Of a stretch of DNA of 64,000 nucleotides, positions 1 to 64,000 are shown one piece after another. Numbering within the stretch: the first letter of the stretch is position 1; every line of letters starts with the position of its first letter. The stretch is from an uncultured Alphaproteobacteria bacterium. GTDB lineage: Bacteria; Pseudomonadota; Alphaproteobacteria; HIMB59. A program made the position numbers and the translations under genes. A model generated the notes under the pieces. That model saw only the letters and a list, made by a program, of their open reading frames with translations, had not been told where the DNA came from and ran no database searches. The stretch spans positions 116,612-180,611 of the forward strand of contig CACDYZ010000001.1 in assembly GCA_902557145.1 (NCBI GenBank). The letters are read 5' to 3'.

Positions 1-1
1 A

Positions 2-790
2 ATTAATTGCGATAAATTATTAACAAAGACAATTACGTTTAATAATATTGAAGAAACTATTCGTAGTTTCGATAAATATCAAGATTGGGATTACTCTGTA
101 GCTTGGGTTGATTTAGCTAATAAAAAAAAAATTGGAAAATCAGTTCTTATTCTTGCAAATCATATAAAGAAAAAAACAAAAATTGAAAATTACACATTTA
201 ACAAAACTAGTAATTTATTTTTCTTAACATTTTTATCACCATTTTTTAATAACGTTTTTATCAAGATTTTTAATAGTATTTATTTTTTTTTGAATTCTTC
301 AAAAAGACAAAAGCAAGAAATTATGAGTATTGATAATTATTTTTATCCTCTTGATAAAATTAATAATTGGAATGATATTTATGGAAAAAATGGCCTTGTC
401 CAATATCAATTTGTTTTACCCGAAAAAAAATTTAAAACTGCAATATATGAAATATTAGATTTGATTAATAATTCAAAAATAGCTCCAAAACTTGTAGTTT
501 TAAAAAAAATGGCAAATGAAACTAGAAAAGGTATATCTTTCCCCATGAGAGGGTACACCATGGCTTTAGATTTTTCATATAGTAATAATGTATCTCAATT
601 ATTTAAGTCTTTTGACTCAATTATCATGAAATACAAAGGTAGAATATATTTAACTAAAGATTATTTAATAGACAAAGAGTCAATCTATAAAATGGATCCA
701 GCAATGTTGAAATTTAAAAAATTTTTAAAAAACAAATCGTATTATTTAAAAATTAATTCATTACAATTTAAGAGATTTGGCTTTAAATAA
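2..790 (+). CDS. FAD-linked oxidase, DprE1-like (decaprenylphosphoryl-ribose oxidase family), 5' truncated by window edge
   Basis: The frame of ORF 290..790 stays open to base 2 with no stop (INCDKLLTKTITFNNIEETIRSFDKYQDWDYSVAWVDLA...). C-terminal motifs (GLVQYQFVLP, FPMRGYTMALDF) look DprE1-like. It is followed by a DprE2-like SDR. Confidence 0.75.
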   Translation: MNCDKLLTKTITFNNIEETIRSFDKYQDWDYSVAWVDLANKKKIGKSVLILANHIKKKTKIENYTFNKTSNLFFLTFLSPFFNNVFIKIFNSIYFFLNSSKRQKQEIMSIDNYFYPLDKINNWNDIYGKNGLVQYQFVLPEKKFKTAIYEILDLINNSKIAPKLVVLKKMANETRKGISFPMRGYTMALDFSYSNNVSQLFKSFDSIIMKYKGRIYLTKDYLIDKESIYKMDPAMLKFKKFLKNKSYYLKINSLQFKRFGFK

Positions 791-1511
791 CTCTTTAACA
801 AAAAAAAACATTTTAATTTTAGGTGCAAATTCTGATGTGGGGATTTCACTTTTAAATAATCTTTATGCCAATGGATGTAACTTATTTTTAGCTTCAAGAA
901 ACTTAGTAAATTTAAAAAAAATAACAAAAGATAAAAACTTTATAATGGATAGAATTAAATTCATTCACCTTGATGTTTTGAGTGAGATTTCAATATCATC
1001 TCTTTTCGATAGTAATATTGAGACTCCAGATATTATCATTTCTTGTGTAGGTTATTTAAATGATGAAGACTCAAATTTATCAAAAATTCTAAGGACAAAT
1101 TTTGAAGGTCCAGCGACTATTATCAATAGATATATCGACCAATTTTTATCAAGAGGTTATGGCACTATAGTTGGAGTGAGTTCTATTGCTGGTGAGAGGG
1201 GTAGAGGAAAAAACTATCTATATTCCTCTGCTAAATCCGGATTTACAAGCTATCTCTCAGGTTTGAGATCAAAATATAATCATAAAAATATAAAAGTTAT
1301 TACAGTTATACCTGGTTACATTGATACAAAAATGACTGAAGGTTTAAAATTAAATAAATTTATTACTGCTTCACCGGAGCTTGTTGCGAACAAAATAATA
1401 AATGCAATTGTTAAAGATAAGAAAATTGAATATATATCTTTTTTTTGGTTTATTGTGGCAGTCATTTTAAGAAATTTACCAGATTTTATTATAAGAAAAA
1501 TTAAGTTTTGA
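777..1511 (+). CDS. Short-chain dehydrogenase, DprE2-like
   Basis: NAD-binding GANSDVG, YSSAKSGF catalytic motif. TTG start overlapping the upstream CDS. Confidence 0.75.
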   Translation: MALNNSLTKKNILILGANSDVGISLLNNLYANGCNLFLASRNLVNLKKITKDKNFIMDRIKFIHLDVLSEISISSLFDSNIETPDIIISCVGYLNDEDSNLSKILRTNFEGPATIINRYIDQFLSRGYGTIVGVSSIAGERGRGKNYLYSSAKSGFTSYLSGLRSKYNHKNIKVITVIPGYIDTKMTEGLKLNKFITASPELVANKIINAIVKDKKIEYISFFWFIVAVILRNLPDFIIRKIKF

Positions 1512-3100
1512 TTAATATTTTAATCAAGTTATCTGATAGACAGTTATTAATATTATTAATAATTATAAGTATTTTCTATAGATTAATAATCTATTTTTTT
1601 TATGGAAATGCACATTTTTCAATTAATGAAAATGAAATATATAATTATGAAATCTTAAATAATTTAACAAAAATTTTAAATATTATTCATACAAAACCTG
1701 CTGGTTTCATTCTTAGAGATTATTTATTTATAATGACCTCTAATTATCTAAATTTAAGTTATATAATAACCAGATTTTTATTCCAAAATTTTTTACATTT
1801 ACTTTGTTTGATAATGTTATTTTCAATACTTGTTCATACATTTAGTATAAATAAATATTTTTCCTTATTTATTCTGATAATTTACTCTTTATCAATTGTT
1901 GTTTTTGAATATTGGAGATATTCAGGCCATTTTGATCACTTCAATATTTTTCTGATTGTGGCTCTTATGTATTTTTCATTATTTGTTATAGATAAATCAT
2001 TAACAATATTTAATACTGTTGGTTTAATTTTAATAATTTATTTTTTCAATTTATTTTATACTATCTCAATAATTCCCATTGGGATCTCTATTATTTTTAT
2101 AGGATTTAACATTTTTTATAAAACTAATAAAATAAAACAGTTTACCTTACTTTCTATTATCTGTATTTCCTTTTTCACTAGTTATGCTTTATTATGCAAA
2201 AAAAATTTTAATAATTTCAACTTACCATTTTCATCAACAGTACAAGGTCAAAATTCTCTTCAATTTTCGATCTCAAATAAATTTATATCCTCTAATGATT
2301 TCATAAATTTTATTGATAGAGGTAACTATCCCAATTGGTATAAAATATGTGCTAAGAATGCCCATAATAAATTTAATGATTATCAATCAATAATTTATGG
2401 TGAGTGTGTATTCAAAGAAAAAGATGGAGAAAGATTATATAAATTTGATACTGATTTTCTGGAATTTATCTATGATAATTCACCTATTTATATTCAAAAT
2501 CATATATTAAAAGACTTATCACACATAAAAACTAGTGAATTTGTATTAATGAATTTTGGTGTTTCAGAGTCAAATTTATTTTTTTCTGCTGAATATGGAA
2601 AAATATCTAAAAAAGTCTCTAGAGATTTACAGATAAAATTTCCATTTAACTCATTTTTAGATAATTTTTATAGCTCTATTGATTATTTGATATTTGATGG
2701 GTCTTATTTTTTTCAGGGTAATGATTATGAACCTCAATTAATAAATCTACCTTACATACATAATATATTTGGAAGATTTATAGGTATTTTTTTACATTTA
2801 GGAACAATTTTTGCACTAATTTATTTTTTTCATTCAATCATTAAATATCCATCTCAAATAATTAGATCAAAAAAATTAAAATTTAATGATATTTTTAATG
2901 TAATAAAAAAAAATAGTCTCTTTATATATATTTTGACTAATATGATAGCCCTAATTTTTGCTCTATCATTAAGTACATGCTGTGAAAATGCAAGAATGTT
3001 TGTAATTATATCTCCATTATCACTTGTAGCATTTTGTTATTTATACAAAAATATAAATTTTTTAGGGTATTTATCAAATGGTTCCGCCGAGAAGAATTGA
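1508..3100 (+). CDS. Polytopic membrane protein, possible GT-C-like glycosyltransferase
   Basis: 530 aa with many TM segments. TTG start overlaps the upstream TGA. C-terminus NGSAEKN* is encoded by a tRNA-Thr-derived sequence. Confidence 0.55.
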   Translation: MINILIKLSDRQLLILLIIISIFYRLIIYFFYGNAHFSINENEIYNYEILNNLTKILNIIHTKPAGFILRDYLFIMTSNYLNLSYIITRFLFQNFLHLLCLIMLFSILVHTFSINKYFSLFILIIYSLSIVVFEYWRYSGHFDHFNIFLIVALMYFSLFVIDKSLTIFNTVGLILIIYFFNLFYTISIIPIGISIIFIGFNIFYKTNKIKQFTLLSIICISFFTSYALLCKKNFNNFNLPFSSTVQGQNSLQFSISNKFISSNDFINFIDRGNYPNWYKICAKNAHNKFNDYQSIIYGECVFKEKDGERLYKFDTDFLEFIYDNSPIYIQNHILKDLSHIKTSEFVLMNFGVSESNLFFSAEYGKISKKVSRDLQIKFPFNSFLDNFYSSIDYLIFDGSYFFQGNDYEPQLINLPYIHNIFGRFIGIFLHLGTIFALIYFFHSIIKYPSQIIRSKKLKFNDIFNVIKKNSLFIYILTNMIALIFALSLSTCCENARMFVIISPLSLVAFCYLYKNINFLGYLSNGSAEKN

Positions 3101-3104
3101 ATTT
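3077..3104 (-). repeat. Partial tRNA-Thr 3'-end copy (att-like direct repeat of 4653..4680)
   Basis: aatggttccgccgagaagaattgaattt versus aatggtgccgccgagaagaattgaactt; 26/28 identical. Confidence 0.85.
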
Positions 3105-3200
3105 GTTTTCTTACTATTTATCAAGTAGAGATTCATTTTAATAAAATACTTCTATTTTACTTCACTCAAATTTTTTATTATTGAAAAAATGTTTTAGCTT

Positions 3201-4631
3201 TTATTTGATATCTAAAACTCCTATGGAAGCTGTATCTTCCATAAATAAATACAATTTATCATCTTTAAATCCAAGATCTCTTATTCTTTCAAATACCTCG
3301 ATTCTATTTAAATTAATTAATTGTTTTTTATTATTTAATTCAAAAAAATAGATAGATTTATCTCTCAATGAACTTACAACATACTTACTTTCCCCAATTT
3401 TGTGTATTTCCGAAATACCAATCGATGGTACAAATGATTTTAGTGGTTCAATATAACCGTGGTCATTATGTGATTTATACAACGGATATTTATCATATTT
3501 TTTTTGATTGTATTCATTTCTTTCACCGTAATGCTCGCCAGCAGAAGAAATTGGCCAACCAAAATTTTGAATTTCATCTTCGTTTATTTTATCTGCGTCG
3601 ATTATATTAATTTCATCGCCACCTTTTGGTCCATGTTCTGTTTCTAATATGATATTTTTTTCTTTATCATAATACAAACCCTGTGGATTCCTATGACCCA
3701 TTGAAATTATTTTAAAATCACTTTTTTCAATATTTATCTTGATTATTTTTCCATTTAAACTTTCTTTATCCTGAGCTAGATATCTGCTTCTATAATCACC
3801 GACTGACAATAATATGTTTTTGTCATCAAAGGGAATTATTCTACCGCCAGATTGATGAGCATTAAATTCGTTATCTATATTATTAACTATATGAATACAT
3901 TTTTTTGGTGAAAATAGCTTTGTAAATTTAATATTTTTATAATTTAGATCTCCATAAATGATACTCGTATTCCAACAATCATCATTGATTTCTTCTGTAT
4001 ATGAAATGAAGATCTTACCATTGAAAATTAAAAGGTCTTTTAATGAAAACCAGCTACCTTGTTTATATTGATATTTTTTAAACTGATTTAAACCTATAAA
4101 GTCGTTAATATTGTTTTTAATTTGTTTAAAATTTTCTTCATCATTATTTAGACCTTTTCTAAATGCTATAATTCCACGTGCTGACAATATGAATATATTA
4201 TCTTCATAAAAATCTAAATAACCACTACCTGGAAACTTACTATTTATACCGCTATAAAAACCTGAAATTAATTTATATTTATTTAATATTAAATCATTTG
4301 ATAATTTTAAATCACTTTCCTTAATTTGAATGTCTAAACCCTTTTCTTTTGTGTCTAACTCCAGAATTGTAAATACCTGTTTAGTCTTATTAAGCATTTC
4401 TTTCTGTTGAGATATTAACTCTTGTTGTTGAGATATTAACTCTTGTTGTTGAGATACCATTTTATAAGGAAAAATATATTTTTTAATGAAATATTTTTGA
4501 TCATCACTTAATAACGATTTAAGATAATTATGTCTGTCATTATTAATACTCGAATTTATTAAAAGAAAACAAATCAAAATTACTATGCTTATTAAAATTA
4601 AAATTATCTTAGTACTTAGCTTTTTAATCAT
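3201..4631 (-). CDS. Glucose/sorbosone dehydrogenase-like (PQQ-type beta-propeller) protein with N-terminal TM and coiled coil
   Basis: GHRNPQGLYYD...ETEHGPKGGDEIN motif; N-terminal hydrophobic segment followed by SQQQELI heptads. Confidence 0.75.
   Translation of the reverse strand: MIKKLSTKIILILISIVILICFLLINSSINNDRHNYLKSLLSDDQKYFIKKYIFPYKMVSQQQELISQQQELISQQKEMLNKTKQVFTILELDTKEKGLDIQIKESDLKLSNDLILNKYKLISGFYSGINSKFPGSGYLDFYEDNIFILSARGIIAFRKGLNNDEENFKQIKNNINDFIGLNQFKKYQYKQGSWFSLKDLLIFNGKIFISYTEEINDDCWNTSIIYGDLNYKNIKFTKLFSPKKCIHIVNNIDNEFNAHQSGGRIIPFDDKNILLSVGDYRSRYLAQDKESLNGKIIKINIEKSDFKIISMGHRNPQGLYYDKEKNIILETEHGPKGGDEINIIDADKINEDEIQNFGWPISSAGEHYGERNEYNQKKYDKYPLYKSHNDHGYIEPLKSFVPSIGISEIHKIGESKYVVSSLRDKSIYFFELNNKKQLINLNRIEVFERIRDLGFKDDKLYLFMEDTASIGVLDIK
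4402..4460 (-). repeat. ~21-bp tandem repeat, about 3 copies, encoding SQQQELI heptads
   Basis: gttgagatattaactcttgtt repeated in tandem inside the dehydrogenase-like ORF. Confidence 0.75.
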
Positions 4632-4654
4632 TATTTTATAAACTTATCATGTAA

Positions 4655-4729
4655 TGGTGCCGCCGAGAAGAATTGAACTTCCGACCCCACCCTTACCAAG
4701 GGTGTGCTCTACCACTGAGCTACGGCGGC
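4655..4729 (-). tRNA. tRNA-Thr(GGT)
   Basis: Reverse complement GCCGCCGTAGCTCAGTGGTAGAGCACACCCTTGGTAAGGGTGGGGTCGGAAGTTCAATTCTTCTCGGCGGCACCA folds as a cloverleaf; anticodon GGT; CCA encoded. Confidence 0.95.
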
Positions 4730-4753
4730 ATATTAAAAAAGTACTATAACTTA

Positions 4754-4939
4754 TTAATACATATTGAAAAACATTAACAAAAGACATCCTGCAGTAAGGT
4801 ATTTAAAACTTTCATAAACAATTTTCCATTTATGGTTATTTTGGCTTATACGCCATGTAGCAAATGTAATAGCTAAACAACCAAATGAGACAAACCACAT
4901 AAAATTAGGGTTTTTAGTTAATTCAATGATATCTGACAT
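4754..4939 (-). CDS. Small hypothetical membrane protein
   Basis: 61-aa ORF with hydrophobic segments, in a compact same-strand cluster. Confidence 0.5.
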   Translation of the reverse strand: MSDIIELTKNPNFMWFVSFGCLAITFATWRISQNNHKWKIVYESFKYLTAGCLLLMFFNMY

Positions 4940-4941
4940 AA

Positions 4942-5130
4942 TTAATTTACAAGATAAAATTTATCTACTAGAAAGTTGATTAACAATACTAATCCAATCA
5001 TGAACACCCAATATAATTTTTTGTTCTTCCTTATGAATGGTATTCCAATAGCGCTGTACCTAAATAACTTATTAAGTCCCCAAATAACTAAGGGAATTAA
5101 AAACAGCCAAAATACAATTTCCCAAATCAT
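4942..5130 (-). CDS. Small hypothetical membrane protein
   Basis: 62-aa ORF with two hydrophobic segments; overlaps the upstream methyltransferase by 4 nt. Confidence 0.55.
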   Translation of the reverse strand: MIWEIVFWLFLIPLVIWGLNKLFRYSAIGIPFIRKNKKLYWVFMIGLVLLINFLVDKFYLVN

Positions 5131-5738
5131 TTCTTGGCTAATAAGACAATCCTAATTTTAATATTTGAACCAAAATCCTTATTTTTTGGGAGATAATTTA
5201 AGGGTCTAGATTTATATACTAAACGAAAATCAGATCTAGATTTTAATACATTATCAAAATTGAGATCTTTCCATAAATCTTCTCTTTGAGTAAAAATAAA
5301 ATATCCTTTTGTATCTAAATAATAGGAAACTAAGTTAAAAAGTGATTGATGATTTTCACAATATGTCATTGCTCCAATTAGACTTACTATGTTGTATTTA
5401 TTAATTATTTTAATTTTTTTTTCAAAACTCTTTTTATAAAGATTTCGATATTTTCCACTTATTTCTGAAATATTTAAAATCTTTTTTGAAATATCTGAGC
5501 CATCACATATACAAAGGGGGTAAATTTTTAAATATTCTTCAACAAAAAGCCCAGTACCACATGCTAGATCTAAAAGATATCTTGGTTTTTTTTTAATAAA
5601 TTTCTTAAGGATATTTACTGATTGTTTCGGAGCTTTATAATTCCAATTATACAAAGTCTGATCGTAAGAATTTGACCATTCATCATAAAATATTTCAACA
5701 TCTTTTGAGTTGCCAATACCTTTGCGAAGAGATTTCAT
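5127..5738 (-). CDS. Class I SAM-dependent methyltransferase
   Basis: LLDLACGTGLFVEEYLK motif I. Confidence 0.8.
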   Translation of the reverse strand: MKSLRKGIGNSKDVEIFYDEWSNSYDQTLYNWNYKAPKQSVNILKKFIKKKPRYLLDLACGTGLFVEEYLKIYPLCICDGSDISKKILNISEISGKYRNLYKKSFEKKIKIINKYNIVSLIGAMTYCENHQSLFNLVSYYLDTKGYFIFTQREDLWKDLNFDNVLKSRSDFRLVYKSRPLNYLPKNKDFGSNIKIRIVLLAKK

Positions 5739-5760
5739 AATTTCTAATTATGATTTGAAT

Positions 5761-7362
5761 TTATTTCCCAAAAATTCCAATTTTAACTTCATAGTCTACA
5801 GCAACACTATAATCAGGATCATCGTCACTATCTACCATCAACTGACCTGTTTTAGACAGTAGTCTATGACAGTCACGCGTTAGATGTCTTAATTTTACTT
5901 TTTTGCCTAAATTAGAATATCTATTTGCTATATCCTCTATTGCTTTTAAGGCAGACTGATCAATCACCCTTGATCTTGCAAAATCAATGATAACTACCTC
6001 TGGATCTTTTGAAGGTTTAAATATATCCAGAAAACTGTTTGTTGAGCTAAAAAATAAGGGACCCTCTATTTCATAAACTTTAGCTCCACTCTCAGTGGTA
6101 GAAGGTCTCTCCACAGCATTAATCCTAGATGCTGACTTCCAAGCAAAAACTAAAGCAGATACAATTACACCAACGACTACAGCTATAGCTAGATCTTCAA
6201 GAACTGTCACAATAGTTACTAAAATTATTACCAAAGCATCTGATTTGGGTACTACAAATAATAATTTTAAAGAATTCCAAGCAAACGTTGCAAGAACAAC
6301 CATAAACATCACTCCTACTAATGCAGCTATGGGAATTAATTCGATATAAGAGGAAGCAAATAAAATAAAAATCAATAAAAATAAAGCTGCTGACACCCCT
6401 GACATTCTAGTTCTCCCTCCTGATTTAACATTTATCATAGATTGACCTATCATTGCGCAACCACCCATGCCTCCAAAAAAACCAGTCACAGTATTAGAGA
6501 TACCTTGAGCTAAGCACTCTTTACTAGCTCCTCCTTTTTTATTTGTAATCTCTCCTACCAAATTTAATGTTAATAAGCTTTCAATTAATCCAATAGCTGC
6601 CAATATAACTGCGTAAGGAAATATTATTATTAATGTTTCTATATTTATAGGAACCATTGGAATTGAAAAAGATGGAAGGCCACCAGCAACACTTGCTAAA
6701 TCACCAACTCTAGGTATTGGAATATTAAAACTTATCACCAACCCTGTGCTTAATAAAATAGCCACTAGAGTTGAGGGAAATACTTTTGAAAATTTAGGTA
6801 ATATCCAAATTACAATCATCGTTATCACAACGATACAATAGGAATATATTAGAGTATTACCTGACATCCAAACAGACTCACCAGCTGAGTTGATTGTTTT
6901 AAATTGATTTAATTGAGAGATACCAATTACAATAGCTAGTCCATTTACAAATCCAAGCATTACTGGTTGAGGGACCATTCTTATAAATTTTCCTAATCGA
7001 AATATTCCAGATAATATCTGAAGTATTCCCATCAATACTACAGTAGCAAATAAATACTGCGCACCATGGTCAACAACTAGGGAAACCATTACAACAGCTA
7101 AGGCTCCTGTGGCACCTGATATCATCCCTGGACGGCCTCCAATTACTGCAGTTATTAAACCGACAATAAAAGCTGCATAAAGTCCAGAAAGAGGGGTGAC
7201 ACCTGCAACAAATGCAAAGGCTATTGCTTCTGGCACTAATGCGAGGGCAACGGTTAAGCCAGATAGAATCTCAATTCTAAATAATGAAAAAGATGGCCCT
7301 TCTTCAGGTATATAGTCTTTAACCAAAGAATTTGCAAATGATGATATATTTGTACTTTTCAT
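5761..7362 (-). CDS. SulP family inorganic anion transporter with C-terminal STAS domain
   Basis: GLTVALALVPEAIAFAFVAGVTPLSGLYAAF; C-terminal STAS-like VVIIDFARSRVIDQSALKAIE. Confidence 0.92.
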   Translation of the reverse strand: MKSTNISSFANSLVKDYIPEEGPSFSLFRIEILSGLTVALALVPEAIAFAFVAGVTPLSGLYAAFIVGLITAVIGGRPGMISGATGALAVVMVSLVVDHGAQYLFATVVLMGILQILSGIFRLGKFIRMVPQPVMLGFVNGLAIVIGISQLNQFKTINSAGESVWMSGNTLIYSYCIVVITMIVIWILPKFSKVFPSTLVAILLSTGLVISFNIPIPRVGDLASVAGGLPSFSIPMVPINIETLIIIFPYAVILAAIGLIESLLTLNLVGEITNKKGGASKECLAQGISNTVTGFFGGMGGCAMIGQSMINVKSGGRTRMSGVSAALFLLIFILFASSYIELIPIAALVGVMFMVVLATFAWNSLKLLFVVPKSDALVIILVTIVTVLEDLAIAVVVGVIVSALVFAWKSASRINAVERPSTTESGAKVYEIEGPLFFSSTNSFLDIFKPSKDPEVVIIDFARSRVIDQSALKAIEDIANRYSNLGKKVKLRHLTRDCHRLLSKTGQLMVDSDDDPDYSVAVDYEVKIGIFGK

Positions 7363-7381
7363 TACTTATTAAAATTAGATA

Positions 7382-8302
7382 TTAAGAAAAATTTATAAAT
7401 TTAGAGAATTCTTCGTTATTTTTTTCAAATTGATCAGGTATTTTTTCACCAAATTTTAAATTTTCTAAATCTATGACTTTATAAAAATCTCCTCTTAGCT
7501 TGTCCCATTTATAAAATCCGTAATAAACAAGCATCACATTGTTTACAAATGAATTTATCCATTTTTCTAAATCTTCATTTGAAAGTTTAATTTTTTCAAA
7601 TTTCATATGATTAGTTATTTCTTCTTTTAATTTCGCATGAGACTCTGCATAACTTGTCTCAGTTTTGCTGTCAGGGTTAGGAGTATGTTTAGGGAAATTC
7701 TTTCTAATGACAATATTAATAAACCTATTTCTCATATAACTTGTTTCTGGAAGAGTAGATTTATTTAATATCATCCATCGGTGATATTGAATTTGAAAAG
7801 CTAGTGCTTGACCATCAGTCGTATAACGATAGTTATCTTTGAAGTTTTCAATTTGCAAATTATTTTGTTGATCGGAATTTTCAATTTTAAAAATTGCTTC
7901 ATATATAAGCTCAGAGGCGTCATCTAGGACCTTACTATCAAGATTTTTTGGCGCCGATTTTTTAAATGCTACAGCTAGTGATATTAAAAAAGCATTTTTT
8001 GTTTCAATAGTTTCAAAAATATTATGGGCTAGGCTTATTGCTGAGGAAATATCAGATAAAAAATCTTCTTCTTTATCTCTCCATATGAATTCTAAAGGAT
8101 GACTGTCAAATATAGGATTTAACATCACTTTATTATAAATAGAATTATATTCCTCTTGACTGGCAATTTGGTTTTGAATCTCTGGGTAAGAATAAATTTC
8201 TTTTAAAGATAAAGAAAATGTCTCAAGTAGTTTTTTTTTGTCTTTAATTGGGTAGTCATTATTAGACCATGTTTCAATAGTTGCTGGGAATTTGTTATAC
8301 AT
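7382..8302 (-). CDS. Hypothetical protein, 306 aa
   Basis: Long ORF with ordinary composition; family not recognised. Confidence 0.65.
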   Translation of the reverse strand: MYNKFPATIETWSNNDYPIKDKKKLLETFSLSLKEIYSYPEIQNQIASQEEYNSIYNKVMLNPIFDSHPLEFIWRDKEEDFLSDISSAISLAHNIFETIETKNAFLISLAVAFKKSAPKNLDSKVLDDASELIYEAIFKIENSDQQNNLQIENFKDNYRYTTDGQALAFQIQYHRWMILNKSTLPETSYMRNRFINIVIRKNFPKHTPNPDSKTETSYAESHAKLKEEITNHMKFEKIKLSNEDLEKWINSFVNNVMLVYYGFYKWDKLRGDFYKVIDLENLKFGEKIPDQFEKNNEEFSKFINFS

Positions 8303-8398
8303 ATAATCTTTAAGTTGCAGAATTTAGCTAATTAATCCAATTTTATCAACTAATTTCATGTAATTGTAATTATCCAAAAACAATGGTATTAAGGATTT

Positions 8399-8479
8399 AT
8401 GGATACAAACAAACCAAAACCTGATTGTGGATGTTCTTGCTCATGCTGTTGCACTTGTGGCGACGGTTGTTGTCAGTAA
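8399..8479 (+). CDS. Cys-rich micro-ORF, 26 aa (MDTNKPKPDCGCSCSCCCTCGDGCCQ)
   Basis: ATG to TAA, 9 Cys in 26 codons, aagga 3 nt upstream. GC-richer than flanks. Below the ORF-track length cutoff. Confidence 0.55.
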   Translation: MDTNKPKPDCGCSCSCCCTCGDGCCQ

Positions 8480-8631
8480 ATAATTTTTAACAGAACAACT
8501 ATTGCTAAAATAAAACCAAATACAATATCTACATATTTACCTTTCATCTTAAACATTAAGAAAAAAGAAAATAAAGCTAAGCTAATCACTATAATGCTTG
8601 CAAGATTTGCTACAAAAGAAGAGGGTTCCAT
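8473..8631 (-). CDS. Small hypothetical membrane protein, 52 aa
   Basis: Hand translation: MEPSSFVANLASIIVISLALFSFFLMFKMKGKYVDIVFGFILAIVVLLKIIY*. Follows the Anbu gene by 3 nt. Confidence 0.55.
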   Translation of the reverse strand: MEPSSFVANLASIIVISLALFSFFLMFKMKGKYVDIVFGFILAIVVLLKIIY

Positions 8632-8634
8632 ATC

Positions 8635-9360
8635 TTAATCTTCCCATTTAAAGCGATCGAAAGATTTAAAAATTTCAAATATGCCTTTTTCCCATTGTTT
8701 TGAAATATATTGATAATCCTCATCATTGATTTCAAGAGACTGCCGATAAACTATTTTTGATAAATTATTTTTATAAACCACCAAGTCGATAGGTGGGCCG
8801 ACAGATAAATCTGCTTTCATTGTGCTATCCATACTTATCAATGCGCACCTGGCAGCATCACCTAAATAGGTATCTGACTTTACTACTCTATCTAATATGG
8901 GTTTGCCGTACTTAATTTCCCCAATTACAAGATAGGGTTTGAACTCACTAGACTTAATAAAATTTCCTTGAGGATAAACCAAATAAAGATCTGATTCTTG
9001 ATTTTGTATATGCCCACCAACAATAAATGTTGATCCTAACTCCAGAGTTACCTGATTTATGCCATCTGGAGAAGAGTGTTGAACTGTCAGTCTTCCAATA
9101 TATTTTGCAATTTCATTGAGGTTGTAAAGATTATTTAAATTATTCCCATTAGTGGGGTCTTCTAAGTCTTTACTAATTGAATTAAAAACAGCTTGAGATG
9201 TTGCCAAATTACCAGATGTTAAAATAACAATATTTCTATCAATACCATTGTGGACATACATTTTTGTGTAAGAGTTATAATTATCTAAACCCGCATGTGT
9301 CCTTCTATCTGAGGCAAAAACCATTCCTTCATTAACTTTAATACCCACACAATAGGTCAT
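8635..9360 (-). CDS. Proteasome-type protease, Anbu (bacterial proteasome homologue) family
   Basis: MTYCVGIKVNEGMVFASDRRTHAGLDN...NIVILTSGNLA, typical of Anbu; Thr-2 as potential nucleophile. Confidence 0.88.
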   Translation of the reverse strand: MTYCVGIKVNEGMVFASDRRTHAGLDNYNSYTKMYVHNGIDRNIVILTSGNLATSQAVFNSISKDLEDPTNGNNLNNLYNLNEIAKYIGRLTVQHSSPDGINQVTLELGSTFIVGGHIQNQESDLYLVYPQGNFIKSSEFKPYLVIGEIKYGKPILDRVVKSDTYLGDAARCALISMDSTMKADLSVGPPIDLVVYKNNLSKIVYRQSLEINDEDYQYISKQWEKGIFEIFKSFDRFKWED

Positions 9361-9434
9361 AATTTAATTAAATAGCTTATTTCAAAAAAATACAAACGAA
9401 TATTTACATATTAGCAATCTAAACAATGCATAAC

Positions 9435-9453
9435 CAGTAATTGGCAATTACTG
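9435..9453. promoter_or_regulatory. Operator-like inverted repeat between divergent Anbu and ATP-grasp genes
   Basis: CAGTAATT-GGC-AATTACTG, perfect 8-bp arms with a 3-bp spacer, 12 bp before the GTG start at 9466. Confidence 0.5.
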
Positions 9454-9465
9454 TATTTTCTAAAT

Positions 9466-10911
9466 GTGTCTATAAGCTGGAACAACTATAACTCTAAAAA
9501 TAGTTACGATGAGTATCTTACACCTGATAGAAAACTCAGAAAAGAAGCAAAAGTAATTTCAAAAATATTAAATAACTATTCAAGTAAAGATTTAGCTAGT
9601 ATCGAAAACAATTGTCAAAGTACTATTAGTTCCCGGGGTATTAATTTCAAAGTTTACTCCGCTGATAAAAAAGCTGCAGAAGAAAAAAAATGGCCTTTAG
9701 ATATTATTCCAAGAATAATATTAAGATCACAGTGGCTTAAAGTAAGAAAAGGGCTAATTCAAAGATGTAAGGCCTTAAACCTTTTTATAAATGATGTTTA
9801 TAATGACAAAAAAATTTTTAAGGATAAAGTTTTACCTTATGATTTAGTTTTTGACTCAAAAAATTATTTAAAACAATGTGAAGGATTAAAACCTAAAAGA
9901 AAAATTTGGTCTCATATTTCTGGAATAGATTTAATTCGAAATATTAATGGTGAGTTCCTGGTGTTAGAGGATAATTTACGAGTTCCTTCGGGAGTGTCTT
10001 ACATGTTAGAGAATAGAATGGTAATGAGTGAGGTTTTTCCAGAGCTATTTACACGTTATAGAGTTTCTTCCATCAATCAGTATTGCAATAGATTATACCA
10101 TTGTATGTTAGATGCTATTCCTTACAAAAAAAATAACCCAACTATGGTCGTACTTACTCCTGGCGTCTACAACTCTGCTTATTTTGAACATTCTTTTTTA
10201 GCTCAACAAATGGGAATAGCATTGGTGGAGGGAAAGGATTTATATGTGGAAAATGATAAAGTTTATGTAAAGACAGTTAAAGGAGGATTAAGGGTAGATT
10301 GCATTTATAGAAGAATTGATGATATTTTTTTAGATCCTAAAACTTTCTACAAAGAGTCACTTTTAGGAGTTGCTGGTTTGTATAAATCTTATAGTAAAGG
10401 AAACGTTGGTCTTATCAACGCCCCTGGAAGTGGAGTGGCTGATGATAAAGTTATTTATTCTTATGTTCCAAAAATTATTAAATATTACTTAGATGAAGAC
10501 CCTAAACTCAATCAAGTGGAGACTTTTTTGTGTAATGATAAAAAACAAAGAGACCATGTCATATCAAATTTATCAAAAATGATTGTTAAACCTGCAGATG
10601 GGTCAGGTGGTTACGGAATTTTAGTAGGACCCAAAGCCACAAAATCAGAACGAGATTCATACGCGAGAAAGATACTACATAGTCCTAGAAATTATATTGC
10701 TCAACCTTTGGAAATTTTATCGACCACACCTACGCTTCAAGGAAATTCCATAGAACCAAGACATCAAGATTTAAGACCCTTTATATTATCTGGTAAAGAG
10801 ACTTATGTAACTATGGGAGGTTTAACAAGAGTTGCCCTAAAAAAAGGAAGCACCATTGTGAATAGTTCTCAAGGTGGAGGCTCTAAAGACACTATGGTAG
10901 TTGAGGATTAG
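9466..10911 (+). CDS. Circularly permuted ATP-grasp type 2 family protein
   Basis: 481 aa; LVLEDNLRVPSGVSYMLENR, MIVKPADGSGGYGILVGP, RHQDLRPFILSG; GTG start. Confidence 0.88.
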   Translation: MSISWNNYNSKNSYDEYLTPDRKLRKEAKVISKILNNYSSKDLASIENNCQSTISSRGINFKVYSADKKAAEEKKWPLDIIPRIILRSQWLKVRKGLIQRCKALNLFINDVYNDKKIFKDKVLPYDLVFDSKNYLKQCEGLKPKRKIWSHISGIDLIRNINGEFLVLEDNLRVPSGVSYMLENRMVMSEVFPELFTRYRVSSINQYCNRLYHCMLDAIPYKKNNPTMVVLTPGVYNSAYFEHSFLAQQMGIALVEGKDLYVENDKVYVKTVKGGLRVDCIYRRIDDIFLDPKTFYKESLLGVAGLYKSYSKGNVGLINAPGSGVADDKVIYSYVPKIIKYYLDEDPKLNQVETFLCNDKKQRDHVISNLSKMIVKPADGSGGYGILVGPKATKSERDSYARKILHSPRNYIAQPLEILSTTPTLQGNSIEPRHQDLRPFILSGKETYVTMGGLTRVALKKGSTIVNSSQGGGSKDTMVVED

Positions 10912-10923
10912 TAATTTTAAATT

Positions 10924-11391
10924 TTATTTAGGAATTAACACTCTGTTAGTTAAGTGAATAACACCTTTAGAGAACTTAATATTAGATTCTACAACTTCAG
11001 CACCATTCACATACAAAATTCCGTTAGTTTTTTTAATTTCTAAATCTAAGCCATTAATTGATTTTGTGTTGATCGTATCTTCAACATTTTCAGTAGTAAA
11101 TTCACCTACAACAAAATGAAAATTTATTAAACTTTGAAGTTGATGTTTATTTTTTTCTTTTAAATATCCATAGTAAGTTTTTGCACTTAAAGCAGCAAAG
11201 GCATCATCTAAAGGAGCAAATAATGTCAGGTTATCATAGTCTAATAAGTTGTTTGAAAGTTCAGAAGCAATAACAAGTTCATTTAATTTTTGTAATCTTT
11301 GATTATCAGATATTAAGTCAACAATATTTCTTTCGCTGGCATTTACAAAAGAGAATATAAATAATAAAGATAGTGAAAAAATTTTGATCAT
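10924..11391 (-). CDS. Secreted fasciclin (FAS1) domain protein
   Basis: Signal peptide; DNLTLFAPLDDAFAAL...NFHFVVGEF...GVIHLTNRVLIP. Confidence 0.88.
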   Translation of the reverse strand: MIKIFSLSLLFIFSFVNASERNIVDLISDNQRLQKLNELVIASELSNNLLDYDNLTLFAPLDDAFAALSAKTYYGYLKEKNKHQLQSLINFHFVVGEFTTENVEDTINTKSINGLDLEIKKTNGILYVNGAEVVESNIKFSKGVIHLTNRVLIPK

Positions 11392-12839
11392 GTTGATTGT
11401 TTTACGATGATCGTTTCATTTAGATTTTTCACATCAAACAAATCCTCATCACCGTTAGTCCATTTAACTTTAAATTTAAATTCTGTTTCATTTTCTCTTA
11501 TCCCATAGTGAGCTACTGGCTCCATTTGACAAAGATATCCAGATCCAGCATCAATTGTTTTAGAGTGCTCTCTTTTATTTGTTATTAGCGTAACTGTTGC
11601 CCCTCTTGCAGGTGCCCCATGCATATTTAAAGGTCTTATCCTCAAATAAGACGTTTTTTCCTCTGAATTAAATTTAAATAGTGAGAGTGGTTGTAATCCT
11701 GACTCACCATGTGAAATAAGAAGTTCAAGTAAACCGTCATTATCTATATCAGCAACCGCAGCGCCAGTTCCAAGTCCTTTTGGTTCTAAAGCATTGTTTA
11801 GTTTAATTTCCTGAAACACACCATTCTCAACTATTTTGAATAATTTGTTAGGTTCGCCAATATTATTTAAAAAAACTTCATCGTAACCATCATTATCGAA
11901 ATCTGCAGAAATCACAGTTCTTATTCTTGAAGGTTCATCAAAAGAGGGAACAGCTATATCTTTAAATTTATAATCATCATAAACATAAGCTCTGTGATAA
12001 CCACCCCAGTTACCGTTTAGTATATCCAGCCTTCCTCTATATAAGATATCAGATAATGCTGTGCCTCGACCATTTTGATAGATATCTCTAACATTCATTT
12101 GACCTGCAACATCCAAAAATTTTCCTTCTTTATTAAAATATAAAAAATTTGGACCTCTTTCATTGGCTGCAAAAATATCCATTTGATCTGATATTATATG
12201 CCCAGCAACTACAGCTCTCCCACCTGTTATTTCATCTAACTTAAGGCTTTCAGCTAAGTCTACTACTCTGTCTTCAATATACTCATAAAAACGAGTAGGG
12301 CCTCCATAGTTAGCAACATAAATTCCATAATTACCTTTACCCTCTCTATCAACACAAACAACTGATCGACCAGCAGTTAAATTTAATTCATCTTGATTAA
12401 TGTCTTTTTCAAACAAGTCCTCAATATTTTTATTTACAAGTTTTAATAATCTATCAGAGTACATTTTTTGGCCACTGTATGTATCGGTATTCAAAAAATA
12501 TATTTCTTCATGACCATCTCTATCGATATCACATGCAGCGACTCCTATAGTGGACCTGTTGAAGTCACTAAAAATATTTTCTTTAATTTTATTTTGAAGA
12601 CTGTTTCCATTGTAACCTAGAGCGAGATTTTCATATCCAAAACCTGTAACTATAAACTCATCTGCCCCATCATTATCAAAATCTGTAACTGCAACACCAT
12701 AGCTCAATCTTGGTTTTTGGTCAGGAAGAAGATTACTTATATCTATAAAAAAACTTTTTTCAGCAAATGATGACATAGAATAAAAAGCAATAAATACGAA
12801 ATATGAAAATTTAGCAAGTTTCATACATTTATTACTCAA
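11388..12839 (-). CDS. FG-GAP repeat / ASPIC-UnbV domain secreted protein (CRTAC1-like)
   Basis: Repeated DFDNDGxDE motifs plus a C-terminal ASPIC-like domain; overlaps the FAS1 gene by 4 nt. Confidence 0.85.
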   Translation of the reverse strand: MSNKCMKLAKFSYFVFIAFYSMSSFAEKSFFIDISNLLPDQKPRLSYGVAVTDFDNDGADEFIVTGFGYENLALGYNGNSLQNKIKENIFSDFNRSTIGVAACDIDRDGHEEIYFLNTDTYSGQKMYSDRLLKLVNKNIEDLFEKDINQDELNLTAGRSVVCVDREGKGNYGIYVANYGGPTRFYEYIEDRVVDLAESLKLDEITGGRAVVAGHIISDQMDIFAANERGPNFLYFNKEGKFLDVAGQMNVRDIYQNGRGTALSDILYRGRLDILNGNWGGYHRAYVYDDYKFKDIAVPSFDEPSRIRTVISADFDNDGYDEVFLNNIGEPNKLFKIVENGVFQEIKLNNALEPKGLGTGAAVADIDNDGLLELLISHGESGLQPLSLFKFNSEEKTSYLRIRPLNMHGAPARGATVTLITNKREHSKTIDAGSGYLCQMEPVAHYGIRENETEFKFKVKWTNGDEDLFDVKNLNETIIVKQST

Positions 12840-12882
12840 TATCCTATGATCTAGATTTCAATCACACCTGTAATTATGAAAT

Positions 12883-13620
12883 ATGCAACCTGCTCAGTTT
12901 TCTTTAGAATTTTACAAATATCAAGCTCTCATTATCATCCCATTATTCATTTCAATTTTTTTTAGCTCATTACAGGCTAATGAAAATACAATCAAAAATG
13001 AGGAATATTACTATGAAACATTGAGAGTTAATTGGGGAGATATGTTTCCAGACGGTAACAGAAATGCTGCGGGACCAAAGTTTTTTAAGTATCTAATTGA
13101 CCAAGACCTCGATTTTAATGATTTTGTGGAATTCAATAAACGATATTGCCCAGTATCTGGCTCACTCATTCGACCAGGGTCTGCTCCAGATTTTATCAGT
13201 ATGCTTGAAGAGTCTACTAATAATAAAACTTGTGGGTATATGTATCGCTGCTGTTGGCCCTGTACTTGTGACTCAATGAAATATGCAAAGGCCATGAATA
13301 TCTCACATGTATTTAAAGGTGTTGAAGAGCAATTTACTGTTATGACAATTGATAATCCCTGCGGTAAAGAGGAATTTCCTTTAGAAGTGAATCGTGATTA
13401 TTTTTGCAATGGTGAAGAAATGAATATGAATCAAGTGTTTGCAGTTGATGAAAAAATGGTTATTGGTTTTTTACATAACCCCACTAGTTGTAGTAGTAGT
13501 GATCTTTTAGCCATAAATAGTCATCCTGTTATTGGAGAGCAATGTAAGGTAAGGAACTCCACAAAAGAAGAGGAATTAATATCAGGTATGGGTGATATTT
13601 TTATAAAATTGTCTAAATAA
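12883..13620 (+). CDS. Hypothetical secreted Cys-rich protein
   Basis: N-terminal hydrophobic signal segment; 10 Cys including CGYMYRCCWPCTCD. Confidence 0.65.
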   Translation: MQPAQFSLEFYKYQALIIIPLFISIFFSSLQANENTIKNEEYYYETLRVNWGDMFPDGNRNAAGPKFFKYLIDQDLDFNDFVEFNKRYCPVSGSLIRPGSAPDFISMLEESTNNKTCGYMYRCCWPCTCDSMKYAKAMNISHVFKGVEEQFTVMTIDNPCGKEEFPLEVNRDYFCNGEEMNMNQVFAVDEKMVIGFLHNPTSCSSSDLLAINSHPVIGEQCKVRNSTKEEELISGMGDIFIKLSK

Positions 13621-13634
13621 ACAGAATTTAATTA

Positions 13635-14117
13635 TTAATATTTAGATTTTATACCTGGACACTCGTCCATAAGATCGTACATTGCATTTTCAAATCTAGA
13701 GATATCAACTAATATTGGAAAAAATATTGTTGTACTTGGCCCAGGTTCTAAACCGAAAATCCAAAGACCTTCTGTGGCATCTACTCCATCAGCATCATAT
13801 GCATATAGTTCCTGAACACCAACTTCGCCATTTAAAATAAAATATTCTCTACCGTCTTCACCTATCTGACTTGCTGCTGAATTCCATAATGCTTTATTGA
13901 AATCATAAATTGCAATAAGGTTTAAATCCCCAAAAGGTTGGACATAAGTTGTTACACAATCATCAATTTCATATTCATTTGTAACAAGGCCCCATCCACT
14001 ATCACCACCGAGCATAAATCCAAGAGCATCATGAACAACCTGTTCATTTACTCTAGAAAAGGAATTGCTGTAAGTAAAAGAGAAAAAAGCAATCAAGACT
14101 AATATTTTTTTAAACAT
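13635..14117 (-). CDS. Hypothetical secreted protein
   Basis: 160 aa with signal peptide-like N-terminus. Confidence 0.6.
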   Translation of the reverse strand: MFKKILVLIAFFSFTYSNSFSRVNEQVVHDALGFMLGGDSGWGLVTNEYEIDDCVTTYVQPFGDLNLIAIYDFNKALWNSAASQIGEDGREYFILNGEVGVQELYAYDADGVDATEGLWIFGLEPGPSTTIFFPILVDISRFENAMYDLMDECPGIKSKY

Positions 14118-14123
14118 ATCAAC

Positions 14124-14306
14124 TTAATGTATCAAGTAATAATCAGCATAAATTACAGTATTACTACCATCTAATCTATATTTTTTTACTAACTTGATAG
14201 ACTTATATTTTTTACGTAACTTTTTTAATTCAAGAGATGCTTCTCTTCTGTATTTTCTATTTTTCCACCAAGAAGTATTGCCCACTTCTAGAGTAACAAT
14301 TTTCAT
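14124..14306 (-). CDS. Small basic hypothetical protein
   Basis: 60 aa, abuts its neighbours on the same strand. Confidence 0.5.
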   Translation of the reverse strand: MKIVTLEVGNTSWWKNRKYRREASLELKKLRKKYKSIKLVKKYRLDGSNTVIYADYYLIH

Positions 14307-14720
14307 CTAGAGAACTGTTTCTGCTTTTAAAATATCTAGGATCAACATAAATGTAAAATAACCAGCATTTATAAAAACAATAAAGCTAAACATGTAAATT
14401 ATTTCTTTTGATATATTCTCACCCACAAAGTTTGGAAAAAAATATTTTCCTAATAGAAAGCTAATTTCTGAGTAAATAACAGTAATTGTTGCAGCTATAA
14501 ATAAAACATAAGTAAATTTTCCAAAAAAATTTACAACTAATAAACTTGATAAGGTAATTAATAATAAAAAAAGTGAAGAATAGATTGACAAATTTGAAAT
14601 AGATAATTTTTTCTTATAAATTTTTCTCGTCAAGAGTAGTAAGAAAAAAATAACCGTTAAAATAGAAGAAACTAAAAAAATCTTTGTATTATATAAAGAG
14701 TCTGAAAAAAAAATGTCCAA
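14307..14720 (-). CDS. Hypothetical membrane protein
   Basis: 137 aa with about 4 hydrophobic segments. Confidence 0.6.
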   Translation of the reverse strand: MDIFFSDSLYNTKIFLVSSILTVIFFLLLLTRKIYKKKLSISNLSIYSSLFLLLITLSSLLVVNFFGKFTYVLFIAATITVIYSEISFLLGKYFFPNFVGENISKEIIYMFSFIVFINAGYFTFMLILDILKAETVL

Positions 14721-14724
14721 AAAA

Positions 14725-14817
14725 TTATTTTTTTCTAATTTTTCTTATAGTCATAACGGAAAGATACAAAACAAAGAAAATTAAAGCGAAAGCTCCAATT
14801 AAAAATATCCACTTCAT
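14725..14817 (-). CDS. Possible single-TM micro-ORF, 30 aa
   Basis: Hand translation: MKWIFLIGAFALIFFVLYLSVMTIRKIRKK*. 4 nt upstream of the next same-strand gene. Confidence 0.4.
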   Translation of the reverse strand: MKWIFLIGAFALIFFVLYLSVMTIRKIRKK

Positions 14818-14852
14818 CTCTAAATTATACTAATTTTATTTTAAGTTGGAAG

Positions 14853-17433
14853 TTATGATCTTAAAACCTTGAGGTTTTTATTAGCAACTGATAAGCCGTA
14901 TTTATCTTTAGTAAAAATTAATTTATCTGGAATATTCTCACCAATATCTAATATTACCTCTGACAGAGGATTTAAAACCTCATCTTGTAATAATCTTTTT
15001 AAAGGTCTTGCACCGAACAGCGGATCAAAACCCTTTTCTTTAAGATAGTCAAGGGCTTCATCGGTAAAACCGATAGATATCCCTTTAGAGGAAATTCTTT
15101 TTTCAATTAATTGAATTTGATTATTTAAAATCGAACTTATATTTTCTTTTGTTAATTTGTTAAATAAAATTATGTCATCAATTCTATTTAAAAATTCTAG
15201 TCGAAAATGATTTTTAAGTTCTTCGAGAGCTAAATTTTTCTTAGTCGTATAGTCAAAATTATCATCAATAGGTATTTGTGAACCAATATTGGATGTCATA
15301 ACAATAAGTGTATTTTTAAAATTCACTATTTTACCTTTTGAGTCAGTTAACCTACCATCATCAAGAATTTGTAATAATATATTAAACACATCAGGGTGTG
15401 CTTTTTCAATTTCATCAAATAAGATTACTTGATAAGGACGCCTTCTGACAGAGTCTGTAAGTTTTCCACCATCATCGTAACCGACATACCCTGGGGGAGA
15501 ACCTATCAACTTACTAACTGAGTGTTTTTCCATATATTCAGACATATCAAGCCTTAGCATTTGTTTTTCATTATCAAAAACGTACTCTGCTAAAGCTTTT
15601 GATAATTCCGTTTTTCCAACACCTGTTGGACCTAAAAAAAGAAAAGAACCAAGGGGTTTATCTGGATCTTGAAGACCCGCTTTTGAAATTTTAATAGCTT
15701 TAGAGACCTTCTCAATTGCATCTTGTTGTCCAATGACCCTTTTTTCTAAGAGTTTTTCAATATGTATTAATTTATCTTTTTCTCCACCAATAAGTTTTTC
15801 TAAGGGAATACCTGTCCATTTAGAGACTACACTTGCAATATCTTCAGCATTTATCACTTCATTTATAATGGTAGCCTGCTCTTTTTGATTTAATTCCTCA
15901 TATTCTTTTTCAAGACTTGGAAGTAAGCCATACATAAGTTCGCTTGCTTTTGTCAAATCCCCAGTTCTTTGAGCACTCTCAAGGTCTTCTTTTGCTTGAT
16001 CAATTCTTTCATTAAGATTTCTTTTTGTATCTAAAATCTTTTTTTCTGACTCCCAAGTACTATTAAGTACATTTAGTTTTTCTTGTATATTTGATATTTG
16101 AGTATCAATTTGCTCATTTTTTTTATCATCTTTATCATTTTCTTTAGAGAGTACGTTTTTTTTCCATTTGAAGCTTGATAAGATCCCGGTCTAATTGATC
16201 AATTTCTTCAGGTTTACTATCAATTTCCATTTTAACTTTGCTTGCTGCTTCGTCCATTAAATCAATGGCTTTATCAGGAAGAAAACGGTCAGTGATGTAA
16301 CGATCAGACAATTGAACTGAAGATAAAATAGCCTCATCACTAATTCTAATCCCGTGATGAATTTCATACTTTTCTTTCAAACCTCTCAAAATAGCTACTG
16401 CGTCGGTAGAAGAGGGCTCGTTAACAAATACTGGTTGAAAGCGCCTTGTCAAAGCTGCATCTTTCTCAAAGTATTTTTTATATTCATCAAGTGTTGTGGC
16501 TCCAACACAATGTAATTCACCTCGTGCTAATGCGGGTTTTAACATATTTGAAGCATCCATTGCACCGTCTGTCTTTCCAGCACCAACAAGTGTATGAATT
16601 TCATCAATAAATAAAATAATTGAACCATTTTGTTTATGAATTTCCTTTAAAACGTTCTGAAGTCTCTCTTCAAACTCTCCACGATATTTTGCTCCAGCAA
16701 GTAATAAACCAAGGTCAAGTATACGAATAACTTTATTCTCTAAAGATCGTGGAACGTCTTTGTTCACTATTCTTTGAGCTAAACCCTCAATCAAGGCAGT
16801 TTTACCTACACCTGGGTCACCAATTAGTATTGGATTATTTTTAGTTCTTCTTGATAAGACTTGAATGGTTCTTCGAATTTCCTCATCTCTTCCAATAACA
16901 GGATCTAATTCTCTATTCTGTGCTTTTTGAGTAACGTTAATAGTATACTTTTCTAATGCATTAAAATTATCATCAGAGTTTTCGCTGTCAGATTTTCCAT
17001 CTTTTCTAAATTCTTCTATTTTAGCTTTGACAGAGGAGTGACTCAGACCATTTTTTTTTAATATACTTTCAATTTGATTATCTGATTTAATACAACTTAA
17101 AAATAAAGTATCAATTGATACAAAACTATCTTGATTTGTTTTTGCTATTTTTTCTGCACTTTCAAATAATATTAATAATTTAGGATCAGCATAAATTTGG
17201 CTAGAGGTTGAGCTATTTACTGGCTCTTTTGAAAGCAATTCAGAAATATTTTTTTTAATGTTATCTATATTAATTTTCTCAAAAATTTTAATTATAATTT
17301 CATGATTAGAATTTAATAATTCACTTATAATATGAATAGGAGCAATCTTTTGATGTTTTTTGCCTAATGCCAAATTTTGTGCAGAATTAATTATTTTTTT
17401 TGAACTATTAGTATATTTTTCAAAATTCATCAT
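14853..17433 (-). pseudogene. clpB: ClpB disaggregase reading frame interrupted by a one-base frameshift in an A8 tract
   Basis: Two ORFs (16144..17508 N-terminal, 14853..15956 C-terminal) read as one ClpB if one A is removed from the T8 at 16156..16163. Likely start at [10 protein letters not shown] near 17430-17433. Confidence 0.85.
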
Positions 17434-17455
17434 ATAATTTATTTGGTTATAATTT

Positions 17456-17563
17456 ATGAAGAAACAAGACCTTAAAAGAAAAAATGTTGAACAACTAAAA
17501 AAAGACAAATTAGCCCAGAAATTAAGAGAAAATTTAAAAAAAAGAAAAAAATTAAAAAAATAA
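17456..17563 (+). CDS. Small basic protein, 35 aa, upstream of murA
   Basis: [35 protein letters not shown]; stop lies 4 nt before the murA ATG. Confidence 0.5.
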
Positions 17564-17567
17564 ATTT

Positions 17568-18824
17568 ATGCAAACTGTAGTCATACAAGGTCCTTCTACC
17601 TTAAAAGGACACATTAATATCTCTGGCTCCAAGAACGCCTCGTTGCCCATTATGATATCGACTTTGTTAGCTGAGGGAAATTGCTTAATTAACAACATAC
17701 CTAATCTCAGAGATACAAGATTTTTAGTTTCAATTCTAAAAGATTTAGGATGTCGTGTTGATTTTCAAAAAAATACGTTTGTTGTAAAGAGCTCCGCAAT
17801 AAAAAAAAAATCTGCTGATTATGAATACGTTCGTCAAATGAGAGCTTCTATTGTTATTTTAGGACCTGCTATTTCAAAATATAAAAAATTTAAAATAGCA
17901 CTTCCAGGCGGTTGCTCAATTGGTACTAGAGGAATTGATTTACACTTAGATGCTTTAATGAAAATGGGCATTAAAATTTTAATTAAAAATGGCTATGTAA
18001 TAGCAGAAAGAAAAAAAAATAATCTTAACTCAATCAATCACAAATTTCCAAAAATTAGTGTTGGTGCTACTCAAAATATCTTAATGGCAGCTACTTTAGC
18101 AGATGGTATTAGTAAATTAAAAAATTGTGCCATTGAACCTGAAGTAGTTGATCTTATTAATTTCCTGAATAAATGTGGAGCAAATATAAAAGTAAAAAAT
18201 AGAACAATTACCATTAAGGGCGTTGAAAAACTAAACCTTGAAGATTATAAAGTCATTCCTGATAGGATTGAGGCAGGTTCCTATATTTTAGCTACCATGG
18301 CAACGAAAGGAAGGCTTAGATTAAATAACTTTAATCCAAACGACTTAACTTTTCCTTTAAAAATTTATCAAGACATGGGGCTAAAAATAAAAAAAATATC
18401 TAAATCGTCTTACGAATTTAATTGCAAAAGGCTTAAACCCTTAAAAAAAATTTCTACTAAAGAATTTCCTGGATACCCTACAGACTTACAAGCCCAACTT
18501 ATTGCAACGCAACTTAAATCTGCCCAAAAATCTAAAGTAATTGAAAATATATTTGAAAATAGATTCATTCACATCCCAGAACTTAGAAGATTTGGAGCCA
18601 ATTTATCAATTATTGGTAAAACAGTGACAATACATAAAACCTTGAATTTATTTGGCGCTGAAGTAATGGCAACTGATATAAGGGCTAGTTTTTCTCTTAT
18701 AATCGCTGCAATGATATCCAGAGGTACAACGGTAATAAATAGAATTTACCACTTAGACAGAGGTTATGAAGATTTTGATTTAAAATTAAAAAAATGTGGC
18801 GTAAACATATCTAGAAAAAAATGA
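17568..18824 (+). CDS. murA: UDP-N-acetylglucosamine 1-carboxyvinyltransferase
   Basis: GHINISGSKNASLPIM; PGGCSIGTRGIDLHL. Confidence 0.95.
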   Translation: MQTVVIQGPSTLKGHINISGSKNASLPIMISTLLAEGNCLINNIPNLRDTRFLVSILKDLGCRVDFQKNTFVVKSSAIKKKSADYEYVRQMRASIVILGPAISKYKKFKIALPGGCSIGTRGIDLHLDALMKMGIKILIKNGYVIAERKKNNLNSINHKFPKISVGATQNILMAATLADGISKLKNCAIEPEVVDLINFLNKCGANIKVKNRTITIKGVEKLNLEDYKVIPDRIEAGSYILATMATKGRLRLNNFNPNDLTFPLKIYQDMGLKIKKISKSSYEFNCKRLKPLKKISTKEFPGYPTDLQAQLIATQLKSAQKSKVIENIFENRFIHIPELRRFGANLSIIGKTVTIHKTLNLFGAEVMATDIRASFSLIIAAMISRGTTVINRIYHLDRGYEDFDLKLKKCGVNISRKK

Positions 18825-19456
18825 ACAATCAAAATTTAACTATTGCTTGTCCCAAAGGAAGACTGGAAGGAAAGGTTGTAAAATATCTCTCTGAAAGAGG
18901 TGTAATTATAGAGCAACCTTTTTTTAACGAGAGTGTAAGGAAATTAACTTTCGATACAAACTTCAAAGAGATAAAAGTCATTAAGTTAAAACCCTCAGAT
19001 ATTAGATCTTATATTATGTTAGGGGCAGCAGATATTGGATTTGTTGGATACGATGATATTCTTGAAAATAGTTCACAAAATATTGTTATATTAAAAAAAA
19101 CTAATATAGGGAAGTGCAGAATATCTATAGCATCAGACAAAAAAGAAATTAATTTTTCAGAGAAGAAAATATTCAAAGTCGCAACAAAATTTCAAAATAT
19201 ATCTGAAAACTACTTTAGAGATTTAAATATACAAACTGAAACAATAAAATTAAACGGCTCCATCGAGCTTGCAGTAAAATACCAAATTGCTGATTTCATT
19301 TTAGATCTTGTACAATCTGGAAAGACTCTTAAAGATAACCAACTTTATGAAAACGTAATTATTAATAATGATATCACAACTGTAATCATAAGTAGTTATT
19401 TTGCCTATGATTTAAAGAAAAAATTTATAAAAAAACTAGTTACAAAAGGTTTATAA
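18821..19456 (+). CDS. hisG: ATP phosphoribosyltransferase, short form
   Basis: ACPKGRLEGK; 211 aa without the regulatory domain. Confidence 0.93.
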   Translation: MNNQNLTIACPKGRLEGKVVKYLSERGVIIEQPFFNESVRKLTFDTNFKEIKVIKLKPSDIRSYIMLGAADIGFVGYDDILENSSQNIVILKKTNIGKCRISIASDKKEINFSEKKIFKVATKFQNISENYFRDLNIQTETIKLNGSIELAVKYQIADFILDLVQSGKTLKDNQLYENVIINNDITTVIISSYFAYDLKKKFIKKLVTKGL

Positions 19457-20727
19457 TGAGGATCGTTAGTAAAAAATGGATTTTTAATAAACTCAACTCT
19501 TCCTCAAATGTAAATACAGCAGTCAGTGGTACTGTCAAAAATATCATTAAGGATATAAAAAAAAATAAAGATGAAGCTTTATTAAAGTATGTAAGAAAGT
19601 TTGAAAATAAAAAGGCTACTTTAAATAATTTAGAAATAACTCAAAAAACTCTAAAGGAAGCTTATAATTCTATATCAAATGATAGTAAAAAAGCACTCCA
19701 ATTAGCTTATAAAAGAATTCACTATTATCACTCGAAACAAAAAAAAATATCATATTCTTTTAAAGATCAAATCGACTCAAAATATTATATACAATGGAAT
19801 CCAATTGAAAATGTTGGCTTATACATTCCTGGTGGACTAGCATCTTATCCCTCGACTGTTTTAATGACAGCTATTCCTGCAAAAATAGCGAGAGTTCCAA
19901 ACATAATGATTTGTGTCCCCTCTCAAAATGGTGAAACATCAAAACTTACATTAGCAGCTGCTTATTTATGTGGAGTAAATCAAGTCTACAATGTTGGAGG
20001 AGCTCAGGCGATCGCAGCGTTTGCTTTTGGCACTAAGTTAATAAAAAAAGCTGATAAAGTATTTGGTCCAGGAAACCAATATGTAGCTGAGGCAAAAAAA
20101 CAATTATTTGGATTTATTGGAATAGATTTACCAGCAGGACCATCGGAAGTTTTGGTAATAGCAAATAATAAATCAAATCCTGAATGGATAGCTTATGATG
20201 TTCTTGCGCAAGGCGAACATGATCCCAATGCAAAAACCTATGTTATAGCTAAAAATAAAAATATTTTACTTAAAGTAAAAAAGGAACTTCAAAGAATAAT
20301 GAAAGAGACAAAATTAAAAAATGTTGATCGATCTATTAAAAATAACTGTTACTTAATCTTAGCTAAGAGTCAAAAAGAAATATTTGAAATTACAAATTTT
20401 ATTGCCCCAGAGCACCTCCACATTCATGAAAAATTTAATAAAAATATATTAAAAAATATAATAAATGCCGGATCTGTTTTTTTGGGAGAAAAATCTCCTG
20501 TAGCATTTGGAGATTACACCATAGGCACTAACCATGTACTGCCTACAGATCAAACTGCAAAATTTTCTTCAGGTTTAGGTGTAGAAGATTATACAAAAAA
20601 AACAGTTTTTATTAACCCTGGTAATAAAACTCTAAAGAAAATAGCAAAGCCGACAATCAATCTTGCAAGACAAGAAGGTTTAGAGGCACACGCTTTATCA
20701 GTTGAAATTAGAAAGATCAAAACATAA
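19456..20727 (+). CDS. hisD: Histidinol dehydrogenase
   Basis: [43 protein letters not shown]. Confidence 0.95.
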
Positions 20728-20738
20728 TATACACCAAC

Positions 20739-20960
20739 ATGTCCAAAGAAGATGCAATAGAATTTCAAGGTGTGGTTTCAGAGCTACTTCCAAATGCTAT
20801 GTTTAAAGTTAAGCTAGATAATGACCATGAAGTCATAGCCCATACGTCTGGAAAAATGAGAAAAAATAGGATTAGAGTACTTGCAGGAGACCGAGTAACA
20901 GTTGAAATGACACCATATGATTTAACTAAGGGCAGAATAACATTTAGGTCAAAGAACTAA
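20739..20960 (+). CDS. infA: Translation initiation factor IF-1
   Basis: [45 protein letters not shown]. Confidence 0.97.
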
Positions 20961-20988
20961 TGAATAATTTTTTAAAAGGAGTAATGCC

Positions 20989-22116
20989 ATGTCTACAAAA
21001 CTTATTGTTACAAACTACAAAAATTTCAAGTGTGGAGTTAAACTAAATGAAGGGGAATTGGTTAACATTCGCTTTCAACCCAATGAAGATGTTCAAATTG
21101 GGGATATATATAAAGTAAAAATCTCAGAAATTTTACCCAACGATAGTGGAGCTTTTGTCTCTTATGGCAGCGGAGACCAAAGAGGTTTTTTTAAAAGAAT
21201 AAATTTTCCCAATGGAGATAAAGCCCATGAAGGACAAACATTATTACTTCAAGTTAGAAGTATAGGTTCCAAGGATAAAGTTCATCTTTTCACAAACAAC
21301 GTAATACTAACTGGAAAATTTATTAATTTATTGCCTTATGGTGATGAGATTATTTTAAGTAGAAGAACTAGAAAAAACTTAGATACAAATCAACAAGATA
21401 AAATTATGGATGCTTTAAGTGAGTCTGAAGTTGGACTAATAGCTAGACACAATCTAATTCCTGAAAATATTGAAATAGCTCAATCAGAGTTGAATAATTT
21501 AAATAATCAATGGAAAGAGATTGAGTTAAATGCAAAAGAATTAAGCGAAGAGGGCCTTGTTTTTCAAAATACCTATTTTGATCAAAACTTTGTTTGCGAT
21601 TACTCAGACAAAAACACTGATCAAATTATTTTTAGTGATAATGATCGATTTGAAAGGGTCAAAAATTGGGATGAAAAGCTAGATTCAACTTTTGCAAATT
21701 TATGTGAAGAAATGTCAAATGAACAAATTGAAGAAGTGTTTAATTTGGGAGAAAAAATTGATTATTTGATTGGACATAATTACGATTTACCTAGTGGAGG
21801 CAATATCATGATTGGTAAAACAGATGCGCTTACTGCGATTGATGTAAATACTGGTTCTGCAAAAAGATTTGATACCAACAGAGAGGCTATACAATTAATT
21901 TCTAAGCTCATCAAATTAAAAAATATATCTGGAAAAGTTGTAATTGACCCAGTTGCAAGTGACCAAAATACACTTAGAAAACTTGTGGGCATGTTGAAAA
22001 ACGAATTTAGAGATGATTTGAGTATAACTAATGTTTATGGCTACACTAGAGGTGGACTGTTAGAATTGAGTAGATCCAGAAACGATCGTTCAATTGATGA
22101 GTTAAATCTTCAATAA
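20989..22116 (+). CDS. Ribonuclease E/G family protein (RNase G-like)
   Basis: LPSGGNIMIGKTDALTAIDVNTGS catalytic region; YGYTRGGLLELSRSR. Confidence 0.85.
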   Translation: MSTKLIVTNYKNFKCGVKLNEGELVNIRFQPNEDVQIGDIYKVKISEILPNDSGAFVSYGSGDQRGFFKRINFPNGDKAHEGQTLLLQVRSIGSKDKVHLFTNNVILTGKFINLLPYGDEIILSRRTRKNLDTNQQDKIMDALSESEVGLIARHNLIPENIEIAQSELNNLNNQWKEIELNAKELSEEGLVFQNTYFDQNFVCDYSDKNTDQIIFSDNDRFERVKNWDEKLDSTFANLCEEMSNEQIEEVFNLGEKIDYLIGHNYDLPSGGNIMIGKTDALTAIDVNTGSAKRFDTNREAIQLISKLIKLKNISGKVVIDPVASDQNTLRKLVGMLKNEFRDDLSITNVYGYTRGGLLELSRSRNDRSIDELNLQ

Positions 22117-22126
22117 TTTTTATAAA

Positions 22127-22202
<76 letters not shown>

Positions 22203-22278
22203 ATAGCGCATAATTTTTATTACAAATAATTTCTTTTTACTAGTAAAAATTAGTTATTATAGAGTAGAGGAGCTCTAA

Positions 22279-22650
22279 ATGACAAATTTTGAAAAAGTTA
22301 AGTTATTCATGGATACTTATGGCCAAGAAGTAAAAGATAAAGCTGAATTTAGCGATGAAAAGACTAACAAATTAAGAATTGACCTTATAAAAGAAGAATT
22401 AGAGGAATTAACTCAAGCAATGAATGATAAAAACTTACTTGAGGTAGCTGATGCATTAACGGACATACTTTATGTTACTTATGGAGCAGGACATGCTTTT
22501 GGTATTGATTTAGATAAATGCTTCGATGAAGTTCAAAACTCTAACATGAGTAAGTTAGGTGAAGATGGAAAACCCATATATAATGAGTCCGGAAAAGTAA
22601 TGAAAGGCCCGAATTATTTTAAACCGGACCTTTTAAAATTTATTAATTAA
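22279..22650 (+). CDS. MazG-like / phosphoribosyl-ATP pyrophosphohydrolase-like protein
   Basis: KEELEELTQAMNDKNLLEVADALTDILYVTYGAGHAFGID. Confidence 0.8.
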   Translation: MTNFEKVKLFMDTYGQEVKDKAEFSDEKTNKLRIDLIKEELEELTQAMNDKNLLEVADALTDILYVTYGAGHAFGIDLDKCFDEVQNSNMSKLGEDGKPIYNESGKVMKGPNYFKPDLLKFIN

Positions 22651-22970
22651 GCCTTCGGCATATTGGTTGCACCAGTTTCTAAAGAGAAAATTTTACCATC
22701 TTTAAAAGTGAATACTGCCATTACAGCTTGAGTATTGCCATCTGAAAAAGTCGCAAAAGAATGTTCAATTCCAATTTCATCGTTTTCATAAATAATTCGA
22801 ACTTTTTCTCTATTAATATCATCACTCATAGCCCATTGTATAACATCCTGTTTACTTAAAACATTTCCAGATGCGTGCATTGTAAATTTGTAGTCATCAT
22901 GAAGTACTTCATTCATTCCAGCTTCATCTTTGTTCATGAAGACTTCATTGTATTTTTTTAGTAAAGACAT
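22647..22970 (-). CDS. NTF2/SnoaL-like protein
   Basis: 107 aa; YNEVFMNKDEAGMNEVLHDDYKFTMHASG pattern. Confidence 0.6.
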   Translation of the reverse strand: MSLLKKYNEVFMNKDEAGMNEVLHDDYKFTMHASGNVLSKQDVIQWAMSDDINREKVRIIYENDEIGIEHSFATFSDGNTQAVMAVFTFKDGKIFSLETGATNMPKA

Positions 22971-22987
22971 TTATTTCTCCTTGAAAT

Positions 22988-23287
22988 TTATTTTACTTCT
23001 ACAGGTGTAAGTTCAAATAACTGAATATGATCAATACACTCATCATAAATTGGCTTCATCACAGGGTTAGTTCCATTAACTAAAGCCATCATACCCTCTT
23101 CATTATGAACATGCACTTTGAACATTATTCCACTTTTATCTGGTAATATACCAGGTACAGTTTTTTCTACATATGCAACCTCTTTTCTCATAGCCATACC
23201 TTCATCAGATTGAAAAAATGTCATGAATTTCTCAAGCATACCCTCACCCTCTTTAAACTTACCAATTGCTAACATCATTTTTTCCAT
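22988..23287 (-). CDS. Hypothetical protein, 99 aa
   Basis: ORF with a GGAG-like RBS region (ctctcc on + strand) before the start. Confidence 0.6.
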   Translation of the reverse strand: MEKMMLAIGKFKEGEGMLEKFMTFFQSDEGMAMRKEVAYVEKTVPGILPDKSGIMFKVHVHNEEGMMALVNGTNPVMKPIYDECIDHIQLFELTPVEVK

Positions 23288-23418
23288 GATTACACTCTCC
23301 TTTATTAGATTTACTTTAGCTTATTATCTCACAAAAATATTAATTTTTTTTTAAAACATTATGCAAATAAATCATAATTTAGTTTCATCCAGCAATATTC
23401 AAAATCGTATTAATTGAT

Positions 23419-23610
23419 ATGAGAACTATATTTAAAATTGGCTCCAAAAACCACACTCTTAAATATCAAAGAAAGATGTCTGAAGGTGAAGTAAAAAAAA
23501 TGAAGTCTTTTGTTACCGATAAAGGTGAAAAATTACAAAAGACTAGTAAATTTAAAATTATGGATATTCAAGACTCAAAAGACCAAAAAATCTACAAAGT
23601 TACTCTATAA
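23419..23610 (+). CDS. Hypothetical protein, 63 aa
   Basis: Lys-rich ORF in an isolated position. Confidence 0.45.
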   Translation: MRTIFKIGSKNHTLKYQRKMSEGEVKKMKSFVTDKGEKLQKTSKFKIMDIQDSKDQKIYKVTL

Positions 23611-23676
23611 TTAAATATTTTAATTTTAGTAATTATCCAATACTGTTAATTAAATAATTTTTTAGAGGAGTATGTG

Positions 23677-23836
23677 ATGAACGTCTGTATTTTATCAACT
23701 TTTAAAGGATCAAAACGAGACTGGTTGGAAATGATTGAAGCCAATAAAGAAAAAACAGAATATTTTGTATTTAATAATGAAAGTTTGGGATGCAAAATAC
23801 GAATGTGCTGAAGAAAATTATTCTTTTGAAAAATAG
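23677..23836 (+). pseudogene. Possible frameshifted small gene remnant
   Basis: agaggag RBS, MNVCILSTFKGSKRDWLEMIEANKEKTEYFVFNNE..., then protein-like sequence VWDAKYECAEENYSFEK* in another frame. Confidence 0.35.
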
Positions 23837-23910
23837 TCTTAAAAATATTAAGTATAAATATTTTTTTCGAATATAATTTTATTATAATGTTTGTCTAAAT
23901 AAAAGTTACT

Positions 23911-25071
23911 ATGATAAATGAATACCTATATAAACCTTTTGAAGAGAAAACCATATCAAATGTAAATAGGTTTAAAATAAGTAAAAAAGATTTGAATGAA
24001 TTAAAAAAATCTTTTAATAACAAAATTGTTTTAATTTCTGGTGCTGCAGGGTCTATTGGTAGTCAATTCTCAAAAGATATTTTTAATTACAATTTGAAAA
24101 TTAAAAAAATTATTTTTTTAGATAGAGATGAAAATATGCTCACAGAGCTTAATAGAAACTTACTATTGTTTAATAATTTTAGAAAATTAAAAAGCGAATT
24201 TGTTTGTACAGATTTGAACTCAATGGATATAGGTAATTTTTTATTAAAAGAAAATGTACAATTCTATTTGAATTTTGCTGCTGTAAAACACGTGAGAAGT
24301 GAGGAGAATATACAAAGTCTAAAGTACATGTTTAAGACTAATTCAATTAGTTTCGCCCCAAAAAAAATTACAAATTTAAAAAAAATATTTTCAATTTCAA
24401 CTGACAAAACAGTAAATCCATCAAGTTTTTTGGGTCTTTCTAAACACTTAATGGAAATGTATTTAAGCAAGTATAAAAATAAAGATATTTTTGTATCTAG
24501 TGTAAGGTTTGCAAATGTTGCTTTTTCAAATGGAAGTATTTTAAAATACGTTGTTGACAGACTAATACAAAAAAAAGAATTTGGTGCACCTGAATTTATT
24601 AAAAGGTATTTTATAACTCATAGTGAAGCTAGTAACTTATGTTTTAAATCACTTTTAGAAAGAAACAATAAAAAAATTGTTATTCCAAACCCCAAACTTT
24701 TAGACAAAGACATTTCAATCACTGAATTAGTCGAAAAAATTACAAGACAATTTGGATTTTTACCAAAATTTTATAAAAAAAAAACTATAGTAAATAATTA
24801 TAAAAACAAAAATTGTTATATTTTATTAACGTCTGTAAGTGATGGGCAAAAATCATTTGAAGAATTTTTTTCAAGTGAAGAAAATATTTTGGAAGATATA
24901 GATAGTAGTATTTGTAAAGTTGATTTACCTCCTTACGATAAGAGAAGTAAAATTATTTTAGACAAAATACTCATAAGCAATAATATTGGTAAATTAAAAA
25001 AATATTTATCCTCTGAATTTAAAAATTATAAACCTCCAAAAAAATATATTAAGTTAAGTCAGACAATTTAA
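23911..25071 (+). CDS. Polysaccharide biosynthesis protein, FlaA1/CapD-like NAD-dependent dehydratase/epimerase
   Basis: VLISGAAGSIGSQFSKDI; FAAVKHVRSEEN; STDKTVNPSSFLGLSKHLMEM. Confidence 0.85.
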   Translation: MINEYLYKPFEEKTISNVNRFKISKKDLNELKKSFNNKIVLISGAAGSIGSQFSKDIFNYNLKIKKIIFLDRDENMLTELNRNLLLFNNFRKLKSEFVCTDLNSMDIGNFLLKENVQFYLNFAAVKHVRSEENIQSLKYMFKTNSISFAPKKITNLKKIFSISTDKTVNPSSFLGLSKHLMEMYLSKYKNKDIFVSSVRFANVAFSNGSILKYVVDRLIQKKEFGAPEFIKRYFITHSEASNLCFKSLLERNNKKIVIPNPKLLDKDISITELVEKITRQFGFLPKFYKKKTIVNNYKNKNCYILLTSVSDGQKSFEEFFSSEENILEDIDSSICKVDLPPYDKRSKIILDKILISNNIGKLKKYLSSEFKNYKPPKKYIKLSQTI

Positions 25072-25280
25072 AATTAATTAATATTTATATTTAGGCAAAG
25101 TGAGGGGCGTTACATATCTCTTTTCTTGATAGATAATATTTAGAAAATATCAATATTTTAAAAATATTTTTTAGTAAATTTTTTCAATTTTTTCTAATTT
25201 TATGTTTTTTTTGATTAACAATTCTTAATATTAGTCTTAAATTAATTCTAGTTAAACATATATTATGGTATACCCAATTT

Positions 25281-26108
25281 ATGAATAACTTTTTAGTAAA
25301 AATATTTAATATTTTTAAAACACCTCAAAAAATACCAAAAAAAATATTAGATAAGCTAAGCTATTATTTTAGTTATAAAAGGTACAATCAAACTTTTTTT
25401 GAAAATGAACAAAACGAAATCTTTGAATATTTTGGTTTAAACAGACAGGAGGGTATTAAAAAATTAACACTCATAAAAGAAGACCTTGATTTTAAATTAA
25501 GAAATAGTGAAATGAGTTCAGAACATGAGGTTTTTTTTTCATGCCTCTCATTAAGTAAAAATAAATCATTTATCGATATACTGGAAATAGGCACATTTGA
25601 CGGATTTAATTCTTTGCTATTATCAAATTTATTTCCTAACTCTAATATTGATACAATTGACTTATCTGATACGGATGGTGATTTTACTAATTTTTATAAT
25701 AGGAAAGAAAATACAAGTAAATTTATCAAAGATAGAAATATTATTTTATCTAAAAATAAAAATATAAATTTTTCTCATCTTAACTCATTAAAATTACTAA
25801 ATTATAAAAAAAAATATGATCTAATTTGGATTGATGGTGCTCATGGATATCCTGTGGTTTGTATAGATATTATTAACTCACTTCATATTTTAAAAGAAAA
25901 CGGTTTAATTTTATGTGATGATGTTCATTTAAAATTAAATCAGAGTAATTCAGACAAAATGTATACTTCAATCGCTACTTATGAAACATTAAATGAATTA
26001 AAAAAACAGAATTTAATTAAGTTTAGATTGGTATATAAAAGACTGAGTACTAAATATAATTGTTTTGAAAGTACAAGAAAATTTGTAGCAATTGTCTCGA
26101 AAATTTAA
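25281..26108 (+). CDS. Class I SAM-dependent methyltransferase
   Basis: DILEIGTFDGFNSLLLS; DLIWIDGAHGYPVVCIDI. Confidence 0.8.
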   Translation: MNNFLVKIFNIFKTPQKIPKKILDKLSYYFSYKRYNQTFFENEQNEIFEYFGLNRQEGIKKLTLIKEDLDFKLRNSEMSSEHEVFFSCLSLSKNKSFIDILEIGTFDGFNSLLLSNLFPNSNIDTIDLSDTDGDFTNFYNRKENTSKFIKDRNIILSKNKNINFSHLNSLKLLNYKKKYDLIWIDGAHGYPVVCIDIINSLHILKENGLILCDDVHLKLNQSNSDKMYTSIATYETLNELKKQNLIKFRLVYKRLSTKYNCFESTRKFVAIVSKI

Positions 26109-26164
26109 TATTTAAATTTTTATTTTTATAGAATTTTAAAAGTATTTACTTCAATTTAAAATTT

Positions 26165-26200
26165 AAAAGGGGCGTTCTGTTGCCCGGCCGCCCCAAAGCC
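26165..26200 (-). terminator. GC-rich stem-loop followed by a T-run at the 3' end of ssrA
   Basis: Reverse complement GGGGCG-GCCGGGCAACAGAA-CGCCCC-TTTT. Confidence 0.55.
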
Positions 26201-26425
26201 GCGCTTACCTAATTAGATTAAGCAGCGAGTGCTAATTGATTGTTTTTAGCAATTACTTTAAGTTTCTATACGAAGAAACGCTTACAACGAGCAAAAACTA
26301 TATCCTTCAGAGCACGTCAAACCTATATCACCCCCATATAAATTTTTATGGTGGAGGTGTCGGGTACCGCCCCCGAGTCCGATACACCTATTACATAAAG
26401 CGTTTATTGCCATAGTTGATAAACA
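26168..26425 (-). ncRNA. ssrA: tmRNA, circularly permuted two-piece alphaproteobacterial type
   Basis: On the minus strand an acceptor piece (GGTGTATCGGACTCGGGGGCGGTACCCGACACCTCCACCA) precedes a coding piece (GGGGGTGATATAGGTTTGACG...) with tag ORF GCT AAA AAC AAT CAA TTA GCA CTC GCT GCT TAA = AKNNQLALAA. 5' boundary approximate. Confidence 0.88.
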
Positions 26426-26467
26426 ACGAAGATAATATAGTCTAATAAATGAATCCTTTAAACATCT

Positions 26468-27394
26468 ATGAAGAAAAAAATCAATAAAGAGCCAAAATTT
26501 AAAGATTTTAAAACCACTAGAGCAACATCATCTGCCCTAGAAAAAATACTCTACAAGCAAATACCTATTTTAGACCATGGTTTTATAAGAGTTATTGACT
26601 ATATGGGAACTGATCAGTCTATAGTTCAAGCGGCAAGAGTTTCATATGGTGAGGGAACAAAAAAATTACGTGAGGACAGAGGTCTTATTAGATATTTACT
26701 AAGTCATTGGCACACAACACCTTTTGAGATGTGTGAAATTAAGTTTCATATTAAACTGCCTATTTTTGTTGCTAGACAATGGATTAGACACAGAACTGCA
26801 AACGTAAATGAATACTCTGCAAGATACTCAGTACTAGATAAAGAATTTTATATTCCAGAAATGGATCAACTAGGATCTCAATCGACTACAAACAAACAAG
26901 GCAGATCAAATACTTTAGATAAAAAATTTGCTAAGCAGGCTCAAGATTTAATTCAAAAAAATTCAGAACAGTTATATGACGACTACCAAAATTTATTGAA
27001 TGGCAAACTTTTAAATAACGACGAATACGTTGAAGGTGAGGGATTAGCGAGAGAACTAGCTCGAACAACTCTTCCATTAAATTATTACACTCAATGGTAT
27101 TGGAAGGTAGACCTTCATAATCTCATGCACTTTTTGAGATTACGAGCAGATAGTCATGCTCAGTATGAAATACAAATTTATGCTGAAAAAATGGTTGAAA
27201 TATTAAAAAAGTGGGTACCTTTAACATACGAAGCTTTCGAAGATTACCGTTCAGACTCATTCCAACTCTCTAAGGAGGCTTTAAAAATTGTTAAAGATAA
27301 ATTAGCAAATAAAAAAATTAAGAAGTCTAATTATAAGCTATCCCCAAGAGAGCTTAGAGAGTTAGAAGTAAAGTTTAATATTAAATTATCTTAA
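26468..27394 (+). CDS. thyX: FAD-dependent thymidylate synthase
   Basis: RQWIRHRTANVNEYSARYS (RHRxxSxxxxSxR-type motif). Confidence 0.95.
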   Translation: MKKKINKEPKFKDFKTTRATSSALEKILYKQIPILDHGFIRVIDYMGTDQSIVQAARVSYGEGTKKLREDRGLIRYLLSHWHTTPFEMCEIKFHIKLPIFVARQWIRHRTANVNEYSARYSVLDKEFYIPEMDQLGSQSTTNKQGRSNTLDKKFAKQAQDLIQKNSEQLYDDYQNLLNGKLLNNDEYVEGEGLARELARTTLPLNYYTQWYWKVDLHNLMHFLRLRADSHAQYEIQIYAEKMVEILKKWVPLTYEAFEDYRSDSFQLSKEALKIVKDKLANKKIKKSNYKLSPRELRELEVKFNIKLS

Positions 27395-28137
27395 CTTTGA
27401 AATTTTTTTGTAATTGCCTTTGTAATATTTTCAAATTTTAGAGAATAGTCGTCTTTATAATCAAAACAATAGGGCTTTCCGTCATCACAACTTTTAGGGA
27501 CATCTAAATTAAAAGGAAGCTCTTCAATTAAATTTATATTTTCTTTTAGTAATAAAGACTTTGTCTTAGACTCACCAAAAATATATTTTTTTTCATTTTG
27601 TTCTTCTAAATAAGACATGTTTTCTACTACACCAAGTATTGGAACATCCACCTTGATAAACATATTAATACCCCTAATGACATCTTTTAGTGATAACAGT
27701 TGGGGAGTAGTAATAATAATAGTTCCATCCAGTTTTAGTTTTTGAGACATGGATATTTGCACATCTCCAGTACCAGGAGGAAAATCAACAATTAAATAGT
27801 CTAAATCACCCCATATTGTCTTATTTATAAGACCATCTAGCCCTTTCGCTAACATTGGTCCTCTCCAAACAATTGCTTGTTCTTCATTGACTAGGAAGCC
27901 TATTGACATCGCCTTTATCCCAAATACTTCAAAGGGCAAAAACTTCCCATCTATAACTTTGGGTTCCTTATCTCCGATGCCAAGTAATGTTGGGACACTA
28001 GGTCCATATATGTCTGCGTCTAAAAGGCCAACTTTGTATCCTTGGTTCGCTAAAGTTATAGCGATATTGCAAGCTACAGTGGATTTACCAACGCCACCTT
28101 TACAGCTCGAAATTCCAAAACAAGTCTTGATATTCAT
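27391..28137 (-). CDS. Mrp/NBP35-family Fe-S carrier ATPase
   Basis: SSCKGGVGKSTVACNIA deviant Walker A; DADIYGPSVPTLLG; DFPPGTGDVQ. Confidence 0.93.
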   Translation of the reverse strand: MNIKTCFGISSCKGGVGKSTVACNIAITLANQGYKVGLLDADIYGPSVPTLLGIGDKEPKVIDGKFLPFEVFGIKAMSIGFLVNEEQAIVWRGPMLAKGLDGLINKTIWGDLDYLIVDFPPGTGDVQISMSQKLKLDGTIIITTPQLLSLKDVIRGINMFIKVDVPILGVVENMSYLEEQNEKKYIFGESKTKSLLLKENINLIEELPFNLDVPKSCDDGKPYCFDYKDDYSLKFENITKAITKKFQS

Positions 28138-28163
28138 CTATTAAACACTACATATATTGTATC

Positions 28164-29264
28164 GTGAACAAAAACAAATTTAAAATTTTTGCACTTGATG
28201 GCCCATGGGGTTCCTCTTCAGGAAATAATAATAGAGGATCTGGTGGAGGTTTTTCTGGTGGAAACAACGACTCAATTGATGATCTTCTTAAAGATCTTAA
28301 AAATAAATATAAGTTTAAAATGCCTTTTAAAGGTGGATTTAAGGGTGTCTCATTTTTAATTTTAATTGCTTTTGTGATTTGGTTGGCAACTGGTTTTTAC
28401 AGAGTTGAACCTGATGAGCAAGGAGTTGAATTATTATTTGGTAAGTGGAACGAAAGTACAACTGACCCTGGACTTCATTATTTCTTTCCTACACCTATTG
28501 GAAAAGTTCTAACACCAAAAGTAGAGGCAATTAGAAAAATTAATGTTGGCTTTAGATCAAGTGGTAATTCTACAAGAGATGTCCTTGAAGAAAGCATGAT
28601 GCTTACATCTGATCAAAATATTTCGGATTTAGACTATACCGTTCTTTATAGAATTAAAGATGCTGGTCAGTTTTTATTTAATTTAAGGGATCCTGAGGAA
28701 ACCGTAAAAGTTATTTCTGAAAGTGTTCTTAGGGAAGTTGTAGGACAAACAAACCTTGAAGGCCTTCTTACTGTATCTAGACAGTCTGTTGAAAGAGACT
28801 CACGGTCTTTACTCCAAGAACTCTTAGATGAGTATGAAGTCGGAATATTAATCCAGTCTATTCAATTACAAGATGTTAACCCACCCAGAGAAGTTATTGA
28901 CGCTTTTGATGATGTTCAAAAAGCAAGACAGGATAAAGAGAGAACTGTCAATCAGGCAGAAGCCTACAGTAACAGGATTGTTCCTGAAGCTAGAGGTGAA
29001 GCTGAAAAAATTCTTCAAGAAGCGGAGGGTTATAGAAACAAACTAATTAAACAAGCTGAGGGTGAATCAAGTAGATTTCTTCAAGTGCTAGATACCTACG
29101 AGCAGTCAAAAGAAACAACTAAGAAAAGAATTTACTTAGAAACTCTAAGAGATGTTCTTTCAGGATCTAGTAAGATAATGATCGATCAAAACTCTGGAAA
29201 TGGGGTTGTACCTTATCTGCCATTAAATGAATTAAATAAAAATAAACAAGGGGATAGTCAATGA
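28164..29264 (+). CDS. hflK: HflK protease modulator
   Basis: Gly-rich N-terminus, band-7 domain, YRVEPDEQGVELLFGKW. Confidence 0.93.
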   Translation: MNKNKFKIFALDGPWGSSSGNNNRGSGGGFSGGNNDSIDDLLKDLKNKYKFKMPFKGGFKGVSFLILIAFVIWLATGFYRVEPDEQGVELLFGKWNESTTDPGLHYFFPTPIGKVLTPKVEAIRKINVGFRSSGNSTRDVLEESMMLTSDQNISDLDYTVLYRIKDAGQFLFNLRDPEETVKVISESVLREVVGQTNLEGLLTVSRQSVERDSRSLLQELLDEYEVGILIQSIQLQDVNPPREVIDAFDDVQKARQDKERTVNQAEAYSNRIVPEARGEAEKILQEAEGYRNKLIKQAEGESSRFLQVLDTYEQSKETTKKRIYLETLRDVLSGSSKIMIDQNSGNGVVPYLPLNELNKNKQGDSQ

Positions 29265-30130
29265 AAATGAGAAATTATGTAATCGTTGGATTGTCTTTCT
29301 TCTTTATTTTATTTGCTTCAGGATTTTTCTTTGTTGTAGATCAAACAAAACAAGTAATAGTTTTACAATTTGGTGAACCTCGTGCAGTACATCAAACACC
29401 TGGTTTAAAGTTTAAATTACCTTTTATTCAAAACGTTGTTTACTATGATAGTAGGGTTTTAAACTTAGATCCGGCTCAAGAAGAAGTAATCCTACGAGAT
29501 CAAAAGCGTATCGTGGTCGACTCAATTGTAAGATACATGATCAAAGATCCTTTAAAGTTTTTTCAGACAACAAGAACAGAATTAGCATTAAATGATCGAT
29601 TGGGTAGAATTGTAAACTCTTCAGTTAGAGGTGTGATTGCCCAGTATCAATTAAATGATTTGTTATCTGATGATCGTGAAAAAATTATGGCTGAGATTTT
29701 TGAAAACGTTCGTGAAGATCAAGATAACTTTGGTATTGAAATTGTTGATTTAAGACTAAAAAGAACTGAATTAACTCCTGAGGTTCAATCAAACGTTTTT
29801 GACAGAATGAGAACTGAGAGAGAAAGAGAAGCAAATCTTTTAAGAGCAGAGGGCCAAGAGATATCACAAAAAATTAAAGCGACTGCAGATAGACAAAAAA
29901 TTGAGATTATTGCAGAAGCTGAAAAACAATCTAATATTTTAAAAGGTGAGGGTGAAGCAGCAAGGAATAAAATATTGAATGATGCATTTGCAAGGGATCC
30001 TGAATTCTTTGAATTTATAAGATCTATGGAAGCTTACTCAGATACTTTTAAAGACGGGACAACTACCATGGTTATATCGCCTGATAGTGATTTCTTTGAA
30101 TACTTTGAAAACTCTGAGGGCTCAAACTAA
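29261..30130 (+). CDS. hflC: HflC protease modulator
   Basis: VVDQTKQVIVLQFGEPRAVHQTPGLKFKLPFIQNV. Confidence 0.93.
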   Translation: MKMRNYVIVGLSFFFILFASGFFFVVDQTKQVIVLQFGEPRAVHQTPGLKFKLPFIQNVVYYDSRVLNLDPAQEEVILRDQKRIVVDSIVRYMIKDPLKFFQTTRTELALNDRLGRIVNSSVRGVIAQYQLNDLLSDDREKIMAEIFENVREDQDNFGIEIVDLRLKRTELTPEVQSNVFDRMRTEREREANLLRAEGQEISQKIKATADRQKIEIIAEAEKQSNILKGEGEAARNKILNDAFARDPEFFEFIRSMEAYSDTFKDGTTTMVISPDSDFFEYFENSEGSN

Positions 30131-30145
30131 AATTAAAATATATCA

Positions 30146-31534
30146 ATGAAAAGACTCATCTTTTTATCTCTTTTCAATTTATTTTTTCTAACAAATACAA
30201 GTTTCGCACAATTTGAAAGGGGATACGCTGATTTAGTAGATGAGCTATTGCCCTCAGTTGTCAGTATAGCTACCAGTCAGACAGTAGATAGGCAGACAAG
30301 TCAATTACCTGAATTACCAGAAGGCCATCCATTTAATGATATGTTCGATGATTTTTTTGGAAATCAAATGCCCAAACGTGAAAATTTAACTGGTCTTGGA
30401 TCGGGATTTATTATTAATGATGAGGGTTATGTCGTGACAAACAATCATGTTATTAGTGGCGCAGATCAAATTACAGTAATTTTTAATAACGGAATTGATG
30501 AAGTCTCTGCGGAACTTGTTGGAACCGATCCTAAGACTGACATCGCTGTGTTAAAAATCGATCCTTCAACTATCAATATACAAAGTGTAAATTGGGGTGA
30601 CTCAGATATCTCTAGAGTTGGTGATATCGTCTTAGCAATTGGAAACCCTCTTGGTTTAGGTGGAACCGTTACATCTGGAATAATTTCTTCCATAAACAGA
30701 GATATCGGTGGAGGCCCTTACGTTGATTTCATACAAACTGATGCACCAATTAATAGAGGAAACTCTGGAGGACCATTGTTTAATTTAGATGGAGAAGTAA
30801 TAGGAATTAATTCTATGATAATCTCTCAAACAGGGGGGAGTGTTGGTTTAGGCTTTTCAATTCCATCTAAAACAGCAAAATTAATTGTTGAACAAATAAT
30901 TTCTTTTGGCAAAGCAAAGAGAGGAAGGCTTGGTGTTCAAATTCAAGATTTAACTCAAGAATTCTCTGACAGTTTGGGTTATGACTCTACAGAGGGAGCT
31001 TTTGTAGCTTCTGTCGAACCAAATAGCCCCGCAGCACTTTCAAATATTCAGGCAGGGGACATTATTATTGAGTTTAATGATCAAAAAATTTCATCATTTA
31101 AAGATTTACCAAAAGTTGTTGCTGAAACTCCTATCGGAAGCCAAGTAGTAGTTAAAGTTTGGAGAAATGGAGAGATAATAAATATTGATGTTAAAGTAGG
31201 TGAGTTAGAAGAAGGCCGTAAACTTGCTAAAAATGAGGGAGTGTATCTTGAAGAATTAGATATTACCGTCGAAGAATTATCTAGTGAAGCTATAAATAGT
31301 TTGGGTTTAGACTCAAAAACCTCAGGAATTTTGGTCAAAGAAGCAGGTGATAAAAACGAAAATCTATTAAACAATGACGTTATTATTCAAGTTTCAAGCG
31401 AAAAAATTATAGATATTAGCTCTTTTCAATCAATGATTGCAAATAGTATCAAGTTAAATCGAGATAAATTATTATTAAGAGTTATCAGAGATGGTAATGA
31501 ATTTTGGTTAATTAACCCATTCGTTATTGAATAA
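30146..31534 (+). CDS. DegP/DegQ (Do) family serine protease with two PDZ domains
   Basis: GLGSGFIINDEGYVVTNNHVI; TDIAVLKID; GNSGGPLFNLDGEVIGIN. Confidence 0.93.
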   Translation: MKRLIFLSLFNLFFLTNTSFAQFERGYADLVDELLPSVVSIATSQTVDRQTSQLPELPEGHPFNDMFDDFFGNQMPKRENLTGLGSGFIINDEGYVVTNNHVISGADQITVIFNNGIDEVSAELVGTDPKTDIAVLKIDPSTINIQSVNWGDSDISRVGDIVLAIGNPLGLGGTVTSGIISSINRDIGGGPYVDFIQTDAPINRGNSGGPLFNLDGEVIGINSMIISQTGGSVGLGFSIPSKTAKLIVEQIISFGKAKRGRLGVQIQDLTQEFSDSLGYDSTEGAFVASVEPNSPAALSNIQAGDIIIEFNDQKISSFKDLPKVVAETPIGSQVVVKVWRNGEIINIDVKVGELEEGRKLAKNEGVYLEELDITVEELSSEAINSLGLDSKTSGILVKEAGDKNENLLNNDVIIQVSSEKIIDISSFQSMIANSIKLNRDKLLLRVIRDGNEFWLINPFVIE

Positions 31535-32438
31535 GTTCCTTTTTGTTGTAGGTCCTACCTGCTCAGGTAAAAATGATTATGCTTATGAATTATCAAAGTT
31601 AATAGATATAGAAATTATTAACGCTGACAGTATTCAGGTATATAAACAATTAAAAATCCTATCTAACAGACCCACTGAGAAAGAATTAAAGATAGTCCCT
31701 CATCATCTCTATGGACACATCAATAACAAAGAATACTCAGTCAATCATTGGATTGATGATGTTAAACAAGTAATTAAAAATATTCAAAGTAGAAATAAGA
31801 CACCTGTTTTTGTTGGAGGTACAGGATTTTATATCCAATCTCTAATAGAGGGATTATCAGAGATGCCATCAATAAGTCAAAAATTTAAAAAAGAAGCAGA
31901 AGATTTATTCTTTAGTAAAGGCCCAGACCATTGTTTAAACGTTCTAGAAAAATATTATAAAGAAAAAATCTTCCCAAAAGACAAACAAAGGTTATTGAAT
32001 CGTTTAGCTTTTTGCTTGGAACACAACGATACGATGGAAAATAATTATGGTAATAAATTTGCTATCACTCCTAATCCACTCGTTATACAAGTCACAAAAC
32101 CTAAAAAAGATCTTTATGAAAAAGCAGAATTAAGATTTCAACAAATGATCAATAATGGCGCCTTAGAGGAGGTGAAATCTCTCTATGAAAATAAAAAAAT
32201 ATCTAAAACTTTATATAAAGCCCATGGTCTTCCTGAACTATTATCATGTATCAGAAACAAAATGAGTTTAGACGAGGCTATCTACCTAGGTATTAAAAAT
32301 ACTAAAAGGTACATCAAAAGGCAGTTTACATGGTGGAATAACCAAAAATTTAGCCAACTTAATTTGAGAATAAATTATAAAAAAAGCTTCCCTAAAGATT
32401 CAATTGAAAATATAAGTATATACCTAAATGGACAATGA
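31527..32438 (+). CDS. miaA: tRNA dimethylallyltransferase
   Basis: VVGPTCSGKNDYAYELS; INADSIQVYKQLKILSNRPT. Confidence 0.94.
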   Translation: MNKFLFVVGPTCSGKNDYAYELSKLIDIEIINADSIQVYKQLKILSNRPTEKELKIVPHHLYGHINNKEYSVNHWIDDVKQVIKNIQSRNKTPVFVGGTGFYIQSLIEGLSEMPSISQKFKKEAEDLFFSKGPDHCLNVLEKYYKEKIFPKDKQRLLNRLAFCLEHNDTMENNYGNKFAITPNPLVIQVTKPKKDLYEKAELRFQQMINNGALEEVKSLYENKKISKTLYKAHGLPELLSCIRNKMSLDEAIYLGIKNTKRYIKRQFTWWNNQKFSQLNLRINYKKSFPKDSIENISIYLNGQ

Positions 32439-34200
32439 AAACGAATTTACAGGAGCAGATATTCTACTTAAGGCCCTCAAAGACCAAGAAGTAGATACAA
32501 TTTTTGGTTATCCAGGCGGAGCTGTTCTTCCTATTTATGATGCAATTTTTGGCCAAAACTTTTTAAAACATGTTTTGGTAAGACAAGAAGCTGGTGCAGT
32601 TCATGCAGCAGAGGGATATGCAAGATCAAGTGGGAAAGTAGGAGTTTTATTAGTGACTTCGGGCCCTGGGGTTACCAATGTTGTAACAGGCTTAACTGAC
32701 GCATTAATGGATAGTATTCCTATAGTTTGTATTAGTGGGCAAGTCCCCTCACATTTAATAGGTACAGATGCATTTCAAGAATGTGATACTACTGGAATTA
32801 CAAGACCTTGCACTAAACATAACTATTTAGTCAAAGATGTTAGTAAGCTCTCCGAAACAATTCATGAAGCATTTAAGATAGCTAGCTCAGGAAGACCAGG
32901 TCCTGTGTTAATTGATATTCCAAAAGACGTCCAATTTGCAAAGTCAAAATATATACCAAAAAAAGATATTAGTTTTAGAGAGCACAGAATTAAAGCTGGC
33001 TCTAAAAATGTTAATAAAAATTTTGTTGAAGAGCTTGTAAATCATATTAAAAAATCTGAAAGACCTATTTTTTATGTTGGAGGAGGTTGTTTAAACTCTG
33101 GGCCTCAAGCTAGCCAAGAATTAATCAAGCTTGTAAATAAAACTAATATCCCAATCACAACAACGCTTCATGGATTAGGGTGTTTTCCAGGCGAAGATAA
33201 AAGTTCACTAGGGATGTTGGGGATGCATGGAAACTATGAAGCAAACCTGGCAATGAATAAATGTGATTTAATGATCAATGTTGGAGCAAGGTTTGATGAT
33301 AGAGTAACAGGGAGACTAGATGCATTTTCTCCAGACTCTGTAAAATTTCACATAGATATAGACCAAAGCTCAATTAATAAAAATGTAAAGGTTGATTTTC
33401 ATACAAATACTGACATCACTCTGACACTAAAAGAAATAAACTCTTTTATTGAGTCTAATAATATTGAACTTGAAAAAAAGGATTACACTAATTGGTGGGG
33501 TCAGATTAATGACTGGAGAAAAAAAGAATGTCTTCACTATGAGCAAGGCGAAGAGATTATCAAACCTCAACATGCCATCTCTAGATTGTATGATTTAACG
33601 AGTCATAAGGACACTTTTATTACCACTGAGGTTGGACAACATCAAATGTGGGCAGCGCAGTATTATAAATTTTCGAAACCCAATAGGTGGATTACTTCTG
33701 GTGGTCTTGGCACAATGGGCTTTGGTATGCCCGCTGCAGTTGGAGCACAAATGGCAAATCCTGATTCACTAGTTATAGATATAGCTGGAGAAGCATCTTT
33801 TCTGATGAACATTCAAGAAATAGCTACAGCAGTTCAATACAAGTTACCAATTAAGATTTTCATTTTAAATAATGAATATATGGGAATGGTTAGACAGTGG
33901 CAGGAACTACTTCATGGAAGTAGATATTCTGAGAGTTATGTTGATGCTCTTCCTGATTTTAAAAAACTTGCTGAAAGTTTTAATGCAGTTGGAGTGAGAG
34001 CAAAAAATATTTCTGAGTTAGACGATGCTATTAATGAAATGGTTTCTATAGACAGACCTGTTATTGCTGATATTTGGGTTGATAAAAAAGAAAATTGCTT
34101 TCCAATGATACCATCTGGGGCTGCGCACCATGAAATGCTTTTATCAAAATATGATAAAGAAAATCCTGAAAATCAAGAAAAGGGAAAAGTACTAGTTTAG
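32428..34200 (+). CDS. ilvB: Acetolactate synthase large subunit
   Basis: FGYPGGAVLPIYDA; HAAEGYARSSGKVGVLLVTSGPGVTNVVTG. Confidence 0.96.
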   Translation: MDNENEFTGADILLKALKDQEVDTIFGYPGGAVLPIYDAIFGQNFLKHVLVRQEAGAVHAAEGYARSSGKVGVLLVTSGPGVTNVVTGLTDALMDSIPIVCISGQVPSHLIGTDAFQECDTTGITRPCTKHNYLVKDVSKLSETIHEAFKIASSGRPGPVLIDIPKDVQFAKSKYIPKKDISFREHRIKAGSKNVNKNFVEELVNHIKKSERPIFYVGGGCLNSGPQASQELIKLVNKTNIPITTTLHGLGCFPGEDKSSLGMLGMHGNYEANLAMNKCDLMINVGARFDDRVTGRLDAFSPDSVKFHIDIDQSSINKNVKVDFHTNTDITLTLKEINSFIESNNIELEKKDYTNWWGQINDWRKKECLHYEQGEEIIKPQHAISRLYDLTSHKDTFITTEVGQHQMWAAQYYKFSKPNRWITSGGLGTMGFGMPAAVGAQMANPDSLVIDIAGEASFLMNIQEIATAVQYKLPIKIFILNNEYMGMVRQWQELLHGSRYSESYVDALPDFKKLAESFNAVGVRAKNISELDDAINEMVSIDRPVIADIWVDKKENCFPMIPSGAAHHEMLLSKYDKENPENQEKGKVLV

Positions 34201-34215
34201 TAAATTTTTTTAATC

Positions 34216-35786
<1,571 letters not shown>

Positions 35787-35788
35787 TA

Positions 35789-37357
35789 TTGCCAGATAAA
35801 GTATTAATTTTTGATACGACTCTTAGAGACGGAGAGCAATCCCCGGGTGCTTCTATGAATCAAGAAGAAAAACTCTCTATTGCCAGATTATTAGAAGAGT
35901 TAAAAGTCGATATTATTGAAGCTGGTTTTCCCATAGCCTCAAAAGGTGATTTTAACTCTGTTCAAGCTATTGCCCATGAAATCAAGGATTGTCAGATAGC
36001 AGGATTGGCGAGAGCAAAACATGAGGATATTGAAGCAGCTTGGAATGCTGTAAAAAAAGCAAAAAATCCAAGAATACATACTTTTATAGCCACTAGCCCT
36101 ATACACATGGAATTCAAATTAAAACTCACTGAAGATCAAGTGCTAGACAAAATTAAAGATAGTGTTTCTTTTGCAAGAAACCTTTGCCCAAATATTGAAT
36201 GGAGCTGTGAGGATGGCGGAAGATCCTCGATTGATTTTCTCTATAGGTGTATAGAACTAGCAATTAAAAGTGGCGCATCAACAATAAATATCCCTGATAC
36301 TGTAGGATACACTTTACCGTTTGAATTCGGTGAGATTATAAAAAAAGTTAAAAATAGCGTACCAAATATTGATAAAGCAATAATTTCTGTTCATTGTCAC
36401 AATGATTTAGGTTTAGCAGTTGCAAATTCTCTTAATGCAGTAGAAAACGGTGCAAGACAAATTGAATGTACTATAAATGGATTGGGTGAAAGAGCTGGCA
36501 ACGCAGCCCTTGAAGAAGTTGTAATGGCTATGAAAGTTAGATCAGATCTTTTAAAAGTTCAGTCTAATATTAACACAAGTGCAATTTCAAAAACATCAAA
36601 ACTTGTGTCTTCAATTACAGGTTTTCCTGTTCAACCAAATAAAGCAATTGTAGGTGCTAACGCTTTTGCTCATGAGTCAGGGATACATCAAGACGGTGTT
36701 CTAAAAAATGTTCAAACTTATGAGATTATGTCCCCAGAGACAATTGGTTTAAAAAAATCTAGTTTAGTTCTTGGCAAACACTCAGGTAAACATGCATTTA
36801 AAGAAAAACTTAAAATTCTAGGATATGAAGTAGGTGATAACTACATCAATGAAATTTTTGAAAAATTTAAGCTTCTAGCAGATAAGAAAAAAGATGTTTA
36901 TGATGAGGATTTAATTGCTCTTGTAGATGACACGCACTTTAACAAATCTAATACTTTAAAACTTAAAAACTTAAGTATCATGTCTGGCACTAACTCTAAA
37001 CATGTAGCCTCTTTAGAGCTTGATTTTAAAGAGCAGTTAAAAGAGGTCAGTGGATCTGGCAATGGTCCTGTTGATGCTGTATTTAGTTGTATTTCAAAAG
37101 TAGTAGGTTTTTCTCCAAAATTGGTGCTTTATCATATTAACGCCATCACACCAGACTCTGATGCACAGGGAGAAGTTACTGTTAAACTTGAATATTTGAA
37201 TAAAGAATTCATTGGTAAGGCTTCTGATATAGATATTATAGTTGCTTCTGCAAAATCTTATATCAATGCATGTAATAAAATATTAAACTTTGAGAATAAC
37301 TCCAATATGCAAGAAGGAGTTTCTGAGATTAGCATCTCAAATATTAAAGGAATATAA
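35789..37357 (+). CDS. leuA: 2-isopropylmalate synthase
   Basis: IFDTTLRDGEQSPGASMNQEEKL; SVHCHNDLGLAVANSL. Confidence 0.96.
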   Translation: MPDKVLIFDTTLRDGEQSPGASMNQEEKLSIARLLEELKVDIIEAGFPIASKGDFNSVQAIAHEIKDCQIAGLARAKHEDIEAAWNAVKKAKNPRIHTFIATSPIHMEFKLKLTEDQVLDKIKDSVSFARNLCPNIEWSCEDGGRSSIDFLYRCIELAIKSGASTINIPDTVGYTLPFEFGEIIKKVKNSVPNIDKAIISVHCHNDLGLAVANSLNAVENGARQIECTINGLGERAGNAALEEVVMAMKVRSDLLKVQSNINTSAISKTSKLVSSITGFPVQPNKAIVGANAFAHESGIHQDGVLKNVQTYEIMSPETIGLKKSSLVLGKHSGKHAFKEKLKILGYEVGDNYINEIFEKFKLLADKKKDVYDEDLIALVDDTHFNKSNTLKLKNLSIMSGTNSKHVASLELDFKEQLKEVSGSGNGPVDAVFSCISKVVGFSPKLVLYHINAITPDSDAQGEVTVKLEYLNKEFIGKASDIDIIVASAKSYINACNKILNFENNSNMQEGVSEISISNIKGI

Positions 37358-39144
<1,787 letters not shown>

Positions 39145-39152
<8 letters not shown>

Positions 39153-39573
39153 TCTTTTTTTTGTAATAATTTTATTTTTAATCTATGGGAACTTTAATTT
39201 TGTTATAAATGATATTGTTGTATTTTCATTGATAAACATAGCTTTTTTTACACTTCTTAAGAAAAAAAATATTAAAGTTATGGATATCTTTATATTTATT
39301 TTATCAACTTTTGTTGTAGAGGTTTTTGTAGGTTTGCCGATATTAATTGGTATTGTGTTTTTGTTTATACCTCTTCTTCTATTAAATTATTTTATAAATA
39401 ATTATAATTTCTCTATAATTATAAAATCATTAATAGTTTTTTTACTTAGTTTTATTACTTTCTTTCTTTTTGATCAAACTATTGTATTTAGATTATTAAA
39501 TTTACAATATTTTTTATGTATATTAATTCTAACCTTTATTTTTTTAGGACTATCAAATTATGGAAAAGAATAA
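39145..39573 (+). CDS. MreD-like membrane protein
   Basis: 142 aa, all TM, in the mreD position between mreC and mrdA. Confidence 0.65.
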
Positions 39574-41332
39574 GACTAGTGAAGATAGTATAAAAATATT
39601 AAATAGAAGATCATTTATAATAATTATAGTTGGTGCTATTTTATCATTCATAGTTTCTTTGAGATTATTTTCATTACAGGTTATCAACTTTAACTTTTAC
39701 AAAAAAAAATCAGTGGAAAATAAACTTTCTATAAAATTAACACCCCCCTTAAGGGGAGATATTTATGACTCTAAAAAAAACTTAATAGCCGGAAGTTCTT
39801 CATTATATGAATTCGCAGTGTTTAAAAATTTAAGTAAAGATCATTTTCAGGAAATTAAAAAACTCGATAGTCTTATAAACCTAAATTTAAATTTTGAAGA
39901 AATTTCAAAACGATTAAAAAAATATAATGATTACTCTGGTTTTAGTTTAACTAGAGCTTCATGGGAGCAGATAGTAGAATTTGAGAAAAATAAATTTCTA
40001 TTTAATTCTATTAAGATTATTGAGTCCAAAAAAAGATATTATCCATATCAAAATTTTTCACAGATAATTGGCTATATGGGACAACCCACACAATCTTCTG
40101 AACTTTACTCTAAAGGTGTATTTCATTTAGAAAAAAGTTATGAAAAATATTTAAAGGGTACTCCAGGTAAAATATTTAGTGAGGTAAACGCTAAAGGCAA
40201 AACTATAAGAGAAATATCTATTGAAAAATCCATTAAAGGCAACGATTTAGACTTAACATTAGATTTAAGCCTTCAAAATTACGCACAATCTCAACTTCCA
40301 AGAAATAAAAAAGGATCTATTGTTGTTATCAGTGTTTCAGACGGATCAATCTTGTCGATGAATTCCAATCCTACTTTTGATGCACAAATCTTTGAGGATA
40401 GAGAAAATAATAAAATTCAAGATTTGCTAAACGATGACCAAAAACCACTTTTTAATCGTGCTTTCTCTGGTTTTTATCCCCCAGGTTCGGTGTTTAAACC
40501 TATTTCAGCCTTAGTTGGTCTTCAACGTAATCTAATAGACCCTCAAAATGAAGTCTTTTGCAAAGGTCATTCCTCACTTGGTGATAGGAATTATTACTGT
40601 TGGAAAAAAAAAGGCCATGGAAAAGTTAATCTTAAAAAAGCCATAAAAGAGTCTTGTGATGTATATTTTTATGAATTAGCTAAAAAAACAAATATTGATG
40701 ATATTGCAAGCCTATCTAGTAATTTAGGTTTAAATAAAGAGTACGATATTGGTTTATCAAACATAGGAAAAGGACTTGTCCCGAGTAAGAAATGGAAAAA
40801 AGCGTTTTTAGAAGAGAGTTGGTATCAAGGTGAAACATTAATTACGTGTATTGGACAAGGATACAACCAAACTTCTCCCTTACAGCTTGCAACACTTTAT
40901 TCTGCTATATTAAATGGAGGAAAATATCCAATACCTAAACTTGATAAAAATACTCCTACAAAATTTACAGGTAAATTATTAAATAATGAGCATCAAAAAA
41001 TTATAGTTAATTCCCTTAATGCTGTTGTGCAAGAGCCAAGAGGAACAGCACATAAATTGAGTATTTCTAATCCAGAATTTGTAAAAATAGGAGGTAAAAC
41101 GGGCACTTCTCAAGTAGTAAGAATTAAAGAGAGTGAAAGAGAAGACGATCAGTACAAATCAAAGGAAATAGAAGAAAGATTTAAAGACCATTCAGTATTT
41201 GTAGGATATGCCCCTTATGATAAACCAAAATATATAGCTTCAGTTATTATAGAAAATGGTGGATCTGGATCAGCTGTAGCTGCTCCCATTGCCCATAAGA
41301 TCCTTGATTTTGCTTTTAAAAACAATGTTTAA
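39560..41332 (+). CDS. mrdA: Penicillin-binding protein 2
   Basis: FYPPGSVFKPISALVGL (SxxK), GGKTGTSQV (KTG). Confidence 0.93.
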   Translation: MEKNKTSEDSIKILNRRSFIIIIVGAILSFIVSLRLFSLQVINFNFYKKKSVENKLSIKLTPPLRGDIYDSKKNLIAGSSSLYEFAVFKNLSKDHFQEIKKLDSLINLNLNFEEISKRLKKYNDYSGFSLTRASWEQIVEFEKNKFLFNSIKIIESKKRYYPYQNFSQIIGYMGQPTQSSELYSKGVFHLEKSYEKYLKGTPGKIFSEVNAKGKTIREISIEKSIKGNDLDLTLDLSLQNYAQSQLPRNKKGSIVVISVSDGSILSMNSNPTFDAQIFEDRENNKIQDLLNDDQKPLFNRAFSGFYPPGSVFKPISALVGLQRNLIDPQNEVFCKGHSSLGDRNYYCWKKKGHGKVNLKKAIKESCDVYFYELAKKTNIDDIASLSSNLGLNKEYDIGLSNIGKGLVPSKKWKKAFLEESWYQGETLITCIGQGYNQTSPLQLATLYSAILNGGKYPIPKLDKNTPTKFTGKLLNNEHQKIIVNSLNAVVQEPRGTAHKLSISNPEFVKIGGKTGTSQVVRIKESEREDDQYKSKEIEERFKDHSVFVGYAPYDKPKYIASVIIENGGSGSAVAAPIAHKILDFAFKNNV

Positions 41333-42428
41333 AGAATTTAGAAGTATATTTAATTTAAATTGGATTTATATTTTTATCCTTTTGATAATTTTTTGGATTG
41401 GAGAGATCAATCTTTATTCAGCTGCTGGCGGTTCTCTTAATCCATGGGCATCAAACCAATTAATAAGATTTTTATTTTTTCTTCCTTTATTTTTTTTAGT
41501 TATCATGTTGGAGCCAAAGTTTATTTTTAATTTTGCAGAGATTTTTTTAATTTTAGTTTTGGTTGGGTTAATAACGACATTAATTTTCGGGTATACAGGA
41601 ATGGGAGCTACGAGATGGATAAGAATTGCTGGTTTCAACTTACAAGTATCAGAATTTACTAAAATAGCTTTAGTTATATTTATGGCTAAATATTTTCATA
41701 AATTAAATGCAGAAAAAACTATAGGTCTTTTTAAATCAATATTACCTCTAATTGTATCGGTAATTTTTTTTGTTTTGGTTGCTATTCAACCTGATTTAGG
41801 CACTGCTGTAATTATTTTAGCATTGGGCCTGGTAGTTATTTTTTATGCAGGAATTAAATTAATTTATCCCTTAATATCAATAGGTATCATTTTATCGATA
41901 AGCCCAATTTTATGGACATTTTTAAAGCCCTACCAACAAAATAGAATACAAATTTTTCTAAACCCTGATTTGGACCCACTTGGAAGGGGATATCATATTA
42001 TTCAGTCTAAGATTGCAATAGGCTCAGGCGGGTTAAAAGGAAATGGTTTTCTTGAAGGTTCACAAAGTAGCTTAGATTTTCTTCCTGAAAAAGAGACAGA
42101 TTTTGTTTTCGCAATTTTTTCTGAACAGTTTGGTTTCACAGGATCAATTTTGTTGATTTCATTATTTTTTATCATGTTTTTAATACCCGTTTTAAAGACA
42201 TTCAGACTGACCCAAGCATTTAATAAAATAATCTTGTTTGTTTTATCCTTTAAAATTTTTTTTGAATTTCTAATAAATATATCCATGACAATAGGGATCT
42301 TGCCAGTGGTTGGAGTAGCTTTACCATTTATGTCTTATGGAGGAAGTTCTTTGTTGAGTAATTTAATTATTTGTGCACTATTGTTAAACTTTATGTCTAT
42401 CAACGAAAAAAAGAGAATGTTTTCATGA
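41325..42428 (+). CDS. rodA: Rod shape-determining protein RodA (SEDS)
   Basis: GYTGMGATRWIRIAGFNLQVSEFTKIALV; ATG at 41325 preferred over upstream TTG. Confidence 0.93.
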   Translation: MFKEFRSIFNLNWIYIFILLIIFWIGEINLYSAAGGSLNPWASNQLIRFLFFLPLFFLVIMLEPKFIFNFAEIFLILVLVGLITTLIFGYTGMGATRWIRIAGFNLQVSEFTKIALVIFMAKYFHKLNAEKTIGLFKSILPLIVSVIFFVLVAIQPDLGTAVIILALGLVVIFYAGIKLIYPLISIGIILSISPILWTFLKPYQQNRIQIFLNPDLDPLGRGYHIIQSKIAIGSGGLKGNGFLEGSQSSLDFLPEKETDFVFAIFSEQFGFTGSILLISLFFIMFLIPVLKTFRLTQAFNKIILFVLSFKIFFEFLINISMTIGILPVVGVALPFMSYGGSSLLSNLIICALLLNFMSINEKKRMFS

Positions 42429-42775
42429 CAAAATCTATCAAAAAACCGTGGGGATCATACGTTGTCCTAAATAAATCAAAAGATTTTTTAATAAAGAAAA
42501 TTATAGTTAAACCAGAGGGTGTTTTATCCTACCAATCTCACAATTTTAGGTCGGAACATTGGATTATTATCGAGGGTAAAGCAACTGTTATTATCAATAA
42601 CCGCACATTTTATAAGTCAGAAAATGAAAATATATTTATACCAAAAAAATCAAAACATAGAGTATTAAATGAGAGTTCTAAAAAGAAACTAGTTTTAATT
42701 GAGGTTCAAACAGGAAGTAAATTTTTAGAAACAGATATTAAAAGATATTCAGATATTTATGGTAGAAAAAATTGA
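42425..42775 (+). CDS. Cupin, mannose-6-phosphate isomerase type II C-terminal-like
   Basis: KPWGSYVVL...SYQSHNFRSEHWIIIEGKATV; ATG at 42425 preferred. Confidence 0.8.
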   Translation: MTKSIKKPWGSYVVLNKSKDFLIKKIIVKPEGVLSYQSHNFRSEHWIIIEGKATVIINNRTFYKSENENIFIPKKSKHRVLNESSKKKLVLIEVQTGSKFLETDIKRYSDIYGRKN

Positions 42776-43161
42776 AAATATTTGCTGAAATATCTGTTGG
42801 AGAACTGTTTGATAAAATTACTATATTAAATATTAAACTAAAAAAAATTAACGATCCTGAAAAATTGAAAAATATTAAAACAGAATTAGAGGTTTTAATA
42901 GAGCAAAGTAATAAAATTATTTTAGATAATCAAGAGGCTCTAAATAAAAATGTTCAAAAACTTCAGGAAATAAATGAAAAGCTATGGGACATAGAAAATA
43001 TTAAAAGAGAGTGTGAAGCGAATAAAGACTTTGGTGAGAGTTTTATTAAAATTTCAAGAGATGTTCACTTTAAAAATGATATAAGAGCTTCTATAAAAAA
43101 AGAGATTAATCTTTTATCTGACTCAAATATAACTGAAGAAAAAGAGTATTCTAAGTATTAA
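42772..43161 (+). CDS. DUF6165-like protein
   Basis: AEISVGELFDKITILNIKLKKI. Confidence 0.65.
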   Translation: MKIFAEISVGELFDKITILNIKLKKINDPEKLKNIKTELEVLIEQSNKIILDNQEALNKNVQKLQEINEKLWDIENIKRECEANKDFGESFIKISRDVHFKNDIRASIKKEINLLSDSNITEEKEYSKY

Positions 43162-43669
43162 CTTTATTTAAACTTATTAATTTTGGCTTAATTTTAGACC
43201 TTCCGTTAAGAAAGCTTAATTCTAGTAGGACAACTATTCCTTTGATTTTAGCTTTTGTTTTATTGATTAATTTCATTGAAGCTCGGATAGTTCCGCTTGT
43301 AGCAAAAATATCATCAATAATAACAACTTTGTCAGAACTTTTTATCATATCGCTTTGTATTTCTAACTGATTTGAACCATATTCAAGTTTGTAGCTTGTA
43401 GCATATGTTTTTCCTGGAAGCTTCCCTTTCTTTCTTATCATGACTAATTTTTTTTTTAATTTGTAAGCTACAGCTGAGGCAAATATAAACCCTCTTGAGT
43501 CTATTCCAACTACAGTACTTGCATTTAATTTAATTACCTCCTTGGACATTAAGTTTACTACATTATTAAATACTTTGGGGTTTGATAAGATTGTTGAGAT
43601 ATCATAAAAAGCGATACCTTTTTTTGGAAAGTCTTTTATAATTCGAATACTTTTTAAACTACCTGTCAT
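43151..43669 (-). CDS. apt: Adenine phosphoribosyltransferase
   Basis: IKDFPKKGIAFYDIST; VVIIDDIFATSGTIRASM; start MTGSLKS at 43669. Confidence 0.92.
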   Translation of the reverse strand: MTGSLKSIRIIKDFPKKGIAFYDISTILSNPKVFNNVVNLMSKEVIKLNASTVVGIDSRGFIFASAVAYKLKKKLVMIRKKGKLPGKTYATSYKLEYGSNQLEIQSDMIKSSDKVVIIDDIFATSGTIRASMKLINKTKAKIKGIVVLLELSFLNGRSKIKPKLISLNKVNT

Positions 43670-44456
43670 GAAAAGAACAATTAAATCAGTATTTAATAAA
43701 AAAAACAAAAAAAAAATTATTTGTTTAACATCATATAGCTACAACTTTACAAAAATTATTGATGATTTAGTTGACGTGGTACTGGTTGGCGACTCTATGG
43801 GTAATGTTCTTTATGGTATGGATACTACTAGATCTGTAGATGATCAAATAATGGTTAATCATGCAACTGCTGTAAAAAAAGGTGCAGATAAATCCTTAGT
43901 ATTTTTTGATCTCCCATATAATAGAGATTTTAGTGAATCCACAACGGTAAAACGAGTTTTAAGTATTATGAAAAAGACATCTTGTGATGGTGTAAAAATC
44001 GAGGGAAATACTGAATTAAAAGATGTTATAAAGTATTTAAGTAAGAAAAAAGTTCCAGTAATGGCACATTTAGGTTTACAGCCACAGAAATTTAGATCTT
44101 CTAAAAAATTTAAAATTTATGGAAAAGATAAGAAGGACTTAGATAATATAATTTCTGACTCATTGTGTTTAGAAAAGTCGGGTGCTGTATCAATATTGTT
44201 AGAGGGAATGCTAACGAATATTGCAAAAGAGGTCACCAAGACATTATCTATACCTACAATAGGAATTGGTGCTTCTGAGTATTGTAATGGTCAAATACTG
44301 GTATCTGAGGATATGTTAGGAATCTTTAGGGATAATCATCCTAAATTTGTAAAAAAATATGCTGATTTATCCAAAAATATCAGGGTTGCTGTAAATAAAT
44401 ATTCTAATGAAGTTAACAATAACAAATTTCCAAATAAAAAGTTTAGGTATGATTAA
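43668..44456 (+). CDS. panB: 3-methyl-2-oxobutanoate hydroxymethyltransferase
   Basis: VLVGDSMGNVLYGMDTT; GVKIEGN; PTIGIGASEYCNGQILVSEDMLG. Confidence 0.93.
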   Translation: MKRTIKSVFNKKNKKKIICLTSYSYNFTKIIDDLVDVVLVGDSMGNVLYGMDTTRSVDDQIMVNHATAVKKGADKSLVFFDLPYNRDFSESTTVKRVLSIMKKTSCDGVKIEGNTELKDVIKYLSKKKVPVMAHLGLQPQKFRSSKKFKIYGKDKKDLDNIISDSLCLEKSGAVSILLEGMLTNIAKEVTKTLSIPTIGIGASEYCNGQILVSEDMLGIFRDNHPKFVKKYADLSKNIRVAVNKYSNEVNNNKFPNKKFRYD

Positions 44457-45451
44457 TGGGTTCTATTGATAGAGCTACTTAACAAATCTACAAAAAGCTC
44501 TTTTTGATAGCCTTTAAAAGAGGATAATATTTTCAAAGATTGACTATTATATTTTTGAGAGAAGTTTTTGACATCATCTTTAATTTTATATTTTTCCATT
44601 AATTTCATTAGTTTAATATACTCACTCTTAGATCTTTTAATTTTATTAAATATTTTTTTTATAAAGCGAATTTCATTAATTGAAGATTTTTTTAAAAGTA
44701 AAATAATTGGCAAAGTGATTTTTCCCTCATAAAAATCTTTACCATTCTCCTTTCCAGTTACCTTTTCGCCAAAATAATCAAGATAATCGTCCATGATTTG
44801 AAAGATAATACCAAAATACAAACCTAAATTATTTAAATTTGAAATTATTTTTGAATTTTTACCGGATAAAATAGCAGGTATCTTCATTGCGGCAGCAAAT
44901 AATTCAGCAGTTTTTAAAGATATGATTTCTATATATTCCTTTTCAGATATTTGAGTATTATTCTCATGTGTGAGTTGCATAAATTCACCCTCAGAAATTT
45001 TACTACTTACTTGCGCAAGCGAAGCCATCGCTTCCAAAGATTTAGCTTTTGTCATTAATTGAAATGATTTTGAAAATAAAAAATCCCCAAATAATACACT
45101 AAACTTATTATTCCATATGGAATTAATACTCTTTTGCCCACGTCTTATTTTACCCTCATCTATAACATCGTCATGTAGTAGAGTTGCCCCATGTATAAAT
45201 TCAATTGCAGTAGACATATAAATATCACTTGATATTTTTGAATAACTTTTATTAATCATTTTACTTGATAACAAACATAATACTGGCCTTAATTGTTTGC
45301 CTCTTCTTTTAAAGAAATAATTTCCTAACTTTGGGATAATTGTGACACTACTTGATAAAAATTTATCAAGTTCATTATTGGTTTTTACTAACTTTACATT
45401 AATTTCTTTATGAATTAATTTGATAGTTTGTTCAAAATTATTTTTTTTCAT
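44453..45451 (-). CDS. Polyprenyl diphosphate synthase
   Basis: TLLHDDVIDEGKIRRG; QIMDDYLDYFG. Confidence 0.92.
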   Translation of the reverse strand: MKKNNFEQTIKLIHKEINVKLVKTNNELDKFLSSSVTIIPKLGNYFFKRRGKQLRPVLCLLSSKMINKSYSKISSDIYMSTAIEFIHGATLLHDDVIDEGKIRRGQKSINSIWNNKFSVLFGDFLFSKSFQLMTKAKSLEAMASLAQVSSKISEGEFMQLTHENNTQISEKEYIEIISLKTAELFAAAMKIPAILSGKNSKIISNLNNLGLYFGIIFQIMDDYLDYFGEKVTGKENGKDFYEGKITLPIILLLKKSSINEIRFIKKIFNKIKRSKSEYIKLMKLMEKYKIKDDVKNFSQKYNSQSLKILSSFKGYQKELFVDLLSSSINRTH

Positions 45452-45456
45452 CTGCT

Positions 45457-46164
45457 ATGAATTTATACTCTAGGGATTATCTACTAGATGGTAAAATTGT
45501 ATACTATCAATTAAAAAAAGGTTACAGGAGTGGAATTGAGCCAATTATTTTAGCCGCCCAATGCAAAAAAAAATATAATAAAATATTAGATATGGGATCG
45601 GGATGTGGATCAATATCGCTAATAGTTGCCTATAGAAATCGTGAGTCAGAAGTTATTGGCTTTGAGAAAAATAAAATTCACCATCAAGTTGCAATTTTAA
45701 ATCATAAAGAAAATAATTTAGAAAATTTAAAATTCAAGATACAAGACAATTGTATCTTTGATCCTTATTATGAAAACTACTTTGACTTAATTTTATCTAA
45801 TCCACCTTTCTATTTTGCAAATAAAGTTATTCAGTCACAAGATCCCTCAGTAAACACATCAAAGTACATATCTGATTCAGATTTAGAAAAATGGTTGAAT
45901 AATATAATCTTATATTTAAAAAAAGATGGATCTGCATTTATAATAAATAGATATGAAAATACTGAATTTATGTTAGATATGTTCAAAAATTTTAATTTAG
46001 AAGTGATAATAACCCCTTTGTTATCTTTTAAAGACTCAAAACCTAAAAATGTTCTCTTAAAAATCACTAAAAGTAATTATTTTATAGAGAAAACATTAAA
46101 TGCAATTATAATCCACGATGATTTGTCAAATTATTCTAAAGATATAGAAAATTGGTTTAAATAA
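45457..46164 (+). CDS. TrmN6-like / tRNA1(Val) adenine N6-methyltransferase family
   Basis: ILDMGSGCGSISLIVAYR; LILSNPPFYF (NPPY-type). Confidence 0.82.
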   Translation: MNLYSRDYLLDGKIVYYQLKKGYRSGIEPIILAAQCKKKYNKILDMGSGCGSISLIVAYRNRESEVIGFEKNKIHHQVAILNHKENNLENLKFKIQDNCIFDPYYENYFDLILSNPPFYFANKVIQSQDPSVNTSKYISDSDLEKWLNNIILYLKKDGSAFIINRYENTEFMLDMFKNFNLEVIITPLLSFKDSKPKNVLLKITKSNYFIEKTLNAIIIHDDLSNYSKDIENWFK

Positions 46165-46958
46165 TGTTTAGTCCACAAAAAACAATAGTTTCAATTGACC
46201 TAAAAGGAATGATTGCATCTGGAAGTAGAGCCCCACTGAATATGGACAATTTAAATGGTCTATTTTCAAAATTAATGAAAATGAAATTTAATGCACTTTC
46301 GATTGTTATTAACTCACCTGGAGGTTCGCCTGTACAATCATCATTAATAGCTCAAAAAATAAGAGAAATTTCAGCTAAGAAAAAAGTTAAATGCTACTGT
46401 TTTGTTGAAGATGTTGCTGCTTCTGGAGGGTATTGGCTCGCATGTGCCGCTGATGAAATTTATGCAGACGTTAATTCAATAGTTGGTTCAATAGGGGTTA
46501 TTTCCGGTGGGTTTGGATTTACTGATTTAATAAAAAAAATTGGAGTAGAGAGAAGAATATTTACTGCAGGGGAGAATAAAAGTTTTTTAGATCCATTTCA
46601 AAAAGTTAATAAAAAAGATGAAGATAAATTAATTAAACTTCAAAAATTAATACACCAAAACTTTATTGATTGGGTTTCTTCTAGAAGAAAGAAGAAACTT
46701 ATTGATAAAAATAAAAGAATAATATTTTCAGGATCTTTTTGGTTAGCCAATGAGGCAAAAGATTTAGGTTTAATTGACGGAATAACATCCGAGTCAGCTT
46801 TTTTCAAAAGTAAATTTGGTGAAAAGACAAAAATAAAGAAAATTAAACAACCAAAGTCCTTAAAACAAAAGTTAGGACTTGGCATTAATTCTTTCAACAG
46901 TGAAAATTTAATATCTAAATTAAAAGAAGAGCTTCTTTTTAATAAATTTGGTATCTGA
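46164..46958 (+). CDS. S49 family signal peptide peptidase (SppA/SohB-like)
   Basis: INSPGGSPVQSSLIAQKI; DVAASGGYWLACAADEIYA. Confidence 0.9.
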   Translation: MFSPQKTIVSIDLKGMIASGSRAPLNMDNLNGLFSKLMKMKFNALSIVINSPGGSPVQSSLIAQKIREISAKKKVKCYCFVEDVAASGGYWLACAADEIYADVNSIVGSIGVISGGFGFTDLIKKIGVERRIFTAGENKSFLDPFQKVNKKDEDKLIKLQKLIHQNFIDWVSSRRKKKLIDKNKRIIFSGSFWLANEAKDLGLIDGITSESAFFKSKFGEKTKIKKIKQPKSLKQKLGLGINSFNSENLISKLKEELLFNKFGI

Positions 46959-46961
46959 TAA

Positions 46962-48329
46962 ATGACTGCAGATAATATGGAAGACCTAGTATCCTTATGT
47001 AAAAGAAGGGGCTTTATTTTTCCATCTAATGATATTTATGGAGGTATGAAAGGCCTATATGACTTTGGGCCTATGGGTGTAGAGCTTAAACTAAATTTAA
47101 AATCAGCATGGTGGAAATCAATGGTATATGAAAGAGACGATGTTGAAGGACTAGACTCCACTATTTTAACTTCACCCACTGTTTTGAAATATTCCGGTCA
47201 TGAGGACACATTCTCTGATCCATTAGTTGATTGCAAGGTCTGCAAGGCAAGATTTAGAGCAGACCAATTAGAAAACAGTGAGTGTCCTAGAGGTGGGTCC
47301 TTAACTAATTGTAAATCCAAGGACTTAACTGAAGCGAGGCCATTTAATTTAATGTTCAAAACAGCAATAGGACCTGTTGATGATGGTAGTTCGTTTGCAT
47401 ATTTAAGACCTGAGACAGCTCAACAGATTTTTGTAAACTTCAAAAATGTTGTTGACTCAACTAGTAGAGTACCTCCTTTTGGTATAGCTCAAATTGGAAA
47501 AGCATTTAGAAATGAAATTACACCAAGAAACTTTATTTTTAGGGTTAGAGAGTTTGAACAAATGGAGCTTGAGTATTTTGTCAAACCTGGTTCTGATGAA
47601 GATTGGCATAAATATTGGTTAGATAAACGTTTAAATTGGTGGGCTGAACAAGGAGTCAAATCAGAAAAATTAAAATTACTTGAGGTGGAGAAAAAAGATT
47701 TATCTCACTATTCAAAAGCTACATTCGACATAATGTACGACTTCCCCCATGGTCTTGAAGAACTTGAGGGTATTGCTAATAGAACTGATTTTGACTTAGG
47801 ATCTCACTCTAAAAATCAAAAAGATTTTAATATTAAAGCTAATATTCAAGAAAATAAAAACTCTACAACAAAATTAGCTATTCAAGATTTAGAAAATAAA
47901 GAATGGTTTATACCTTTTGTTATAGAACCCTCTGCAGGAGTTGAGAGAGGTGTTTTGGCTGTTTTGAATGAGGCTTATACTATTGAAGAGGCTAATAAAA
48001 GAACTTTGCTTAAGCTTCAACCTCATTTATCACCAATCAAAGCAGCTGTAATCCCACTTAAAAGAAATAACTCTGATTTGGTCAATACCTCCAATAATGT
48101 TAAATCAGAACTTCAATCACTTGGTTTAGGAAGAGTTATGGTTGAAAATACTGGAAATATTGGCAAAAATTATCGTAGACATGATGAAATAGGAACGCCT
48201 TTATGTATCACTATTGATTTTGAAACTCTTGAAAATCAGACAGTTACAATTCGTGACAGAGATACAATGAAACAAGAAAAAGTATCTTTATCTGAAGTAG
48301 CAAACTATTACTCTAAATATTTTAAGTAA
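46962..48329 (+). CDS. Glycine--tRNA ligase, single-chain class II type
   Basis: [64 protein letters not shown]. Confidence 0.94.
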
Positions 48330-48330
48330 T

Positions 48331-48912
48331 TTATTTTTTAAGAACCACGGGTTCTCTTAAAATAAAATAATTATTTAATTGAAATAATATTTCAGAATTA
48401 TTGGGGAGATTTTGTGGTTTTTGCTCAAATACTTTAACTGTTACTTTTTTTTTATTTAGTTGTCGATGCTTTATTCTTGAAACTACCTCTTGCCCTACAA
48501 AGCATCCCTTTGAATAATCCACTAATTCATCATTGATTTCTGATGGGAGCAATAAGGAATGTTTTAGGAGGTTAGCATCAATATTACCAGATGATAGTTG
48601 ATTTAAGATATATTTTTCGTCGTATTCAGTAGCATCAATATTTTCAATATGAAGATTTACATCAGATAATGATGCATATTTTTTTAAATAAGTGGCTAAA
48701 TCATTTTGATCATTAGTACAAACTAAATCGTAAGATTCCTTTGAATTAGTAATTATTATTTCATATAGAATCTTTCCTTGAGGGGTAAGTATATAACTAA
48801 ACAACTCTTCCTTTAATTTATTCAAATCGTTGGTAATAATATTTTGTAAAAAATCAAATCTTTCTGATCCAGATACTTTAATTTTTATTGGATTAAGTGT
48901 TTCAATTTGCAT
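48331..48912 (-). CDS. Folate-binding protein YgfZ-like (short)
   Basis: KGCFVGQEVVSRIKHR signature; 193 aa. Confidence 0.85.
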   Translation of the reverse strand: MQIETLNPIKIKVSGSERFDFLQNIITNDLNKLKEELFSYILTPQGKILYEIIITNSKESYDLVCTNDQNDLATYLKKYASLSDVNLHIENIDATEYDEKYILNQLSSGNIDANLLKHSLLLPSEINDELVDYSKGCFVGQEVVSRIKHRQLNKKKVTVKVFEQKPQNLPNNSEILFQLNNYFILREPVVLKK

Positions 48913-48938
48913 GTAATATATTATTTATATGTATATAT

Positions 48939-49859
48939 ATGCATTTATTATTTATTTCTTCAAATAGAATAGGTGACTCACTGATAAACCTCCAAGTCCT
49001 TAATAATTATATACGAAAAAATAAGAAAAATATTGAAGTAACATTAGTTTCCGGTTCTTTGCCAATGCCAATCTATGATGATTATTCTATGATTTCTAAA
49101 AGGGTAATATTAACCAAGCAAAAATATAATCTACATTGGTTTAAACTGTATAAAGAGCTCTCTTTATTTAGATATGATGAAATAGTAGATTTTAGATCTT
49201 CTCTTATAGGTTATTTCTTAAGGGTAAAAAAAAGAAATATATTTAGGATGAAAAAATCTAAAAATATATATGAACAGATTCATCATAAATTTGATACAGA
49301 TTTAAAAAAAGACTTTAAAATATTAACTGATCGAGTACGAAATATTTTCCCAAATTCAAATTACGCATGTTTAGCCCCTTTTACAAATTGGGCTCCTAAA
49401 GAGTGGCCTACGGAACAATATGTAAACATTGCTAAATATTTAATAGATAAAGGAATAGATAAAATATTTATTTTAGGATCAGAGGAAGAGAGTTCGAAAT
49501 TTCATCATTTTGAGTCAGTACTGGGTAATAAGGTAATTAATAGATGTGGGAAGCAACATATTCTCAATGATTATGGTTTATTACAAAAATCTAGACTTTT
49601 TATTGGCAATGACTCTTCCATGATGCATATGGCCGCTTTAAGTAAAACTCCAACTTTAGGACTTTTCGGTCCAACTAATGATAATATATATTTTCCAGAA
49701 ATCTTTGATCATTGTCACTTAGTTAGGTCAACAGAGTCCTTTGAAAGTCTTGTGAGTAAAACTCAAAACTATACTTTAAATAATTGTTTAATGAATGATG
49801 TGTCTTATAATCAGGTGATTGATAAAGTAAATTATATATTAAATGCTCAAAATTTTTAG
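48939..49859 (+). CDS. Glycosyltransferase family 9 (heptosyltransferase-like)
   Basis: SSNRIGDSLINL; FIGNDSSMMHMAALSKTPTLGLFGPTN; ATG at 48939 preferred. Confidence 0.88.
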   Translation: MHLLFISSNRIGDSLINLQVLNNYIRKNKKNIEVTLVSGSLPMPIYDDYSMISKRVILTKQKYNLHWFKLYKELSLFRYDEIVDFRSSLIGYFLRVKKRNIFRMKKSKNIYEQIHHKFDTDLKKDFKILTDRVRNIFPNSNYACLAPFTNWAPKEWPTEQYVNIAKYLIDKGIDKIFILGSEEESSKFHHFESVLGNKVINRCGKQHILNDYGLLQKSRLFIGNDSSMMHMAALSKTPTLGLFGPTNDNIYFPEIFDHCHLVRSTESFESLVSKTQNYTLNNCLMNDVSYNQVIDKVNYILNAQNF

Positions 49860-50856
49860 GCCTTGTGATTTTCATGTTCACTTAAGAGAAGGACAAATTT
49901 TAAAACATGTTTTAAAAGAAAATAATAAAAATTTTCAAAAAATTTTGGTTATGCCAAATTTAACAAAACCAATAACTAATGAAAAAATTTTATCTAAATA
50001 CAGAGCATTAGTCTTAAAAAATAATCGAAACACCGAAATACTTTTTACTATCTATTTAAATCAAGATTGTAAGATTTCAGATTTAAAAAATATGATAAAA
50101 AATGATCTGTTTTTTGCAGCCAAATTATATCCCCTTCATGCAACTACTAATTCCTCTACAGGAGTAAAAGATATAAAAAAAATGTCAAAATACTTTGAGT
50201 TTCTGGAAAAAAATAAAATTCCATTATGTTTACATGGAGAACATATCCACAAAGATGACGATCCTTATGAACGTGAAAGGAAATTTCTTGAGTATGAGTT
50301 ATCTTGGCTTGTAAAAAATTTTAAAAGTCTAAAAATAACTTTAGAACATATTACTACTAAAGATTCCGTAGATTTTGTAAAATCAAATAATAACATAGCT
50401 GCTTCTATAACAACCCATCATTTACTAGAAAACACAAATACTTTTCTTGGTGACTATTTAAAACCAGAGTTATTTTGCAAACCTATTATTAAAAGTACAA
50501 AACACCAAAAATCATTACTAAGTGCTGCTCTATCTGGTAATTCGAAGTTTTTCTTTGGTTCTGACTCTGCTCCTCATCTTAGAAATTATAAATTTACTGA
50601 AAGTTGTTGTGCGGGGGTTTATTCAACTAAATATTCAGTATCCAATATATTGGAACTTTTTTATTCCTTAAAAAAAACTAATAATTTAAATAAATTTCTA
50701 ACAATCAATGGATGCAAGCACTACAATCTTAAATTCGATAACAAACTAATTTCATATGTGAGACAAAAAGATTTTAAATTTCAAAAATATTCAAAATTTA
50801 AAAATGATAGTTTAATTAATTATAACCACTTTAAAAATTACTGGATTAAAAATTAA
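49843..50856 (+). CDS. pyrC: Dihydroorotase
   Basis: RPCDFHVHLREGQIL; LEHITTKDSVDFV; FFGSDSAPH. Confidence 0.93.
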   Translation: MLKIFRPCDFHVHLREGQILKHVLKENNKNFQKILVMPNLTKPITNEKILSKYRALVLKNNRNTEILFTIYLNQDCKISDLKNMIKNDLFFAAKLYPLHATTNSSTGVKDIKKMSKYFEFLEKNKIPLCLHGEHIHKDDDPYERERKFLEYELSWLVKNFKSLKITLEHITTKDSVDFVKSNNNIAASITTHHLLENTNTFLGDYLKPELFCKPIIKSTKHQKSLLSAALSGNSKFFFGSDSAPHLRNYKFTESCCAGVYSTKYSVSNILELFYSLKKTNNLNKFLTINGCKHYNLKFDNKLISYVRQKDFKFQKYSKFKNDSLINYNHFKNYWIKN

Positions 50857-51884
50857 CCCAGTATTTTTGTAAAATGGCCCATTTTCCTGCCAATTTTTGA
50901 TTCCTTTTTAAAATAATCATGAAAATATTCATCTTTTTTGAATTCTTTATCACGATAATTATATATATCCTCTCCAAGAATATTTGTCATTTCAGATTTA
51001 TATCTTAGTATTGGCTTCATTTTTTTAAGATCGCATACAGATCTGAGGTGGGATTCAAACTGACTTACATTATATGACTCAATAGTTAAATGCCCTGAGT
51101 TGTGCACTCTAGGCGCTATTTCATTTAATAATAATTCATTTTTATCTGTAATAAAAAACTCTAAACAGAAAGTACCCACATAACTTATTTTTTTGGCAAA
51201 ATTAACAGCGTGGTTTTTTGCCTCCTCAATAATTGATTGATTTGAATTTGCTGGTGAATATGATTTGAAAAGAATTTGATCTTTATGAACATTTTCTATC
51301 GGTTGATAGGTAAAAATTGTTCCATCTTGATACCTTACAGCAATAATAGAAATTTCTTGTTGTAAATTTATTTTCTTTTCTAAGATATAATCATTTTTAG
51401 GTATATCAGGTATTTCCATTGCACTATTAACCACATACTGTCCTTTACCATCATATCCAAGCTTGCGAGTTTTTAATATTGCTGGAAAGAAATCTGTATT
51501 AACTGATTTTAAATCTTCTATATCTTTGATTTCAATATATGGAACTGTGGGAATATTAATTTCATTTACGTAATTTTTTTCAGTTAAACGGTCCTGAATA
51601 ATTTTATTAATTTGGGAACTAGGAGATACCGTTATTTTATTTTCTATATACGACAAAGTCTTAAATGGAATATTCTCAAACTCATAAGTAATAAAATCAC
51701 ACCCTTCAATGAAAGTGTCTATTTCATCAAAATCATCATATTGTTTGATAGCATAATTATTTGCATATTTAATTGCTGGGGAATCATTAGTGTCTGTGTA
51801 AATAAACGTTTGGATATTCAATTTTTTAGCTACTTGACATAACATCATACCAAGTTGACCTCCACCTAGTATACCAATGATCAT
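50853..51884 (-). CDS. purK: 5-(carboxyamino)imidazole ribonucleotide synthase
   Basis: GILGGGQLGMMLCQVAKKL; LLNEIAPRVHNSGHLTIE. Confidence 0.95.
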   Translation of the reverse strand: MIIGILGGGQLGMMLCQVAKKLNIQTFIYTDTNDSPAIKYANNYAIKQYDDFDEIDTFIEGCDFITYEFENIPFKTLSYIENKITVSPSSQINKIIQDRLTEKNYVNEINIPTVPYIEIKDIEDLKSVNTDFFPAILKTRKLGYDGKGQYVVNSAMEIPDIPKNDYILEKKINLQQEISIIAVRYQDGTIFTYQPIENVHKDQILFKSYSPANSNQSIIEEAKNHAVNFAKKISYVGTFCLEFFITDKNELLLNEIAPRVHNSGHLTIESYNVSQFESHLRSVCDLKKMKPILRYKSEMTNILGEDIYNYRDKEFKKDEYFHDYFKKESKIGRKMGHFTKILG

Positions 51885-52372
51885 TACTTAGGTGTCTTTT
51901 TGACTTTTTTTGTTTGAGCCAGTCTCCATTTAATCAATTGATTTTCAACTTTAGAGTCGAAATTACTAATAATTGAAGCTGCATATAAAGCAGCATTTTT
52001 TGCTCCATTTTCACCAATTGCAACAGTTCCTACAGGAACACCAAAAGGCATTTGTGCTATAGAAAGTAAACTATCCAATCCTTTTAATGTTTTTGACTCA
52101 ATGGGAACACCAATTACTGGGATATGAGTTATAGCTGCGATCATACCAGGTAAATGAGCCGCGCCGCCAGCACCAGCAATTATTATCTTAATACCTTTAT
52201 CGTAAGCTTGTTCTGCATATTCATATAACCTTTTTGGGGTTCGGTGTGCTGAAACTATTTTTTTTTCGTGACTAATCTTTAATTCTTTTAATACAGTGCT
52301 TGTATGTTTAAGAGTTGACCAGTCACTTTGGCTGCCCATTACAATTGAAATTTTAGGATTAGATAGTTTCAT
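51884..52372 (-). CDS. purE: 5-(carboxyamino)imidazole ribonucleotide mutase
   Basis: IVMGSQSDWSTLKH; SAHRTPKRLYEYA; IAGAGGAAHLPGM. Confidence 0.96.
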   Translation of the reverse strand: MKLSNPKISIVMGSQSDWSTLKHTSTVLKELKISHEKKIVSAHRTPKRLYEYAEQAYDKGIKIIIAGAGGAAHLPGMIAAITHIPVIGVPIESKTLKGLDSLLSIAQMPFGVPVGTVAIGENGAKNAALYAASIISNFDSKVENQLIKWRLAQTKKVKKTPK

Positions 52373-53139
52373 TTTTTTGAAAATTTTTTCTCAGTAATTT
52401 TAAAATAAAATTTATATGGTAATAGTTTACCAAATTTCATTATAGAATTAAAAGGAAAAGGAAATGTAATCTCGAAGCCTTTTTTATATATTTTATTAAA
52501 AATTATCTCAGCTGCCTTATTGGGGGACATCAAATATGGCATTTTGAATGTATTTACTTTTGTGGCAGGAGTTTCTACAAATCCTGGGCATATTAATTTT
52601 ACATTTAATCCATCATAAATTTCAGATTTCATAGACTCAGCCAAATTTATTAATGCTGCCTTTGAGGGTCCATATAAAATAGACTTTGGAAGACCTTTAT
52701 ATCCTGCAGTTGATGACATTAATGCTATAGTATTTTTTGAGTCGAGTTTAAAATTCTTTCTTATCAATTCTAAAGATAAATAAATACTAAGAACATTAGT
52801 ATTAAAAGTTAGCTTAGCATTTTCAAAATTAAAATCATTAAAACTGTCAGGTATATAAATTCCTGCATTTAAGATAAATGTGTTTATGTTTTTATTTTTC
52901 TTAAATACTTCTTCTATTATTGATTTACTCGAGTCAAAATCTGCTAAATCTGTTTTTATAAACTCAAATTTAGTATTATTTAATGTTGTGGGAGGTATTT
53001 TTGTATTGTCCCTAGCTAAGCCTATAACACTCCAGCCCTGTTTAAGATATTCCTCGCAAAGCGCATAGCCAATACCACTGCTTGCGCCGGTTATAAAAAC
53101 TTTGCTATCTTGTGTATTCGCTGATGAATTTTTTTGCAT
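52369..53139 (-). CDS. Short-chain dehydrogenase
   Basis: VFITGASSGIGYALCEEYLKQG; YGPSKAALINLAESM. Confidence 0.88.
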   Translation of the reverse strand: MQKNSSANTQDSKVFITGASSGIGYALCEEYLKQGWSVIGLARDNTKIPPTTLNNTKFEFIKTDLADFDSSKSIIEEVFKKNKNINTFILNAGIYIPDSFNDFNFENAKLTFNTNVLSIYLSLELIRKNFKLDSKNTIALMSSTAGYKGLPKSILYGPSKAALINLAESMKSEIYDGLNVKLICPGFVETPATKVNTFKMPYLMSPNKAAEIIFNKIYKKGFEITFPFPFNSIMKFGKLLPYKFYFKITEKKFSKK

Positions 53140-54592
53140 TAGAAATATGAGTACTAATTTTAGATTTGTTCATTTTATTTACAGTATAGTACATCATAGA
53201 GAGCCTCTGGTTAGTTTTAAAATAATTTTTATTTTTATATATAAAATTCCAGTATAAACCATCCAGTGTTTGAGTCCAATCACCTCGCCTATAATTACTC
53301 ATTTTCAATAAATAATTTGATCCACATAAATATGGTTTTGTTGCAAATATTCCTCCATCACTAAACATTCCCATGCCATAAACATTTGGTGTCATCACCC
53401 AATCTGAGGAGTCGATAAATGTCTCCATAAACCATTTATAGACCTCTGAAGGTTTAAGACCTGATAAATTCATTATATTACTAATTACCATTAGTCTTGG
53501 AATATGATGAACGTAACCACTTTTATTTAAATTAGATATCATGTCATTTAAAATTGGAATATTAGTTGTTCCTTCATACCAATGCTTTGTTAATTTTCTA
53601 GAATTTCCGAAAAAATTACCTTTATTAAAATCTTTATAATAATGGATATTTAAGTACCTCATAAATTCTCTCCACCCAAAGATTTGTCTTATAAATCCTT
53701 CATAATTGTTGATACCAACTTTACTATAGGAAATTAAATTTAATCGATCTAATACGTCTTTTGGAGTTAATAAGCCCATGTTTAATGGAGCGCTAATTAA
53801 ACTATGGTTTATATATGGATCATTAATTCTTATAAAATCTTCATAATGGCCAAAATTTTCTAGTTTCTCATTAATGAAATTATCAAGAACTTTAGATGAG
53901 TCTTTAAAATTCATAGGAAATATTATTTTTTTTTCTAAAATTCCAAAATGGTTTGCAAAAAACTTATTAATTAATTTCTTAATATCTTCGTAATGTTTCG
54001 ACTCAAACATATAAGATTGAGGACTCTCATATTCTTTTGGGACTCTTTTTCTATTATCTTCATCAAAACTCCATTTATCTCCAATAGGCTTGTTCTCTTT
54101 CACAAATATTTCAAAAGTTTTTCTAACATTACTATAAAAATTAGCTAACTGAGGTTTTTTGGTCGTAACCATGCCCTTATAGTCAGACCTACTTACAAGA
54201 AACATAGGTGACTTATGAAAGGTTAATTCAATTTTGTTATCTTTACAAAATTGTTCAAATTTTTTTCTAAATTCTAAGTCCTCTATCTCAAAAATATTAA
54301 TTTTGAAAATATTTTTAGATACCAAGAAGCTTTTTAAACCTTCAAAATAGTCCATAAAATTAGAAATATTTTTGTCAAGTGTAATATAATTTACTTTGAA
54401 ATTATTTTTTTTTAAATAGTCCCTATATTCTCTCATAGAGGCTAGAAAATAATATATTTTTTGTTTGTGATGCTTAAAATAGCTACAAAGACCAAGATCC
54501 TCTTGAATAAAAAATTCGCATGAATTTTTAAAATCTTTTAAATTCTTTTTTTCAAATAGCTGATTTCCAAGAACTACAAAGCACTCTTTCAT
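53105..54592 (-). CDS. Cryptochrome/photolyase-related protein (FeS-BCP lineage) apparently lacking the Fe-S ligands
   Basis: LVSRSDYKGMVTTKKPQLANFY; IFGWREFMRYLNIHYY; HHIPRLMVISNIMNLSG; FSDGGIFATKPY. Confidence 0.85.
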   Translation of the reverse strand: MKECFVVLGNQLFEKKNLKDFKNSCEFFIQEDLGLCSYFKHHKQKIYYFLASMREYRDYLKKNNFKVNYITLDKNISNFMDYFEGLKSFLVSKNIFKINIFEIEDLEFRKKFEQFCKDNKIELTFHKSPMFLVSRSDYKGMVTTKKPQLANFYSNVRKTFEIFVKENKPIGDKWSFDEDNRKRVPKEYESPQSYMFESKHYEDIKKLINKFFANHFGILEKKIIFPMNFKDSSKVLDNFINEKLENFGHYEDFIRINDPYINHSLISAPLNMGLLTPKDVLDRLNLISYSKVGINNYEGFIRQIFGWREFMRYLNIHYYKDFNKGNFFGNSRKLTKHWYEGTTNIPILNDMISNLNKSGYVHHIPRLMVISNIMNLSGLKPSEVYKWFMETFIDSSDWVMTPNVYGMGMFSDGGIFATKPYLCGSNYLLKMSNYRRGDWTQTLDGLYWNFIYKNKNYFKTNQRLSMMYYTVNKMNKSKISTHISNAKKFISEYTR

Positions 54593-54602
54593 TAAGGTTT
54601 AA

Positions 54603-55304
54603 TTATCTTGTAATTAAGGTAGATCTACCACCATCAACTTGAAAATTTTGACCTGTTATCCATGATGATTTTTCAGATATTAGGAAAGAAGCTAAGTTTC
54701 CTATGTCATCTCCCGTACCAAGTCTTGACATTGGATGAAGTTTGCCTATTCCCTCAGCAACTTTTTCATTTGATACCATAAAATTTGACATTTTAGACAC
54801 AGATAGACTAGGAGATATTGTATTAAATCTTATCTTGGGTGCATAATCAGCAGCTAAAGAATTTGACAAACCTATCAAGGCACTTTTAGCTGAAGCTATT
54901 GCAGTATGATTTTTAAATCCCCTTACAGCAGCAATTGAAGAAAAAAACACGACAGAGGATGACTCAGACATTTTACTGATACTGTGGTTTAAAAAATGTA
55001 CGATATTATAAAAGTTTTCATCCATAATTTTTTTAAAATCATCTAAACTTGTACTAGAAAAGGGTTTAAGATTTATAGAGCCAATTGCAAAAACAATGCC
55101 AGAGATTTGGTAATCAATATTTTTAATAAAGTTTTCTGTCTCAGAAAAATCGTTTATATCCAATACATTTTTTTCAAAACTACCTTCAACGTCACCATCA
55201 AAAGCACTTCTTGAAAGAAGGACTAATTCATTATCATCTTTTAGATTTGCAACACATGATTTACCCACAGAACCGTTAGCTCCTATTATTAGAATTTTAC
55301 TCAT
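54603..55304 (-). CDS. Short-chain dehydrogenase
   Basis: ILIIGANGSVGKSC; C-terminal WITGQNFQVDGGRST. Confidence 0.88.
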   Translation of the reverse strand: MSKILIIGANGSVGKSCVANLKDDNELVLLSRSAFDGDVEGSFEKNVLDINDFSETENFIKNIDYQISGIVFAIGSINLKPFSSTSLDDFKKIMDENFYNIVHFLNHSISKMSESSSVVFFSSIAAVRGFKNHTAIASAKSALIGLSNSLAADYAPKIRFNTISPSLSVSKMSNFMVSNEKVAEGIGKLHPMSRLGTGDDIGNLASFLISEKSSWITGQNFQVDGGRSTLITR

Positions 55305-55337
55305 AGCTTTTTATACCAAATCAGGCTCTAATTAGAT

Positions 55338-56357
55338 TTAATTCTTAATTATTTTTAAACTATAACATGTCGTAAAGACAAATAGTAAAGTCCCAATTAT
55401 TTGATGAATAGAGCCTAAAGAAACTTGAACATTACTTAAAACAACAAAAACTCCTATAAATAGCTGAATGAAAACTAAAGAAATTATTAATAGAAGATGT
55501 AATTTTTGATATTTATTACTAATTCCTTTAAGGTGCCTTAAACCCAAATAAAGTATTGTAATGAACGATATGTAAGCTAAAGCTCTATGAAAAAAATGTA
55601 TAAAGACACTATTGTCAAAAAAACCAAATAATCGATCATCCAGGAAAAGCAAATTTTCAGGTATATAACTATCTCCCATTTTAGGCCAGGTGTTAAATGA
55701 CTTACCTGCATCTAGACCTGCCATAAATGCTCCATAAATTACTGTGAAAAAAACTATTAAATTAAAAAAAATAAAAATTGATTTATGGGAACTAAACTTA
55801 CTTTCGTAATTACCAATGTTAAGTCTTTTAATGAACAAAAAAGCAATAAAGGAGAGAATTATTTGGGCGATGATCAAATGAACTGCCAGTCTAATATGAC
55901 TTACATAGGGGTTAATATCTAAACCACTTTTTACCATCCACCAACCTATTAATCCTTGAGAACCTCCAAGAAAAAGAAGAAACAAATATGATAGCAACTC
56001 TTCTTTAGAAAAGTATTTCTTTAAAGCGAAGACAACAAAAGGAACTATAAAAATAATACCTATAATTCTTCCAAGAACTCTATGTCCATATTCCCACCAA
56101 AAAATATATTTAAATTCTGACAGTGTCATATTTACGTTTTTAATTTGATATTCTGGATATTGTTTGTAGTCGTCAAAAACTTTTAACCAATCTCCATCAG
56201 ACAGCGGAGGTATTGTTCCCACAAATAATTTCCAATCGACCATGGACAATCCTGATTCTGTAAGTCTTGTAAGCCCTCCCACAATAATCATTAATAAGAT
56301 TATTGTCATAAGGCTTATCAACCATATCTTGATTTGAAAACTCTCAGTTTTATACAT
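55338..56357 (-). CDS. Heme A synthase COX15/CtaA
   Basis: IIVGGLTRLTESGLSMVDWKLFVGTIPPL; EYGHRVLGRIIG. Confidence 0.94.
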   Translation of the reverse strand: MYKTESFQIKIWLISLMTIILLMIIVGGLTRLTESGLSMVDWKLFVGTIPPLSDGDWLKVFDDYKQYPEYQIKNVNMTLSEFKYIFWWEYGHRVLGRIIGIIFIVPFVVFALKKYFSKEELLSYLFLLFLGGSQGLIGWWMVKSGLDINPYVSHIRLAVHLIIAQIILSFIAFLFIKRLNIGNYESKFSSHKSIFIFFNLIVFFTVIYGAFMAGLDAGKSFNTWPKMGDSYIPENLLFLDDRLFGFFDNSVFIHFFHRALAYISFITILYLGLRHLKGISNKYQKLHLLLIISLVFIQLFIGVFVVLSNVQVSLGSIHQIIGTLLFVFTTCYSLKIIKN

Positions 56358-56464
56358 CTAATCTAAACTTATAATTTTTTAGAATATATTTAGTATATTA
56401 ATTTTAGTCGCATTCAGCCTATCGAACTGATAGACCTAATAGTCTAAAATACTGTAAATTTCAA

Positions 56465-56782
56465 ATGTCATACCATATCAACGTTATAGATCATGATGGT
56501 TCCCCTCATAAAATTGAGGCAACAATTGGATTTTCAATTATGGAAATTATCAGAGATGCTGGTTTAGATATCGAAGCAATATGTGGTGGTTGTTGTGCTT
56601 GTGCCACTTGTCATTGTTATGTTGAAGATAACTGGTTAGAGAAGATATCAAAGGCTGATGATGACGAAGAATCTATGCTTGACCAGGCAATGGATATTAA
56701 AAAAAATTCGAGACTTTCATGTCAAATCCCATTTACAGAAGAGCTCAATGGTATTACTTTAACTTTAGCACCTAAATTTTGA
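56465..56782 (+). CDS. [2Fe-2S] adrenodoxin-type ferredoxin
   Basis: CGGCCACATCHCYV plus SCQIPFTEELNGITLTLAP. Confidence 0.93.
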   Translation: MSYHINVIDHDGSPHKIEATIGFSIMEIIRDAGLDIEAICGGCCACATCHCYVEDNWLEKISKADDDEESMLDQAMDIKKNSRLSCQIPFTEELNGITLTLAPKF

Positions 56783-58326
56783 CTGATTATAACTCATATA
56801 AATCTTGGCCTTTTAATGAAGCTAAAAAAATAGTTAAAAGATTTGGTGAAAGTAATATCAAAAAGAAAATTATTTTTGAAACTGGCTATGGTCCGTCAGG
56901 TTTACCACACATAGGCACCTTTGGTGAAGTTTTGAGGACTAATATGGTTCGGTTTTGCTATGAAAAACTAACTGGTAAACAAACTGATCTTATTGCTTTT
57001 TCTGATGACATGGACGGTTTTAGAAAAGTTCCTGATAATATTCCAAATAAAGAGAAATTATCTAAGTATCTAGATTATCCTTTAACCTCTGTACCAGATC
57101 CTTTTGATGAGTTTAAGAGTTTTGGCGAGCACAATAATTCCAAGCTTAAAGAATTTCTTAATAGATTTAATTTGCCCTTTACATTTCAAAGCTCAACCGA
57201 TGCATACAAATCAGGTTTATTTAATGACACAATAAAAAAAATTATAAAAAATTATGATGAAATAAAAAATGTTGTTCTCCCAACTCTTGGTGAAGAAAGA
57301 AGAAAATCTTATAGCCCATTTTTTCCTATCAATGAAAAAACTGGAAAAATTTTACAAGTTCCTATTGAAGAAGTAAATAATGATGATTTTACTGTTTCTT
57401 ACTACGAGGATGGAGAATTAAAATCTAAATCAGTTCTAGATGGAAATTGCAAACTTCAGTGGAAAGTTGATTGGGCCATGAGATGGGCTGCTTTTGGTGT
57501 AGACTATGAAATGTGCGGAAAAGATTTAACCGATAGCTATAGCTTATCTTCAAAGATATGCAGGATTATCGGCTCAAAACCTCCAGAAAATTTAATTTAC
57601 GAGTTATTTCTTGATGAAAATGCCGAAAAAATTAGCAAATCAAAAGGCAATGGAATAAGTATCGACGATTGGCTAAAATACTCCATCGAAGAGAGCCTAT
57701 CTATGTTTATGTATCAAAGACCCACTACAGCTAAGAAACTTTTCTTTGATGTTATTCCTAAAAATACTGACGAATATTTATCCCATGTTAACAAGTTTAA
57801 CAGTGACGACCAAAATGCAGATAATCCTGCATGGCATATTCATAAATCAGTCAATCCCCTTTATAGTTCAAAAATAAATTACAGTTTAATTTTAAATGTC
57901 ATATCTGTTTGTAAATCTGAAGATCCTAGTGTGATATTTGGTTTAATTAAAAATTATCAAAAAAATTTTAGCAAAGTTGAAGAGGATCTTATTAATAGAA
58001 TGATTGATTGTGGTATAAATTATTTTAAAGATTTTATTCAGCCAAATTTAAAGTTTAAAATTCCAAATTCAGAAGAATTAATTATACTAAAAGAAGTTGT
58101 GAAAAAATTAAAAGAGGTAGAACCATCTGCAGATGCAGATGAATTTCAAACTGTAATTTTTAGTGTAGGTAAAAATTCTATTTATAAAGAAAATATAAGA
58201 GAATTTTTTAAACTAATTTATCTAGTTGTTTTTGGTCAAGAAAATGGTCCTAGATTAGGGTCATTTACAAAAATATACACAAAAGACAAAACTCTAGAGT
58301 TATTTAACTCTAAGCTTAATGTATAG
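56779..58326 (+). CDS. lysK: Lysine--tRNA ligase, class I
   Basis: GYGPSGLPHIGTFGEVLRT (HIGH-like); KISKSKGNGISID (KMSKS-like). Confidence 0.94.
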   Translation: MTDYNSYKSWPFNEAKKIVKRFGESNIKKKIIFETGYGPSGLPHIGTFGEVLRTNMVRFCYEKLTGKQTDLIAFSDDMDGFRKVPDNIPNKEKLSKYLDYPLTSVPDPFDEFKSFGEHNNSKLKEFLNRFNLPFTFQSSTDAYKSGLFNDTIKKIIKNYDEIKNVVLPTLGEERRKSYSPFFPINEKTGKILQVPIEEVNNDDFTVSYYEDGELKSKSVLDGNCKLQWKVDWAMRWAAFGVDYEMCGKDLTDSYSLSSKICRIIGSKPPENLIYELFLDENAEKISKSKGNGISIDDWLKYSIEESLSMFMYQRPTTAKKLFFDVIPKNTDEYLSHVNKFNSDDQNADNPAWHIHKSVNPLYSSKINYSLILNVISVCKSEDPSVIFGLIKNYQKNFSKVEEDLINRMIDCGINYFKDFIQPNLKFKIPNSEELIILKEVVKKLKEVEPSADADEFQTVIFSVGKNSIYKENIREFFKLIYLVVFGQENGPRLGSFTKIYTKDKTLELFNSKLNV

Positions 58327-59362
58327 TATAGCTCACCGTATCTTAAAAAAACTCGATCCTGAATTGTCTCATAACCTCTCTATTAAAGCTCTAAAGTTGG
58401 GTATTTACCCAAAGATAACCTATAAAAATACTGAAATACTTGAGCAAACTATATGGGGGAGAACTTTTAAAACCCCAATTGGCCTATCTGCAGGTTTTGA
58501 TAAAAATGCAGAAGTAATCAATCCTATATTAAATTTAGGATTTAGTTTTACAGAGTTGGGTACGGTGACACCTTTGCCTCAAAAGGGAAACACAAAACCA
58601 AGAATTCATAGATACCCAGCACAAAAAGCACTCATAAACTCTCTGGGTTTTAACAATAAAGGCATGGATGTTTTTGAAAGAAATATTAACAACTCTAATT
58701 TAAAAGAAAATTTTCAAGATAAAATTATTGGAATTAATATTGGTAATAATAAAGATACTATCGAAATATTAGATGATCTTAAAAAACTTTTCGACAGACT
58801 ATATAGACTGGGAGATTACATTGTAGTAAACCTGTCTTCTCCTAATACACCAGGCCTAAGGGATAATCTTAAATCTCAAAATTTTGAGAAGATCGTTACA
58901 ACTATTCACAAATTTAGAGATCAAAATAATTCAAAAATACCAATTTTATTCAAAATTTCACCAGACATTTCAGATCAGGATAAGAAAGACATTTCACTAA
59001 TTTCTCTAGCAAATGATGTCGATGGGCTGATATTAACAAATACCACAATTAATAAATCCATGGTTAATGAGAAATTAGAGGGAGGGGTTAGTGGTAGACC
59101 ATTATTCCTTAAATCAAATGAATTAATTAGAGATTTCTATACTCTTACCTCCGGAAAAATAAAAATTATTGGTGTAGGAGGTATTTTTGATGCCAATGAT
59201 ATTTTAACAAAAATGAAATTAGGTGCCTCTCTAATTCAAATTTATAGCAGTTTTACTTACGAAGGTCCTTATCATGTAAAAAAAATGACTTTAGATTTAA
59301 TTAATTTAATACAACAACAAGGTTTTAGAAGTATTTCTGAGGTAATTGGACAATACTCATGA
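58319..59362 (+). CDS. pyrD: Dihydroorotate dehydrogenase (quinone)
   Basis: PIGLSAGFDKNAEVI; VVNLSSPNTPGLRDNL; GVGGIFDANDIL. Confidence 0.95.
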   Translation: MYSIAHRILKKLDPELSHNLSIKALKLGIYPKITYKNTEILEQTIWGRTFKTPIGLSAGFDKNAEVINPILNLGFSFTELGTVTPLPQKGNTKPRIHRYPAQKALINSLGFNNKGMDVFERNINNSNLKENFQDKIIGINIGNNKDTIEILDDLKKLFDRLYRLGDYIVVNLSSPNTPGLRDNLKSQNFEKIVTTIHKFRDQNNSKIPILFKISPDISDQDKKDISLISLANDVDGLILTNTTINKSMVNEKLEGGVSGRPLFLKSNELIRDFYTLTSGKIKIIGVGGIFDANDILTKMKLGASLIQIYSSFTYEGPYHVKKMTLDLINLIQQQGFRSISEVIGQYS

Positions 59363-60180
59363 AAAAAATATTATCTTTCAAAAACGTAATTAATAATTAC
59401 GACTATTTCTTATTTGACCAGTGGGGTGTTCTACATAATGGCTATAAAAAATTTTTAGAAGCAGAAAAATGTTTAGAGTTTTTAAAATTTAAAAATAAAA
59501 AAATTATTCTTATTTCTAATTCTGCTAATCCCTCGCTTCAATCTGAGGTCAATCTTAAAAGATTAGGCTATAGTGAAAAATTATTTGATTATTGTGTTAC
59601 CAGTGGACAAATTGCCTTAAATAATATTAATAAAGATATCTATCAAAAATATGGAAGAAAATGTTTCCCTTTAGAGCTATCTAGAGAGAAAATCAAATAT
59701 TTTGATCTTGATTGCACTAAAAATATTGAGAAAGCTAATTTTGCTATGATTGCAGATTTAAAAGATGGTTTATCTATTCTAGATTTTGCTGAATATTTGG
59801 ACAAAATCTTTAAATATAAACTTCCTCTTTTATGTGCAAATCCAGATTATTTGGTGCATAACAATAATACTCTTTCTATGTGTGGAGGGACAGTAGCTCA
59901 GCTTTACTTTGATTTAGGTGGAACTGTATTTAGGTATGGTAAACCATACAAACCAATATATGAGGATATTATTAAACGAATGAGTATTAAAAATAAAAAA
60001 AAAGTATTGGTAATCGGAGACTCATTGTGGCACGACGTAGCCGGAGGCAGAAAAATGAAATTTGACACTCTTTGGATTGAAAATGGGGTTCATAAACCTC
60101 AGTTGACAAAAAAAGATGATATTAATCAACTTTTAAATGAGTTTACACCAAAATACTCAATGAGTGAGCTAAAACTGTAA
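59359..60180 (+). CDS. HAD-superfamily hydrolase, subfamily IIA
   Basis: FDQWGVLHNGYKKF; LVIGDSLWHDVAGGRKMKFDTLWI. Confidence 0.88.
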   Translation: MKKILSFKNVINNYDYFLFDQWGVLHNGYKKFLEAEKCLEFLKFKNKKIILISNSANPSLQSEVNLKRLGYSEKLFDYCVTSGQIALNNINKDIYQKYGRKCFPLELSREKIKYFDLDCTKNIEKANFAMIADLKDGLSILDFAEYLDKIFKYKLPLLCANPDYLVHNNNTLSMCGGTVAQLYFDLGGTVFRYGKPYKPIYEDIIKRMSIKNKKKVLVIGDSLWHDVAGGRKMKFDTLWIENGVHKPQLTKKDDINQLLNEFTPKYSMSELKL

Positions 60181-60227
60181 GAAACTATTATTGTAAAAAA
60201 GGAACTTTTATATTATAAACTCACATC

Positions 60228-60521
60228 ATGTCTAGATCTTGCGATATTACTGGAAAAAAACACCAAACTGGCCATAACGTAAGCCATTCTAATATTAAAT
60301 CAAAAAGGCGATTTATGGTTAACTTGAATAGTGTTACTCTATTCAGCGAGTCTCTAAAAAGAAAATTTAGAATGAGAATAGCCTCATCAACCCTTAGAAC
60401 AATTGATAAACATGGTGGTTTAGATCAATATCTAAATAAAACAAGTTCTCGATCTTTAACTGACAAAGCTCTAAAAATTAAAAAACAAATCGAAAAAAAT
60501 GTTAGCCAAAAAGCTAGCTAA
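60228..60521 (+). CDS. rpmB: 50S ribosomal protein L28
   Basis: SRSCDITGKKHQTGHNVSHSNIKSKRRFMVNLN. Confidence 0.97.
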   Translation: MSRSCDITGKKHQTGHNVSHSNIKSKRRFMVNLNSVTLFSESLKRKFRMRIASSTLRTIDKHGGLDQYLNKTSSRSLTDKALKIKKQIEKNVSQKAS

Positions 60522-61289
60522 ATGTTTCAAGAATTATTTTTAAACTTATCCAATAATTTAAATAACACTTCAGTTGTTATGATTTGGCTGTTCCAAATTA
60601 TCTTTTGTTATTTTTCAATTTTATTTTCACTTAAGTTTTTTGGAAAAACAGGTATCTATGTTTACGTAGCAATAGCAATAATACTAGCAAATATTCAAGT
60701 TCTAAAAGTTGTAGATTTTCCTTTCTTTCCTGAGCCTATGGCATTAGGAACGGTACTGTTTATTTCAATTTTCCTTTGTACTGACATTCTAAATGAATAT
60801 TTCGATAAAAAATCTGCAACTAAGTGTATTTATCTTGGTATTGCAGCTTATTTATTTTCAACAGTGCTGATGTTTCTAACAATATCTATGACACCTATTA
60901 ATCCGGATGCATATCCTGCATGGGCTTGGAGCTATGATATGCATGAATCAATTAAGACAATTTTTCTTCCACAATTTCCTATAATAGTCGGAAGTATTTG
61001 TGCATTTTTTATTAGTCAGAAAATTGATATTTTTATATTTTCTTATTTAAAAAATAAAAATACCAATCTTTGGTTCAGAAATAATGCATCCACAGTAGTT
61101 TCTCAATTTATTGATAATATTATATTCAGTGTTCTTGCATTTAATATTTTAACTTCAAATCCTGTGCCTTTGTTTGACCTGATCATTTCTTATGGCTTAG
61201 GTATTTATTTTCTGAGAATTTTATTAAGTCTGTTTGATACAATTTTTATATATTTAGCGAAGAATTTCTTACCTTCTAAACTTGACTAA
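60522..61289 (+). CDS. Queuosine precursor transporter (YhhQ family)
   Basis: FISIFLCTDILNEYFDKKSATK; adjacent to tgt. Confidence 0.9.
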   Translation: MFQELFLNLSNNLNNTSVVMIWLFQIIFCYFSILFSLKFFGKTGIYVYVAIAIILANIQVLKVVDFPFFPEPMALGTVLFISIFLCTDILNEYFDKKSATKCIYLGIAAYLFSTVLMFLTISMTPINPDAYPAWAWSYDMHESIKTIFLPQFPIIVGSICAFFISQKIDIFIFSYLKNKNTNLWFRNNASTVVSQFIDNIIFSVLAFNILTSNPVPLFDLIISYGLGIYFLRILLSLFDTIFIYLAKNFLPSKLD

Positions 61290-62484
61290 TTTTTTTCAAG
61301 TAAAAAAAAAGTCTCAATTATCTAATGCTCGACTTGGATTAATTACCACTGCACATGGTAAAATAAATACTCCAGCTTTTATTTTCTGTGGTACTAAAGC
61401 CACTGTTAAATCTGTGTTACCTTCGCAATTAAAATTAGCGAGCACACAAATTATCCTCTCAAATACATACCATTTAATGCTTCAACCGGGTCCAGAGATA
61501 ATTTCAAAAGAAGGTGGTCTGCAGAATTTTACTCATTGGAATGGACCCATGATGACTGACAGTGGTGGGTATCAAATTTTTTCACTAGGATATGGCTCAG
61601 TTTCAGAGGAAATAAAAGGAAAAAATAACAACACAAAAAGGAAGTCTCTTATAAAAATAACAGAAGAGGGAGCTTCTTTTAGAAATTATATTAATGGTGA
61701 TAAAGTATTCCTTTCACCTGAGAGGTCTATTGAATTACAACGTGACTTTGGAGCTGATTTAATATTTGTTTTAGATGAATGCACACCTTTTAACGTTTCA
61801 AAAAAATATACAGAAAAGTCTATGTATATGAGTCATCGTTGGGCTGTAAGATGTAAAAATTCATTTGACTCGAAATTTAGAAATTATGAACCAACTTTTG
61901 GCTCCTCTGGGAAACAGTCTCTGTATGGAATAATACAAGGGGGTGTCTATGAAGATTTAAGAAAGATTGCATGTGAAGAGACTTGCTCAAAAGATTTTGA
62001 TGGACTTGCAATAGGGGGCTCCTTGGGTAGTACAAAAAACCAAATGTACGATATTTTTTCTTTGTGTGAAAACTATTTGGATAAATCCAAACCAATACAT
62101 ATTTTAGGAATTGGAGGATTAGATGATATCTTACACGGTGTAAGTTCAGGATACGATACGTTTGATTGTGTTTCACCAACTAGAATTGCAAGACATGGTA
62201 TCATGATGTCAAAACTAAGTAGTAACGGAATTAATTTAAATAATTCAAAATACAAAGATGATCATTCCAGTTTAGATGAGGATTGTGAAATACAGGAAAT
62301 TAATAAATTCTCAAAATCGTATTTACACCATTTATTTAAGTCTAATGAAATGTTAGGGATGATTATTTTATCAATCTATAATATTTGGTTTATGAATAAA
62401 TTTTTTGAGGAAATAAGAAAATCAATAAATGAGAATAAGTTTGAAGAGTATAAGAGTAGTATTTTATCTAATTTAGTTAAATAA
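61282..62484 (+). CDS. tgt: tRNA-guanine transglycosylase
   Basis: [57 protein letters not shown]. Confidence 0.96.
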
Positions 62485-64000
62485 TGATTCTATTTTCTCA
62501 AACATAATACCTCCTAACTCTTCTACATCGTGAATGGTAATAGCCTTACTGTAATACTGACCAACATTATGCCCAATACCAATTGCTAATAATTCAATAT
62601 TTGATTTCTGCTCTATTGCAACAATAGTGCTTTTTAGATGTTTTTCTAGATAATTACTGTTATTCACAGATAATGTAGAGTCATCTACTGGAGCCCCATC
62701 AGATATTACAATTAAAATTTTTCTACTTTCAGGTCTCTTTGAAATCCTCGAACTAGCCCAAAGAAGTGCTTCACCATCAATATTTTCTTTTAAAAGGCCT
62801 TCTTTTAACATTAGGCCTAAATTTATCTTTGATTTTTTTGAGTTTTGGTCTGCTGATTTATAAATGATATGTCTAAGATCATTTAGCCTTCCTGGATTTT
62901 TCTGTTTCCCGTTTTTGAGCCAATGCTCTCGAGTCTTACCACCTTTCCAAGCCTTTGTTGTAAAACCAAGTATTTCAACTTTGATCTTACATTTTTCCAA
63001 AGTAGCTGCGATCATATCTGTAGTTAAAGCAGCAATCATAATTGGTTTTCCTCTCATAGATCCAGAATTATCAATTAATAAAGTTACGGTTGTATCTTCG
63101 AATTTAATTTCCTTCTCTTTTTTGAAAGATAGTGAATTATTTGAATTAGTTATAACTCGTGTGAGTTTAGATGTATCTAATACTCCATCATCTAAATCAA
63201 AATTCCATGATCTATTTTGCTTAGATTGAAGTTTACGATATAGTTTATTTGCTAATCTTGATATCTGTTTTTGATACAAGTCACATTTTTCATCGAGCTG
63301 TCTTCTAAGAGCAATTAGTTCTTCATGGTCGCATAGTTTAAAAGCTTCAATTATCTCATCGTATTGATTTGTTGCTGTTTTATAGTTTTGACTTAAGTTT
63401 CTGTAACTATCAATTGACTTAATTATATCATCAATTTGTTGGTCTGAAATTTCAATATCGACCTCCTCTCCTTGAACGCTTGATTGATCATTATCTGTGT
63501 CACTTTCAGGTGTATGCATATTATCGTCTAATTGGCTTTCTTCAGGTTTCTGAGCTTGATTTTCTTCTTGATTTTCTTGCTGATTGAAATCCTCTTCATC
63601 TTTTCCTTCATCAAGATTTTTATCATCTTCCTTATTTTCTTCTTCAAGGGACGGAAAGATAATTCTTAAAAGATCTACAGATAAAGATAAGTATTCCTTT
63701 TGTTCCGCTAAATTTTGAGATAATTCTTGAAGTGTATTAAAAAATTCAGATACATTGTCCTTAGACGTTATATTCTTCAGATGTTTATTATTCAGTTTCC
63801 ACTTTTTACCATTTACAAAATCAATAAAAAAAAGTGTTAAAGTAAAGTAAAATAAATCTTTAGAGTCCTTTTGCTTTTTTAGATTTAAAATCTCTAATCT
63901 TTTTAGCCACTTATTCTCAATATTTTTTACTATTCCTTTAAAAGGTCTCGAGCCATAAGTTTCATATCGCAAACGTTCTAAAAAGATAATTTCTTCTTTA
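62473..64000 (-). CDS. Cobaltochelatase CobT-like protein with VWA domain, 5' end beyond window
   Basis: [21 protein letters not shown] (MIDAS); acidic linker. The frame is open upstream of 63972 to the window end (...[27 protein letters not shown]). Confidence 0.9.

Follow-up and report, generated by a model that had tools for sequence, protein, structure and literature searches.

A one-gene, 1.6-kb islet probably integrated at the tRNA-Thr gene of a HIMB59 bacterium and its analogues at the same site in relatives

Analogues of the islet described here are known from several systems. The Islander catalogue of tRNA islands (PMC4383910) contains islands with a regenerated tRNA gene and a displaced tRNA fragment at their ends, and anticodon-centred sites are common among them. 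Inclusion in the catalogue requires an integrase and a length of at least 2 kb (range 2-200 kb). The ssrA-specific islands of Dehalococcoides (PMC3146451) stand in tandem at one RNA gene, with the gene itself and repeats of its 3' end as their borders; of 31 islands, 15 have no integration module, and these may be fixed or may be mobilised in cis. Methylophilaceae, streamlined aquatic bacteria, harbour the additive island fGI-2 at tRNA-Lys. Its small insertions are reported to vary (330 bp to 42 kb, 1-63 CDS), and repeats of the terminal 20 nt of the tRNA mark them (PMC10872708). Tycheposons of Prochlorococcus and co-occurring microbes, as outlined in two papers (PMC10872708, PMC11389934), are cargo elements of 4-200 kb at tRNA genes of oligotrophic marine bacteria with a deep-branching tyrosine recombinase as their hallmark. 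Additionally, pTN3-like archaeal integrases use the 5' half of a tRNA gene, and the restored tRNA is read from the promoter of the element (PMC8371274).

Streamlined ocean bacteria have few obvious mobile elements and their mode of gene swapping is unclear. A study of another HIMB59 island argued for homologous exchange because no tRNA was seen at the island boundaries (PMC10734472). The tRNA-Thr site discussed here carries frequent small insertions, which fall below 2 kb or lack an integrase and so would be rejected by a standard island finder. It also allows the crossover to be predicted precisely and offers a recombinase as a candidate. No published description of the HIMB59 tRNA-Thr site was found in a word-based search of part of the literature.

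The window (the whole stretch of DNA analysed, 64,000 nt) contains an intact tRNA-Thr(GGT) gene on the minus strand at 4655-4729 (ARAGORN). This gene, the presumed integration target, has the same sequence (100% identity) in most relatives. An earlier note on this DNA had reported that the 3' end of the gene is repeated nearby, and this was confirmed: 4653-4680 matches 3077-3104 in the same orientation at 26/28 positions, so that the terminal 26 nt of the tRNA (positions 50-75, plus 2 nt) are present again at 3079-3104. A 25-nt pattern of the tRNA-Thr end, allowing up to three mismatches, has exactly two matches in the window (mean of 0.00 in dinucleotide shuffles), and these are the only two places at which the tRNA-Thr end occurs in the genome (1.19 Mb, 29 contigs, 84% complete). 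The repeat is thus no common dispersed motif, one of two outcomes that the same note had named as contrary to its reading. The copies have the arrangement seen in the Islander catalogue, an intact tRNA and a same-orientation 3' fragment downstream of it.

As the earlier note had stated, there is essentially one gene between the copies, and it encodes a GSDH-type sugar dehydrogenase of 476 aa (3201-4631, minus strand), the N terminus of which includes a hydrophobic segment. The match to PF07995 has an E-value of 3.4e-33 (115.8 bits against a cut-off of 25) and covers profile positions 63-325 of 332; the nearest solved relative is 2g8s (E=1.2e-12). The start codon is 23 nt from the end of the tRNA gene and both are on the same strand. 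No integrase was found within the islet or by profile match at the tRNA-Thr locus of the window, and thus neither the Islander integrase nor the tycheposon recombinase has a counterpart here. At about 1.6 kb and with no integrase the islet would be filtered out of the Islander catalogue, and it differs from the much larger tycheposons in holding one gene and no recombinase. Among the 52 genomes of the genus, 6 (the genome of the window is one of them) contain homologues of the dehydrogenase at E<=1e-20; the highest identities are 60%, to a protein from another genus, and 59%, to one from G068, where the gene is on another contig. No dehydrogenase gene was found at tRNA-Thr in the mapped loci of relatives, and no tRNA gene was found in the 12-14 kb surrounding the closest homologues (G068, G161). 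The gene is therefore patchy and is not at tRNA-Thr elsewhere; conservation in place among relatives was the second of the contrary outcomes and is not the case.

The boundaries of the islet were redrawn relative to the earlier note, which had placed them at 3105 and 4652. In relatives (see below) the copies of the 3' and 5' parts of tRNA-Thr overlap in TTGGTAA, the anticodon loop, which in the window is intact at 4693-4699 (minus strand, tRNA positions 31-37) and is taken as the crossover core and inner boundary. The outer copy is recognisable over 26 nt only and the middle of the 3' half cannot be recognised, but the sequence CTTGATAA at 3118-3125 (minus strand; CTTGGTAA in the tRNA) lies near the place where an outer core is expected. 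It reads TTGATAA and matches at 7/8 positions if the flanking C is counted, and at random positions of the window so good a match no more than 2 nt away from the predicted spot turns up 0.27% of the time. The outer copy therefore probably once extended to this degraded core, the putative outer boundary. The islet unit would then span about 3118-4692 (~1.6 kb), and the present-day 3' half of the tRNA (4655-4692) would have come in with it.

The outer copy is also coding DNA for the most part. A convergent 530-aa ORF (1508-3100, plus strand) with no Pfam match stops inside the conserved repeat block, with its TGA at 3098-3100, and its last codons (...NGSAEKN) are read from the antisense strand of the displaced tRNA end. 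The 3' end of tRNA-Thr read antisense encodes ...GAAEKN followed by a stop, and the same kind of tail is found in G021, in which a lyase gene terminates inside the intact tRNA-Thr (...DGAAEKN), and in G064, in which a relative terminates inside a displaced tRNA half (...DGATEKN). Relatives in the opposite orientation terminate earlier. The simplest order of events, judged from these gene ends, is that the 530-aa gene abutted the tRNA and that the dehydrogenase islet came between them later, which would also account for the preservation of the copy as far as the stop codon (3100) and for its decay past that point, the core-like CTTGATAA excepted. A search of 162 genomes of the order gave no homologue of the 530-aa ORF. 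This ORF is one of seven convergent genes between the displaced tRNA end and conserved genes (window 1-3100 and G000:C1:112779-116611), which encode the 530-aa membrane protein, an SDR, an FAD-binding oxidoreductase, a UbiA-type prenyltransferase, two unknown proteins, and an FkbM methyltransferase. The inner flank is stable. A 61-aa ORF that lies a short way upstream of the tRNA (4754-4939, minus strand) is conserved and is present in most mapped loci. A methyltransferase-like gene (5127-5738, minus strand; weak PF13489 match) shows synteny with the tRNA in the majority of the mapped relatives and was used as the anchor.

Much of the evidence comes from the same locus in relatives. In the 52 genomes of the genus (putatively HIMB59/AEGEAN-169), 44 with a tRNA-Thr match, the loci were oriented and the genes and tRNA pieces were mapped. 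Partial copies of tRNA-Thr are present at 19 of the 45 mapped loci (16 3' halves, one of them inverted, and 13 5' halves). Partial and intact copies delimit 29 intervals, the shortest of 263 bp and the longest of 6373 bp (median 1711), and 28 of the intervals contain no integrase. The 3' copies mostly start at tRNA positions 24-31 and the 5' copies mostly finish at positions 36-38; the segment common to both is the 7-nt anticodon loop (positions 31-37), which from this overlap is likely the crossover. The loop is bracketed by the palindromic stem CACCC/GGGTG, the layout given for tyrosine-recombinase sites in tRNA genes (PMC8371274). The cargo of the other islets includes polysaccharide lyases (PF14099, PF05426), esterase-like proteins, an acyltransferase, cytosine methylases with a HaeIII-type nuclease, and Mrr/ResIII and UvrD-like helicases, so that the different cargo between tRNA-Thr and displaced halves that the earlier note had named as a supporting outcome is seen in relatives. 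One interval, in G072 (L151:8904-9212, C3), has no gene at all, with 189 nt between the intact tRNA-Thr and a perfect 3' half.

Empty sites, in which conserved genes directly follow tRNA-Thr, are found in four genomes (G008, G020, G025, G065). In four others (G007, G066, G068, G072) the 300 nt that follow the outer 3' copy share 92-99% identity with the empty-site flank; this range holds against most of the four empty-site references, with a lowest value of 90%, and an unrelated stretch gives 69%. G022 and G001 have the same outer flank and different cargo. The empty-site comparison proposed in the earlier note is thus borne out for the islet family and not for the junction in the window, for which no empty site was found among the genomes examined; the outer flank of the window matches the empty-site flanks no better than background and the 530-aa ORF has no homologue, which is why that part of the comparison has no partner. 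Precise insertion is evidenced in the islets of relatives only, and these lend support to the proposal in the earlier note of a cargo-only, integrase-less islet at the tRNA.

Insertions in relatives have occurred on both sides of the tRNA. The same end module adjoins the 3' half in some genomes and the 5' half in others, and the end modules of G004 (5') and G064 (3') are 97.6% identical over 165 nt. A conserved AT-rich block is found directly upstream of tRNA-Thr in 12 sequences from at least 11 genomes and is unlike the native upstream sequence; the 5'-side islets therefore bring a new upstream region, which probably includes a promoter, judging from its location and conservation. Sigma-70 scans around tRNA-Thr scored no better than shuffles and are uninformative, so that position and conservation are the sole basis of statements about promoters. 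The 5'-side islets parallel the pTN3-like system, which differs in being archaeal, and the islet of the window is of the 3' type. Partial 5' pieces account for 13 of 29 in the HIMB59 loci as opposed to their rarity in the Islander catalogue (159/3919). The passages on fGI-2 cited above concern another lineage and another tRNA and describe neither 5' halves nor two-sided insertion (PMC10872708). The Dehalococcoides islands differ in that the target is the T-loop of the tmRNA, the recombinases are serine recombinases, and the copies are of the 3' end only, whereas in HIMB59 the target is the anticodon loop of tRNA-Thr, one relative has a tyrosine integrase, and islets lie to either side of the tRNA.

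Several further arrangements were observed at these loci. In G070 (L149:3778-11629, C3) islets are stacked upstream of one tRNA-Thr, with three 5' halves followed by the intact tRNA, and the stack includes one 3' half in inverted orientation. In G011 (L052, C2) an intact tRNA-Thr is inverted relative to its flanking genes. At six loci (L034, L053, L146, L147, L149, L150) unrelated islet genes, including polysaccharide/alginate lyase genes, begin with nearly the same signal peptide sequence (MKTLLALLLLIPSLSWGLTF...); it is as though the islet end module extended into the 5' end of the gene. A strongly conserved protein of 61-71 aa (MAKQDIKIYKVKSKEDYIRQ...) with no Pfam match is encoded at the outer end of restriction-modification islets (L038, L147, L148) and also at L044 and L052; it is possible that it is a hallmark or directionality factor.

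A profile of six related integrases was compared to all six-frame ORFs of the mapped loci and only one integrase was found, a 366-aa ORF with a PF00589 (tyrosine integrase) match beside the tRNA-Thr of G001. About 70-100 nt of the tRNA-proximal end of the G001 element, including a repeated GGGTACAC-type motif, are kept in G028, G032, and G068, which have no integrase at their tRNA-Thr loci; in G068 the integrase-type ribosome-binding site and start codon are kept and restriction genes replace the integrase. The search for a tRNA-Thr-targeting recombinase that the earlier note had called for therefore yielded one in a relative and none beside tRNA-Thr in the 84%-complete assembly of the window's own genome. 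Related integrases adjoin tRNA-Gly, tRNA-Met and, in the genome of the window, tRNA-Ala. At the last of these (L158:6002-10743, G000:C9) the intact tRNA-Ala(GGC) is at 10668-10743, a perfect 5' half (positions 1-41) is at 6002-6042, and a tyrosine integrase of about 327 aa lies between them next to the tRNA; this element is a 5'-type insertion. A phage origin was considered and rejected: the tRNA 3' half from the core onwards has no exact match in viral contigs, in which no relatives of the G001 integrase or of the dehydrogenase were found either, matches of the tRNA query to phage records are partial (the best among those listed are phage tRNA-Thr genes of at most 84% identity), and the dehydrogenase matches phage records at 26% only.

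Taken together, the repeat, the single cargo gene, the absence of an internal integrase, the lack of the dehydrogenase gene at this site in relatives, and the many analogous islets, four with a precise empty-site flank, are direct results, and the segment 3118-4692 is very probably an integrated islet of 1.6 kb with the dehydrogenase as its one gene, inserted at the anticodon loop of tRNA-Thr. On comparison with the relatives the tRNA-insertion reading appears well supported. Counting against it are the missing empty site for the junction in the window, the short outer copy, the lack of end sequence in common with other islets, and the absence of an integrase from the interior. Incoming DNA, probably circular and carrying a tRNA-Thr 3' half, would have recombined with the chromosomal tRNA at the 7-bp loop TTGGTAA. 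The incoming 3' half would have restored a complete tRNA and the old 3' half would have been displaced outward to 3079-3124, where it would have decayed except for the stretch that supplies the last codons and the stop of the adjoining 530-aa gene. A tyrosine recombinase, from a lost integrase gene or from another element, may have made the insertion, and the dehydrogenase gene may be transcribed from the tRNA promoter. Because the outer copy has decayed (core TTGATAA) and survives only where it is the coding tail and stop of the ORF, the islet is probably a remnant, an old and immobile member of a busy site, and its excision would no longer be possible with the outer core mutated.

How the islet reached the tRNA can be explained in more than one way. 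A repeat arisen by chance or dispersed, beside an ordinary vertically inherited gene, has nothing in its favour except that the copy is short, and it was rejected as scarcely credible following the pattern search, the genome search, and the shuffles: the expectation is 0.00, the genome holds two copies, and the dehydrogenase is absent from the site in relatives. It is unlikely that incoming DNA already equipped with tRNA-Thr ends was exchanged by homologous recombination through the tRNA pieces, with no site-specific recombinase acting at this step. The many pieces at the locus could serve as homology, such exchange was proposed for the other HIMB59 island (PMC10734472), and the inverted tRNA in G011 and the inverted half in G070 point to rearrangement, but the ends of most copies coincide at one 7-nt loop, which is what a site-specific crossover, and not homologous exchange, would be expected to produce.

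Two further explanations involve a recombinase, and each is possible though short of an even chance. The islet may be a unit with tRNA-derived attachment sites for whose movement another source, such as a G001-like element or a phage, routinely supplies the recombinase, and it may remain mobilisable; on this view the absence of an integrase would be the normal state of such units. This agrees with the 28 of 29 intervals that contain none, with the G001 element end and its motif retained without the integrase in three genomes, with the same end modules in several genomes on both sides of the tRNA, and with the related integrase in the genome of the window, but that integrase is at tRNA-Ala, no tRNA-Thr integrase is found in the assembly, the outer core of the islet is mutated, and no end sequence is shared between this islet and the others. 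Alternatively, a larger element with its own integrase may have inserted and then lost everything except the dehydrogenase gene, a tentative reading for which G068, with its integrase-type ribosome-binding site and start codon in front of restriction genes, demonstrates that such loss or replacement occurs. Against it, no integrase fragment or shared end is left in the islet of the window, and the 23 nt between the start codon and the tRNA leave little room for one.

For the islet family as a whole, trans mobilisation is plausible. We tentatively propose, as a broader picture with less than even odds, that the HIMB59 tRNA-Thr gene is a cassette site at which small integrase-less islets with shared end modules would enter at the anticodon loop on either side, bringing a 3' half or an upstream region and a 5' half so that the tRNA stays whole. 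The islets would stack in tandem, be moved in trans, and serve to exchange polysaccharide lyases as well as restriction systems, and the dehydrogenase islet would be an old member. Elsewhere in the window, a proteasome-type hydrolase gene and, on the other strand, a circularly permuted ATP-grasp gene lie close to each other (8635-10911), and the tmRNA of this genome is reported as the permuted type.

Follow-up and report, generated by a model that had tools for sequence, protein, structure and literature searches.

A contig of an uncultured alphaproteobacterium of the marine order HIMB59 carries, within the stretch of 64,000 nucleotides analysed here (referred to as the window), a reading frame for a product of only 26 residues, nine of which are cysteine. 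This locus raises the question of whether so short a frame is a gene and, if so, what its product may bind and do. The source assembly amounts to 1.19 Mb in 29 contigs and is 84% complete. The frame and the features that surround it are listed in order of position:

7382-8302, minus strand: 306-aa protein, left neighbour, divergent; no Pfam, NCBIfam or PADLOC match
8364-8369, plus strand: putative -35 element TTGTAA, in an upstream block conserved in the genus
8387-8392, plus strand: putative -10 element TATTAA, in the same conserved upstream block
8399-8479, plus strand: gene of the 26-aa Cys-rich micropeptide MDTNKPKPDCGCSCSCCCTCGDGCCQ, read from the sequence; homologs present in 36/52 genomes of the genus and 74/111 of the sister family; pN/pS 0.065
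8473-8631, minus strand: 52-aa predicted membrane protein, convergent; shares 7 nt with the 3' end of the peptide gene
8635-9360, minus strand: Anbu (proteasome-related); the top PDB hits are structures of Anbu, with E as low as 1.7e-59
9466-10911, plus strand: circularly permuted ATP-grasp protein; PF14403, E 1.1e-153

Coding status of the cysteine-rich frame

The gene starts with an ATG at 8399-8401, ends with a TAA at 8477-8479 and is 81 nt long, and its nine Cys are encoded by both TGT and TGC codons, all as described in the original prediction. The frame had also been called richer in GC than its surroundings, which holds at 43% for the whole frame and 51% for the Cys core, compared with 25.5% in the 300-nt flanks. 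The presence of nine Cys in 26 residues is unique among the open stretches of the window; the runner-up contains seven and lies antisense to a SulP gene.

Genes for the peptide are present in 36 of the 52 genomes of the window's genus and in 74 of the 111 genomes of the sister family (f2) of the order HIMB59 (AEGEAN-169), and they are confined to two of the eight genera of this order. The order comprises two families, HIMB59 and GCA002718135, and the single-cell genome AG-891-G06 has been used to rebuild a genome of the HIMB59 family (PMC10734472); we infer that the window's family (f1) is HIMB59 and that f2 is its sister. The named contigs that carry the same peptide come from single-cell genomes of marine bacteria, which bear the label Alphaproteobacteria or Pelagibacteraceae. 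At the loci retrieved by tblastn, all nine Cys are retained in 36 of 36 genus copies while TGT and TGC replace one another, and the frame, whose conservation in close relatives bore directly on the original prediction, is kept both in the genus and in the second family.

Copies from the two families follow the pattern CGC-S-C-(S/P)-CCC-(T/A)-C...CC, with nine Cys, and the typical f2 form is MKNQNPNPPKCGCSCSCCCTCEGGDCC. The residues P6, P8, C10-G11-C12-S13-C14, C16-C17-C18, C20, G21 and C24-C25 are invariant in both forms, and S15 and T19 are nearly so. The peptide is 26-27 aa long across both forms, contains neither His nor aromatic residues and conserves its CxC motifs, and its short, polar N-terminus places nine residues ahead of the first Cys. 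Among 20 sampled f2 copies, 18 have all nine Cys; the two exceptions (L039, L052) contain a frameshift after the core in one case and a stop in the other, and these defects may reflect either faulty assembly or decay of the gene.

Counted by codon position (1, 2 and 3), the extra nucleotide states number 3, 3 and 35 among 26 distinct sequences of f1 and 5, 4 and 20 among 15 sequences of f2; this table was gathered with a pattern that demands the Cys core, so that the evidence for invariant Cys was taken from the tblastn loci instead. Over 210 genome pairs, the peptide gene has a pS of 0.503 and a pN of 0.033 (ratio 0.065), and the adjacent anbu gene in the same comparison has a pS of 0.533 and a pN of 0.033 (ratio 0.062), which indicates that the synonymous sites of the peptide gene are as free as those of a normal neighbour and that the protein is held, not the DNA. 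The pN of the Cys core is 0.009. The 11-residue core CGCSCSCCCTC is identical in f1 and f2, and 11 of its 33 bases differ; both core serines are encoded by TCN in f1 and by AGY in f2. This synonymous freedom, together with an identical core built from different codons, excludes a DNA repeat, in agreement with the earlier argument for selection on Cys, and the frame is a genuine protein-coding gene.

A Cys-attenuation leader, or a chance frame over a DNA repeat, could also be short, rich in Cys codons and upstream of other genes, and is scarcely credible here. Both in the window and at the compared loci, the peptide gene is followed by a convergent gene; the first downstream gene of the window that shares its direction, the one for the ATP-grasp protein at 9466, begins about 1 kb away beyond genes on the other strand. 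The original prediction had judged a leader the less likely explanation, and it was right to do so because the next gene is convergent. The predominance of synonymous changes and the single protein core that the two families encode with differing codons argue against a chance frame.

In the window, the putative -10 element follows the putative -35 element after 17 nt and precedes the ATG by 6 nt, and most of the genus shares this arrangement (TTGTAA, approximately 17 nt, an AT-rich -10-like hexamer, approximately 6 nt, ATG). The bases "aagga", previously pointed out upstream of the start, are present in the sequence and overlap the putative -10 element. Shine-Dalgarno-like bases occur in only two of 30 distinct genus upstream sequences, the window being one of the two, and "aagga" is therefore probably not a conserved ribosome-binding site. 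The conserved promoter-like element suggests that the message of the peptide gene is leaderless, or nearly so, in the window's genus. Many f2 copies have AGGT shortly ahead of the ATG instead.

Anbu and ATP-grasp neighbours in the window's genus

The gene for the 52-aa protein lies to the right of the peptide gene in 20 of 20 genus loci compared, adjoining it in most and standing approximately 0.3 kb further away in four. On the left side, a methyltransferase gene replaces the 306-aa gene as the neighbour in most of the genus. The SulP transporter gene and the 306-aa gene (5761-8302 of the window, minus strand) are found there in some genomes only, and in the genomes that do not have them, which are the majority, the methyltransferase gene directly adjoins the peptide gene.

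Anbu is found in 37 of 163 genomes of the order, every one of them in the window's genus, where anbu and the peptide gene co-occur strongly. The Anbu and ATP-grasp genes of the window (8635-10911) are divergent, and the other two usual partners of Anbu operons are not nearby; a search of this assembly, 84% complete, gave no alpha-E (PF04168).

The Anbu/ATP-grasp system has been proposed to tag proteins via amide bonds (PMC6376114), and the adjacency of the genes, their co-occurrence in the genus and the C-terminal Gln of most genus copies would fit a peptide that serves as the substrate or tag of this system. Such a role is very unlikely. The C-terminal Gln is not conserved, and the peptide is encoded in 74 genomes of f2, a family from which Anbu is absent, which indicates that Anbu is not needed for the peptide. 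Moreover, the pair is separated naturally in two genomes: G011 has kept the peptide and 52-aa genes, from beside which anbu and the ATP-grasp gene have been lost, whereas G012 has kept the anbu, 52-aa and 306-aa genes and has a different small ORF at the expected place of the peptide. An obligatory function of the peptide with Anbu and the ATP-grasp protein is contradicted by the sister family and by these two separations, and the adjacency is best read as shared locus history. The small ORF of G012 is hydrophobic, comprises approximately 59 codons and lies between the 52-aa and 306-aa genes (L140:2402-2581, plus strand).

Zinc-uptake locus of the sister family and the predicted metal

In the sister family, the peptide gene lies beside the genes for zinc uptake. 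The order in locus L034 is trmL, the pirin gene and the peptide gene, then convergent genes for an 84-aa protein, a WD40 protein, a COG0523-type GTPase and ZnuA, and beyond ZnuA, divergent from it, genes for ZnuC, ZnuB and a Zur-like Fur protein. The side of ZnuC/ZnuB on which the peptide gene stands does not vary among the 20 f2 loci sampled, and the adjacency of this gene to znu persists in f2 loci without pirin or without the block of COG0523, WD40 and 84-aa genes. In 62 of 62 f2 genomes with both genes on one contig, the peptide gene and znuB have the same orientation and are 1.9-5.2 kb apart; in the other 12 f2 carriers, the two are on separate contigs, or znuB was not found in the draft assembly.

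Several further properties of this locus were observed. The WD40 and 84-aa genes (L034:6101-7403, minus strand) are present or absent as a block with the gene of the COG0523-type GTPase, and the 84-aa protein, in which a CHEPDCPPIET motif occurs, matches nothing in Pfam or NCBIfam. Sister-family ZnuA (L034:8443-9516, minus strand) contains an extended Asp-Asp-His repeat that presumably forms a loop for binding metal and that varies enough to escape searches filtered for low complexity. Between znuA and znuC there is a palindromic box of the Zur type, TGTTATAATATAACA. One Zur-type box is present in this intergenic region in the sampled sister-family loci, and two boxes 17 bp apart are present between znuA and znuC in several genomes of the window's genus (L141, L142 and L146-L150). 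A box search allowing up to 2 mismatches gave matches at znuA/znuC only and none adjoining the peptide gene, which by this criterion is not a member of the Zur regulon.

In light of these arrangements, we incline to the reading that the peptide is a cytosolic, metallothionein-like micropeptide specific to the order HIMB59, which would be expressed from its own promoter and would buffer or store zinc. The metal binding proposed in the original prediction gains support from the ZnuABC/Zur linkage in f2 and from the order having no metallothionein of the SmtA type (PF02069 is absent from 163 order genomes, and the control, Synechococcus elongatus, was detected). For the same two reasons zinc is favoured; we infer that zinc(II) is the most likely metal and Cu(I) the next. 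Against this reading, the window's family has the peptide beside Anbu and the zinc locus elsewhere (G000:C16), and the peptide gene has no Zur box. Additionally, inheritance alone can keep genes in a fixed order even when they have no function in common. The zinc locus occurs without the peptide in other f2 genera and in some genomes of the same genus, and the complete genome G001 has Znu and no peptide, which indicates that the peptide is dispensable for zinc uptake.

A copper(I) thionein, a thiolate peptide that would hold surplus Cu(I) in the manner of mycobacterial MymT, is unlikely but is the chief alternative, because a CxC-rich and His-free composition is also typical of copper thioneins and fits the peptide, and because zinc genes are not near it in the window's family. 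The fixed linkage to zinc uptake in the sister family argues against copper, and a copper gene beside the peptide was recognised in neither family. The same cluster of Cys could instead transfer electrons or metal to a partner, in the manner of a thiol redox or metallochaperone peptide and not of a buffer. Nine thiols, an unusual CCC run, a strictly conserved order and a core that tolerates little change (pN 0.009) are consistent with such a peptide, which we nevertheless consider quite improbable: a conserved partner gene common to both families was not found, and the sequence contains no CxxC redox motif of the thioredoxin type.

Substrates of MNIO enzymes are often Cys-rich metal peptides, and a peptide as short and as rich in Cys as this one resembles the precursor of a RiPP of the methanobactin or bufferin type, in which an MNIO enzyme modifies the Cys. 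The chance that it is one is very small indeed, given that PF05114 was detected in none of 11 genomes tested, nine of which carry the peptide gene at 90% or better completeness, and that the controls were detected. Furthermore, no modification enzyme was recognised nearby, and only nine residues lie ahead of the first Cys.

With its nine thiolates, its short polar tail and its lack of His and aromatic residues, the peptide has the appearance expected of a metallothionein with a single cluster. Under the zinc-buffering reading, the nine thiolates would enclose the bound ions in a single cluster, such as M(II)3Cys9 or, if copper were the metal, a Cu(I) cluster. M(II)3Cys9 is the stoichiometry of the metallothionein beta domain, and the nine Cys of the peptide match it. 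PflQ2MT forms a Zn3Cys9His cluster (PMC7387436). The peptide would buffer zinc stoichiometrically and keep a small reserve of it, receiving the zinc imported by ZnuABC and handing it on to zinc proteins, and its expression would come from its own promoter and would not be under the Zur box between znuA and znuC. A precedent comes from marine Synechococcus, in which Zur acts as a repressor of znuABC and an activator of bmtA, allowing zinc to be banked (PMC9337993). A bolder proposal is that of a new bacterial metal-thiolate family, characterised by the CCC-centred CxCxCxCCCxC core, a cluster unlike those of the known metallothionein domains, a role as a chaperone or bank devoted to zinc and paired with ZnuABC in ocean bacteria that live at very low zinc, and a leaderless message; we advance it tentatively and think it rather unlikely.

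Family membership and comparison with known systems

The peptide has no match in Pfam, NCBIfam, PADLOC, PHROGs, the PDB, the GenBank phage collection or plasmids. A profile search of 387 genomes of the class gave weak partial matches only (best E 0.005), and a search for the Cys pattern in 399 genomes of the phylum yielded chiefly TGT/TGC repeats along with sporadic single matches, two of which appear unrelated when translated. A pattern scan of genome contigs, which demanded GAYGG and thus detects only the form of the window's family, returned 34 stretches of marine single-cell genomes and one poly-Cys ORF of Dictyobacter.

The broad traits of metallothioneins are present, in that the peptide is very small and Cys-rich, contains CxC motifs and has no aromatic residues; a genetic link to metal homeostasis is found in the sister family and not in the window's family. 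Membership in PF02069 (SmtA/BmtA) was considered and rejected, since there is no profile match, the length is about half and His is absent from either form. The bacterial metallothionein family has His ligands and zinc-finger features (PMC10612145, PMC7387436). Two HIMB59 genome papers do not mention metallothionein, and the only traits of this kind that one of them lists as distinguishing are an iron/zinc chelator and the transport of trace metals (PMC10308909, PMC10734472). The titles and abstracts found on SAR11 and metallothionein concern other subjects. The peptide is put forward as a candidate order-restricted micro-metallothionein outside PF02069, for which no earlier description was found in the partial literature searched.

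HIMB59/AEGEAN-169 bacteria are widespread in the surface ocean and have streamlined genomes. Judged from its sequence, the peptide is probably among the smallest metal-binding, metallothionein-like proteins of bacteria; if the assignment is correct, a conserved metal-thiolate peptide of 26-27 aa would rank among the shortest bacterial metallothioneins, and metal storage would be tied to zinc uptake in these bacteria, as with BmtA in marine Synechococcus. The peptide is short enough for gene callers to miss, which suggests that similar micropeptides are overlooked elsewhere.

The copper thionein of Neurospora crassa is about 25 aa long and contains seven Cys. Compared by description, it resembles the HIMB59 peptide in its similar length, single-cluster size, CxC motifs and lack of His, and it differs in being eukaryotic and in the number and spacing of its Cys. 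The copper metallothionein MymT is about twice as long as the peptide, which, unlike MymT, matches no family and is encoded at a zinc locus in f2. The two share a bacterial origin, a richness in Cys and a motif unlike those of other bacterial metallothioneins (PMC10612145). With the SmtA/BmtA type (PF02069; BmtA of Synechococcus, PmtA/PflQ2MT of Pseudomonas), the peptide has in common that it is a small, Cys-rich bacterial peptide, and its nine Cys equal in number those that form the Zn3Cys9His cluster in PflQ2MT (PMC7387436). However, at 26-27 aa it is about half as long as members of this type, and it has no His, contains a CCC run and has no match to the profile. The peptide gene differs from Synechococcus bmtA in having no Zur box, and it resembles that of Synechococcus WH8102 in its tie to Znu/Zur zinc control (PMC9337993).
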